DNA from: Bolinopsis microptera
Taxonomy: Eukaryota > Ctenophora > Tentaculata > Lobata > Bolinopsidae
NCBI RefSeq assembly: GCF_026151205.1
Contig: NC_087072.1
Span: 18,894,103 to 18,958,102 of the forward strand
Length of the DNA: 64,000 nucleotides
Reading direction: 5' to 3'
Both the position numbers and the translations under genes were made by a program. Positions 1-64,000 of this stretch are shown piece by piece; positions within the stretch are counted from its first letter, which is position 1; each line of letters opens with the position of its first letter. The notes under the pieces are model-generated. The model had not been told where the DNA came from. It did not search any database and saw only the letters and a program-made list of their open reading frames with translations.

Positions 1-24
1 GTATTAATTACGTATCAAACGCGC

Positions 25-351
25 TCGTGGCGGAATATTCTAGACGCCAATAAGTACAAGTCCCATGGTCGATAAATATAATAATATTCAATGCACTACG
101 TATCACTTATGATTATAAAGCAAATTGGGCGCGGCATACAGCATTCACTGTGTCATAAATGTGATGAGCACGTGAGATCTTAATTGTACGTATTGTATCT
201 TCGATATCTGAAATACTAACTCATCGAGAGCTATAATATATAGTTTGAATATTATAAACATAAATAAGTTCGACATGTCTAGTTTGCTTTGGTGAGATTT
301 ATAACTAAAGTTTGATCAAATTCTGCTTTCCCGGCCAAATTTGGCTCCAAA
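25..351. repeat. 327-bp direct repeat, copy 1
   Basis: This segment recurs almost unchanged at 786-1112, 761 bp away, with only a few mismatches near its right end. No ORF of note lies in it. The window begins just upstream, so I cannot tell whether the repeat is part of a longer 761-bp tandem array. The 352-785 spacer is AT-rich and holds no gene that I can see. Confidence 0.9.
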
Positions 352-785
352 TAATGGCAAATTATGGCAAGGAAGATGAATACTGACTAAGAACTATAAA
401 GCAGACTTATATACTCGATAAAATTCTAACTTGTCAACGATTACAAGTTGCATTGATTAAATCATTTTGAAATAACAGACAGTCAAGAATCAAAACGGAC
501 GATAACATTTTTGATGTGAATTAGGGCCTGTGGTGTATAATGTGGACTGATAGATTATAGATACTAATTATAGCTCCACAACTCTATTTAAATACAAGAA
601 CTAGGAAATACTTTCACCTTATCGCAGATACACATTTATGATAAGGACTCTGATGTATTTAATCAACACTTGAACGGATGTATATTTATATATATAGTAT
701 ATTTTCGGTAGTAATGATCAAGTATAAAATTACCTCACACCAATTAATATGCAGGATATAATTTGTGATTAATAAGACGCGGTGA

Positions 786-1112
786 TCGTGGCGGAATATT
801 CTAGACGCCAATAAGTACAAGTCCCATGGTCGATAAATATAATAATATTCAATGCACTACGTATCACTTATGATTATAAAGCAAATTGGGCGCGGCATAC
901 AGCATTCACTGTGTCATAAATGTGATGAGCACGTGAGATCTTAATTGTACGTATTGTATCTTCGATATCTGAAATACTAACTCATCGAGAGCTATAATAT
1001 ATAGTTTGAATATTATAAACATAAATAAGTTCGACATGTCTAGTTTGCTTTGGTGACAGTTATAACTAACGTTTGATCAAATTCTGCTTTCCCGGCCAAA
1101 TTTGGCTCCAAA
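786..1112. repeat. 327-bp direct repeat, copy 2
   Basis: Second copy of the 25-351 sequence, in the same orientation. Similarity stops abruptly after the shared CTCCAA. Copy 2 is followed within about 20 bp by the cloverleaf-like inverted repeat at 1133-1286, which copy 1 lacks. Confidence 0.9.
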
Positions 1113-1132
1113 GAAAGTGTGATAAAACATTA

Positions 1133-1286
1133 ATCACATGCCTTCTCATGCGATATCAACATTTTCAAAACTCGGCAAGCCTCGTGATTGAAAATGTCGA
1201 GCAAGCCTCGGGAAATATCGAAACTTTCGCTAACTCGGCAAGCCTCGTGGGCGAAAGTTTTGATATCGCATGAGAAGGCATGTGAT
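1133..1286. repeat. Cloverleaf-like nested inverted repeat
   Basis: A perfect 26-bp outer stem pairs 1133-1158 with 1261-1286. Two perfect 10-bp hairpins sit inside it with no gap at the junction: 1159-1168 with 1188-1197, and 1221-1230 with 1251-1260. A middle arm at 1198-1220 can form a short CGAG/CTCG stem. The two hairpin loops and the middle arm each carry GCAAGCCTCG. The 60-80 aa ORFs across it follow from the symmetry and do not look like genes. It may be a foldback mobile element or a structured RNA; I do not recognise a known family. Confidence 0.85.
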
Positions 1287-1330
1287 AAATGTATAATATT
1301 TGATAATTGATATTTCAAGTTAAATGATAT

Positions 1331-1336
1331 TTTATT
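1331..1336 (-). promoter_or_regulatory. Candidate poly(A) signal, gene A
   Basis: AATAAA on the minus strand, about 40 nt after the stop codon of chitin-binding gene A. Confidence 0.45.
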
Positions 1337-1374
1337 TTGTTTGAGATCATCGAAAAAAATTAAGCAAATCCAGT

Positions 1375-1975
1375 TCATGAATAATCGTTAATCACAAAAG
1401 TTTCCCCAAAACAAGTAAAGCTTGTTAATATCAGATTGTTCTTATTTTCAAATACGATCTTATTCAAAAACCCTTGACTTCTCCGCTGTAAAGCAGCTGA
1501 GCAATCGACCTCTGACCCACCATCTGGGAAATTTACAGTGACAAACTCTGATCTACTGGAGAATGCTCTGTTGTAAAAGTAGTATTTATTGCACCAGGGA
1601 TGGTCGCAATCACAGTGCTCTACCGAGAATCCGCAGTGTCCAGATAGGGAGCAACATCTGAAAGGAATTATAACTATTATAATTAACTTTTATAATTATT
1701 ATAATTAATTTTTATAATTATTATAATTATAATTACAACTGGAGCTTCACTTTCTCAGTATGAATAATAGTGTAGGATTAGTAACTAGTAACTAGTTTGT
1801 CTCACTTGACAGGATGATCTTGGCTGGTTGGACACGCTGTAGAATGCTCTAATCCATCCTCGCCAATGATCTTGTGACGAGGACCACATCGGTTTACTTT
1901 AGTGGGGTGGTAGTGGATCTGAACTTGTGACTCAGACAGGGGGATCAGGAAGAGAAGGAGGAGGGATAATGACAT
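1375..1975 (-). CDS. Secreted hevein-type chitin-binding protein A (2 exons)
   Basis: Exons 1806-1975 and 1375-1657, joined in phase 2 by GT/AG splice sites, encode 150 residues. An N-terminal signal peptide (MSLSLLLLFLIPLSES) is followed by YHPTKVNRCGPRHK and a chitin-binding type 1 (hevein-like) core with the pattern CCSLSGHCGFSVEHCDC. The intron falls just before the CC pair. The C-terminal ~75 residues (YYFYNRAFSSRSEF, VDCSAAL, SFTCF) form a second domain shared with genes B-D that I do not recognise. The domain is known to bind N-acetylglucosamine polymers in plants and fungi, so an extracellular chitin-binding role is inferred. It is the closest relative of gene C. The start was chosen because it opens the signal peptide. 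Confidence 0.85.
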
Positions 1976-2236
1976 AGCTAAAATCTAATTAATCTTGAAT
2001 TAAGTAATGAAACACATCATTTTATCTATCAGCAACAGTGGAATGCGAATTTGTAAAGTTTGAAACCTAAGTTTTCTTTCTCATAAAGTGATGATTCCTG
2101 ATTATACTGATAATATTCAGAATTTCGGATAATTCCTTTTATGCGATCAAGGGAAACGGATAATGAATACTAATAATGTGGAATAATTAAACAAACGCGA
2201 CGTTTTAAAAACATTAGTATAAATACAAGCATAAAA

Positions 2237-2242
2237 TTTATT
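2237..2242 (-). promoter_or_regulatory. Candidate poly(A) signal, gene B
   Basis: AATAAA on the minus strand, 13 nt after the stop codon of gene B. It is close to the stop but plausible. Confidence 0.35.
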
Positions 2243-2254
2243 GAGACCAGTCAT

Positions 2255-3009
2255 TCAGAGGTCACCTTTCGTCTCAATAGAAAGACAAGAAATTTGGTTG
2301 AACAGTGCTTGCCACTTTTCCTCTCCTGACTCTTTGCCGTTGACAATAAATCTAATCCCGGTCACGAAACTTCCTCTCTGCTTTCCTGGTAGCACCCCCG
2401 TTAGAGCGGGACAGTTAGCTTTATTCAAATACGGATAAATGGTTATATCTTCCACGCTCGTACGACTTCTCTTCATCTCAACTCTGATAGAGACGGATCA
2501 GTTAGTTTGGAAATCAAATTGTGTTTTAAAGATAATGTGATCGATCAGAATTCTGGATTTAGTTCACTCATCAAGATAAATTAATAATTATACTGTGCTA
2601 AAAGAAGGCTTTGTTCGCCATTGTTCAAGTTAATTTGAGCTTCAGGCTTCAGGGCCCTGAGATTAATAATAAGATAATGCGGAGAATCAGTTAAAATGAT
2701 CGAATTTAATGTCCAGTTGGAAGCTTACCCGATGAACTTTATACATTTGTCACAGTCGCAGTGGTCAGCAGACTCGCCACAGAACATATGTTCGGAGCAG
2801 CAAGAATACCCCAGCCCAGGTCGAGGTCGGCAGTGTCCAGTCACATTCCTTCCTTCAAATTCCACTTTCCCGTTCCTTCCGCAACGGTTCTTTTTTACTG
2901 CTGCAGGATCATGCCAGCGTTGAGGATTTGAGAACCTCACCTTTTGAAAGTTCCCGAAGTGGAACTGAATGAGGACACCTAACATGACTAGCACTACTGC
3001 AGATTTCAT
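2255..3009 (-). CDS. Secreted hevein-type chitin-binding protein B (2 exons)
   Basis: Exons 2729-3009 and 2255-2483, joined in phase 2 (GG|GTAAGC to CAG|A), give 169 residues. The signal peptide starts MKSAVVLVMLGVLIQ; an in-frame Met 12 codons upstream is possible but would put four cysteines before the hydrophobic core. The hevein-type domain runs from RCGRNGKVEF through YSCCSEHMFCGESADHCDC to KCIKF. It includes a possible N-glycosylation site (NVT). The C-terminal domain contains EDITIYPYL, NCPALTG, GIRFIV and ISCLS and matches gene D (DIAIEPYL, DCSQLSG, GIGFFV, ISCFS). B and D share the intron after the chitin-binding domain. Function is inferred from the domain. Confidence 0.85.
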
Positions 3010-4601
3010 TTCTACTCGAGATAAGCAACAACAACAAGATGACAATAGAGCAAATGATATTGTAGGCGTGACTGATTTCTCTGTGAGAAATCCGTGGTAT
3101 ACATTCCATAGCGAATATTTGGCATTTCGTAAGAACAGCTAATTTCTAGTATTGAAATGATATCATCGTTACAATGTACGTTATGATTCAGACAAAACGT
3201 ATACTCAAAGTTTGGATTTATGTAACATTTTGGGCGATTATATCGCGTGAAAGTGGTAAGTATTAGTCATTAAAGCTCCTGATCTACCAGAAAATACCGG
3301 TTGATTAAAATTCTGAATTCAAAATGTCTTATCTTTAAAGCGACATTTTATTACTTGCATTTTAAATTCATGTAATAATGAGGCTGATGAGCTTCCTTCC
3401 ATCAAATAGGAAGTTAACTATGATGTATAACCTCCGTACTAAAATGTGCTGCTTCTGGACTCTGGAGCGAAAAGAAACCCGACTAATTAATTTGTTACCA
3501 GTAACTTTCAAGATTATGGCTTATGAGAGATTTACATTTTTGTGTCTCATTTACTTTTTAATTTAATTTTGGGCGATTCAGTTCGTATTGATCAAAATTA
3601 AAAACCAAAATTATGTATAATCGGAATTTTCTAAAATTTAGTCACATCAAAATATAATTACAAACTAAAAATCAGTATAGTTGATAAGTTAACTATGATG
3701 TATATAAATTTTAATTCTAAAATCAAGATTGATTCAAAATGAATCAAGATTAACTTTCACTTCAGCTGCACCCATGATCTGTTCAAGACTAAAGTATCAT
3801 TAAACTGAGCACGATCAGTTTTATAAAACTTGAAAATCTGTAAAAGTTTACAAGTTTAGGCTGCAGCTGAAAGAGAAAGTTCGCTCTCTACGAAAGCAAA
3901 CATTATCAAGACTTATTTAAACTTTAAGGTCCGACTTGAAAAATAACAATGAATAGTAAATCTAAAACGACCTTCCAAATGGAAATTTGCTACCTAAACT
4001 AACCATAAGGAAGCAGTTCTAACGTGCTCTTCTCAAACACAAGGATATAACTTGTGAACTCGGCTAGTATATATGAAACATTTGTCATGGAGTTGTAGAG
4101 GGAGTTATGTGCCTCGCCGGGCTAAAGTAGTGGATGACCATGCTGTACGGCAAGTTAAACAAGGATCTGTAACTACTAGGTTCCGTACAGACTCAACTCT
4201 GCACCCGTGTCAATATGTTCATTATATGCAAGCCTCTTGATTTATAACCCTACCTTAGCAGTTAACTTCCATATCAACTTTTCAAGTCGGAACCTTGAAA
4301 AAATGTTTAGCATTGATAAAATACTATTGATATAATATTTGATTAAATGTGTTGCTAAAATAAATACAAATTTTCATAATTCTACATCTAAAGAATACTA
4401 TTATAAGTATAATCCACGTTTTGTTAACTATGCTAATTATCCTTTAATAAGCTAGTATATAATATATACTTGAAATGTATAAAATAACTATTGTATAATA
4501 TGTCTCTATAGCTACACTACAACTAATGTCTACGTTTACAAGTAATCTTCTTCTAATCTTCTACTACTACTACTGCTATCATCTTAAATACCAAAATATC
4601 T
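3010..4601. other. Intergenic, no gene seen
   Basis: AT-rich sequence between chitin-binding gene B and the secreted single-exon gene. I see only short chance ORFs and no clear repeat. Confidence 0.6.
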
Positions 4602-5138
4602 CTAAATTTTGCTGTAAGGCTCAGCGAGATGGTTGAAATGTTCGTTGAGAAAAGTCTCCGCAATGAACATCTCCAGGACAGCTTCAAGAAGTTTATCCAC
4701 CAAGACACCTTCTCCGCCTGTCAAGTCCACCACTATCGCGTACTCTTTAAAACACGTCTGATTCAGAATGTTCGTCTTGTTCCGGATCTGAACAGCCGAC
4801 TTGCTGAAGCGTCTCCACTTGCCGTTATCGTTGAAACTCCTCTCCAATTTCCAAGAGAGCTCGTAAATCTTCTTCGCTGCAGTTACGTATTTGCGTTTTT
4901 GTGAATCATAAGCAGTTTTGGCGTCCACAAACCCCTCCAGGTCCAAGTAAGTGATCGTATCGTGAGGGGTGTTATCCAGTACATCTATCAGAATATCTAT
5001 AGAATCTCGGTGTATTTTAGTAATCTCCTCCAGGCTGTTCTTGAGGTCGTCTGCGTGACAAGAAGCAGAAGAAATGGACAAAAGTTGCACTAAGATGAGT
5101 GCGCAAGATAAACTAGCTAACTGATAGGAGAAACTCAT
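4602..5138 (-). CDS. Single-exon secreted protein, unknown function
   Basis: An uninterrupted 178-residue ORF. It starts with a typical signal peptide (MSFSYQLASLSCALILVQLL, small residues SSAS before the likely cleavage site). The mature part is charged and probably mostly helical, with few cysteines (SCHADD near the start and NQTCF later) and two possible N-glycosylation sites (NKT, NQT). It lacks the hevein motif and does not resemble its neighbours. It lies between the A-B and C-D chitin-binding pairs on the same strand, so it may belong to the same secreted gene neighbourhood (inference). I do not recognise the family. The ORF length and signal peptide make it likely to be real. Confidence 0.7.
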   Translation of the reverse strand: MSFSYQLASLSCALILVQLLSISSASCHADDLKNSLEEITKIHRDSIDILIDVLDNTPHDTITYLDLEGFVDAKTAYDSQKRKYVTAAKKIYELSWKLERSFNDNGKWRRFSKSAVQIRNKTNILNQTCFKEYAIVVDLTGGEGVLVDKLLEAVLEMFIAETFLNEHFNHLAEPYSKI

Positions 5139-6565
5139 TTCGGTGATTTGATCGTAAGTTACTTGTGGAAATTTCTTCAGATTTTTATATACCTTGGTAT
5201 CTAATAGCCATGGGAAATGTTTGGAGCAAATTGAAGCAAAACCCGGGACACGTGGTTTGATTTAACTGATCGTACTACATGGGTTCAGATCACAACAATT
5301 TGCAAAATTAGTTTATTCCGCCCGATTAGACGGTATATACTTTTTCATTTGAACTAGACCCACTGCAACTTACCTGGTCCAAATAACCGGCACGATATCT
5401 GATAAGATAAGCATCAACTCTTAATTCATAGCCTGGGAAACATTGAGTAGCTCACAACCGGATGTCTGACATCAAAGCTAGATAAGCCATGGGCTTTCGT
5501 GGATATGTTTAACTTGAAGGAGATGGGACGCGTTTACTCTAATAATTCACGGTTCAGGGATTTAAAAAAAGAATCAAAAAATAATTATCCTGGGAAATCT
5601 GAGGGAGGGAGGGAGAGAGGGAGGGTGGGAGGGTTTCAATTTATTCAAGGGTTGGGATATACTTTAATATACTTTAATATACTTTAATATACTTTAATAT
5701 ACTTTAATATACTTTAATATACTTTAATATACTTTAATATACTTTAATATAATTTAATATATTTTAAAATATAATTTAATATACTTTAATATACTTTAAT
5801 ATACTTCAATATACTTTAATATACTTTAATATACTTTAATACACTTTAATATAATTTATCTTTTTGGTGGCCTAAATCAAAATCGCTGCCCACAATAAGC
5901 TTGAAATGCAATTCTTAATCGATTCCGAAAATTTCATGCAAAAATATTGAAAACTGATGGAGTTATTTCAATTTTAATGAAGTCATTTTGGCTAGTATCC
6001 CGAACCGAGATATTATGTGCACTTTTGTTCATGGAGGTCTTTTTAATTGTATCCACTATTCAACAAATATTGAGCAATATCTTTCATAAAGTTAGTCTCA
6101 TTCAAAAATATTGAAATTTGATCGAATTTTGGGCGAAAGCTTTCATATTTGGTGCGTATGCCCAAATATGGGCATATATCTAAAACTCATAACTCAGCCA
6201 TTTTTTTACCAAACTGGATGTAAATTCATGTACTAGTCCAAAAACAGACTTATCTTGCAAATCTAAACGATGAATATAGCTCGACTAAATACTAATTTTG
6301 GGTATATTAAGGTATATTAAAATGTAGGGTTTTTCTCGATTTAGGGGCGGGGATATACTTTAATATACTTTAATATGGTCAGCCCCCCCCCCCCCCTCAA
6401 CGTTTTTCGATCTACAGAATTAAAAAAAATAATGCACCATTTTTCAAGTGACTGGATCGATATACCGTATTCAAAATCAAACAAATTATCAACTGTTTCA
6501 TTAACAAATCTACAAACACAAGAAATAAGTTTAAACATAATTTTTCCAAACTGAACAGTCAGACA
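5139..6565. other. Intergenic with AT-rich minisatellite
   Basis: No gene seen. It contains a short GGGA-rich stretch near 5600-5635, the TATACTTTAA minisatellite (5657-5857), two stray copies of the same 10-mer near 6352-6376 and a C run of about 14 at 6380-6393. The two 10-mer sites are both preceded by a G-rich stretch ending GGGATATAC, so they may flank one insertion. Confidence 0.6.
5657..5857. repeat. TATACTTTAA minisatellite
   Basis: About 20 copies of a 10-bp unit TATACTTTAA. The first nine are perfect; the later ones carry single changes (ATAATTTAA, TACTTCAA, ACACTTTAA). Confidence 0.95.
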
Positions 6566-7178
6566 TCATTCTAAATCACTTTTTATCATCAAACTTTCTG
6601 CAAAGCACGTGAACTCATCAATCAAAACCTGTCCGCTGTCATTGTGAAAAACTACAGAATTTATAAATCCTTTATTAGTTGGATCCATTTCCAGTGCATT
6701 CGAACAATCGGCCACTGTTCCTCCGTCAGAATACTCGTAAGTAACAAATTCAGACTTGCTGGAGAAAGTCTTGGTGGCGGTGAAGGAGTAGTATTTGGGA
6801 CAGGTGGGACAGCAGTGGTAGGACGAATCTCCACACCACCCATGTCTGGAGCAACACCTGAAGAGAAACAGTGAAACAGTAAAGAAAAACAGTATGAGTA
6901 AAGAGAAATAGTAAAGAAAATCGGTAAAGAGAAACAGTTTACGGTGTAACCTCTCAAAACGGAATGGCGAGGACCAGAAAACTTAGAATAAATAAGGTAA
7001 CTAACCTAAACGCCCGATCTGGAGCCACTCTGCACGCAGTCGCATGTTGCACTCCTTCTTCGTCAGTAACCTTGTGACGAGGACCACATCGGTTTACTTT
7101 AGTGGGGTGGTAGTGGATCAGAACTTGTGACTCAGTCAAGGGGACCAGGAAGAGAAGGAGGACGAGGAATACTGACAT
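6566..7178 (-). CDS. Secreted hevein-type chitin-binding protein C (2 exons)
   Basis: Exons 7006-7178 and 6566-6857, joined in phase 2 (AG|GTTAGT to CAG|G), encode 154 residues. Signal peptide MSVFLVLLLFLVPLTES is followed by YHPTKVNRCGPRHK, nearly identical to gene A. The hevein core is RCCSRHGWCGDSSYHCC, with the intron again just before CC. The C-terminal domain (KYYSFTATKTFSSKSEF, ADCSNAL, GFINSVVF, FTCFAESL) aligns with that of gene A, including the two cysteines. Of the four genes it has one of the most canonical hevein signatures (CCSxxGWCG). A and C are recent paralogues. The role is inferred as extracellular chitin or glycan binding. Confidence 0.87.
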
Positions 7179-7493
7179 AGCGCTAGAATAGATGTAATGT
7201 ATGTTGAATGTTGATATGTTTCTGCTACTGTACTGGCAACTGTCTGGACAAAGATACAGTGATGTTATTTTATGCTACCTTCATGATCAAGATTTTAGGG
7301 AAATTGATACCCTGTACTCAAATATCAAATTGGTGGAAAACGTCACACATTTTCCCAGCAACACCCAGAAATGAAAGGTGGAAAGTTATGATTAATGCGA
7401 CCTACTGTGAACCTCCATTAGAAGTTATGCAACAAAAGAAATTCGTCAGTTTTCAAAATAGCATAATTTCAGTATCACTATCATGACTTTCAT

Positions 7494-8935
7494 TTACGAA
7501 TTTTTGAAAGAAAAACAAGAAATCATGTTCATTCCGGATTCCCATTTCCCAGTTTCGGTTTCAGTGACAAAAAATCCAATGCCTGAAATAAATTGCTGAT
7601 GGAATTGGTCAGTCCCGGAAAGTTGAGAACAGTCAACTTCTTTCAAGTAGGGCTCTATTGCGATATCTGTCAGACTCATCTGACTTCTTTTCTTTTCGTC
7701 TGCCCTAATAATATGGTTACATTTTAATTGTATAAGGGGTCGTTCACATATTACGTAATCAGCCAAATGCTTACGGTTGATTACGGGGGGGGGGGGGGGG
7801 GGGTTTGGTCTTTGATTACGTAATCAAAATTTTCTATTTTAGTACCCTCTAGAATGATAAAAATTTGACAATATTTTAATACAAATTCCACTCAATTTCA
7901 CTCTGATAGTGATAGTGATACAATTTAGAAATTGATCGGATATTCGACTATAGTAAGTAGTTTAGAAGGTGATTGGCCGGATATCAATCAGAAATTTTAT
8001 TAATCTCCAGGAAAAATTCTCGAGGGCTAGGTCCTGAAAAATATTTTCGGCTTATAATGATCAGGGTGATATGAACTGTGGAGAAAAGTAGTTTCCAGGA
8101 AAATGTTTGACTTAAAAACGAATTTTACAAAACATACAAGGGGGGACCCTTGTGTTCGAACTCGAAAATTGTTGAAGGTCGAAATACGATAAAAGGGCAA
8201 CAAATTGTTTTTTTAGGTAGGGGGCTAGAGTCAGGCTATGATTACGTAATATTGCTGTCAGGTGGGGAGGGGGTTGGGTCTTGATTACGGTTGATTACGG
8301 AGGGGGGAGGGGGTAAAAATAGCTAAACTATTGAATACGTAATGTGTGAACGACCCCTCAATGTAAACATATTAGTGTTTACACTATTAACACTGTTTTA
8401 AAAATGGTCGACAATGAGGGTTGAAATATTTCACTCCACTATCCGGGCTCGAAGTGATTTAGATAACATTATTAGTGATACCATGTTAATAAATATAATA
8501 TAAACAAATATTAGAAGACACATACTGTAATATGGCGGGTTGTTCGATATACTTGACACAGTGCTGACAGGAACAGTGACTATGACTAGTCCCACACCAG
8601 CCCCACCTTGAGCAGCAGGAGTAACCGTGAGTAGAGCGAGGCTTGCAGTGTCCTGATACTAGCTCTCCTTCTACCTCCACCTTAATATGGTTCACAGTGT
8701 CACAAATAACCAACAACAGTTAATTCTGTGACGAGGTTAAGCAATAAGCGTAAACTTAAGGGAAATGTACAATAACTAAAAGTAAATACAAATTAGATAA
8801 ATCTTAAACCTTGTGTCCATGTCTGCTGCCACATCTGCTGTCAGTTCTCCAGTGTTTTGCATACTCAACAGTACCGGAGGTGCCAACGTGGATCAAGACA
8901 ATAGCGGTCAATATCACCAGAAATAGCATTTTCAT
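7494..8935 (-). CDS. Secreted hevein-type chitin-binding protein D (3 exons)
   Basis: Exons 8810-8935, 8526-8680 and 7494-7704 (phases 0 and 2) encode 163 residues. The signal peptide begins MKMLFLVILTAIVLIHVG, then RCGSRHGHK, where an intron absent from B splits the domain. Exon 2 carries GHCKPRSTHGYSCC and SRWGWCGTSHSHCSCQHC, an excellent hevein consensus. Exon 3 carries the shared C-terminal domain (DIAIEPYL, VDCSQL, GIGFFV, MISCFSF). The acceptor of exon 2 (ATTAAG) is weak, so that boundary is the least certain. Intron 2 is enlarged by the MITE at 7736-8357. It is the closest relative of gene B. Confidence 0.8.
7736..8357. mobile_element. Tourist-like MITE inside an intron of gene D
   Basis: Terminal inverted repeats start GGGGTCGTTCACA and continue through TACGTA, and match imperfectly at both ends. 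The flanking trinucleotides are TAA and TCA, close to the TWA target duplication of PIF/Harbinger elements. The interior has no coding capacity and contains a G run of about 18 (7786-7803) and a second G-rich tract near 8260-8320. It is a non-autonomous DNA transposon by structure; the family is inferred from the TIR and target site. Confidence 0.75.
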
Positions 8936-9584
8936 TTTATCTTTATTCTTTATCTTGAATAGGAAAGATGATGATAATCATTTAACAAAATAGTCAGTGA
9001 TATAATAGCAAAACTGAATTTGTACACCAATTGTGAAGAAAAATACATCGAATAACGCTACTTTCATATCACATATGCTCAAAGCCTTATAACAAGATTT
9101 TTTAAAAATATTGGGCGATCGATTTAGTGAAAGGGAGCGCACTCAATTGTTTGGTCAGCCAGTCAGTGGTCACGTGTACAAATAAAAATGGATCAGAGTA
9201 ACGATAAATAAATTGTTTTCTACAAATGGGGGTGGGAATCAGAGTACGTTGTTAGTGAAGGGAGGAGCTTACCGAGGGCTTACCAGGAGCTACTCATAGT
9301 TTGATTTTGTCTCCGGCCTCTCTGGACATAACCAGTTTCAGAGTTTCAGGCTCTAAATTGGATTCCATAGAAGATTGGGTCCTTACAAAGTTACAAAAGG
9401 AAGTGTAAGTAGTAGTTTGGTAGTAAAACGTGGTTAAATGGTTGGTATGGTAGTTTATATACAATTAGTTACCAGAGAAAGGGATGTACCAAGGGACTGT
9501 TAGGGGCACTTACTAAGTAGCTCGTACCAAAATGTTTCTCCTGACATTTATTTTTACTGTATTCTGGCCAAATAGACACCCTAA

Positions 9585-9717
9585 GGGATGATACATATGT
9601 TACGTAAGTCAGCCTAGGGGGTGGGGGTTTGGAAATGCACTTCAGCTGGTGCCTACACCATAATAGGGGAAGGAGTAAGGAGGGGAAGGAGGTAGTACGT
9701 AATAAATGAACGATCCC
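9585..9717. mobile_element. Short Tourist-like MITE
   Basis: A 133-bp element. Its ends are GGGATGATACATATGTTACG and the inverted GGGATCGTTCATTTATTACG, and it is flanked by an exact TAA duplication at 9582-9584 and 9718-9720. The TIRs resemble those of the larger MITE at 7736-8357, so the two are related non-autonomous elements. Confidence 0.75.
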
Positions 9718-11570
9718 TAAGTCTAACCCTTGTGCCTTACACTCTTAACAACGATCATTCGCTGGTCACGTGACTTAGACAGTATAACTTCTCAGGGAAT
9801 AATTTTACACCATGTCATACAGCTCATCCGAGAGAATTGCAAATCCAAACGCACACCGATTATATATTCTCAGAACCCTTTTAGTTAAACAACATGTTCA
9901 AAATTTAGACCGGAGACACACGGTCAGAACGGTTTAATTGGTTTTATTCCTATAGAAGGGGAGAATAGGGCTTTAACTTTAAGTAGCTGGTCGTATTTTT
10001 AGGTACTTTGTAACCATACCAGTGTCCAGTACACCGTAAATAAGTGTGGAGGCCACCGCGCTGAGCGCATAGACTCGTAACATGGTTATGAGCGACAGAA
10101 AGTTAAAGAGTTAAACGGCAAAATTCAAAATTAAGTGGATTTGGTGGAACGGTTGACTTGAAACTAGTTACAATTTTCAATATATAATATCTCAAATTCA
10201 TAAGCAGAAACTAAAAGCTGACCTGGCATTGGCTTTTACTAATTTATTGGCCTGTCACGTGACCAAAACAGTTTTTTGCTAATGACTCCTCAAGAAAGCG
10301 TTTTAAGTTTAGCCCTATGTCATAGGGGGAGTTTCGGAATCAATATTAAAAAATACGTTGGATAATGCTACTTTTATATTATACTCCATACTCAAGGTTC
10401 TTCAGCCTGGAATTTCGTGGAACTGGAAGTGTCAGAAATAATAATTATTGATGCTTACGGTTTCTGGATGCTCGAAAGTAGCTCGGGTTTCCAGCTAACG
10501 TTTATGATTTTTCGATTTTATAGCTTTATTGCATTATTGCAATGCAACTGGATGAATTAAACTTTTTTGAATCAGGATACCTACAATCATATTGTCACAC
10601 TAAGAGCAATATCAAAATGTCTAGATCAAAGCGGAGTGGCCCAAAAGTTTTAGTAGAGGTATATACCGAAGAGCAGAAAACACTGTTTTGAGTTAGGAAG
10701 TTGGGAGGCTACGAGTTGAGTGAGAAAATGGTTCTCAAGACCATGGTTGAGACTTGAGTAGCAAAATTCTTAAAGTGGTACCTTTTATTTTCCATTCTCT
10801 CTCAAGAAGGAACAAAAATGTTAGCTGGGAATGAATTAATTCATGTCGACTGGCTAGTGCAGAGTAACTAGGTACTAAGGAGAGCAAAGCCTTCCCTTCT
10901 TCCCCACCCCCTCCCCGTGCTTTATATCAGCACTTTATATCAGCACTGTATGTATCAGCACTGTATGTACTGATACAATTATATGTTGTATTCATTTATG
11001 ATTCCCTTATTACTAGGGAGCGTGGTAATATAATTCGTCCGGCACTTGATCGACACAGTGACACACATCAAACGTTCACTTACTACAGTCTAGCAGTCTA
11101 GCACATGGTTATAGTAAAACTGTGTCATTTTACACACGTCCGCTTTAAACGCAAGGTTCAAAGTTGAGGGACAGTAATCGCACACTAAAACCCTAACATT
11201 GAAAATACTCTGATAGACACTGCAATTTAAAAAGCATTTATAGTCAGATCTTGTTTAATCTAGTACCAAATGTGGATGATGATAAACCACTGACCTACAC
11301 TGGATTATCTAGAGACTATAAGTCTAAATTAGACTCTACAATGTCTATATAATGGGTTCTAATGGGTTCTCTATAAGCATCAGAAGTCAACGACTAGACA
11401 GGGTTATTGTAATGAAAAGTTGGGACCAGCTCACACTCACAGTACATTACATTGTCATTAATGTAATTACAGGCTTGCTAAAGAAATGAATATGTTTATA
11501 CATTATAGGTAAAACGAACCGAGAAATATATAGCTCTAACGGACAATTCAAAACTTAACCCTAACCCTTT

Positions 11571-11701
11571 AGTTCTACTCTGACGCCAATCCTAACATAA
11601 CCTTAACCCAATCCCTAACTCAAACATTTACTCAACCTCTAGGGATTGGGTTAAGGTTATGTTACTGTTAGGGTTGGCGTCACACATCACAGTAGAGTTA
11701 G
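11571..11701. repeat. Foldback inverted repeat
   Basis: Left arm 11571-11615 pairs with right arm 11641-11701 over most of its length (ATCCCT...GGCGTC on the inner side), with small bulges and a ~25-nt loop. The arms contain AACCCTAA-like motifs but not a regular telomeric array. Confidence 0.8.
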
Positions 11702-12019
11702 CTAAACGGAAACCTAACGATAAATTTGACCTAATTCCTTATTAATGGTCAAGTCACGTGATCGAAACAGTTTTTCGCCGATAATTGCAGCGAAGCATTT
11801 TAACTTTATGTCATGTGGATTGTGGGGTGATTCGGAGTCAGTGTTAAAAAATAAATCGATCAAAGCTGGTTTCAGCCAGTGTAAAGTGATTGAGCACGCT
11901 TTACCAAATGTCTCAAAGTTTAAATAATATAAAACTGGAAGGGAGCACGGTTAGATTGATAATGATGACAAGTGACAACTTGATGCACGGTCGAGAGGTC
12001 ACTAGTTGAAGTTAAACAC

Positions 12020-12573
12020 GAGGGAGAGGGAGAGGGAGAGGGAGAGGGAGAGGGAGAGGGAGAGGGAGAGGGAGAGGGAGAGGGAGAGGGAGAGGGAGAG
12101 GGAGAGGGAGAGGGAGAGGGAGAGGGAGAGGGAGAGGGAGAGGGAGAGGGAGAGGGAGAGGGAGAGGGAGAGGGAGAGGGAGAGGGAGAGGGAGAGGGAG
12201 AGGGAGAGGGAGAGGGAGAGGGAGAGGGAGAGGGAGAGGGAGAGGGAGAGGGAGAGGGAGAGGGAGAGGGAGAGGGAGAGGGAGAGGGAGAGGGAGAGGG
12301 AGAGGGAGAGGGAGAGGGAGAGGGAGAGGGAGAGGGAGAGGGAGAGGGAGAGGGAGAGGGAGAGGGAGAGGGAGAGGGAGAGGGAGAGGGAGAGGGAGAG
12401 GGAGAGGGAGAGGGAGAGGGAGAGGGAGAGGGAGAGGGAGAGGGAGAGGGAGAGGGAGAGGGAGAGGGAGAGGGAGAGGGAGAGGGAGAGGGAGAGGGAG
12501 AGGGAGAGGGAGAGGGAGAGGGAGAGGGAGAGGGAGAGGGAGAGGGAGAGGGAGAGGGAGAGGGAGAGGGAGA
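12020..12573. repeat. (AGGGAG)n hexanucleotide array, about 92 copies
   Basis: An apparently uninterrupted array of the hexamer GGGAGA over ~553 bp. It yields long poly-(Arg-Glu) and poly-(Leu-Pro) reading frames that are not genes. The strand is all purine with regular GGG runs, so it could form G-quadruplex or triplex DNA. Perfect purity suggests recent expansion, or collapse or extension during assembly. Confidence 0.97.
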
Positions 12574-13202
12574 TATATCGACATATTACCCAAATGCCAG
12601 TGCTACTTTAAGTCAGTATCATCAACTTGTTTTACTTTATTTCATGTATCCCAGGCTCGCTCTACAATTTTAGTCGTCCAATTTGTTTTATTACAATGAT
12701 TTAATTAATCACGGAGCATTTGATTTACCAACTTCAATTATTGTCGATTTATTTAAATGTGCCTAACGGGTTTTAACAAGAAATAAAAACTGTTTTTCAT
12801 TGACTAAAAATATTATACGTACGTAGTACAATGATAAAATACAAAGTACAATTCAACTTAACACTAAAGCTTATAGTTTCTTTAATGTAACACTAGAATC
12901 TATCATATGTCACTGTTCAAAACTTTAAGCAACAACACTTGAAGTTAAAACTTTAGTTTTCAATTCTAGACACAATTCTATAATGCCAAATTCTTCAAGT
13001 CAAAAGTTCTTCGTTGGCAAGTCATGTAAAATTGGAACGGTCAAACAACTTTTCCGAACATTCAACTAAACTTCACACGGGTGTTTTATGAGTAAGATAA
13101 GGTTAAAAACTTAATATTCTCTAATTTTTCTAGCATAATGATTACTTTTCATTACGTTGTATTCAACAAAGATTGAAAGTAAACAGGTTTGATTTGTTTC
13201 AC

Positions 13203-13208
13203 TTTATT
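13203..13208 (-). promoter_or_regulatory. Candidate poly(A) signal of the PRDM gene
   Basis: AATAAA on the minus strand about 540 nt after the PRDM stop codon. It is the nearest canonical hexamer I found, and unverified. Confidence 0.3.
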
Positions 13209-13745
13209 CGTGAAATTTTCTATATTGAATCTCGACAGAAAAAGATAGCTCTGTACGTAAGCTATCAACATATACACCTTCCAATAAAATTGTAATATAT
13301 TAAAGCTTAAATATATATCAGCTCGATGAGCAAGAACAAACTTATTTATAAAATACAAGTTGGATTTGTTGCTCCCAAGAGCAACATTACATCATCCAGT
13401 TGAGGTTTTGCCTCAAATCGGTCCTCATCACATTCAATGTCAATATATAGTTGTCTTTAGGTGGCTCCTAACGTACACGTGCAGCCTAAATTTCTACTCT
13501 ATAACAGAAAACACACGTCCTTTAAATAAAATAAGTCATCCATCGAAATAGCAATTAATAACTTAATAATAACTTCAACTCACTAAAAAGTTCTTCTGTA
13601 ACACATTATAAGCTGGACGATGGCTATCAAGGAATAAGGTCCTGCACCTTCTTTTCTTGCTTCACTACGATCTCTAGAGGTATAGCACACTACATCGGTT
13701 AGAGCGAGTGCAGCACTCGCTTAGGATCTCCCTAAGTGTGCAGGA

Positions 13746-16700
13746 CTACCTGATGGAGTTGTTGAGAGCAAGAGCTCCGGTCTTCCAGTCGAGCTGCGAG
13801 GACTGCAGCTGGGAGGTGGTGACGTTCTGTATTTGGGGTATCATGGCGTGAGACATGGGGTGGGACAGGGACTGGATGTGGGCCAGGGAGGAGGTCGGAG
13901 GTGACTCGCACGTGCTTGTTACCTGAAGCAACCAGGTTAGCTTGCTGCTCAAATAGGATGAATAAGATGAATAAAATGCAGAAAACATATCATTGACACC
14001 TAAATGTGATTTGCAAGTTCAAGTTACCAGTGCGCTAGCGGAGCTGAAAAGTGAAAAGGAAGTGGCTGCTACCTCGGTCTCCTCTGTCTTCCAAGCATGT
14101 CCCAGAGCCATGTTTAGCTCAGTCTTGGGCCACGTCATGGGCAGGGCGGGTTCCTTCCATCCGGTCAGAGTAGTGTCCGCCTTCCAATTGTTATGTAAGG
14201 CAGTGCCTGAAAGAGGAGACAAGGTTATGTTGGGTTGTTGGGTGATTAGTGAGAAGGTAAAAGTTCACCCCGTATACCGAGGTCTTATCGCTGATTTAAT
14301 TCGCATTCTTTAGGCAGAGTTCATGAGGTGGTGGGGCCGGGGGGTCTGGTTAGGGCTCCCTTTAATTAGCTCACGTGACAAGTACATGTGAGGGCACGTG
14401 AGGGCAGTTCTACTGCAGCCCACTGGGGTACCCTGGCCTGTCAGACGTTTCCTACTTGTACTATTGTATGAGATCGTGTCATCTTCAATATAGAGTCCTT
14501 AGTCTCCTGTAAGCAGGATACTCGCCGGCAGATGTATACAGCCGGTATTAGAGTGCAGTACAACCTTACTAGCCACACAGCCTTCATTTCTAGCCCATTA
14601 TCGTCACCATACATCTTCACATTACCCAGACAAATAAACAGACAAAGCACCAAAAAGTACAAATATAAAGGGGCTATTTACCTTGTTTGGGAGCGGAATG
14701 TGTCTTCATGTGCTTGTGGAGGGAGGAAGCGTGGACAAAGGATTTCTCGCACTTAGTACACTTGAACTGCTTCACGCCAGTGTGGGTCGGAATGTGAGCG
14801 GTCAGGTTTGAGTGTACCGAGAATGCTTTTCCTGAAAAGGGTGCCGTGTTAGAGAGAGGAGAACATGTATACTAGTATATAGACACGTTTAACACTTCAG
14901 TCTGATATTAGCCTTATAAGTAACACGGAACAGCTGGTACTTATACAGAGGAAATTGTGCAACCATAAATGTAATAGATCAGCTCGAGACTCAGTTTAAT
15001 GATGTAGAGACGCGGAAAAAGAGCTAAAGCAGTTTTCTTGCAGAACAGAGAATGCCGGTTTCAACGTGCTTCATCACTTTGTGGACAAGTTGACACAGTG
15101 TGATAAAGTTACACGCCGTAAAAACACCGATTAGTTATAATCCAAGTTGTTACACAGCTGTAAAATCTAGATAAACTCACCACAAAATCCGCATTTGAAG
15201 GGTCTTTCCCCGGTGTGCGTCCTTGTGTGTCTGATCATGTTGCTGTGGTGAGCGAAAGCTTTGCCGCAGTGATTGCATTTGAAGGGCTTGTCCCCCGTGT
15301 GTGTCCTCATGTGCTCCTTCAGTGTCCAGGGGGTGCTGAATTTCTTCGCACACAGCTCGCATCTACGTGAGTAAAACATATTTAACAAGAGCATTAGTCT
15401 CAGGGAAACTTGAAAAGTGAAGGATCAAGGAAAAGTACTTTACGCCTGGACAATACGAGCCAGAAACTTAACAATGAACTTCTAAAATAGGGATAACGAC
15501 AGGAGGGAGATAAGAGAATAGGGACTTGGAGGAGTGGGAACTTACTGAATGCGGCGATGGTTCTTGGGGACCATGTGCTGGCGAGCGTGAGCAGTGAGCT
15601 GGGTGCAATGTGTGAAACTCTTGTCACACTGGTCACACCGCAGGTTCTTGTCAGCAGAGTGGGTGGTCATGTGGGTGATCATCTCACTGCTTGTAGTGAA
15701 GACTTGGTTACACTGGTAACACTGGGGAGAGAGGGTAGTGGTTAGAGGGGACGTTTGGTTAGGAAACTGGGGTAACAAGTTAGTGGTTATTTTTGGTTGT
15801 GTAAAGTTTTAAAACATCCCAGCAGATCAAAAAATCGCTCAGGACACAAGAATAAATTATGTGTAATAACCTGGGATATTTCCAATAAAAATAAGCAGAA
15901 TATAACTTACCTTGAATGTTTGGTTCGGATTTGTACTGGTCGGAGAAGGTGTGCTAGAATGCTCTCTGATGTGCATTCTCAGGGACAAAGATAGGGCAAA
16001 TATCTTTCCACAATGATCACACCTGAGACGGAAACGCACGTTAAGATAACTTGCTAATGACTAATGAGTCGGTTTAGAGGATTGTAACAATTGTTATTAA
16101 TAGCCTACGTACTTGATAAATTACATCATAAGATCTTTTTAAAGAAAATGTCGTCACACAAATCATCCCACGCAACGAACTAAGCAAACAGCAATTGAAG
16201 GTCGACCAAAACAAAAACAAAGTTAAAGAGCTGTTACTAACCATAACATATCGTTAGCTCCCCCACAGTTAGTATTCTGTCCCGGCACCGAGCACTGGTG
16301 CATTCTGTGCCATATCAAGCTGTAAGGGTAGAAGAACGCTCTCTGACAGGTTTTACAAACATACGCACCGTCCTCTGAAACGAAGTAACATGTTAAAGAT
16401 GCACTCAAACTGAGGACTCAATTTAAATATTAGATATCTGAATAACTGTAGTCGTTAGGTTTGATGTCAAATGTGTTTCGTCTCCCATGCTTTGGGTGGT
16501 ACTGATCTCTTGGTTTAGTCTTTATGTTACTCTGTCTTAGTCACCTCTCAAAATAAGGATCAGTCGAATTAAAAAACTAATGAGCACTATTGTCATGTAA
16601 TTAAGAGGGTGGACTGAAATGAAACTTTTTGAGACAAATTGTTCACCGGAAAGATTCATGCAAAAACGTGACACCAATAATAAATTGATGAAGATGCCTA

Positions 16701-19700
16701 AAATGTACATGATATAGACGAACAGGGAACAGGGATGATGGTTTGAATCCATCATTTTTGACGAATTATTTCTAACTGACCAGAGTTCATCCAATCCAAT
16801 GTGAAATTATACCTTTTTGTTTATATATTATACATATATATGTTTTTACATTTCTCTCATTTTTATGCTGCTGTTCTAACGTGGCTTATGAACAATATAT
16901 CAAAGTGACATTGAGTAAAACTGTGTGAAATGTGAGACTGAATTGATTAGAATTATTTGAGATAAATCTATTTTGAAAGTAGAAGAATTTGAGATTTATC
17001 GAAGTTCCAGCACCGCCTTGGCTATTGCATAGAATTAATGCCACGATTATGTAGGGCCTCAGTTTCACATACAGGAATCAAGCCCTCCAAAATGGACCGG
17101 TAATGACCGTTGGCTTGGTAGTTACTGACTGACAAGGGCGTGAATTCAACCTCTTAATATTTTTAAGTCAGGTCACACCTATAGTGATCTTACAGTTACA
17201 AACACTTTTTACCTAGTTGGAAGTTTTACAGGAGATTTGTTCCGTGGTCTAAGTTGCGGAGAGAGGGAGAGAGAGAGACAACAGTAGCATTGCTTGTATC
17301 CTTGATTACTGACTGTGACGTTTGCGTTGCGTTTTCCAAACCAATTAATAACCGACGCCTAACACTAACTTTCCTTCTAAAACACCATTTTCAACTGCTG
17401 GGGCTTCATAGTCGGCATCATCATTTGGACAGTAACCCAACTAAGTCGTTGTCACCATTTGGACAGTAACCTAACCAACTAAATAGCTGTCAGTTTTGCT
17501 CGTAAAACTACTAAAATATGTTCCACCACGGACCGTCTACAATCACATTCCGTAGAAAGCATGTGGATTAGTTGGAAAACACGAGCTCCGTTTAAAGGTT
17601 TAATACAACCAGTAAATAATATTAGATAACGGCCGGTCTTACGTCATATCGTCGGAGAGAGGTACTGAGTGGATAGTCACGTGACGGTGCAATAATACGA
17701 TCTCATTGAAATACTAAGGTCTCATTACCACCAGCTGCAACCTCTGACAAGCAGATTAATGGTTCTTGATAGGCCCTAATGCACTCTACAGCCGCTTAGA
17801 CCAAATTGGGTAATGACAAAGCTGTTCGATCAGGGATCCGGCTCAAGTTAGCGCCATTATTCCTTTAAATGTGGCGAGACCGACTGCAGCACACCACGCA
17901 CAATGGTCCACTATACTCCGCCAGTGGTAAATTAACAAAATCACGTTAAATACGCAGTGTGCTGCTGTCACAAACATGAGGCCCTTATATCAGCAACAAT
18001 ATTATGATAATAATGATAATGGATGTAGTAATTTGTGCGGCACTATATCACAGAGAACCTAGGCCACACAGCCACCAGCTGCTGCAAACAGGACAGGCGT
18101 GACCGTGTCACAACTTTAAGTTTCAATTTCTCAGAACGAAGGAGAGAGAGAGAGTGCTCTTAGACAATGAGCTAGCAGCATCGCTAAACTAATTTGAACT
18201 TCAACATGTTGTGAGATTATTAAGCAGCTAGTCCAGTCAACACCCGCCTTACAACTTCACCGCCCAGATCATGGTTATAAATATACAGTATATAATGTGT
18301 AGTAGAACCTAGAACAATGATCAGAGCGGAGGAGGTTAACAGGTGGTCAGAGTCGGGCCCACAGTTGAATCTCTAAATTTCGAGGTCTTTGAAGCGGAAC
18401 GGTAAATCAGGTGTTACTGAAACTAAGCTAGCGTTTCAAGCTGCTGGCGACGCGTGGAACTGTTGAATATAGGAGGGGTATATGTTTCAGGTTGTTATGT
18501 AAAATTGAGGTTGAAAGTGCGTGTTTTAAGTGAGGTTTAAATGGTGTGAATAAAGGAGGGTGTGTAACTGTATTAAGTTGCGATGTACAATTGAGATTAA
18601 TGTCGCAGGTTTGAGGATGGTTAAATGATTGGTAAAGTTGAAAGCAGCCGTTACTATTAGCAAAATAATCAGTAGAATTAGAACAACCATATCTTACTGA
18701 GCTTAGTTGGGCTGGAGATGATAAAATGTAGAGTCTGTGATGCGTGGATTTAATCAAGCGGCGAAGTGAATTATTAGACGTCAAACTCACCCAAAGTTGG
18801 TGAAGTGATTAAAAATTGTCCGAAAGACACAGTCCATGAGATGTTTCTGATTGCATGTAATAAAAGTCCCCATCAACAGTCAACAAGCAGCCTAATTGAT
18901 TTGACCATACATTTACCTAAAACACGAAGCGTACTGAAAAATAAACATGACTTAAGTTTTGTAAGACAGCTTGCCTTATGTTATCATAATTCATAATACG
19001 AGACTCGTTTTTAAACTTAGAGAAAATAAAGATGTGAAATTATATTACAACCGAAGATGGGGTTTTTACTCTTAATTTACTTCTCTGCGATGCCCAGGCA
19101 TATTATATAATATGACATTATCTTGAAAAGGGATGAACACGTAGCGACAAATATTGTTGTAACGTCCCAATACCAAACAAGATGGAAATCTTGTATTTTA
19201 AATAGCTTCTATCAGCGGCGGTTGCTACTTGATCTTATTTTCAGATGCAAAGTTTTTTAATAAACTGTTAATGACAACTGTTAATGTCATATCCTAAGAT
19301 ACACTGAACTATTTAACATGTTTTAACAGCTGTTCCGCATGAGTAACTGTTGACAGAGTGTTGTGAAGTTTGAGACCCTGAATATCTCCTTATTCTACAC
19401 TCCCTTTCATCAGCGACTAACCGTAGGAATCAGCCACAGACTTTAGCTCCTCGCTGTTTTTCTTTATCTTGTCAATCAGAGCCAGAACTTTAGCGATGTC
19501 AAGTATTTTACTCTTGTCCATGAGATTATGCTATCTGGTCGGAATGGACAAGCTAGGACAAACAATTCTGTGTTAAATAATCTCGTAAAAAGTAAACAAA
19601 CAAGCAAACTTTGACGAAATTATTAAAACAAAGAACCGAGAAACGAGAATCCAGGCGGCAAATGGATGATAGAAAGAGTTACGAAATGACGATCTGGGAG

Positions 19701-22700
19701 TAATATCGGAAGTCTGAGAAAATAATGGAGTAAGAAGCTAATGACACACGAAACATTGAGTACACTGCAGACTGAAGTGAGAGAGCGGCTGTACTGGGAT
19801 GAGAACAAATTATCACGCATTAATATAAAGAGTCCGCGGGTACATATGTCGGCTGCTGCTTCCTACTATACCCTGACTGCTATCTCTCTCTCTCTCTCTC
19901 CGGCTCCCTCTCTCTCTCTCTCTCGCTCCCCGGCCGGACCGGACCGACCATCCGTAACATCGGACTATCGTGCTGAATGGGGAGCTCATGAATAATGAAA
20001 TAAAGAGCCCGGTATAAACCCATCAAAATACACAGAATAAAGACTGCAACACATTAATTCCTCCGCGTATCCCGCCATATAAGGGCAAATGAAACAGGTG
20101 AGGAGGACGACCTGGTCACATGGGCTACCAGCTGGCGCTCTATTGGCCGGATACCCGGCTCACTGGCAGCTCTGGCTTTGTACACTTCAGCCTACAGTGA
20201 CATCCCTAGTGCTGAATATTAGCACTCTCAAAGTGGCTGGAGTGAGCAGTTACAAGCACCGTTTCAGGACCAGATCTAGATACGCGTCTAATTACCGGTA
20301 AAGCAGCGTTCTGAAGAAGAAAGCCAGGCTCTAACAGAGAGAGAGAGCTACATAGAGAGAGGGGATCATGATGGTGATGATGATTACTAATGACTGGAGC
20401 ACAACAAGCACGGAGGATATAATATAACAATGTACTGAGTAGTGCTGCTGAGACGCGGCCTAGCTCACAGCGAGTGAGTTGCTCCTCCTGTCATGCTTCG
20501 TTACACACCAGTGAGCTGCACGTTATGAGTGCTCAGCCAATGAGCTGGCAGTATCAGTCACACAGCAGCTAACTCCTTGCTCTCCTGCAACAGCCCCGTC
20601 ACCGCTACCAGAACATTAGTTCTATCCAACAACACTGGCAACAAATTGTCCGGGGGACACACAACACAAACTGTTAGTTACACGTATCACGAATGACGGG
20701 GTCAAGCTAGCTAATGTAAAATGAGGATTTGTACGAAATAAATCTCCTTTATCAAGCAGTGCTAAGTTTATTACATGTAATGTAAAACAAAAAGGAGCCG
20801 CTAGTGGCACACGACTGTAAAAACCTTTAACACGCGAACTGAACTGTAAAAGAACAAAGAGTTGCGTAAATAAAATCCCGGCCTGAAATTAGGCAGAACT
20901 CCATATGTGGAGTACACGACAACAAACATTGCAGTTCCAATACCACTCCGAGCTCCGGGTTCGTCTAGCTCTACTGTGACCACTCAAATTACTACCCACA
21001 CACTTTACCCGAGCAGAGCCAGATAGTTCCAGGGAAAGTTCCCGTATAGAGTGTTGGAACGGTGCGTTTGCTGGAATAAGTGGCGTATCGGTTTACTTCA
21101 CCCCCTCTACCAAAGATCTGTTATTACAGTTTTAGTTGCAGAATATGTGCCATATTTTATGTAGACATATGCTGATGTGCCGTGACGACGACGCCGAGCA
21201 GTAAAACTCTAAATTTAGCAGATTTGTAAAAGGCGAGGCAATGTTCTCGTAGCTGGCCAGTGGGTGGGATAAACTGCACAAAAAAGCACAAGGCACTTAA
21301 TGAAAATACAGGCAATCGCTGAAACTTTTTATTGCATAGGTCGAATCATTAGTCAGTGACTAGACGACCCATTATAATGAAAAACAATCAGAGTTGGTGT
21401 CTGGACTTGGGACCAGGTCACAAGTACATTATTACATTAATGGACATTGGACTTATTAATAATTTGTCGGTTCTTTGGTCAATCTGTCAGTTCTTTTAAC
21501 TTTATTGTAACCTGTTTATTGTAACCTGTAAATTTAGCTAACTACTCAGCGGTCAATTATAAACCTTATCTGGTCCAATAACACTCAATCAACCCTAATC
21601 ATGAGCCATCTAATAGTTGGGATGCTTGACATACCTTCAGCTGAGATCTCCTCTAGGGTAAGGATTCCTAGTGCCTTGGCGAGATCGTTGTCATACCAAA
21701 CTAGGAGTTCCCGTTCCCGAGGAATGTCGCACGTGACCTGGGACAGTTAATTGATTAATTGACTGCTAATTGATTTTTGCCAAAGTTGATTAAAAAGTCA
21801 AACGTTTATTGTTGTATTCCTATAAACATTTCAAAGGGAGGGTATCCTCTCCCATAAACTCACCTCGTAAAATATTCGGTTTCCGAGTTGGAAAGCCACT
21901 AAGTTTTGTTCTCTTCTGTTGCGAGCTCTGTTAACGAAGCCCATCCAGTGGTCAGCAGGGGTCGACGGGGTTTGTCCGAGTAACAGAGGACTTTGCTGAA
22001 ACAATAATTCTGTTAGTTTTTCGATCGAAATTGACAAGAAATTCAATGAAATTTGAAAAAGTGTTTTAACGCGCGCATTGATGAAAAATACGTATGTGGC
22101 TGAGGAGAGTTTAAATAATATAAAAGAGTTAGATATGGACAAGAAAAGGTGGCGTTCAGATTAAACATGATGCATTTCAAATTTCATCAACTAAAAGGTC
22201 AATCACACTCAATCGCAGACATGCAAATCGAGATTTTTGTCTATCTAAGAGAGCGAACTGATACCATGGAAAATTACCCATGTTGATGCTCCATTACACT
22301 ATGTTTCAGAGAAACATGTCCCTCTTTCAACTCTTTACTCATTGAGAGGTTCATTTCTTTAAGTTTATGTAAATATATAAATTGTTTCCACTTTTTCTAA
22401 AATCAATTTCCCTATTAAGGCCTCGATCTAAATTCCATAATGTTTTTTCATAATTGTTTCGACCAATAACTTATTGGTCGAAACAATTATGAAAAAACAT
22501 ATGAACAAACTTATTGAATAAGTTTGTATGTTCAGCAATATGGATGGTATGCTTTTTTAGCTTGCCCTCTGAATATGATTATGAAACAACTCATAATTCT
22601 CCTCACGGAGTAGAAGCTATAAATAAAGTAAAAATTGTCATTTGCCACCACTTAGAGGACACATGGGCCAATTCATGAGCTAAGGACATGGGCCCACAAC

Positions 22701-25700
22701 AAGGAGTCCTGTTACAAAGTTATGGGAGGGCAACATGGCAACTATTTTATAAGTTGCTAAGTTCGCACTATTTCCGGGACCAGCGTGGAGTTGTAACCTC
22801 GTAGTGGCAAATGCCCTGAGGAGTTTAAATGCTGATTAAAAGAGTTGTTGTTTCAAATTGTAGGCGCGAACTCTACCGATTACAGCGCATGAGTCTGAGC
22901 GCCACGTCCCTTAATGTTAACGCGTAGCGCATGAGTCTGCTGCGAACCAGAGAAACGCGTTGTTCCCACCCATCTTCAGTTTGCCGAGTCTCACTAATGT
23001 TATGCATGGCTCGGATGCATAATGAGGGAAGTTGCAGCATTTCCTCAACTAGAAGATACCAGACACCAGGGCACCTGCGCGGTGAGGTCGCGTTGCGAGC
23101 CGTGCAAGAGCCCCCCTCGCAGGCGGGCTTGTACGCAAGGATGCACGAGACACACTACACGAGAGAAGCAAGGCACGAGGCTAACTGCACTCAGAGCATA
23201 TGGAGTTGTTATGGCAGGTGGCTCGGTGCACCAATGACAAGGATGGTGTAGTCATGTGTAGGCTACGAGCCTGGCCTGCCCTCGCCAGCTCTGTAAGGCA
23301 AATGACGAGGTGGTCAGTTACTGGCATTACCATCACCTGCCTCATTTATTATATTTTCTTGTCATTCATCAATAATAATAATATATTGTATTGAGCAGCT
23401 TTCAAATCATTAGCTAATACTTTGCCTTTCTCTCGGCTCCAGCTCGCGCTTATTGTTAGCACATGCCTTTAATTGTTACCAAAAGAATGCTGCCTTTATA
23501 TTTACCTCAATTCAACTCCGTGCATTATACTAGTGACAAACAATCGGTAAATCACAAATAACCCCTCCTATAACTTACCTTCCATGCGTAGCCGATAGAG
23601 TTCACATTATTTCCGGTGTACGGACCGAATCTAGTTCCTGCAGGTATAGGTTCCTGAGCCCACACTCCCATACCAGCTCCAGGGATGGAGGAAGGTCGAA
23701 GATAGACAAATCTAGGCATCTGAGTCATGAGAGCTGCTGCGTTAGCTGCAGTACTGCTGGGCGGACTGACGAACCTGAGAGGTTAAGACACTTAGTTAAC
23801 GAGTTAGGGATTAGTTAGAAAATACTAGAGACCTGAACAAAATTACGGATATAGATCAGGGAATCAGCTATTAGTCAGAGTTCCCTCCATTTCTGGAATA
23901 GACACATATTCTGGCAAACGACCAGTATTCAACCTTTTCCAAAGCGGGCGGTTATACAGATATGTTCCACTAAATTGACGATAGACATGAGTCCTAGACG
24001 CTAGTCATAGACGTAATGTCTAGACTTCATGTCTAGACGTAATCGCCAGACCTTATGATAATATACAGAAAATATAGACAAAGGACAAACATCCAAACAT
24101 AGCCATTAAACGGAAGATAATGAAAGTAAGCACATGAATATCCTCATAGAATTACTCGAAATTTTAGCTCAGTGGTCCAAGATCAGTATGGCATGGCAAG
24201 GTTATCAGTTCATAGGCCGTGCTTACCCTAGTCCTTACCCTTATAGTCCTTACCCTAGAGTAATGGTGGCTAGTTATGCTAGTTATATAGGAGTAATTAG
24301 AAATAGACATGATCTGAGTCCCGAAACAAACAAGTCTCTCGTGTAAGGAACGGAGGGTATTTAATTTTACTATGAAACAATGTTGCTTTAATTAAAACTG
24401 TTCACCATGGATCAAATAGAATTCTTGGCATTTGAAATTTTTAAATTTCAAAATCCAAATAAATTTGACATCTATAATATTTACAATGAGATACGAATAA
24501 ACGAATCTCGCGTAAGGAGAAAAAGGAGGAATCAAATTCTACTTTTATGAAAAAGTCTTGGACTTTTTCAGAAAAATATTAGTGCTGAAAATCTTTATCA
24601 TGGTTAACATCTATTAAACGTCAAGACAGCTTGCATCATATCATGATCACACAATATGGTGTTAAAGGCCGAGAGAGAACATGAAATTTGTAACATAAGA
24701 TCCCGCCCATTACCTAACTCCGCACCTGGCTACACGATCGGCACAAAAAAATCAATATAACTACCACTCTAAAATTACCAAAACTCACTTTTTGCAAATG
24801 AAGTTCATTACCGAATGTCATTTGATACAGGCCGTTCTGCAGAAACCATTAACAAACCGCAAAAAAAGTAGTGCAGGTGGGATGGAACTTATAGACCTGA
24901 TGGAGAGAGGTGATCAAGTACTGATCTATAAAAATATCGGCTCCTCACGACATTACAGCATGCACATTACACCTGCAAGTAGCACACGTACAGCCCTGTT
25001 CACGTCCGGACTTGACTCTTTTTCTAGAACGAAAACAGGTGAATTGAAAGTGAAACGTTAGACCTCAAAGAGCTATATCAAACTGTCTTAATAAGTTCAA
25101 CATGGAATGGTTACGGTTCACTCTGGTTACGGTTCGCACTGTCCTGCAAGGGAAGTGCTCCAAACCTATTACAACATCCTTATTCCTTAAATAAAGTTTA
25201 AATATGGTCAGCCTCTTCGTACGAACTTTAATTTTCACCACTGCATACCCCAACACTCTAAAGTTACAATAGTTATCTAATACAATCCGGAAGTAATCTG
25301 CAGACCAACTGTCCGGATCCAAACTTTAACTGGGACTTTGCGGGCAACATGGCCACTGGTCAGGGGCCGCCCGGAAATCAGGTACAGTACATGATTGTGA
25401 AGCACAAGCAATTTCTTCTAAATCTTATCGTGGTCGAACATTGAAAAGTTGTTAGGCAAATCTTTTCTTAGATCTTTGAAGGTTTGGAAAAATCCGGATA
25501 GTCAGAAATTCAGAAATCCAAAAATATCAAAATCCTGTCTCAAGTACATAAAGTATAGCTACCTTTTCGAAAACCACAATAAGATATATCCAGATAATAG
25601 ATGTGGATACTGATATTGAGAACTCGGATATATACAGATCAGTAAAACTAAGTAGACAAAATACCTACAGACAGACAGACAGATAGACAGACAAATGACA

Positions 25701-28700
25701 AAATAGACACACAGATCAAAATGTACCTGCTCTCCGATGAGATTGGAGGCTGATATCTCGGAGAAGGGACGTGAGGGATAGTGTAGTCTGGATAGGGCAT
25801 CTGCATCATCGTAGTAAACGAGGCTGCTCCCTGAAAACATAACAAGCTTATGTTTTTGTTTCAAAAGTATCTAAAGTTATAGTTATAATTTCTTAATTTC
25901 TGCCCATGTCGGCAGATATTTGATATCGAGAGAATTTTGTCAGGACTTCGCTACATAGGTTACCGGCATTATATTGCCGAGCAATATCGATCGGTTTGCC
26001 AAAGGAAGCATTGGGTCGTATCGACATCGTTAAAAATAATGACCCCTCTTAGCTGATCTACAATCGGATTATTAACCGTAGCTTTTTTTCTAATTTCAAA
26101 GCGGTACTACAACGCCGTTGTTTGATAACTGACTCTTTCTGAAGCGACCCTTCTACAAGTGGTGACACAGAAATTAGTTGTGATATAATTATCAGGTAGT
26201 GTGATCTATCAAGTGACTCATTTAACTGTGAAAAAGGGCAGATCGTATGACAAGAATGTGAAAACCTTGTTAGAGAGGTAAAGTTTGTGTGAAGCAGCTC
26301 TGTGAAAAAGCCACGTGAGCGTGAAGCAAGGTGGCAATGAGATAATGGGTCTAACATGTGATACAGCTCATCAGCCCCCCACTATTAGCTTAACTAGGAT
26401 TATTAGGCCGTCAGAATTAGCGCCAGAACGTGCGAGCTTTAGGGCCAATCGGGGACAGACTAATGGCCCGGGTACTTGGAGAACCCATTAGGGGTCCTGT
26501 GAAAATATCATAGTTCGATAATAGATAGGGTAGGACACGTGTGAGGGAGGGGGTGGAGAGAGAGAGAGTTTACTAATTAATAAGGTTAACATCTGAGGCA
26601 TGATTCTGAAAATAATTGAAATCTTATCGACGTCTTTTGAGTCACCCGAAATGTTTCAATGACCATTGGACACTTATTCCGTTTCCCCTAAATGTAAAGC
26701 CATGCCGTTCCATGGCATTAAAATGTTTGAACTTTAAATTTTGTCAAGTTGTAACAAAACCTGGGAAGATTAAGAAATTGACATAACGCGAGAAGTAAAG
26801 GTATCATTAGAATGGTAGGTTGAGTTTGCGATAGCGGCAACCCGTAACATTGCACGCAGGGCCCCTGCCTAGAACTAACTAGCACCACATTACTACATTA
26901 TCCATCATAATGCTAAATCAATTACTTTTTGGGCGCACAGCGAGTGCCACGCGTAGGCAGACCCCGGCTCTCAAATTAAAAGCATTATTCGTTTCAATTA
27001 CCTATTAACGGAGTAGCAATGGGCGGCCGACATGCGGGCCCATCATCATCATCATCTACTGGTATTCTGAATTCTCAACTCGGAAACAGGGTTAACTTAT
27101 AACGGGAGGTTTACATGACGTTTCGCCTTGCAGTGCTAGGTCAGATGGACACAAATATAGAGTGAGATTCACACTTGTAAGGCTTGTGCTCCTCATCATC
27201 TCATACCAAACATTAATATAGGTGTGAAGGAAAAGTGGGAAGATCTGTGTGGAGCAACAAGCCAGCCATACAGACTCTAGCTCCCCCTGGACTAGTGATC
27301 CAACTACAAACTGAAAAAGATAATAAAGTGGGCAGCACTTTCAGAGTTTAGGTGCGCGAAGAGTGAAATTATCATTAGAGATAGATGACTGAACCGGGCT
27401 TATTTGAGCTATTTGAGAGTCATGTCAGACATAATATGTAACTCCAACAGATATGGGTTCGTGCTAGGAGGAAGGTCGGACCTGAGTGCGCGAAGTACTA
27501 ATCTTTTGTGGCATTTACAGTACATAACCATACACCCTGGTACTGGCCCTGACAGCCTGATCGAGTGTCGACCAGCGCTGCAACAACTGTATCGGACTAT
27601 GGCTTTTGGAAATAAAAAGTACCAAAGAGAGTTTGTTACGGAAAAGATTTTCAAAGAAGTTAGAAGGGGTGAAGCTTCAGAACTGAGTTAGCACGGTACC
27701 AGTCGACCCAGGCTTAATACAACCTGGCGGTGCGAAACTCCTTCCAAAGACGGCAACCATGCTGACCTATTGCACCTATCACAAGATTCAGACTTGTTGG
27801 GCCACTCTAATTGCCAAATAATAAAATTGACAGTCAGCACATTCATATAGTTAGATTACCTGGGGAGTAGATCTATTGAAGTACTGAACAAAAGTCCGAT
27901 TCTTATTTGAATGACAAACCTTGGCATGAGATCTTTGAGGGCAGATCCCGCTTTGCAATAACAGATTTGCATAAATCATAAAGAAAAGAAGTGTAGTAAG
28001 TTAATTCAGAGGGAGAGATTTGTGGTTCCCTGCTGGTGTGTTGAGGTGCTCATATATATATCGGGGACTACGAATAATTTACACTACAGATCCCCCAAAA
28101 GACGATGATTTGGATAGACACTACTTTTTGCCGACACATTCTCGAGGTCATCCAGACATTGATTTTATTGAACTCGTGGAAACCTATCAACCAAGTTAAA
28201 GATTTTAGACAATGAATTATTGGGAAAAGAACTTTTTTCGATCTCTTGAATAGGATCGTATATCTAGGGGAGGCGTTTAAATTGTTGTAAAAAATTAACT
28301 AAATATGACACGAAAAGGAATCCGGAAACGAACGCAAATTTATATCCGCAATTTAGGGCAAATTCTGGCCTCAGTGGACAGAATTCTGTGTCTCTAACCC
28401 ACATTGTACGTGCATATCGGCACTGTCCGTAAAATAGGGAACCAGGCACCTGACCGTGTTACTAAATATATCACACAGTATCCAGTGATAGTACACGAAT
28501 ATTACCGTTATTTCCCGGGCTAAACGTGCCATCAGTTCTGCAAAAATCTGGTACAAGTTTAGGGCGGATCCCCTGTTGATCCCCAGTTGTGCCGACTATG
28601 ATATAGTGGTACATTAGTCATTACATTATCGTCTGATCAAATTGAGGGGGTGAAGATTTGCAGATACCAGACATAGCTGATCTAATCAGCAAGAAAAACA

Positions 28701-30389
28701 ATGTTAGTGGCAGCCCAATATGTTTGTTGTGACCGATTGTAGCAACATTCAATTATAGACAGCTTAGAATATAAGAATATTAAGGTTGAGACGGCAAACT
28801 ATAATTATATTTCGGGGCAATCATAAACTTACTGGTATTCAAGGGACATATACATGGAGGTATTCAAGACTCAAGAGTACTCAATGTGATCTTAACTACA
28901 TGTATGTAGTTAATAATGTAATGGTTATTGTTCACATGGAATGAATGGATAAAATGTCGCATCGATGTAAATCGAAGACTGGTTTGAAAACTTCATTAAA
29001 AGTTGCATACCTGCAGATCCCTTGCATTCTTACAAATGGGCTTGATAACCATGAGAGAAGATGTGTCTCGAACAAGAACAAGAGGACAAAAAGACAGACT
29101 GGGTCTAACGAGCCGGTCAAAACAATGTAAACTGTGCTGAAAAACGGCCGTTATCACGAGGTTGCGATACGTTTGGTATTGTCAGTACTGTGCCACTCAC
29201 CACGCGCTCACCACGTGATCAGGCACATGACAGGAACGCGCGCCAATGGCACACCTCCGCTCCACTGTGTAACTTGAGAGACGGATCAAACACGTTTTGA
29301 TATGGGTACCCGAGTAGAGCTTGGGGAGAGTGCTGGGTTGCCCGAGCAGAGAGAGGGAATCACACTAGCTGACAAATCGAGGACTAATCCAGAGCTTGTA
29401 GTGGTGGTACAATTACAACAAGCCAATATCTACATTATAATGCTGCGTCTAATGTGACAAGTTCCTTATTCATGAGGTAACGAGTTTTACAGGGGTCAGA
29501 GCGCAGCCTCTCCTTTCCAGGGTCGGCTAGGGATCTGCGCTAACTTTTAGAGGGTTCTCATGGATTTAGTGTGTGTAGGCCGGTGCCTTGTTCGTGCCCT
29601 TACTGCAACCTTGTTCTTTGTGGTTCTCTTAGTCTAGGCTACCTTCTAGTTCTGTTTTCCTCCCCCTACTTTGATACGCTCTACTTTGTACGGTTGTGAA
29701 CTGCTCAACTTTACTCGCCTTGCCAAGGTTTCATTTACCCTAACATCTGACAGTCGACGCTCAACATCACCAACTTTTACTTTCAGTGACTGAGTGACGT
29801 GCCCTTATTTAGAATTATTATCAACATTCTGTAGAATGTCCATGTAGCAAAATTTAGAGAATATCCACAAAAATTTTCTGTTTCCCACAGTGCTGTACTG
29901 TTATAAGGGTGTTTAGTGCCGAAATTTCCCTGTCTACAACAAACTAGACTCACCATGAAAAGCTCCAAAATAAAACAATTATCTGGGGCTCAGCCTCTTT
30001 ACATTCAAATCGAACAAACAAAAGCGTTAAGGTGAGCGTCCCTTTGTTTATAGTTTTGACTAGAGTGATGCAAACTGTACACGCAAACTACGCCAACTGA
30101 CTAACACACGATGCAGTTCTCGTTTTGTGAGTTGACACATATCACCAGTAGTAAGTTACAAGTTCTGATTGGCGGCCGGGAGGGAAGCCCGGCTGCACGT
30201 GGCTAAACAATGCACGGCACCCCAGCTGAACAGATCTAGTTCAGTCTCAAAAGTCGCACACTTCTAAATAGGAGAAACTTTAGAACGAGTCTGAAAAACT
30301 CTGAACAATGAGAATATTTACCTGTAAAGATGAAGAGAGGTGGCTTTGATCCAGCATTCTTGATTTCTGTGGTGCAACCAGTGGTGATA
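13746..30389 (-). CDS. PRDM-family PR/SET-domain zinc-finger protein (12 coding exons)
   Basis: Exons 30322-30389, 25727-25830, 23579-23774, 21864-21995, 21635-21737, 16242-16374, 15911-16022, 15546-15721, 15181-15362, 14682-14831, 14028-14206 and 13746-13922 all have GT/AG sites. From the Met at 30357 they join without a frame break into 559 residues. The PR domain contains [36 protein letters not shown] and [18 protein letters not shown]. Eight C2H2 fingers follow: the first is a C2HC variant (CKTC...HRMHQC), finger 2 stands apart, and 3-4 and 5-8 are two closer groups; linkers such as HTGERPF join fingers 5-7. The C-terminal ~118 residues (two exons) are Ser/Thr-rich and low in motifs. PRDM proteins are nuclear transcriptional regulators that recruit chromatin modifiers. 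I cannot assign an orthologue: the PR core fits several subfamilies. Upstream exons, coding or not, are possible because the first exon is open to its acceptor. Confidence 0.88.
16375..21634. other. PRDM intron 5, 5.3 kb
   Basis: Apart from the candidate exon at 19422-19521, it holds no supported gene. A CpG-richer stretch with a CT microsatellite (19881-19925, followed by CCCCGGCCGG) lies just upstream of that exon and could be an internal promoter. A 120-codon ORF at 18428-18790 has no recognisable features. Confidence 0.5.
19422..19521 (-). CDS. Candidate alternative first exon of PRDM (PR-less isoform)
   Basis: ATG at 19521 opens 33 codons ([18 protein letters not shown], then [14 protein letters not shown]) ending in a phase-1 donor G|GTTAGT. 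The downstream exon at 16374 begins in phase 1, so the join reads ...SY-E-DGAYVC and continues through all eight zinc fingers for 402 residues. An in-frame stop lies just upstream of the ATG. The peptide is an amphipathic helix rather than random sequence. PRDM1, PRDM2 and MECOM are known to make PR-minus forms from internal promoters; here this is inferred. Without splicing, the exon would read as a 34-aa ORF. Confidence 0.5.
21996..23578. other. PRDM intron 3
   Basis: A 1.6-kb intron between the exons coding the two halves of the PR domain. It holds the perfect hairpin at 22440-22535 and a more GC-rich stretch at 22860-23350 with chance plus-strand ORFs. Both flanking junctions are phase 0, so an unseen phase-0 exon cannot be excluded. 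Confidence 0.5.
22440..22535. repeat. Perfect 30-bp hairpin plus adjacent hairpin
   Basis: Arms 22440-22469 and 22471-22500 are perfect inverted copies separated by a single C. A second small hairpin (AAACTTATT-G-AATAAGTTT, with partial outer pairing) follows at about 22503-22532. The pair lies in the PRDM intron between the two halves of the PR domain. Confidence 0.9.
25831..30321. other. PRDM intron 1, 4.5 kb
   Basis: I see no exon, repeat array or mobile element that I can support here. Only short unconnected ORFs are present. Confidence 0.5.
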
Positions 30390-33300
30390 CTGAAAATTAG
30401 CTGTGTTAGAATTTAAGTTCTGATAATAGATAAAATAAAATCTATAATTCGTACAGAGTCCTTATCATTATGCATGATTAATGGCTAATGAATATAACGC
30501 CCACAGGCACAAGAAATCGTACCAAATAATATTGCCTTTTACAAATATTATTGCCGACTTAGATCTCGATAATGGCTTTACAACTAGGGCCACAAAATGA
30601 GGACATTTATAGTTTATATAACAGCTGACTCCACCTACTACTAATATGATACAGATTGCAGCGATCATACTGGATGAAGCCTATAAATGATTACGGACCA
30701 GGTTCGGATTGTGTAATGATCTGCTCGTTTTCATATGCAAATCGGTTTGGATCACTTATTGTGCTCGGCACTTGGTAACAGTGGCGATAGTGGCAGTTTT
30801 AACCAGGTCAGCTAGAAATAAAGTACAGGGCACCATAACCACTGCTGTAAATCTCTTGTATGTGTCGATGCCACACAGAAAACATTACTTAAACTATTTT
30901 GCTCTTTTCAGCTATTATATTTCAAGAAATTTGTAAGTCACGCGGCTTGGACAAGCCCCAGTGAGGTAAGGCTAGGTGACCAGCATCGAGCTGATAGGTA
31001 TTTGAATAAACTAGAGTGAACTACATTACAATAGGAGACAGACAGGGGCTTAACCTCATGGTCCTTTACTCATAATAGCTGTACAGGGATTATCGGGAGA
31101 ATAGATTTTGATTTTACACGCTGGAGCTTGATTTACGTAATTCGATTGTAGGGAGCATTAGAAGGGACTGACACGTGAGGTGATGTGGCTGCCCCTCTAT
31201 CAGTGACACGAACTCGCACGAGACCAGGTCGACTCCTGACGACGCGGACCCCACACCCGCCTGCCACCTCCGATCACACATGTAGCAACACACTCCCTAT
31301 ACCTGGTCTATTTTTAGAACACTTTTCCCTCGTGAGAAGCAGGATAGTATCTACTTATCTGATACGATGTGGTTACAGTGAAGTAGCAGGACCAATAGAT
31401 ATCCTGTTTTAACGGCCTCAGTGGTGGGTGGGTGCTTGGTGCAGGCTGGAACCAACACCCGAAATAGACGCGGTGTAATCTGGAGACTGTGAGATATAAT
31501 AGCTTGGTATCTAATCAGCTGGAGTACTGTAATTGTTACCAAGTGATCCCTTACTAAACCAACATCACGTCTACACGTGCCAGGGAAGCGAGTAAGCTCA
31601 TTGGCTGATGCCACCATTACCGGAACCTGATTGGTGCACGGATATTTGGCTGGGAAGATTGGAACAAGTTTGTACCGGTCGCTACTCAATTTAGCTATAT
31701 ATCCTTAGTGTATCCGAATTAGGATCCTAAGAAAAGTCAGGCACATGAGTCAAGAAGGTAGCGCCCACGCGAGCTCATACCGTCAGCGAGTCGGCAAACT
31801 AGATGGCAGAATTCTTGCAGTTCAGCCACATTAATTAGACGCAATACCTAGCAGCTCCGACCTAGCCACAATTAGACACAATAGAAAATAAAGCTAGTTA
31901 CAACAGTGTCAGCGTGCTGAGACTTTCTCAGAAATCCTACTTTGTACAACTACATAGGGTCCCTTGCACGGGCAGTGAAAAATAAGGAATCAGAAGTTGA
32001 GTTGTACAACTACATACAACTAAAATAAATGAGAGAGATATGTACCTACTGAAAAATCGAGTCAGGAAATCCCTCTAACTTACACGGATAGATTGTGAGC
32101 AATGACTTGAGTACAAAGTATAACTGCGAACTAACGACCGTTCGAGAACTCTTTTTCTCAAGTTGAACACTAAAGATTTGCAAGAGAAAGTAGTCCGACT
32201 AAGATTCTGTACTGCTTTTAGCGATAAAGTTTCGTGCGGTCTAGCTGGAAACCGTACACGTGATTCGAGTTGATTGGCGTTAATTGAGGTCATGTTTACC
32301 TTGACGACCATGCAGCCCACCTGACCGCCTGATTACCTTCAAACTTCAAGTCAGATGCGGGTAATTGATCAATCCGGCCACGACATTATCCTATATTGTT
32401 TCTCGAGCATTAGCTACTCAGGTTTCTTGTCTTGCTAATGTTTTGATAACATTGCTCGGGGTATGTGATAGTTTACCAGTGAGTGGTTAAGTTCGCGTAC
32501 CCTCGCAGCTCCCATTACTTGCCTCGTCAATGACGAACCACCAGATCGAGTGGACCTTGTTTACAGCTCTAGCATGCAACAGTCTACCTCGACTCCAGCA
32601 ATTCTACTGATGGTGGGTGGACGTCCTGTTTCACCGAAAATGTCAGAGTTTTCGGCTCCCTTGGAGGGGCCAAACAATTTAGACCGGAGGATTGTTAATC
32701 AATAATCACTCTTAGAGTGTAGGGATTCCCTGATAGTGCGCTAAAATGGGGTTTAAAAGAGCGTGCCTGCTACTGGACGGGGCGGACACAGGACCACAGT
32801 TAGCATTCTCCCTCTAACATCTACCCTTCACAACTCCCCGTACACACCACGTGACTCATAAACGCCCAATAAACGAAGCGTGCAATTTACATACTGAAAG
32901 TTGAAAATTTTGTAATATACGTGTATTGTTGACATGGACCCAGGCAGTGACAAGCATTTGAGTTGCGGGATACCATTAACACCTCTCAGTTCCCTTATCT
33001 GATATTGACTGACAAATACTAATAAGTTTCCAATATTACACATGATATTATTAAAACTGTACAGAGGCAGCAGGAGGGACCCGACCTCTCTCCCTGATAA
33101 TAATCTTTAATTACACTTTTAGCTAATCACATCTAACTAGACAACAATAGATCGCGAGACTTAAGGGGGTCAAAGTTAGACAGGTTGCCAGGTAACCAGG
33201 CAATGGCACCTCTAACCCCGATATAGCGGAGGGAGGCGGTGACATTCGTCTGGGTGGGCTGAGAATATACAAACTGTGTGGCTGTGTCACTGTTACTAGT

Positions 33301-36300
33301 ACTGTGTGGTGTAAGTACTGACGTGATCATGTAGACCCAGGGTAAATGTGGGTGAAGGGGCCTTTAGAGGGGTAAATAGGGTACAGGATACGATAGCACG
33401 GACACGGTGGTCATTCGGCCGGCTCATGAGTTGTCCTGCTTAGTGAACATCTACAATATTATCCACTGTTTTGATTCTGGTAAATATTTCTGGTAAATAT
33501 TTGGTAAAGACGGGGAGACGAACGTTCTGCGATCGGAGGAATGAACGGGCTAAAAATCTAGAAAATAATGGACTTCCGTTCTCCGGCTGGTATCTGCTCG
33601 CATTGCATTGATCTGACACTGATTCTAATTGACGTATTTTAGACAATAGTAGGTCACGTATAATCAACTATCCAATTCTATTAGCATTAGACAACAATAC
33701 AACATGTGACTGCGCTTCAAACTCGGTGGATTTACCGTCAATATGCAGTGTGCTTACTCCATGAAGTCTGAACGCATCGTTACCGAACTATTATTCAAAC
33801 CACAATTACACTGGTGAATAGTGGTGCTGGGAGGGATCCAGTGAATTAAGCGAGTTATTATAGTTATTATGTACTATTATCAGTGCTGATGAACAAGTAG
33901 CTCTGATGCCAAATAATAATGACGAGTCTAAAACCATCTGTCCTGCAGCAGCCTGCAGCCAGCAGCCACTAGCCTGCAGCCTGGCTGATGAACCTGACGT
34001 GGGATCAGTCTGGTTTCTAACTGTGTATCTGGACTACAACTACTCAGTACTAATGTGTGGCAGACTCATAAGTTGCTATCATTAGTACTGAATGAGTGGA
34101 GATACTCAATTAGACTAAATTGGTAGGATTGTACACGAAGGGTCGCTTGCTCATGGAGCCAATGACCAGCCGATAGTTGGAAACTGACGAAAACAGGTCG
34201 AACAGATCGGGATTGTCTTTGTGGTTGTCTGTTTGGCTTGTGAGCTAGTGAGCTGCTGCATGCAATTGTTACACCTCGAGGACAATTACTCAGCAAATTA
34301 GACGAGCTCTCGCATTATCGACCACTCTGTTAATCCTTTGTTGCGGACCAGATGAGCGCAACACTGATCCACACTCCATTAGTTTTGTAAGTTTGTATCA
34401 TTGTGTGCCACAGATTCTACCTCTATCCCCTGCCCGTGCTAGTGTGAGGGTACGCACATTGCTACCAGTCTGACTAACACTGCTTTTAAACGTCGTCTGT
34501 GACATTTTTAGACTCGGCTAGCCCTCATCTGACAGTGTTTCGACACACTTGGAGCTACCTCCCCGCCAGTAGTACACTTGGAACTCCTTGCTGTGTGTTG
34601 GGGACTAATGCCAGGGCGTCAACAGCAGCAGCACGACACAGTACTCCACTTGATAGAGGAGGGTCTCTGTAAGAGCTGCTGTGAGCTGACAGTGACCTGC
34701 TCGATCTGCTCAACCAATCCCAGCTCAGGTGGCTAAAAAACCGAAACTATTGTGTAGACGCCTGGGGATTGGTTCGGCTGAGCCGAAAGTGCCATGACCA
34801 CAACTGTCGGCTAGTGGCTACTGACTGAGTAGGAATAATACCGGACCAGGCTCGGAGAATGAACGTGTTTCAGTGGCACGTGTTGACGTGTGTGGCCCTT
34901 AGTCCACCGCTTTAGTAAAAATAGAGTCGATACTATCTTAGACCTTACTTGAGAGGTGCTTAGCTGCCACAAATAGTTCCCCAATCTTAGCCTGATACCT
35001 ATACTGTACAATGCCGTGCTGCTATTGAATGAATAAAAAGATACAGCTCACATTTGCAGGCTTCAATCCTGTGTGATGAAACAATCGGCCTATACACACC
35101 AGCAACACACGCACATCCAATCTTACCGTGTAGATAATTATGTGCAATAACTTTGGCGACTAATTTTAGAATTTGAAACTCAGCTTACATCATAGACGTC
35201 AAGGATCGGTGTCAGAACATTTAAATTTCCTAAGACTGGCGGTTACTTAAAAGCCACAACTGCCGAGGCTAATGATTTAGGTTTGAAAACTTCATCAGAA
35301 CTTGAAAACTTCATCAAGTAACAGAACTTAAACGGTATCCCCATATAATTCGCCATATATAGAAAACTAAAAAATTTGCTACACGATCTAATTGATTACC
35401 GATAATTCAATAAACGAACCTTTCAACATGACGAAATGTTAACGAGAGTAGCAGAATAGCAGGTACTGGTAAGCAAGGTGAGTGTCTCGTTCAACGTAAA
35501 CAAAGCTAACAACAGTAGTTCATGTCGACAGGACGAAGGGCAAATTTTCAGAGTTTGTGTACATAATGGGATGGAGTGAGGGGGATGGGGGGACGTGCGA
35601 TACTATCCCAGGCTTCAGGCTCTCTCATTGGACCACGAGTCAGCTCTGGTATTTGGCGAATGGGGAACAGGGTTACGGGTCACGTGGCGACTATGGACCA
35701 TTGAGCGGCGGGGAGGCAGGGCAATCCGGCAGCTGGGTTAGACTGAAACTGCTACTCATTACAATGTAGGCACGCGATCCACTACTCCCTCATGCACCAA
35801 GGCAACGTGACTATCGGTAACGTGACCAGCACGTGGTTCAGCCGATCCGACTCTGCTTCCAATAATTGCAATGTTTTTAATGACCAAACAATCACTGATA
35901 AGCAGGGTGTTGGTAAACACGCACTTTCCGTCCCCACACGTTACAAGCACAACAATCCCAATAAACTAATTTTTGTGCAAAAAAACGTGAGTATTCTGCG
36001 TGAAATAAAGCTATTAACATGTGAACACTACATCCTATGAGGCAATGTAACAGCTATAGATCGTAGACTAATTAAACATAACAATGGACCGTTTTAACCC
36101 GGCCAGATCTACCCTCCCCCCGGTAGTGTCGGAGGGGGGTGTTCAATAAGTGCTAATAAGGTGGCACTTCAGGTAACTATAGTAACCTGGTAACTATATA
36201 GTAACCTGAGGTGCACTGCGGTCCCCCGGTTATCCCAGGCTCCACAACAGTCGCCCTTACCAGTAATTTAACCACAAAATCATATATACTAGCCTGCAGT

Positions 36301-39300
36301 AGGACTACCTAAGCTTAAATCTCACCAAGTTTCTCTGTAGGCTCGACAAACAATGAGATATGGTAATGTTCTTGTGAGAATGGGGTGTATCAAGTACGGG
36401 GACCCTGATAACTAGCAAGGCTGTATATCTTGTTCTGAATACTAAAGTGTGCAAATCTGTTGAATATTCAACAGCCAGGAGACATGATGGTTTTCAGGCT
36501 GCAACGATCCTCATTTATGGCAAGGCTGAAAAGCGAAAAGAAAAGAATGCGAGCATTATATTAGAGTCAGAACGGGACACCCATCCACAATTAAGATTCA
36601 GAACGCGATCGGAATTCAATTTTGAGGTTAGGATTACTATACTTAGGTGAGCCCTTAATCTAAAATGCTAGTATAGCTTTACCTATACAGATTTAATTTG
36701 TTTGGTGTTAATCTTCAATCAAAATTTCTCAAATTCCCGAACCTGGGACTCATAATATTGAGATAATATGAAAACCACTTACGTTACAAGCCGAAGGTGG
36801 AGAGAGAACAAATGCAGTTACCTAAAAATGATCTTGTATGCATGGGGATGGTGCCGTGGCTACTGGATAACTAGGGGGGACGAAAGAAGTTGGACGAAAA
36901 ACCCTTGAGGTGGAGGACCCGGTAGGAGAGAACGATAACTGCTGAGCTGGTCAATGAAGAGAATAAAGGCTAATGGCGACACGGCTCAAAAGAATGGTCG
37001 CTAACTGTTGGAGCTGATGACCGGTAGCGCTTGTTCTAGGGTCAGGATCTTCTTCTGTGGAGTCACGTGCTCAGTTACGGGGGATCACGTGGTCACCCCT
37101 CTTATTTCAAATAATGTGAGCTCACTCGGCCCTCGCCTGCTATCATCGCCATTACTTCCCAATTGTTCATTTTTAGACATAGCAACGATCTTAGGAGATC
37201 GGGAACAAAACAAAGTACGAAATATTGTACAATTGAGTTGCGACTAGTCAGACAACGATATGAATATTCAATATCGAGAACCTCAGAAAGTTTCAATTTT
37301 GAGGGACCCCTGCCATTCAAAAACTAACCTTTCCTCTGGTTAAACTGGCTAACTAATGTCAAAATTACTAAAAAAATTGCACAATAAGGTCGCCCTGTAG
37401 AGAGACAACAATATGAATATTGAGCCCCAGGTAGTCTGGCAAAGGGGACCTCTCACAGATCTAGACACGGTCATCTCAATCTGTCGAGTGGAATGTAGTA
37501 ACACCACTGTTTTATCTATTGAATAGTTATACGGCTATATTATTACCATTGATTCAGGGGTAGCTCGATCAATAACTAGCATTGTCTCATAGTCTTACTC
37601 TTAGTCTATTGTTTGCTTCCAATTGGGAGCACAATCATTTAAACTTGACTAGCCTGCTCTTGATTCTGTTAATAAGTAGGTAGACCCTGATTCATTTGAA
37701 TATGCATGATTGGTATAATGAAATTCACAGTCTATCAGTATAAGTGAGAAAAGCAACAGGTCGGCATAGGTATAATTGCCGGCAACTGTGGCGCAAGGAA
37801 AACTTGAGAGAAACTATGTATAGACTTTACCTCACAACCCTAGTACTCAAAAAACTTTTCGCTTTGATTAATATAACGAGAGAATACAAGAAAGAACGCA
37901 AAAAATGATGTGTAATGAAGAAGGCGTCCACTGGAGTAATGGTAAAGCCCTACTAGCAACTAGTGAAGTCAAAACGATCCGGAGTGCCAACATTTTGTTT
38001 TATTTTTAAAAGACTGTCAAAATCTGGGGTATTGTTTTAGAACTAGTTCAGCACGTGCCTACCACTATAACAACGTCTCTCTCTATTCTAAGAACTGAGA
38101 AAGTATAAATTCAACTCCTCGATCAGGCTTCCTTTAGCTTCACGCACAGTTGGTCTATTGATTAACAAATTATGATGACATACAAACAAGGTCTTTTGAT
38201 TAACAGAGTGAGTCAACCTCAAATTCACAAATACTACCGGGAGGAAGCTTACAAAATTCAAACACATGCAATTCCATCTAATTTGACCATGACAGGAAAA
38301 GCCGGTGGCAGTTCGAAAACTGCAACCCCAAGGATCGAGGTGGCACGGAGGATTTATGATTTATATAATTTCTATGGATCCGTAAACCACACCCCAAAAT
38401 GAGCCGTCCAGAGCAAAAATCTTTGGATATGAAGAAGTATAAGCATGATTAGAAGCGATTGAAATATAACTTACATTTGACTCTGACTAGATGTTTCGAA
38501 ACAAGTGCCATAGAGACGAAAGCTAAACAATAATCTTCCAATCTGGCCCCCAAGTCTTTGACTCACACTGTTAGTCTCAGCCCCGCTTTTTGTTTAGTTT
38601 AACAACTGAAATTACCCTCTCTCCCCCTACAGAGTGGAAATTTTGCCGAATCAGGTCAATTGAGTCAAAGAGGTGTTCACAGAACACTAGCCAGGCATGC
38701 CACTGCTAATGGAAATATAACACTAATAGCCATCGACACTTTGTATAGATTACCCGCTTTTTGGAGAGTCCTTTTCCAATAATTGATAGAATAAGACTCC
38801 TTAAAAGCGATTAGGGCACAAGTTACTAGCGGCCCTTAGACCAGTTACGTGATCAACAGGTCAGAGTGACTGGCCAAAACACAAATTGTACCAGAGGGAC
38901 AGATAGGGTGGCAATCTACAAGGTAAACTAGAGTGGCACTGAGTAGGCACTCTACTCGACACAGTGCACCGCAATACAACCAGCTAAAGAATGCAGGGGA
39001 GCCTATGGGGTTAAACGTTGATTATGAAAGCTACTTGAATGCGGTGTGGAAGAGAGTTTTCACGTCAATAGTGAGACACATGAGACGTCCGCCTTATTTA
39101 CCAGCAGACACGCTGCGAATAGTGGTCAAATCGTAGACTGCAAGTAACGCATACCTCCGGCCTCGAACCACAGATCCACAGATACTGGAGGGAACTATCC
39201 CTGATGTAGAATCTTAGAATCGGATAAAGCGGAAAATGAACAGACTGTTGACTGTAGCTTAGTATGTGTCCTCTCTCTCTCTCTCTCTCCTCTCTCTTTC

Positions 39301-42125
39301 TCTCTCTCTCCTCCCTCTCTCTCTCCTATCTGGTTTACTAACGCTACTATTATGCTTCTCCGAACAGATATCCACGTTACCGGCCAACTTACTTCAGGCA
39401 TTGTGGCGCGATCTCGTCTTGATACGACCGATAATAGCTCCTAATATCAGAGAATAGGGAGCGATTATCTGATGGGACGTGGAGCTCGCGTGCCCAGCTA
39501 CCCACCGGACCACAGCCCGCCACGAACCCGGAACGTAGACCTGGGAGACAAGCCCTGACAATGTATCTAGTCTAGTGGTGTAGACTGGAGCCTTTCAGGG
39601 ATCCAATTTTGGTGAAGAGAAGAAGCTAGACCTGGTTGCTGGATCAATAAGCGGTAGCTAATCGATGTTAATCGGTTAGGTCACTGAATTTATTGTAGCC
39701 ACCTGAACCTGTATCGACTATCGAGTACGCATCTTTAGCAATTAAGTCTGAACATGGCTGATCATGTCTATCACGGTTCTCAATTATAAGTGGGAGGGTT
39801 CGTGTGTAATCCTACATTCTACCAGGTAATTCTACATTCTACCAGGTAATCAGGTACTTTACTATCTTGATCATCGGTGCTAAATTTAGTTTGGGGAGAT
39901 GATCTAAAGGTTAGGCCCGGAAATAACTTGAGTTTTGGATTCCGTAGAATGTGTTGCTTATAATAATGGCTGAAATAATCTGGGATCATTCTTGACGATT
40001 AATTTTAATTCACTCTATTCGGCGATTCATTTTTTAACAAACACGAGTTATAATAAAATACAGTGAAAATAGCAATAATATTAAGCATTTTTAGGTCGAT
40101 ATTATTATAAAATTTGTATTTTGTTGGCGCCACTAAAAGCAGGAACGTCTCAGTATTTCTGGCTACGGATTAAATTATTGACTGTAACTATTTCTTTTAA
40201 ATATTTTTGATAAATCACTGTCTTAAACTAAGCTTTCTGGTTTACCTTAAAAAGTATCTCCAGATATGCGAATTGACATCTTGTGTTTATGAGTTATGCA
40301 CTGTGTATACTGTATACCCATGATTTCCGGAGAAGCAATTTATGTTTCATTATCGTTGTTACAGGAGCTTCATGTAGCAGCATGTCCGCTTGGAAATTCC
40401 ACAAAAGTCTTCAATTAAACGTAGTGACGGAATAAAAATATGCCGTTTATGATACAGTGAGTATCTATAAGATCCTGGACGCCATGGTCCGATTATAATT
40501 AATTTCGATCGGCCGGTAAATTCCTGGTTTAATTCTCGGTGTTGTCTATACTTATAGTGAGCATATAGCCCTTCTAGTGCCCTCTGAGTGCGATTAAAGG
40601 ACGTATGAGCGCTAAGCGGGCCGCAAGTTCGGTGGTGGGAGATCACATGTCCACTCAACCAGGCAAGTCATTGGACATTCAGAATTCCACGACAATTTCC
40701 TATCGGCAGAACCTAACGGAAATTCGGCTTAACACAAATCCTCCGTTATAACTTAAAGACCAGTTGAAATTAACCCAAACTAATAACTGGGAAGCCTTTA
40801 AGAAAAATAGGCCGCCGAAGCGACTGTTTGTGAGCGCGGTGAGCACCGCGTCGGATTAACCGCTCAAATCATTTGAATCTGAGATTAGGAAAACTTTTAA
40901 TTCGCTTCTCTTGACAGCAAGAATGAAACAATGTTTCAAATGACTTAATCGCAAACAACTGCTTACGTACCTTTTCGACATGTTGGAAATTGCACTCTGG
41001 ATATTAAACTATGAAAAAAACGGGGAGAAAATGATAATTCTCGGACTCCGCCACAAACCCACCTGAATAAACTTGAAGACATCAAGAGACATGACCTCGA
41101 AACCGAATTTCGATCAGGACTTTCATTCTCTAATCCAAGTTGTTAACGCGAACTTTTCTAATTCTATGTTCTCTCTTGTGCATTATGCACATCTATTATT
41201 CCTTCTGCAGCGAAAATAAGTGATAAGCACCCAATCGTTCCATCACCAGCAACACTGTCACTACTTCATCACTGTTTTCATTAAAAAACAAGTCGATTAG
41301 CATTATACTTATTTGATTTCAGAACTCAAAGGAACAACGATGCGGAATTGTACGTATTACGCGGGGGAGAAGAAGACAGCACAAAAGGAGATTGACGAAC
41401 ACAGAACTGCCATCATCAGCAGGTTCCGTAGTTCACAGGTCGGCGCCAAGGCACTACTAGGGATAATCACCAGAACGGAGATATGATCTAGACTGGAACA
41501 AGCCTCACGGAAAAGGAGTGAACTAACGAGTGGAAGCTGCTGCTCAAGATCTCGGAAATCTTTAGAACTAATAATCTTACTCCTCCCGTACTCATTACTG
41601 GACCCGTCAATTTAGAGTAGGTGTTCGGACTAACTGCCGGTTAGAATACGGTCTTGTTATCAATAGACAATACTACTAATAGACAATACTGTGATACACA
41701 GACCAATGATTCTAAATTTAATTTACTTTGTTTTGGAGGATCGTTAGCGATGCGGAGCTGTTGGATTGTTGCACTTGATGGGCTGGAGTGTCAACTCTTG
41801 AGAGGACAAAGCTTTCCTCACTCGACTTAGTTAGTAGCGGCGGCGCGACCAGACCGTCGCCAACATAAGCTACCCATGACAATTATAAGCACAATGACTT
41901 ACTAGCTTCAATATCAACCGGGACCGCAATATGCAGCATTGTCCTGAGGTTCTAGAAGTAGACTTAATCTGCACGCTGTTACACAAACAATGCACTGGGG
42001 AACCCAAACAATGCAGAGTAGGCGTTGAATAAATGCAAAACCAATGAGTTAAGATAAAATTCAGGCAGACAAGATAACGACACAAGAAAACAAGAGGCAG
42101 GGGGAAAAGGGGAAAGTTTGAACTT

Positions 42126-42411
42126 ACCTTGTAACTATGTTTCTAGGTGTCGGCTGTTCGTTGGAGAGTCGAGCAATTCGAAATGTTCGGCTGTCGAAAT
42201 GGCGGGTGCTTGTCGCGTTCGAAGCAGAACAGTCCGGATAGAAAAGGAGGGATGGCAAGTGTGTATAACTCGTGTCTGGGGTAGCGGTGAGGGCCATCTT
42301 CGAGCCGTGTGTCTCAGTACGCTGCCCACGCTCATCGACCTTCAGCCACACACGTGATCTACATACTGACCAAGCGACCAGCGTAATTGGATACCTTTCA
42401 CAATGAATCAT
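42126..42411 (-). promoter_or_regulatory. Possible untranslated first exon / promoter region
   Basis: A CpG-rich stretch on the minus strand ends in a strong splice donor (ACAAG|GTAAGT, GT beginning at 42125). It would splice toward PRDM, whose first recognised exon needs an upstream partner. In the frame required for that join the sequence has a stop just before the donor, so it would be untranslated. The ORF that runs through it (95 codons) lacks recognisable features. This is speculative. Confidence 0.2.
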
Positions 42412-45400
42412 CTGAATGATCTTAACGCGTCATGTGCTAGTAACACGTGCCAAAATGCGCTCACCTGACCAACTCGCGACCATATTATTGGATCCCTCTG
42501 CAAGGCTTGGTAAGCATAAGATGCCTTAATCGCGAGCTACAGCTCCAGTTAAAAAAGTGAAACGGTTATGCGAATAAATGGTTTTGCACATTACAGAATT
42601 AGATTTTAATCTATCTACAACTAAACAGTGTCGTCATAAGTCGAAATATTTTAACAAATCGTTACACCGATCTGCAGAGTCCATAAATAATAGATATCCT
42701 TGGCTCAAGTTTGGGATAATAGCTTGCCACTTAAATATTGATCAAAATTTTAATACTAAGTAGAGAACGAGAGATGGAGAGAGAAGGTATCTAATTGATA
42801 AATAATTCATCTGCCAAATTCTACAATCGTTAATCGGTACAGAGCTGATCTGCAAACTGTCCGCGTTGATCCAGACAACCTTTTGTTGATGTGTGCAACT
42901 ATTACCAGAACGGCACAGATCTCGATCTATTGAATATCATGTATAGATCACATTGTTCACAGGACAGCTGTCGTTGAAATATACTACTATAGGCCGAGCC
43001 CCCAGTGTCATGCTATTTCATTCTTCATCGCGTTCATAGTGCCCCCGCTGTCTACTTCAATCTAAAGAACGAACTGATATAAAAAGAAAGTAAAGAGTGT
43101 TGTGAAACTGTATTGTGATGGAGCGTCCTCTCTGAACTTCTCAACTGTAAGGTCTAGACAAAGGCCGGAACGGCAACTGAGTAGTGGAGCTCGGCAGCAT
43201 ATGACTTGAGAATCTAGCAAATCGAAAAATGAGGTGCCATGTTCCCTGAGCTGAGGTGAGTAGTGAGCACATAACATCTGTTGTTGTTCCGGCAATGACA
43301 CGAGCTGAAAGCAGAACATTGTTCCTAACTCGACTTCCACCACCGTTATTATAGCTGTTAAATGCCCAGTCTACACGCTGGTCACGAGTATTGTTGTCCT
43401 GGAACAATCCTGGCAAGTCTAGATCCTGCTCGGTTAATGTTACACGGTAATGTTTCAAACGAGGAGGACTCTCAGAGTTGAGAGTCTTATGCACGAATGA
43501 TCGCTGAGAAAATTAGGAAGGTACTCGGTTGAAGAATTACAATGTGTGCTAAGTGTTTGTTTGTACCCCCTGTTAACTAACTATCGGTGATCTGAGAGCC
43601 GGTATCGCCTCACTGGCAGGCTAGGTGGTCTCCCAGAAGATCAAGCTCGTGCTCTTGTAGTTGTAACATCTCCAGGACACACTCATTATATTATAACTTA
43701 TTGTAACTTAAACTAAGTACTAACTCCCCTGCGAACTCGGGCCAACTCACTGATCAGCGACCACGCTGCTCAGCCAAGGGGAAACGAGAAATGCACGAAA
43801 AACGATCGGAGAACGGATATGGTTATCGGCCAGTAGACGGGAGAGAGAATGGAATAAAAGCTCGGATAAAACTCAATGGAGCATAGATCTGGTGCTCAGT
43901 AGTGTAGAACACAGACGGCTAATACCAGACGGACTAAGCATTTTGACTATTTTAACTGCTAGCACAATTAGTAGCTCCTCGGCAAATCATTAATTAAAGA
44001 GATTATAAATCAGTGGTACACCAGCCTCAAGGTTGTCGTCTCTGTCACCAATGATCCTAAATAAGTAGTGGCCCACAACAATTGAGGCTTATGATGGAGA
44101 TGGGGGTATCTTCCTCGTTATGAGTGAGGAGGTTACCCTTGAATCAGCACCCAGCCGCATCGGACAATGACTATTCTTTCTTGTTTATCGAATTTCGCAA
44201 CATTAAAAGCCACAACTGGCTCATGTTAAGCTAGCCTCGCCTCGGAAAGCAAGCTCTGGGGAGTGTTACAAATTGTGTTAGGAGGATTACCTTCTTCTCA
44301 TTAGTCGAAGTAACGATTCGTTTCAAGCCCAATTCTATTTTCTCGATTCTTTCGATCGATTTCACCCTGTCTTAGACATAGGGCGTCCTAAACGACCACA
44401 AACTTTATCATATTCGAGCTCCGGATGCTCAAATAAACCACCGTTCTGCTCAGCATTCCACAATTTGATATATTTTTTTGATACTCGAGTCCTCCAGCCC
44501 AGACTGATGTATCAGCCCTATTGCCACACCTTTTACGACTAGCTCCAAGTATCTTCACTATATCCACTAATATTGTTCCACAGAGGATACGCTTTAAAAG
44601 AGTACTTGTGCCTCGTTTATTTCATAGAATGAGACAATGCTGCGTCATTCTCTTACCACTAATTTCATTAGATTATAGCGAAATTTAGGTCTATCTATTG
44701 TGTTCCGGGGTAAACAGATAATGACAATCTATATTCTAGCGGCAGATCTATATATAAAGCTGGAGCGAGGCTATATATAAATGACGATCAAATAAGCCGC
44801 GCTGACCATATGACGACAAAATGCACGTGACACATTAGCGAGGTCAGATGGAGACCAGGTGACACGAATTATCCACAAGAGGGTGGATCAAATGTTGGAA
44901 GTTGTTGATATTACACATGTGCAGGTTGTGGTGTGTGCCATATGTCCGACACACGCTCCTCGCCCATGTCAGATGTCTCACTGCCAGCTCCACGAATCCC
45001 GGCACTTCCTTCCCTCCTTCATGTCCCAGCCATTAATGTGCATCTCCACTCGGCCGGTTAAATATAGTTTTACTATCCTTAGTCTGCATAAGATGGATAA
45101 TGTTTATTGGAAGAGGTAGCTGTTCATTGACCACCACATCAGAGAATGAGAGCGGGAGAATCTGCTACTCTGCGTTACAACTGCAGCTGCGCAGTTAGCT
45201 CGGCACGGGAGCTCACACAACAGCCACGAGATCGCTCGACCAACTCCTGTGCCGCCATCCGGCCAGCCACCCCTCTCACTCATAACGGAGAACCAATCCA
45301 GGAAACAATTTTCTAATCTATCGGTAAGGTTGCATTGCAGCTTCAAGTGATCCCCAGACTATCTGGTCGATATAATTGGGATTCTTACAATGGAAATAAT

Positions 45401-46476
45401 AGATTTATTCGTACGGCATGAAATACAATGTGAAAATAACCTCCAGTCGCCAAATTTCTTCACCGACCATTGTTTTTGTAACAGTTTTTGTTCAATAGCG
45501 AATATGCTAATAGATAAACAATTTAAAGGTAGTGTCCTAATTAGGGTAAAGCGGCTACTGACCTGTATTTAGTTTTGTGCAAAGTGCGGGTATTTAGATT
45601 TCCGTCTACACTCCTTGTCACGAACCAGGTACCGTTCGTAACTACCATTCTTCTCGGCTCCATGGACATTGCGTGCCCTAATCGTTGTAGTGATGTCAGA
45701 TCATCACTACCCAATACACCTTTCTAAAAATAGGTCCCGGAAAATTGACCAAAATCCGAATTCCCCGGGCTTTCCCTAATCGGTGATGTATTTTGAACGT
45801 GGACTAGGTTCTAATTGTGGTGCGATGTGGTAATATCGCAAGGTAGAAATAGCAAACCAAAATATAGCTAAGCGCAGTCACGTGTACCAGGGTGGGCTGC
45901 ACTGCTGCCCTAGCCCCGAGGATCCTTTTTTCGAGCGACAAATGATCTCGCTCCTATATTCGACATCTATTCTCATATTACCAGAGCAGGAGTTTTACGT
46001 AGTCCGATCCTGGTCTCGTAGCTACGTCGCAATAGCCACCCAGATGTAATTTTAGAAAAACATTTCTGGTATGTAGTAATACAATGTGTGTGGTGAGCCC
46101 AGTAAAGGCTGCTCGATCACCTGGTTCCACTATCTCTTTATATCTGCAAACAAGCCGGCATATTACGTCAAAGGATACCCCCCTTGCAATACAACCGTTA
46201 AAATAGAAATTTCGTCTAGATCGCGGTGAGATCACTAAAGAATGCATAATTGGGTAAAATCGTTAAAAACGTTTGTATTTCTTACAAATATTTACAGCTG
46301 TGATAATCCGCACATCCATGCTACAAAAGTTAGCTCTATGTATCAATAAAACAGCGACCAGCTGTTCACATACAATGTGATATATACTAACAGTACAGAT
46401 TTAATGACCGAAAATTGTGCTATCATCTTAAAATTTGACTATTTAGTTGGGGATTTGGAATTTGAAACCAGCCAGT

Positions 46477-46482
46477 TTTATT
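46477..46482 (-). promoter_or_regulatory. Candidate poly(A) signal of CCDC113
   Basis: AATAAA on the minus strand about 295 nt after the CCDC113 stop codon. Confidence 0.35.
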
Positions 46483-46775
46483 ACAAATGACAATTGTTAT
46501 CGCAGACAAGGATTAGTTCTGTGCTACCATAAACAATGGTACAACTGAAAGTTTGTTCTCTGATATCCATTTACGGTCTAGTCACTATTTTAATTTAATC
46601 ACAATAGAAAATCGCCAGAAGTCTCGATAATGATCTACGGATATTTCGGGATAAGTTGGTCACTATAAAGGATAGGTAATTATAACATAACCAGGGCACT
46701 GCCCGCCTGGCACCGCCATAACTTTCGGGACGGTAAATTCCTGCAGTTCGTGTGTTCTCCATTCCTCGCAGATCC

Positions 46776-49700
46776 TTAGAGCGCTGCGTGCTGCTCCATT
46801 GTGGCCCACGGATTGACAGTTCGATTGTGCTCCCTCATCATGAGCCATTGCTTCTGATACTTTTGTAGCTCCATCTGAAACAGAAACAGCAATCAATAAC
46901 CTACCCACGAGACAATAGTTTTATGGAGCTCTGGCGAAGGACGAGGTGACATAATGAGGACTTTAAGGACCCGGCAATTCATTATACTGATATATGATAA
47001 CTTGTCATTATATGTACGAAGATTCATTAGTCGCGGGACCCTAGCCAAGAATATTAATTGCCTTTAGTGAATATTTGCTATTGGAGCGCCGGACTATCTC
47101 GATGACATCACGGAGACGCAATGTTTTCAATAATATCCGGAGCCAAAGAGAGTTTTTATCTGTTTTTATCTGATATCGGACAGCGAAAAATCGTAACAGA
47201 TGTCTAGAACAATTTGATTTATCGCGTATTGACGATGTACGTACATGGTTTATATGTAAGAAGTACTGAAAGTTACCAGAGCCGTATCTTCCGCCGGAAT
47301 ATTGTTGAGTATTTCGAGCCGTTTTATCTGAGAAATATGCACACAGTTCTCTTGAGGTGGAAGCAATTTCAAACCATAATGTCACTTAGCTGCTGTTTAA
47401 ACATTTGTAATTGTTTTGTGGCGACACAGAAGCTGACGAAATCTCAAAAGAACACTTAACCTCCTTGTTAGCAGTGAAAACAAAGTAGCGACCTTACTTA
47501 TAGGATGAGAGAGAAAATAGCCAGCAAAATAAGAATCTTGCACATGTTGCCATGGAAACTAAACATATTATACCATATTTGGTTAAATTGAACAAACGGC
47601 GCGAAAATAAAAACACTTTCATTATAAATTTGTTATCGCGCGTGCCAAGAAGTACGATATTCTGGACCTCAACAGAACAGTCTGCCAGTGTACACTGTTT
47701 GCACGCATGATTACACTCAAAACACGCCATATCTTTTAAATTGTAAATAGTAACATGCGGTGCCCTTTCATAATGGATAGGATTTAGCTGGAATAATTAT
47801 TTTAAAGTTGCAAGCAATCAAATAGTTCCAAGTCGAGGTTATGATAATCGACTGTAAATAAAAAAATATGTTTCGTAATACCACAAAACTGTACATTGAA
47901 CTAATCCACAGTACAGTGGGCTGAATATAAACCTGCGCAATGTCCACCTTCCTCTCCCACGTCTTCATAGTCTTAGTGAGCTCGTACAGATCGGCCCGTA
48001 CTTGAACGTAGTCAAGAACCTGAGGTATTGTAACATTTTAGAAACATTTCCAGGGATAAGCTATATTATCACTTATTCCAAAAAAAAATAGAAGAGGAAC
48101 TCCCCATAAAGATTTGTCAAACTGGATAAGTAAAGATAAGTAAAGATAAGTAAAGATAAGACAGATAAATATTTGTACCTCTGGGACAATGTAGTCTTGA
48201 AGCTGTCTTCTCAAATTAGCGTTAATGCTCTCGGCCTTTTCTCGCTCCTTTTCAACCAATTCGGTTTCTTTGTCTGACAGGGATAGATCTAGAGTTATAT
48301 AGTAGCATAATGCCAGTATTTGCCAGTGTTTCTATGAAAATATAAACGTAAATGATTAGATTAGGTTCAGAAGGATATTATTCTTACCGATTTTAGTTAG
48401 CAGTTCGTTCCTTTGAGAGATTTCCAATTTTAATCTGTTCGATTCCATGGTCAAGTTATTCAGCTTCTTCTTGTATGTGTTCAAAACCTGATTGAGAAGG
48501 GTTTAAAAAACCGATACACTTTGATACGAGGGAACAGATCTGGGGTAAATGTGGAGTAGAAAAAGCAGCGATAAAACCAAGACAGAGGAACGAGAAAAAC
48601 TAGCTAGCTGGAAATTTGCCATTATCATTTTAGTTGAATTTAAATGATGAATCTAATTTACTGATAAAGCATACTATACAAGGATTGATTAGTTAGAGCA
48701 TAACATAATTCAATAGATTTATGACTATACAACACACCCCGAAAACCAATTATCTCAACCAATCTCAACCATATCTCAACCAATTTCAACACATCCAAGT
48801 AAAACAAGAACTCTTCCTCTAATCATCTTACAAGTGTATTATTTTCTTCTTGTAGTTTTGAGTTATCTTCTACAACGACAAATCTCCCAAAATGTAAAAG
48901 AATCATTTCCGATTTGTCCTCGTCAGCTTCATTTGAAGGGCTGAGAGATATTATCCGTTGGTCTGAATAAATTCGTGGAGTTCATGAAGAAGAGTGTCCG
49001 ATAAAATGGGCAGTGTCTCACTTGAGGGAGGAATGCAGTCTTCCTTCTCTTGTTCAGGGTTGGTTGTTATGGCTCCAGGATAGAGTTTCTTCTGCCGGCG
49101 AGCTCTCTGTAACTTCTTCTTCAGGGCTTGTTCGCTGGGGAGACGGACACGTGCACCCTTAGACAGGGATCCAGTGATAAAACAGTAGTCTCTGTGATTT
49201 ATAGTCATCGAACTAGCAGCCAGATCGTGGACTTTTGAGAGGATTTCTTTGACTTCACAGTCGGCAATGTTAGCGTCGTGATTATGAGTTTTCGTGACCG
49301 TCACCAAGGTTCCATTAAGAGTGTAGAGTCGACTACAGCACTTTTCTTTCTTCTTCACGCATCTCCAAGCTTGGCGTCCATCAAGAGTCAACTTTCTTCC
49401 ATCAACAGAGTAGCGGAAACTACAGTGTAGGAGATTCTGACTGGTAAGAGTTCTTCCTCGAACAATCTTGACCGAATCTTTATCGAACATGGCTGTAGAA
49501 ATGTAGAGGTGGTAGTTGTAAAAGTGCAACTGAAAAATGAGATACTCTTCCCAAATTCAATCCGTCTTATTATATACTGTATGCTCCTATACTTATCTAC
49601 CCTATCTACGTTTCACGTTCCAATCTCTACATGATGAAACGATTGATCAGATTCCAGGGTGACATACTTAGAGACGTCTTCTCATGTTCTCGTTTACCGT

Positions 49701-52700
49701 CCGTTACACATGAACCATGCACTCGTTTACACACAAAAGTATCTACAGAAGTGACGTGATCCGAAGTGACGTGATCCCATTCTATGATATGATCCAAAAG
49801 TTGTGTCGAATCCAAAAGTTGCTCGAAAAGTTGTGTCGAATCCAAAAGTTGCTCGAAAGGCCTTAGACGAAGGAAGTGTCGTGGTACTAGTGGATGTGGG
49901 AGAAGAAATTCCACTTGAAGCGATAGCAGTGTTAAACAAAGGGCTAGGTTTTGTACCAACCCCAAAGGTTGACACGGAGGAGGCTCGTTTGGACATGCGC
50001 TTAACAATAAACAGAATCGTAACTGCCTCAACAAGAAGCCTCAACAGCTCACCTACAACATCATGTGAGGACCTATCAACGCTTGATTTGGAACAGACCG
50101 CCCCAACTGGACTACCTCCACAACTATCAAGGAAGTATTACGGTAGAAAGCCCCCAAGTGAGGACCAATCCATCAATGAGATTACAAACACCATGGCAGC
50201 GGACTTAGATCAGCAACTCATTAGAGGACCTAAAACTAATCTACAGCCTAAAAACCTCAACAAGATGGAGTCCCGTGGCCTCAAATGGTTAGAAAGAATG
50301 ATCAAACATGAAAAACTTGCAATAGTTGCAGCTGACAAAGGTGGAGCCGTGTTACTAGTGGACCCAGCTATGCTAAAGCGAAGAACACAGGAAAAGCTCG
50401 ACAACCCCCTAGTGTATAAAAAGCTCGCTAAAGACCCTACGCAAGACCTACACCAGGAACTATTTGATTTATGGATAGAGGGAAAAAAGAAAAACTTTGT
50501 TACACCAAAAGAAGCTAAAGACATCATGGGTATTACCAACAATCTAAACAGTGATGGTACAGTTACTAACAACAAGAGTACTTCTTCCCACTTCAAACCT
50601 GGTAAAGCTTATTTCTACCCCACCCTAAAGATCCACAAGCTTCACAAGGAAGACCTTAAACCAGGAGTCGAACCCCCCTTCAGGCTCATCACGGCACTCC
50701 AGGATGGAATCACAAAACGCAGTGATGTTTTCCTCGCTAGCCAATACCTGAAGGATCTTGAAAAAGATTTCTGCTCTGACCTTTTGACTGATAGCACTGA
50801 TGCCCTTCAATGGTTGGATTTCGTGGATAGTGAACATTCCCCAGTACAGAAGAAAGGCTTCAGATCATTTACCTACGACTTTAAGGCCCTCTATGATTCT
50901 CTAACACCACCCCTCGTCATAGAGGCCCTGAATTCCGCTATGTCATCATGCAGAGAAGATTGGTCTGAAGATTTCTGGAATGGCTCACCAAATTGGTGGA
51001 ATTGAGCCTTCGATCCTCTGCTGGGGTGTTCGATCAAAATTTGTTCATACAGCTCATCGGTATCCCTACGGGTGGATCACTATGTGTCCAAATCGCAAAC
51101 ATAGCAGTCTACTACCTAATGAACAAATGTGTTTATAGTAACCCAGAGCTCATGAATAAGATCGTATCAGCCAGGCGTTACATTGACGACGGAGCAGGTT
51201 TGTTTGAGGGAACTACAGATGAGTTCAAAATTTGGATTGCAGATGTTAACAAAGCACTCCTCTCCCATGGCCTAATCATTGATGAATACCAAATAGAAGA
51301 TCCTGGTAAATACGTATCTTTCCTTGACATCATGTTCACCTTCGATTCCTTAGGATCCCTCCAAACGGATTTGTTCATAAAGCCAACAGACTCTCGTTCA
51401 TACCTACATTTTAAAAGCTCCCACCCTAACCATATCTATTCCGGTATCGTGTACTCTCAATGCCTTAGACTCAGAAGGATTATCAACTGCCAAGAACGCC
51501 TGAAAGAACATCTCAACAACCTCAAAAAAGCCTTCCTTGCCGCATGTTACCCTAGAAAAATGATTGAGAACATCAGTAATAAGGTCCTTAACACAGCAAG
51601 ATCACTGTCACGCAAAGTTCAGGCTCCTGATGACCAGACATCATTACATCTTCCAATCAGGGTCATATCTACTTATGGTAGTGATGATGATCTGGTGTCT
51701 GTGACTAAGAAGTATGAAGAACACCTCTCAAGAACGAGGAGTTTCAGTGAAAGTGACACTGCTGAAACATCCCAAGAGACCTCCTCAACATCCGCCACAC
51801 CTAGGAAGACAATTTTCAGTTACACAAAGAAAACAGGGCCGAGCCTAAAATCTCGCCTCGTCAAATTGAAAGAACTTGCTTTAGGAGCTCAACATGGCCC
51901 AACCAGCAAATGCAATGTGCCAAGATGCAAATGTTGTGAACTTGTCAAAGGCACCCGTGAATTCAAAGTGAACGGCAAGAAGGTTAAAGCTTCCCCTGGC
52001 CCTGGAAACTGCCAGAGCTACAACATCATTTATCTGTTCCAATGTAGTGTCTGTGGAAAGGCTTACGTCGGTCGCACAACTCGATCTCTACGGGTTAGGA
52101 CTGGAGAACATAGGGTCAAATATTATAAACTTTTAAATGGTGATAAGGTAGATGAAACAAGTGATGAATATAGTTTGGGTTTACATTTGTTGGATCATGG
52201 TTTTAGACAAAGGGAAGATTTTAACAACATTTTTAATGTGTCAATTATTGATAATTCTAGTCCTAAAACTTTGGATGTCCGTGAACATAAATATATTCAA
52301 CTACTCAAGACTTTAAAACCTTTGGGAATTAACACTATAAATCCTTTTGGCCTTCCATTACTCCTAACATCTTAATTTTAACTTTATAACCGTTTTAAGA
52401 GTGTTCAGATTTTTAAAGAAATTTTGGGTTTTACTAACTTTTTACAATTTCTAGGGCTTATGTCACTGAAGATGACGCCTTGCAACATGTTTGACGATAG
52501 CCTGTAGATTGATAGTTTGATCTCAGTATTTACAACAATTCATCTAGTTTGATTGATTCAAAGGGAAACAAATTCCTATGATCCAAAAGTTATATAATGA
52601 ATGAAGTGACTCACAATTATTTATTTTTACAAAATTATTATGAAACTATGTCGAAGATTCGATAATATGATTGCAGACTAGCGACTAGTGAGTATTATTT

Positions 52701-54656
52701 GAGTATATCAACTTTTCAGTTTTCAACAGGCTTACTTGAAGCGTGTTTCCAGAAGAATGTTTGAGTTTCAGCAACTCCTGGTTCCTCTCATCAATCTTCT
52801 CCAAGTACTGGTTATTCTCGATCCTTAACTGCTTGAAATCTACCTCGTGCAATACCTGACAATTTTCAGAAATTAATTTCACCAGTAGCACTTTGTACCT
52901 GTCGGGATTGTCTAGGTATTGATGTCCGAGGATCGGAGACCTTCATTAATCCTAAGAACGAACACAAAATACTCTTCAAATGGAAAGATAAATAAACCTC
53001 TCCCATTTCTTCTTTCTGTTTCAACTGCAACTGAAGTTTCTTCTTCTGAACTTTCAGTGTTGAGTTTTTCAAACGTAGCTTCTCAATAAGAGCTTTACGG
53101 CTTCTCATCTTGTCTTCAAAATAACGTGTTACTCGCTCAGCAACTACCCTCCCAGTTCTCTGGAATTTATTAGAATGTCAGGACTCAGGTAAATATTCTT
53201 CAATATCAATATTTATCAATGATAACGCTAGATATCGACTATCGTGGGTATAACTTAAACGAATATCAATTGTACCTTTACTCACTAAATTTTTAGCTCC
53301 AAGAACAATATCTCTGTTGAACTCGTAGGAAGATTTCTTCATTTCAGCCAGTCTAATCTCTGCTTCTTCTCTAGTAGCCTGAATCGATGTTTCATTGAGA
53401 AATTGTTATTAGGAGAAAGGATCACGACGATAATACATACTACATATTATGATTACTAGCAGGAACCCGTATAACCCTAAAGTGGTGTCAAGACTCAAGA
53501 GACTAAAATAATTATTACCTATTTAATTCGCGTTTTAGACACCACTTGGGGGTCCACATTTTGTGCTCTAAAATCACTATTCCTTGGCCAATTTTTTATT
53601 TTTTCATGCTGATTTGAAAGCTATTAAAGCATTTGACCCAGTCAAAAAAGTTTCAGCTGTATATCTTTTACGGTTTTTGCGGAAAGTCGCGTTAAAGTTG
53701 ATGCCGTGGTGTCAGTAAAATGGCACAGATAACTATCGTCTCGCTTTATATATAGTAAGATGTATCTATAATCTATACCTTTCCTGAGGGAAGATTTCAA
53801 AAATATTTAAAAGATAATTCAAAGACTATCACTTGGTAATAAGTACAGTTGTTTTTTTCCTACCCGGTAAGTGTCAAGAATTTTCTCAGTTTCGTGTTTG
53901 AACTTGTTGATCTCCTCTCTCAGTTCGTCGTGTTCACGCTGGGCAATATCACATTTCTGCTCAGTAGTAAGTTTTAAAAGTCGTTCTGTGGATCCGGTGC
54001 GAGAGCGTGATCTTCTCTTGTGAACTCGCACAACATCTTGCTGCACCGGTGACGCTTCTAAAACGATCGAAAAATTGTGTCTCCTTTATAATGCTTTCAA
54101 GTTCAATAGAACATTTTTTAAATTTTAGAACAAATTCTATGAAGCACATTCGAAAACATGTAAATCAAGACAAGGTGCACAAGATTATAAATTATAAATG
54201 CCAAACCTAGACCTTTGATCTGGGTTTGGATGTCCTTTGGATCGACTCTTTTAAGATATTTCGTTAAAATCCCAGTCTCTTTCTCCAGCTTATCATTCTC
54301 ATTCCTGAATGATATTCACCAGTAATATACATGTTATACACTAGGCAAATATAATAAAAGGTTCAAGTTTCAGATTTCCTGGATTCACAGCATGTTTTCA
54401 AGAATTTGTTATATCCGTTTAGTAGCAAAAAATAATTTTCTGATAATATGATAAACAACAACCTCACCTTGTAGCTTAGTATGATTATTTACAAGCCAAA
54501 ATAAACTAGAAAATAAGCTGACCTGATTTCGTCGAGAGCAAATTGTATTTCTTCTTCAGTGCTTCTTGCAAACTGGTCAGCAAGGGATATCTGACTGGTG
54601 TTTGCACTAATGCTACTGGAACCAGTTGCTGATGGTCCCTCCCCAGTCGACGTCAT
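46776..54656 (-). CDS. CCDC113: Ciliary coiled-coil protein CCDC113 / CFAP263 (10 exons)
   Basis: Exons 54523-54656, 54213-54304, 53864-54057, 53286-53378, 52998-53159, 52736-52855, 48388-48487, 48179-48273, 47933-48019 and 46776-46874 join in consistent phases into 391 residues, close to the vertebrate length. Diagnostic stretches are RSKSRTG-like RSRSRTGSTERLLKLTTEQK, KLRLKNSTLKVQKKKLQLQL, the DFKQLRIENNQYLEKIDERN and QELLKLKHSSGNTLQ blocks, and TWERKVDIAQ. The protein is almost entirely coiled coil after an acidic Ser/Thr-rich N-terminus. CCDC113 works with CCDC96 in motile cilia, at the axonemal bridge linking the radial-spoke and dynein regulatory regions, and at centriolar satellites. 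The start is the first Met of the open exon. One intron (48488-52735) contains a FLYWCH ORF and a Penelope-like element. Exon placement comes from splice signals and similarity, so individual boundaries could shift by a few bases. Confidence 0.92.
48124..48160. repeat. AGATAAGTAA short tandem repeat
   Basis: About four copies of a 10-bp unit GATAAGTAAA in a CCDC113 intron, just downstream of the exon at 48179-48273 on the minus strand. Confidence 0.8.
48951..49529 (-). CDS. FLYWCH-type zinc-finger protein, nested in a CCDC113 intron
   Basis: A single-exon ORF of 192 residues. The FLYWCH zinc-binding pattern spans about residues 14-85: FDKDSVKIVRG, then AWRC, KCCSRL and THNHDAN as the C, C, H, H ligands. 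It is followed by RVRLPSEQALKKKLQRARRQ, a basic motif often seen after FLYWCH domains in proteins that also carry a MULE-type transposase. The transposase is absent: the ORF ends about 50 residues later with EFIQTNG. It may be a domesticated DNA-binding protein or a truncated transposon gene. It lies in the sense direction of the host gene, immediately beyond the Penelope-like element. Met 1 or Met 14 could be the start. Confidence 0.65.
   Translation of the reverse strand: MHFYNYHLYISTAMFDKDSVKIVRGRTLTSQNLLHCSFRYSVDGRKLTLDGRQAWRCVKKKEKCCSRLYTLNGTLVTVTKTHNHDANIADCEVKEILSKVHDLAASSMTINHRDYCFITGSLSKGARVRLPSEQALKKKLQRARRQKKLYPGAITTNPEQEKEDCIPPSSETLPILSDTLLHELHEFIQTNG
49788..49802. repeat. 15-bp direct repeat at left edge of Penelope-like element
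   Basis: TATGATCCAAAAGTT occurs exactly here and at 52577-52591, bracketing the element. It is a likely target-site duplication. Confidence 0.6.
49803..51005 (+). pseudogene. Penelope-like ORF, N-terminal and RT fingers/palm part
   Basis: 400 codons. The N-terminal LNKGLGFVPTPK matches the conserved start of Penelope-type reverse transcriptases. The motif IVAADKGGAVLLVD and the region PTLKIHK...PFRLITALQDG follow, then FTYDFKALYDSL, which corresponds to RT motif A. The true frame is lost near 50975 and the ORF runs on for only about ten unrelated residues to a stop. The first residues contain a short repeat (SNPKVARK twice) that mirrors the tandem duplication in the DNA. Confidence 0.88.
50993..52375 (+). 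pseudogene. Penelope-like ORF, RT catalytic part and GIY-YIG endonuclease
   Basis: 460 codons in a different frame; the homologous frame actually opens about 15 nt before the annotated Met. GIPTGGS matches RT motif B, and RRYIDDG (residues 61-67, about 51173-51193) is the catalytic motif C with both aspartates present. A basic linker leads to CNVPRCKCC, a cysteine motif seen before the nuclease in some of these elements. The GIY-YIG domain follows: IIYLFQCSVCGKAYVGRTTR, then R and EH further on, ending near 52330. With the upstream ORF the total of ~850 residues is near full length. Confidence 0.9.
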
Positions 54657-55000
54657 AGCCTATTATAACGGTTTAAATTTGAATTATACTGAAATGAAAT
54701 GGTTTTTGTAACTTATACATTTACTACTTTACAGGTTCTGCAGGTATTGTTTTGCTATTATATTTGGATCCATTTACAAACAGAAACAAAACATGAAAAA
54801 TGTCCAAAATGCATGTATGCAACGTTTTTATAATACTTCCTCAGTTTAATATGACAGTAATCTAACATAGATCAAATTACTACTTTATTTTGCTTTGGAA
54901 GTAAAATTTAATCAATCTACCAATTCAAAAGTTATTAAACAAATCTCTGCATTTCTCATATAATTTTTTCCGGATATTCAGCTTCCAGAATCTCAATGGT
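54657..55000. other. Upstream region of CCDC113
   Basis: AT-rich sequence before the CCDC113 start codon; no gene seen. It presumably contains the 5' UTR and promoter. A degenerate half-copy of the 380-bp repeat starts near 54960. Confidence 0.5.
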
Positions 55001-56450
55001 GACTTATTCTGATGATTTTCCGTTTATCAAAGCTTTCTTTGGGAATAGAACTTTGAGTTCCTCAATCGTGTCTTGTGTTATCCTCAGTGAACTCATTAGA
55101 TGGTCATTTAAGAAAAATTCAGTCAAACAGTGAAATTTGGGTCGCAGAGAGCTGAAATTCGAATATATGATCCTACTTTACTTTTACTTTACTTTAGAAA
55201 AGCTCCTCTTCAAAAATCTTCCAAAATCTCTCTTTATATTCTGATGATTTTCCGTTTATCAAAGCTTTCTTTGGGAATAGAACTTTGAGTACTATATACC
55301 TCAATCGTGTCTTGTGAATCCTCAATGACCCTGTAAAATGGTTATTCAAGAAAAATTAAGTCAAACATTGAAATATGGGTCGAGGAGAGCTGAAATTCGA
55401 ATATATCCTACCGGTAGGACATATTCAAAATATTCATTGCACATCAAAGTTTTCTCCGAAAATACTGCTTCCAGTACCTTGATGGCGACTTGTGTCACTT
55501 TAACTGACCTCACTGATTGGTCACTGGTAAAAATTTCAGTAAAAACCACGAAAATTCGGTCGAGGGGACGGCAGAAATGCTCCTCTTCAAAAATCTTCCA
55601 AACTCTCTCTTTATTTATATTCTGATGATTTTCCGTTTATCAAAGCTTTCTTTGGGAATAGAACTTTGAGTACCTCAATCGTGTATTGTGCTATCCTCAG
55701 TGCTATCCAGATGGCCATTCAAGAAAAATTAAGTCAAATAACATTGAAATTTGGTTCGCGGAGAGCTGAAATTCGAATATGCCCTACCGGTAGGACATAT
55801 TCAAAATATTCATTGCATCAAAGTTTTCTCCGGAAATACTGCTTCCAGTACCTTGATGGCGACTTGTGTCACTCTAACTGACCTCACTGATTGGTCACTG
55901 ATAAAAATTTCAGTTGAAACTGCGATATTTCGGTCAAGGGGACGGCAGAAATGCTCCTCTTCAAAAATCTTCCAAAATCTCTCTTTATAAAATTTATATT
56001 CTGATGATTTTCCGTTTATCAAAGCTTTCTTTGGGAATAGAAATTTCATTACCTTAACCGTGTCTTGTGCTATCCTCAATGACCCTTTAAGATGGTCATT
56101 AATGAAAAATTAAGTCAAAACATTGAAATATGGGTCGAGGAGAGCTGAAATTCGAATATATCCTACCGGTAGGATATATTCAAAATTTTCATTGCATCAA
56201 AGTTTTCTCCGGGAATACTGCTTCCTGTACCTTGATGGTGACTTGTGTCACTCTCACCGACCTCACTACCTACCTTGGGTACCTTGGGTTCGTTTCGGGC
56301 CAGCACGCCCAGGCCAAGACATCTTGCGTCTCCACAACCAACTGATTGGTCACTGGTAAAAATTTCAGTTGAAACTGCGAAAATTCGGTCAAGGGGACAG
56401 CAGAAATGCTCCTCTTCAAAAATCTTCCAAAATGTTTCCTTCTCTCTCTC
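54960..56450. repeat. 380-bp dimeric tandem repeat array
   Basis: The anchor TTTCCGTTTATCAAAGC occurs near 55018, 55250, 55631 and 56010. The last three are spaced ~380 bp; the first is 231 bp away and lacks part of the unit. Each unit has two related ~190-bp halves: one has TATCAAAGCTTTCTTTGGGA, the other CATCAAAGTTTTCTCCGGAA, and both continue with similar sequence. A palindrome CTACCGGTAG lies between the halves. The last unit carries an ~80-bp insertion at 56266-56343. More copies lie at 62755-63300. Confidence 0.9.
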
Positions 56451-58140
56451 TCTCTCTGTTCCGGTCAACGGTTTCTGGCCTCTACTTTAAGAGGGAGGTC
56501 TTATCACCATGCCCACAGAATGCAACTCCTGCTAGCTGCACGCCAGGACTCCCAAAGTAAATACGAAATCATAAAATAATAAATATCAATGCAACAGACC
56601 CCTGGAGTCTTGAAGCTGTCGCTACCTGGCTCAGAGTAAACCCACTTCCGTTGTAGTACTTCTGCGGGCAGACAAGGGACTTCCGAGCAAGGTCAAAGCC
56701 TGGGAGATATGTCTCTATGCAGCAGGGACAAAAGGATTTCGCGATTATTTTGGCCAAAAATCGCGATACCGCGAATTTAAACAGACTATACATTAAACTA
56801 TACGTCATAAAATTTGTCGCAAATAATGGGAAAAATCGCGATTCCGTACATGCCGCGATTTCCTTCTGTCCCTGCTATGCAGAGATGGGCCTAGGTTGAG
56901 TTCCTAGTGTGGGATTTAGCGAAAGTGGGGGGGGGGGGGCAATGGCATAAAATGGCATAAAATGGCATAAAATGGCATAAAATGGAGACTTTTTCTATTA
57001 TATTATATGGAGAAAATGGAAAAACCCAATTTTATCTTCGAAATTTCATCTTTAACACCATTTAACACCTAAATTGGACATTCTAACATGTTTATTTACG
57101 CTTACTAGGGGCGTAACAAGCTTATGAAAGCTCATAGTAGGCTACTAGATGCTTATTATACTAGGTTGGTGGCACACTTCAGGCAAACTCATTACTCAAG
57201 CCTAGTGTAAAGTTATTTCTACAGGCTACAGCAGGAGTGAGTAATAGGCACTGAGAGGTGAGACCTACATCCTCGAAAGTTGAAACAAGTGACCACACTT
57301 GTGAGGAAGTTTCAAAGCAAGCAGGAATAAAGTCTGTGATTCAAAGAACGAACGGAAGTTCGGCGCTCAACGAAAACATGCCCTACGATACGGCTCTCTT
57401 ATCTCTACATGAGTGATAAGACGAAGAGGGGCACTGGCTAGTGGCTAAGAGTGCCAAACAGACTACGGAAGAGAACGAATGGAACCCGATGGTATCTTGG
57501 CCTGGCTATTTATAGGCAATGCGTGCTGAGATGCAGCCTGGGAGCGAATCAGAGTGCAGGATCGATATCACGTGATCATTTGAAAGCCAATAGAAACGCT
57601 CTATTTGTGTCACGTGACTTACAAACAGCGGAGCTTAACAGGGTTGTTCGCAAGCAGCCACTGTCTAGTACAGAGCTAATTACCATCGGGCGTCTAGAGC
57701 TGAGTCACGTGATTGTGTAGAGTCCAGTATGGAGTCACATGCGTAAGATACCCGGCCCTGAACACGTGACCTTCATATTCCGTCACCATCAGCAAAGGGG
57801 GTTACGAATAAACATGCAAAATGCTGGTAAAAGCGGGAACAAGCTATCTAATTACACTGTATACCACAAAAAACATATTATGATTATTGGCTAATGGCTA
57901 TTCAGTATTAACTCCATAGAATATAGATTAAAATTCAAGATAACAAGTTCGGTTCAATTTTGGATTTTTAGACCAAGCAAAGGAAAGTGATTTTAGGATA
58001 TTACTTGAAATATATCTGAATAACTGAAATATTTTTGACTTCGAAAATTGAAAAAATATTTTCGGCTAATAATGAACAGGGTAGAATGAAACGTGGAGAA
58101 GATTGGTTTTCAGAAAAACTTTGAAAATTTGTGACTTAAA
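56451..58140. other. Intergenic, no gene seen
   Basis: Contains a CT microsatellite (56438-56458), a G run and the AATGGCATAA repeat near 56929-56985, and several TCACGTGA palindromes at 57560-57770. Sequence at about 58040-58140 matches the inside of the MITE at 7736-8357 (AATATTTTCGGCT...AATGA.CAGGGT). I see no coding region. Confidence 0.55.
56941..56985. repeat. AATGGCATAA tandem repeat
   Basis: Four and a half perfect copies of a 10-bp unit, preceded by a G run. Confidence 0.95.
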
Positions 58141-58170
58141 AAATTCTCGGTCAGAGGGGGGGGGATCATG

Positions 58171-58281
58171 TTATTTTTTGTCCGTTTTTGTCCGTTTTTG
58201 TCCGTTAATTTTTGTCCGTTTTGAAAATATAGCTGCCAAACGGACAAAAACGGACAAAAACGGACAAAAACGGACAAAAAT
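58171..58281. repeat. Palindromic TTTTTGTCCG module, copy 1
   Basis: Three to four copies of TTTTTGTCCG, a short spacer (TTTTGAAAATATAGCTGCCAAA), then four copies of the inverse CGGACAAAAA. It can fold into a long hairpin. A G run (58156-58164) with GGTCAGAG lies to its left. Confidence 0.9.
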
Positions 58282-58604
58282 TGTAACTTTTGATTTAAAT
58301 TTTCTCCACAATTTGTAACAGGCTATCTGCAGAAATGGGTAGCCCGGTTAATGACCATGGTCCTTTCTCAAACTTTTAATCTTCAATTAGGCACAAAGAA
58401 TAGTCTACACATTTTTTAATAACATAAAAAGGGATGAAAAGTTTTATTACTGGAGAGTAAAACTTTGTTAAACACAAAGATTCTTGAGCACATTTTGAGT
58501 CAGACTCAAATGCGCTTAAAAACATTTTAGTATATAACAATAAATTATGTTAACAATAACACCAACAATAATTATAAATTGAACAAATTATTGAGAGATG
58601 AAAG

Positions 58605-59370
58605 AGAGGAAAAGGAGGAGGGGGGACTGAGGAGGGGGACTGAGGAGGGAGAGGAGGGGGCTGAGGAGGAGTGAGACTGAGAAGGAGAACTGAGGAGGAG
58701 GAATGAATAGGAGGAGGAGAAGAAGGACTCAAGAGGAGGAGGACGCAAGAGGAGGAGGACCCAGGAAAAGGCCCCATGAGGAGGACTGGGGAGGAGGAGG
58801 ACCGATGAGGACTGATGAGGACTGATAAAGAGGACTAAGGACGAGGAGGAGGAGGAGGAGGAGAAGGACTGAGGAGTGAGGAGGAGGACTGATGAGGAGA
58901 AGGAGGTGTATGAGGAGGATGAGGAGGAGAAAGGAGATAAACGATGAGGATAAGGAGGACTGAGGAGGAGGACTGGTGAAGAGGACTGATGAGGAGGAGG
59001 ACTGAGAAGGGGAGGACTTCGGAGGACTGAGGAGGGGAGGACTTAGGAGGAAGAGGAGGATTGAGCAGGAGGAGGACTGAGGAGTAGAAGGAGGAAGAAG
59101 ACTGAGGAGGATCAGGAGGACCCAGGAAGAGGAGGAAGAGGAGGAGGACTGAGGAGGAGAAGGAGGACCCAAGAGGAGGAACCAGGAAGAAGAGGAGGAG
59201 GAGGACTGAGAAGGAGGAGTGAGACTGAGGAGGAGAACTGAGGACTGAGGAGGAAGAGGAGGAGGATGAAGAGGAGGTGGACCCAAGAGGAGGAGGTCCC
59301 AGGAGGAGGACCCAGGAGGAGGACTCAGGAGGAGGAGGAGGATGACTGAGGAAGACTGAGGAGGAGGAGG
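58605..59370. repeat. GGA/GAG purine-rich array 1
   Basis: ~770 bp of imperfect GGAGGA, GACTGAGGA and GACCCAGGA repeats, nearly all purine on the plus strand. Long Ser/Pro/Leu-rich minus-strand frames across it are by-products. It ends in AGGAAGCATCTAAAT, directly before module copy 2. Confidence 0.9.
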
Positions 59371-59400
59371 AAGCATCTAAATATTATTTCCATTTTTGTT

Positions 59401-59481
59401 ATTTTTTGTCCGTTTTTGTCCGCTCTATTTTTTGTCCGTTTTGATAATATAGGGTTCCGAACGGAAAAAACGGATAAAAAA
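59401..59481. repeat. Palindromic TTTTTGTCCG module, copy 2
   Basis: A diverged, shorter copy in the same orientation as copies 1 and 3, with spacer GATAATATAGGGTTCCGAA and a C run (59488-59492) on its right. Confidence 0.85.
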
Positions 59482-59493
59482 CAGGATCCCCCC

Positions 59494-60119
59494 TGGAGGA
59501 GGAGGAGGAGAAGGATGACTGAGGAGGAGGACTGAGGAGGACTGAGAAGGAGGAGGACTGAGGAGTACTGAGGAGGATCGCTGAAGAGGATGGCTGAGGA
59601 GGATGGCTGAGGAGGATGACTGAGGAGGATGACTGAGAGGGAGGAGGAGGAGGACTGAGAAGGAGGAGGAGAAAGAGGACCCAGGAGGAGGACTCAGGAG
59701 AAAGAGGAGGAGGAGGACTCAGAAGGAGGAATGAGGAGGACTCAGAAGGAGGAATGAGAAGGAGGAGAACTGAGGAGGAGGAGGAGGAGGACTGAATAGG
59801 AGGAGGAGGGGGACTGGGGGAGGACTGAGGAGGAGGACTACTGACGAAAAGGATGAGGAGGAGGACTGAGGAGAAGGACTGAGGACTGAGGAGGAAGAGG
59901 AGGAGGATGAAGAGGAGGAGGAGGACCCAGGAGGAGGAGGACTGAGGAGGATGATGAGGACTGCAGAGGAGGAGGACTGAGGAAGACTGAGGAGGATGGC
60001 TGAGGAGGATGGCTGAGGAGGAGGAGGAGGAGAAGGTGGAAGAGGAGGAGGAGGAGGAGGAGGAGGAGGAGGAGGAGGAGGAGGAGGAGGAGGAGGAGGA
60101 GGAGGAGGAGGAGGAGGAG

Positions 60120-60146
<27 letters not shown>
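59494..60146. repeat. GGA/GAG purine-rich array 2 with pure (GGA)n
   Basis: Imperfect GGA-based repeats ending in about 35 pure GGA triplets (roughly 60039-60144). It finishes with AGGAAGCATCTAAAT before module copy 3, the same junction as array 1, so array plus module is a duplicated unit. Confidence 0.92.
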
Positions 60147-60151
<5 letters not shown>

Positions 60152-60174
60152 TAAATGTTATTTCAATTTTTGTT

Positions 60175-60306
60175 ATTTTTTGTCCGTTTTTGTCCGTTTT
60201 TGTCCGTTTTTGTCCGTTTTTGTCCGTTTTTGTCCGTTTTTGTCCGCTTTATTTTTTGTCCGTTTTGAAAATATAGCTGCCAAACGGACAAAAACGGACA
60301 AAAAAA
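60175..60306. repeat. Palindromic TTTTTGTCCG module, copy 3
   Basis: Seven to eight copies of TTTTTGTCCG, the spacer GAAAATATAGCTGCCAAA, and inverse copies. It is followed by CATGAGC and a C run with CTCAGAG (60308-60328), the inverse of the sequence left of copy 1. The whole block 58153-60328 is therefore bounded by inverted ends. Confidence 0.9.
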
Positions 60307-60559
60307 CATGAGCCCCCCCCCCCTCAGAGTCATTCTTGATACGTACCTCCCGTATCGAGAGCTCCCGATTCCGAGCTCGTGTTGCAAAGGGGAGGCCTGC
60401 CTTCCGAGATCGCATTACCAGGTGGAAGCCTCGAGTCCAAAATGGTGTACCGCGAAAGTTCCTGGTGAAGAATCCAAGGAGGTTACCCAAAAAGGTTTTC
60501 CCTATCCAGTCTTGTCGACTGTTCCACAAATTTGAAGATATGGTTGTAGTTTACTGTTG

Positions 60560-60980
60560 TTAAGATCCTCCGTAGGGTTTATCAGTTATCCTCATTCTGA
60601 GCGTCATGATCTGGATGCACTTGCAGAGGAGGTGCTGGGATGTTTCTGCTTCTCCTGAAAAGTGTCCACAATCTTGCGTCTGAAAGTGGACGTTGTTTGC
60701 CACGTTCTGAAAATAAACTAGTGGGCTGTGACCTAGCCTGAAAGCGACCATGTTGGAAGGGTTCTGGTCCTATGGGGATGTTGTTGGATTGATCGTCCCT
60801 TGCGAATTCGTCCGCTTGTTCTTTACCGTATACTCCTTCAATTCATGTCCTGGAACGTCTAAGTTCTACTCGATGTGAATACCTAGTGAGTTGAGTTGGC
60901 CTGAGATGTTCAGAGCGAACCTGGAGTTAAAACTGGTGCTGTTAAGCGCTTTAAATGCAGCCTGGGAATCTGAGAGGAAT
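60560..60980 (-). pseudogene. LINE RNase H and C-terminal Cys/His relic
   Basis: Read on the minus strand, LSDSQAAFKAL (catalytic D in the RNase H core), VPGHE and, in a shifted frame, EQADEFAR form an RNase H domain as found in I/R1/Jockey-type LINEs. Further on, DCGHFSGEAETSQHLLCKC (near 60610-60670) is the Cys/His motif commonly following it. Stops and frame changes show it is dead. The foldback element at 60984-61614 interrupts its upstream side. Confidence 0.75.
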
Positions 60981-60983
60981 TAA

Positions 60984-61614
60984 GGGGGCCGGGGGGCCAG
61001 GGGGATCTTCATCAAAATTCTCTCGAAATTGATTTTTTCTGATACTTGATAGAGGGGAGTGATATCTATCAGCTGCTTTTGGTCCCATGGAAAAATATTG
61101 TTCCTAGCCGAAATTATCGCTGGTCAAAGGTCAGCGCTCAAATGTAATTGTATTGCGCGAGCGATTTTCAATCGCGCATCCTGAAAATCGAGTCTAAAAA
61201 TCTATCTTCTCCTACATTTTTTGAGCAATCACCCTGAAACTTTCAGGATATGTTCTAGGGATCATTTAGAAGAGACCTGGAAAAATCGTCAAAAAATGAG
61301 GTCCAAGATTTTCAAAATCGAATTAAACATTTTCTGAGGCCTATCTCAAAATTCGGCTCGACACTTCTCTCCTAAATGATCCCTAGAACATATCCTGAAA
61401 GTTTCAGAGTGATTGCTCAAAAAATGTAGGAGAAGATAGATTTTTAGACTCGATTTTCAGGACGCGCGATTGAAATACAATTACACATGAGCGCTGACCT
61501 TTGACCAGCAATATTCAGCTGATAGATATCACTTCCCTCTATCAGAAACAACTATAAAATCAATTTCGAGAGAATTGTGATGAAGATCCCCCCCCCCCCC
61601 CCCCCCCGGCCACC
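60984..61614. mobile_element. Foldback element flanked by TTAA
   Basis: Two ~250-300-bp arms are inverted copies: the left begins GGGGGCCGGGGGGCC...GATCTTCATCA, the right is its inverse with a C run of about 18. TTAA occurs exactly at both borders (60980-60983 and 61615-61618), the target duplication of piggyBac-type elements. The loop is ~100 bp (around 61275-61370). There is no coding capacity. It lies inside the LINE relic. Confidence 0.85.
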
Positions 61615-61779
61615 TTAATGATAGATGGGGATCCTAAGTTATCATTAGTCCAGATACTTGCCATGTGTAACACAAATAGCGGGTACGATTTCATCAATGA
61701 ACCTGAAGAAGGAATGTCTGTCCTGTATTGTTACCATATAACGACGAGCTAACAAAATGAATCAAAAGTTTGAGTAATA

Positions 61780-62035
61780 CATTCGTTAAACTTTGTATGT
61801 CCTATTTGCAACCCCGAAGCATTGCATTGATGTTAAATTCCTAGTCCGGTTAGCTTTGCGTCTCAGAACTAAAGAGGTCCGCTATGCTTTAGTGAGCTTT
61901 GCTGTCCACCAGGGTACTGTAGATCTAAGGGTTCCCCATGTAATGGGGCAGGCTGTGATAAAGCATCTCTGCAGGATGTCCGAGATGAACTGTTTTCGAG
62001 CATTGAGATCTTCTGCTGTAGAAACTGATTAGAAC
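61780..62035 (-). pseudogene. LINE endonuclease-RT linker relic
   Basis: Minus-strand reading EDLNARKQFISDILQRCF, then TACPITWGTL and VPWWTAKLTKA, a stop, and RTSLVLRRKAN. The PWW..L motif followed by a basic stretch is the conserved linker between the endonuclease and the reverse transcriptase of LINEs. The RT itself is missing between here and the RNase H relic, so most of the element has been deleted. Confidence 0.6.
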
Positions 62036-62168
62036 CAGTAAGGGTGTCAGTCAAACTCTCCTGCTACTAGATGATTGTAGAGCGTCCAGTCACACTTCAA
62101 TGAAGAGTGTGGCAAAGCTAACACGGTCCCCTAATCCTAGGTTAAATGTGATGGCCTCAAGATGAGCC

Positions 62169-62600
62169 CTCAGCTGTCTTGCTGAGAAGACTTGAAAAGT
62201 GGTCACTGGAGGAAGAAGTGCCAGGAATTCTCGCTATCAGTGTGTCCTCGTAGTCAGAGTGAGAGAGTTGAAATCCCTAACTCTGTCTTATCACGAGCCT
62301 GTGTCTAGCGTGTGTCAGCCCTTAAATGCATTAGCTGTCTTAACTGAAAAGACCTGAAAAGTGGTTACTGGAGGGAGAAGTGCCAAGACTACTCATTATC
62401 AGTGTTTCCTAGTAGCCAAAATGAGCGAATAGGAATCCCTAGCTCTGTGGTGGGTGACTTCGATGGGACCTGAAAGCTGAAAGAGAATTTCCTGGTGATT
62501 TAATAGCTCTTAGAGCTACGTATCTGTGTCTAACGTGTCGTCATTTGTGTGTGTACTATCTTGTAACCTGATATCTGAAAGAGAAATTTCCTGGTGCTTG
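62169..62600. repeat. Degenerate tandem duplication, ~165 bp
   Basis: AGCTGTCTT...GAAGACTTGAAAAGTGG at 62169-62285 recurs at 62332-62453 with many substitutions; a third shorter similarity (CTGAAAGAGAA..TTTCCTGGTG) links about 62470 and 62575. No coding sense was found. Confidence 0.7.
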
Positions 62601-62754
62601 GTAGCTGTTAGTGTTGACTTCCTGGTTCCTATGGGAACTTTGAGCTGGCAAGTCCCAACATTTGTACTCAACAAGAGAGCACGCCACCCGTTAGTGCCAA
62701 CCAGGCCACACCACGTGGAGGTTCGGAGAGGATTTCGTGACCCAATGTTTCCTT

Positions 62755-63300
62755 CTATTATCATATTTTCCGTTTATCAAAGCTTTCTTTGGTAATCTAA
62801 CTTTCATTACCTCAATCATGTCTTGTGCTTTCCTCAGTGATCCTGTAAGATGGTCATTCAAGAAAAATAAAGTCAAAACAGTAAAATTTGGGTCCCGGAG
62901 AGCTGAAATTCAAATATGCCCTACCGGTAGGACATATTCAAAATATTCATTGCATCAAAGTTTTCTCCGGAAATACTGCTTCCAGTACCTTGATGGCGAC
63001 TTGTGTCACTAGTCTCACAGACCTCACTGATTAGTCACTCGTAAAAATGTCAGTTGAAACTGTGAAATTTCGGTCAATTAGGGGACGGCAGAAATGCTTT
63101 TTTTTCAAAAATCTTCCAAAATGTTTTCTTCTATTTTCACGATTTTCCGTGGCTTTTTTTGGTAGTCTAACTTTCATTACCTCAATCGTGTCTTGTGCTA
63201 TACTCAGTGGTTATTCAAAAAATTCAGCCAAAACATCATAAAATTTGGGTCCCGGAAAACTGAAATCTTAAAATGTCCTACTGGTAGGACATTTTCTTGA
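62755..63300. repeat. 380-bp dimeric repeat, distant copies
   Basis: One full unit (about 62755-63125) and one diverged unit (to ~63300) of the repeat seen at 54960-56450, in the same orientation. The palindrome CTACCGGTAG is at about 62920 and a variant CCTACTGGTAGG at about 63275. A further half-like copy follows near 63430-63490. Confidence 0.85.
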
Positions 63301-63780
63301 TTGAGAATGTCAGTCTGTCGCAGCTCGGTCTGGCCCGGTTAGGTGGTGCACATCGCACCGATCTGTGAGAAAAATTATTTGATGCGCGGCGCGACCCAGT
63401 TAAGTTGTAAGTAGTCGGTTTATTTCATTAACGTTTTCTCCAAACATTCATAATTCAGCTTCCAAAACTTCCATGGTGATTTGTATTATTTACACTAAAG
63501 AAGCAAGCAATTCAAATGTTGCAAGCAGCAAATCACATTACGTAAGTAATTGTAGCGCGATGCACAACTGGGTCGCGCGCGCGCATCCAATAATGCTTCT
63601 CGCAACCACAGATCGGCGAGATGCGAAGGATTGACATCGTCAATTAAGAAAAATTTGATTTCGACTCCAGAATCATTTGGCAGTTAAGTTGCTGTATTAT
63701 ACTACTTTTCACGCGCGAAGGCCTTTCTTTTCTTAAAAAAGATAAAAGGTATAATATATCGTGTAGCAACGATTACTTGA

Positions 63781-64000
63781 GGTTATACTTCACATAGCCA
63801 TGTGTATACGCGTACTGCGTGACGCCTTCGGCGGTCGCGCGCTTCGGCGGTCGCGCGCTACAGCAAGCGAGAGGGCTCTGGTTAGAGCAAGGTTATACAA
63901 CAACTTCACATAGCCATGTGCCTACGCGTACTGCGTGACGCGCGCTACTCCGGCGGTCGCGCGCTACTGCAAGCGAGAGGGCTCTGGTTAGAGCAATACA
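63781..64000. repeat. CpG-rich ~110-bp tandem duplication at right edge
   Basis: Two units, 63781-63890 and 63891 to the window end, share CTTCACATAGCCATGTG, ACGCGTACTGCGTGACG, GGCGGTCGCGCGC and GAGAGGGCTCTGGTTAGAGC. It runs off the window and could be the start of a larger satellite. The preceding 63300-63780 region is unannotated, with several CGCGCG stretches. Confidence 0.85.

What the first reader, a model, noticed from the sequence alone, without database searches (positions are those of the whole stretch)
1375..8935. Animal cluster of four hevein-type (ChtBD1) secreted proteins
Genes A-D each encode a signal peptide and one cysteine pattern CCSxxGxCG...C.C. This is the plant/fungal-style chitin-binding type 1 fold rather than the peritrophin type usual in animals. 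A local expansion of this type in an animal genome is uncommon and suggests a lineage-specific secreted chitin-binding system for a cuticle, tube or defence.
Basis: partly seen in the sequence, partly recalled or inferred. Interest (0 to 1): 0.7.

Follow-up and report, generated by a model that had tools for sequence, protein, structure and literature searches.

The report
Duplicated pair of animal hevein-type lectin genes
Four neighbouring genes, apparently of an animal, make small secreted proteins with a sugar-binding module best known from plants and most like one already crystallised from a lancelet immune protein; the group is real and of moderate interest, mainly for its unfamiliar second half and its uneven sugar-binding site.

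Summary
The four genes are real and at the stated coordinates: D, C, B, A on the minus strand of 8935-1375, each with GT-AG introns, a hydrophobic leader, one eight-cysteine hevein-type module and a ~70-residue tail with two cysteines. Both paralogue pairs show purifying selection. PF00187 is hit by 4 of 4, but 0 of 4 reach its cut-off. The telling match is D to the chitin-binding domain of amphioxus BbtPGRP3 (E 5.2e-8 and 6.9e-7). A hevein-type module in animals is thus not new: it is published for amphioxus (PMC4610682) and nematodes, with hits in arthropods (PMC5297725). New as far as searched here: a duplicated two-gene unit (D+C, B+A), a tail without Pfam or PDB match, and a chitin site complete only in D, nearly so in C, altered in B and largely gone in A. 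Chitin binding is predicted for D and probably C, not for all four. I favour secreted defence lectins over cuticle or tube proteins, without expression evidence. The species was not identified, no animal sequence collection could be searched, and own-genome searches did not complete.

The parts
7494..8935 (-). Gene D, 163 aa, exons 8935-8810, 8680-8526, 7704-7494: leader, hevein-type module with complete chitin site (S/W/W/H), 2-Cys tail
   Evidence: Splice model; PDB 4zxm E 5.2e-8, 4z8i E 6.9e-7; PF00187 20.5 bits
6566..7178 (-). Gene C, 154 aa, exons 7178-7006, 6857-6566: leader, hevein-type module (S/H/W/H), 2-Cys tail
   Evidence: Splice model; PF00187 21.0 bits; nettle agglutinin 1ehd E 0.029, 4z8i E 0.8
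2255..3009 (-). Gene B, 169 aa, exons 3009-2729, 2483-2255: leader, hevein-type module (S/H/F/H), 2-Cys tail; D-like
   Evidence: Splice model; PF00187 16.7 bits; 40% identity to D over 167 columns; 4zxm E 0.027
1375..1975 (-). Gene A, 150 aa, exons 1975-1806, 1657-1375: leader, hevein-type module with site largely lost (S/S/H/H), 2-Cys tail; C-like
   Evidence: Splice model; PF00187 15.7 bits; 52% identity to C over 147 columns; no PDB match at E 1 or better
7497..7703 (-). Tail domain of D (69 aa, in its own exon); equivalents: B 2258-2482, C 6569-6793, A 1378-1584
   Evidence: Alignment; no Pfam and only chance PDB matches; weak model with a C-terminal hairpin
6566..8935 (-). Unit 1: D then C, 315 bases between D stop and C start codon
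   Evidence: Coordinates; spacing
1375..3009 (-). Unit 2: B then A, 279 bases between B stop and A start codon; read as the duplicate of unit 1
   Evidence: Coordinates; spacing; pairwise identities

Best explanation
A tandemly duplicated pair of genes for small secreted lectin-like proteins. Each has an N-terminal animal-type hevein module with eight cysteines in the order of the amphioxus BbtPGRP3 chitin-binding domain, followed by a ~70-residue two-cysteine tail. Shown: gene models, cysteine order, homology of D to BbtPGRP3, selection on the coding sequence over the whole of each pair. Inferred: duplication as a unit; D (and more weakly C) binds chitin or related N-acetylglucosamine polymers through the Ser/Trp/Trp/His surface; B and A have moved to another ligand or lost sugar binding; the tail is an accessory domain for oligomerisation or partner binding; and the set acts outside the cell in defence against chitin- or peptidoglycan-walled microbes. 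Rough odds: real hevein-type secreted genes 0.95; D binds chitin 0.8; C 0.6; B 0.3; A 0.15; defence rather than structural role 0.55.
For: Spliced models with GT-AG introns. D aligns with the amphioxus domain, including the flanking WR.D.RCG stretch and the C.C..CV.Y end. With cysteines held in place, 0 of 2000 shuffles reach the score of D, 0 of 2000 that of C, 4 of 2000 that of B and 18 of 2000 that of A. In BbtPGRP3 Ser51, Trp53, Trp55 and His62 are the putative contacts and the W53A/W55A double mutant no longer binds chitin beads (PMC4610682); by my reading, D keeps 4 of 4, C 3 of 4, B and A 2 of 4. There the module raises amidase activity on Lys-type peptidoglycan about five-fold, a defence precedent. 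Two C. elegans hevein-domain genes are reported as differentially regulated on bacterial or fungal infection (PMC5297725, passage). Site divergence between paralogues fits recognition better than a repeated building block.
Against: No gene reaches the PF00187 cut-off. Alone, A has no PDB match at E 1 or better; B has 4zxm at only E 0.027 among seven chance matches to histone methyltransferases at 0.29 to 0.8; C has 4z8i at 0.8. No expression or binding data and no relatives. The tail models are poor (mean pLDDT 60.6 and 46.6), so its role is guesswork. No enzyme domain is found here, unlike BbtPGRP3 or the nematode GH18 proteins. Homology of the two tail types is only suggestive: single pairs are reached by 95 to 640 of 2000 shuffles, the summed score by 24 of 2000, and hhalign gives probability 7%, E 0.0051.
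Confidence: 0.55

Rival explanations
1. Structural matrix proteins: the hevein module anchors the secreted proteins to chitin of a cuticle, tube, gut lining or chaetae, and the tail links them to one another or to other matrix proteins.
For: Small secreted proteins with one carbohydrate module plus a second domain and no enzyme match; D keeps the full chitin site.
Against: A single module per protein, and its loss of site in A and change in B, are odd for a scaffold; no low-complexity or repeat region is visible in the four proteins (by reading).
Confidence: 0.25
2. Secreted cysteine-rich proteins of gland or mucus in which the hevein scaffold has been turned to another target, the sugar site being lost in A and B.
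For: Leader, compact cysteine scaffold, paralogues with varied surface.
Against: D keeps the sugar site; dN is below dS over the whole of both pairs, so no overall sign of positive selection. In the 16-codon leader of A/C alone dN (0.13) exceeds dS (0.08), but with only one synonymous difference.
Confidence: 0.1
3. Partly decayed duplicates: only D (perhaps C) is a working lectin, A and B are drifting.
For: Site loss in A; Pfam scores fall from C and D (21.0, 20.5) to B and A (16.7, 15.7); D and C have the better shuffle results.
Against: All four reading frames are intact with consistent splice sites, and pN is below pS in both pairs (A/C 0.27 against 0.54, B/D 0.36 against 0.74). Pair ratios cannot exclude recent relaxation in one member.
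Confidence: 0.1

Closest known systems
N-terminal chitin-binding domain of amphioxus BbtPGRP3 (seen in PDB 4Z8I; 4ZXM bears its sequence but, by the paper, models only the PGRP domain; PMC4610682)
   Same: Eight cysteines in the same order, flanking WR.D.RCG in D, all four sugar-site residues in D, N-terminal position after a leader.
   Different: BbtPGRP3 goes on to a zinc amidase (PGRP) domain; here a ~70-aa two-cysteine tail without Pfam match follows. A, B and C have changed sugar sites.
Plant hevein, nettle agglutinin (UDA), Phytolacca lectins (PF00187; also called CBM18, recalled)
   Same: CCS..G.CG core; C has H.W at the site, as the second UDA domain printed.
   Different: For D, weaker matches than BbtPGRP3 (best plant hit lectin-C E 0.013 against 5.2e-8). 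For C the order is reversed: nettle agglutinin E 0.029 against 4z8i 0.8. Plant pro-hevein's C-terminal barwin domain is different (recalled), although C has a weak match to papaya barwin at E 0.04.
Nematode hevein-domain proteins (C. elegans T01C4.1, F07G11.9, T13H5.3; PMC5297725)
   Same: Animal secreted proteins with eight-cysteine hevein-like domains; the first aromatic position is non-aromatic in all but one of the C. elegans domains.
   Different: Those carry GH18 and in part LysM domains and two or three modules; neither domain is found in A-D.
Animal peritrophin-type chitin-binding domain (CBM14)
   Same: Small cysteine-rich chitin-binding module of animals (recalled).
   Different: Not listed for any of the four in Pfam at E 1 or better.

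Membership tests
Hevein-like / chitin-binding type 1 (PF00187) | Pfam profile score at or above the curated cut-off of 27.8 bits | tested here: not met
   15.7 (A), 16.7 (B), 21.0 (C), 20.5 (D) bits; 0 of 4
Hevein-like / chitin-binding type 1 (PF00187) | Eight cysteines in the order of a solved member, with CCS core | tested here: met
   All 4 have eight cysteines that align with one another, in the order of BbtPGRP3; spacing near the end is one residue shorter in C and two longer in A
Hevein-like / chitin-binding type 1 (PF00187) | Significant sequence homology to a protein of solved hevein fold | tested here: met
   D to 4z8i E 6.9e-7 and the four-gene profile E 1.1e-4 to 4z8i, 6.6e-5 to 4zxm. 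Alone: C E 0.8 to 4z8i, B E 0.027 to 4zxm, A none, so met for D and for the group through paralogy
Hevein-like / chitin-binding type 1 (PF00187) | Ser plus aromatic chitin-binding residues | tested here: inconclusive
   D 4 of 4, C 3 of 4, B 2 of 4 plus Phe, A 2 of 4 (read)
Hevein-like / chitin-binding type 1 (PF00187) | Predicted or solved hevein fold for these proteins themselves | not tested
Hevein-like / chitin-binding type 1 (PF00187) | Binds chitin | not testable with these tools
   Needs a pull-down on chitin beads
Chimeric PGRP (BbtPGRP1-3 type) | C-terminal PGRP amidase domain | tested here: not met
   No Pfam match in the tails
Nematode hevein-GH18/LysM proteins | GH18 and/or LysM domain in the same protein | tested here: not met
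   Only PF00187 is listed for A-D at E 1 or better
Plant pro-hevein (hevein plus barwin) | C-terminal barwin domain | tested here: not met
   No Pfam barwin match; one weak PDB match of C at E 0.04 over residues 53-125; the tail has two cysteines

The most novel reading that the evidence does not exclude
An undescribed animal protein family in which an inherited animal subtype of the hevein module (marked by the WR.D.RCG flank that D shares with amphioxus BbtPGRP3) is joined to a new two-cysteine domain, and duplicated pairs have kept one chitin-binding member while the others moved to new ligands. If the species is not a lancelet, the shared flank also argues that this module is old in animals rather than a plant-to-amphioxus transfer as PMC4610682 proposes.
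Probability: 0.3. Interest if true: 0.5.

Novelty: new variant of a known kind. Interest (0 to 1): 0.3.

Why it matters
It puts a hevein module in an apparent animal outside the PGRP and GH18 settings I read of, with a tail that Pfam and PDB do not match, and gives a natural series (D, C, B, A) for testing how the sugar site is kept, shifted or lost. It also bears on whether animal hevein modules came from plants by transfer, which could be settled once the species and its relatives are known.

Tried and rejected
Rejected: chance cysteine pattern (paralogy, splice sites and selection). Rejected: PGRP, GH18, LysM, barwin or CBM14 domains in these proteins. Considered and left open: gene conversion between A and C. 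Synonymous change is low in exon 1 (about 14 of 43 sites) and high in exon 2 (about 41 of 59; p 0.0003). A blastn of the first 12 kb against the window finds only bases 1833-1978 and 7033-7181 alike between the two genes, that is most of exon 1 and three bases before the start codon. Nucleotide constraint could look the same.

Led nowhere: two AlphaFold jobs with four sequences each, one on the tail of D, one on exon 2 of C (half the module plus tail), gave mean pLDDT 60.6 and 46.6, too weak to interpret beyond a C-terminal hairpin in D. The PDB profile search with the tails listed 3 matches at E 1.5, all one kinase family. One viral-contig scan with the hevein alignment matched 24 stretches, none of which encodes a relative. 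No Rfam family at gathering score and no tRNA by ARAGORN with the bacterial code. The genome-contig collection, which holds prokaryotes, was not scanned. Ten paper searches listed no paper whose title or shown start of abstract describes this architecture. That is weak: the library is open-access only, and five of the lists were cut (12 of 1,233; 5 of 6,526; 12 of 24; 10 of 23,250; 6 of 13). Papers: of PMC4610682 I read parts 1 to 3 of 5 of the whole text; of PMC5297725 12 of 19 passages and section 2.3; all others were seen in search listings only.
Full report
What is there. On the minus strand between 8935 and 1375 lie four small spliced genes in the order D, C, B, A, with one further open frame with a hydrophobic leader (E, 5138-4602) between C and B that shows no significant likeness to them. 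Models: D 8935-8810, 8680-8526, 7704-7494 (163 aa); C 7178-7006, 6857-6566 (154 aa); B 3009-2729, 2483-2255 (169 aa); A 1975-1806, 1657-1375 (150 aa). The five introns all begin GT and end AG and all frames close. A and C have an intron at the same place, just before CCS, of 148 bases in each. AATAAA follows the stop codon at 38 bases in A and 12 in B; C has only ATTAAA, at 191 and 201, and D neither within 400.

Is it more than chance. The core motif, relaxed to fit all four, occurs four times in the six-frame window (no shuffle count). Profiles of the hevein module and of the tail find only exons of these four genes; the next best fragments have E 0.71 and 1. In A/C and B/D synonymous change exceeds non-synonymous change (pS 0.54 against pN 0.27; 0.74 against 0.36), with Fisher p 1.3e-6 and 4.9e-12 on rounded counts. 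One small stretch goes the other way: in the 16-codon leader of A/C dN is 0.13 and dS 0.08, on one synonymous difference. The leaders have an 11-residue stretch of mean hydropathy 2.86 (A), 3.27 (B), 3.31 (C) and 3.38 (D); no signal-peptide predictor was available.

What the module is. Pfam lists only PF00187 for the four at E 1 or better, and 0 of 4 reach the curated 27.8 bits (15.7, 16.7, 21.0, 20.5 for A, B, C, D). Against the sequences of solved structures, D matches amphioxus peptidoglycan recognition protein BbtPGRP3 at E 5.2e-8 (4zxm) and 6.9e-7 (4z8i), ahead of plant lectins (best 0.013). By the paper, 4Z8I is the entry that shows the hevein-like domain, while the model of 4ZXM holds only the PGRP domain. 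The four-gene profile gives 6.6e-5 and 1.1e-4. Singly, C has nettle agglutinin 1ehd at 0.029 and 4z8i at 0.8, B has 4zxm at 0.027, A nothing at E 1 or better. With cysteines fixed, 0 of 2000 shuffles reach the score against the amphioxus domain for D and for C, 4 of 2000 for B, 18 of 2000 for A. The BbtPGRP3 paper describes disulfides 27-50, 41-56, 49-63 and 65-68 and putative chitin contacts Ser51, Trp53, Trp55, His62; W53A/W55A no longer binds chitin beads (PMC4610682). Reading the alignments, D has S/W/W/H, C S/H/W/H, B S/H/F/H and A S/S/H/H. C's H.W pair equals that of the second domain of nettle agglutinin as printed. So chitin binding is well predicted for D, fair for C, doubtful for B and unlikely for A.

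The tail. After the module each protein has about 70 residues with two cysteines. 0 of 4 tails match Pfam at E 10 and the profile has only chance PDB matches. The D/B and C/A types are 43% and 46% identical within type. Between types likeness is suggestive only: single pairs are reached by 95 to 640 of 2000 shuffles, the summed score by 24 of 2000, hhalign probability 7%, E 0.0051, though position and cysteines agree. AlphaFold with four sequences predicts a long C-terminal hairpin in D at low confidence (mean pLDDT 60.6) and nothing usable for exon 2 of C (46.6). The whole hevein module was not folded.

How it arose (inference). A and C are 52% identical over 147 columns and B and D 40% over 167, while the other pairs align over 57 to 137 columns at 30 to 39%. 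The order D-C, B-A with gaps of 315 and 279 bases fits a founder duplication into two types, followed by tandem duplication of the pair. Introns differ: D has one inside the module that B lacks, B and D share one after the module, and A and C have one just before CCS. Exon 1 of A and C is unusually alike at synonymous sites (p 0.0003), which suggests conversion or nucleotide constraint.

How it probably works (inference). Secreted, disulfide-rich, single-module lectins; D and perhaps C bind N-acetylglucosamine polymers, the rest have diverged. Because the best relative is an immune protein whose module raises its action on Lys-type bacterial walls about five-fold, and because the site varies between paralogues, I favour defence over structure, at modest odds. 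No expression or binding data support this directly.

Compared with what is known. A hevein-type module in an animal is not new: it is described in amphioxus, where the paper speaks of more than 250 hypothetical chitin-binding domains of all groups, and a 2017 survey reports it in nematodes with hits in Branchiostoma and some arthropods. That survey calls itself the first report in animals, although PMC4610682 dates from 2015. The animal settings I read of are PGRP, GH18, LysM and a plant S1-like domain; none is listed for A-D. The tail and paired layout are new as far as these searches go; no collection of animal proteins could be searched, so relatives may well exist in public databases. The species was not identified; the window carries genes usual in animals (PRDM2-type PR domain, C2H2 fingers, FLYWCH, and a CCDC113/96-like coiled coil below its cut-off). 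If it is a lancelet, the cluster adds to a known expansion; if not, the shared flank speaks against the plant-to-amphioxus transfer that PMC4610682 proposes.

Noticed in passing
4602-5138 (-): Intronless open frame E, 178 aa with a hydrophobic leader, between C and B. Pfam has only a match at E 0.23 and PDB one at E 0.03 to a ribosomal protein, both probably chance.
   Followed up: partly
7735-8358: MITE-like insertion in intron 2 of D with 27-base terminal inverted repeats (93% complementary); a related arm lies at 9696-9718.
   Followed up: partly
25-354 and 786-1115: A 330-base direct repeat, 98.8% identical, just outside gene A.
   Followed up: no
1833-1978 and 7033-7181: Most of exon 1 of A and C is 85% identical in DNA, while blastn finds no likeness in their introns or upstream DNA; possible gene conversion tract.
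   Followed up: partly
49788-52375 (+): Two overlapping long frames that look like a Penelope-type retroelement (my reading, recalled); only a GIY-YIG match below cut-off was found (19.0 bits against 22.6).
   Followed up: no
12006-12611: About 600 bases of a GA-rich simple repeat that is open in several frames.
   Followed up: no
23555-23782 (-), 48954-49556 (-), 15170-15424 and 15545-15808 (-): Exons with a PRDM2-type PR domain, a FLYWCH finger and C2H2 zinc fingers.
   Followed up: no
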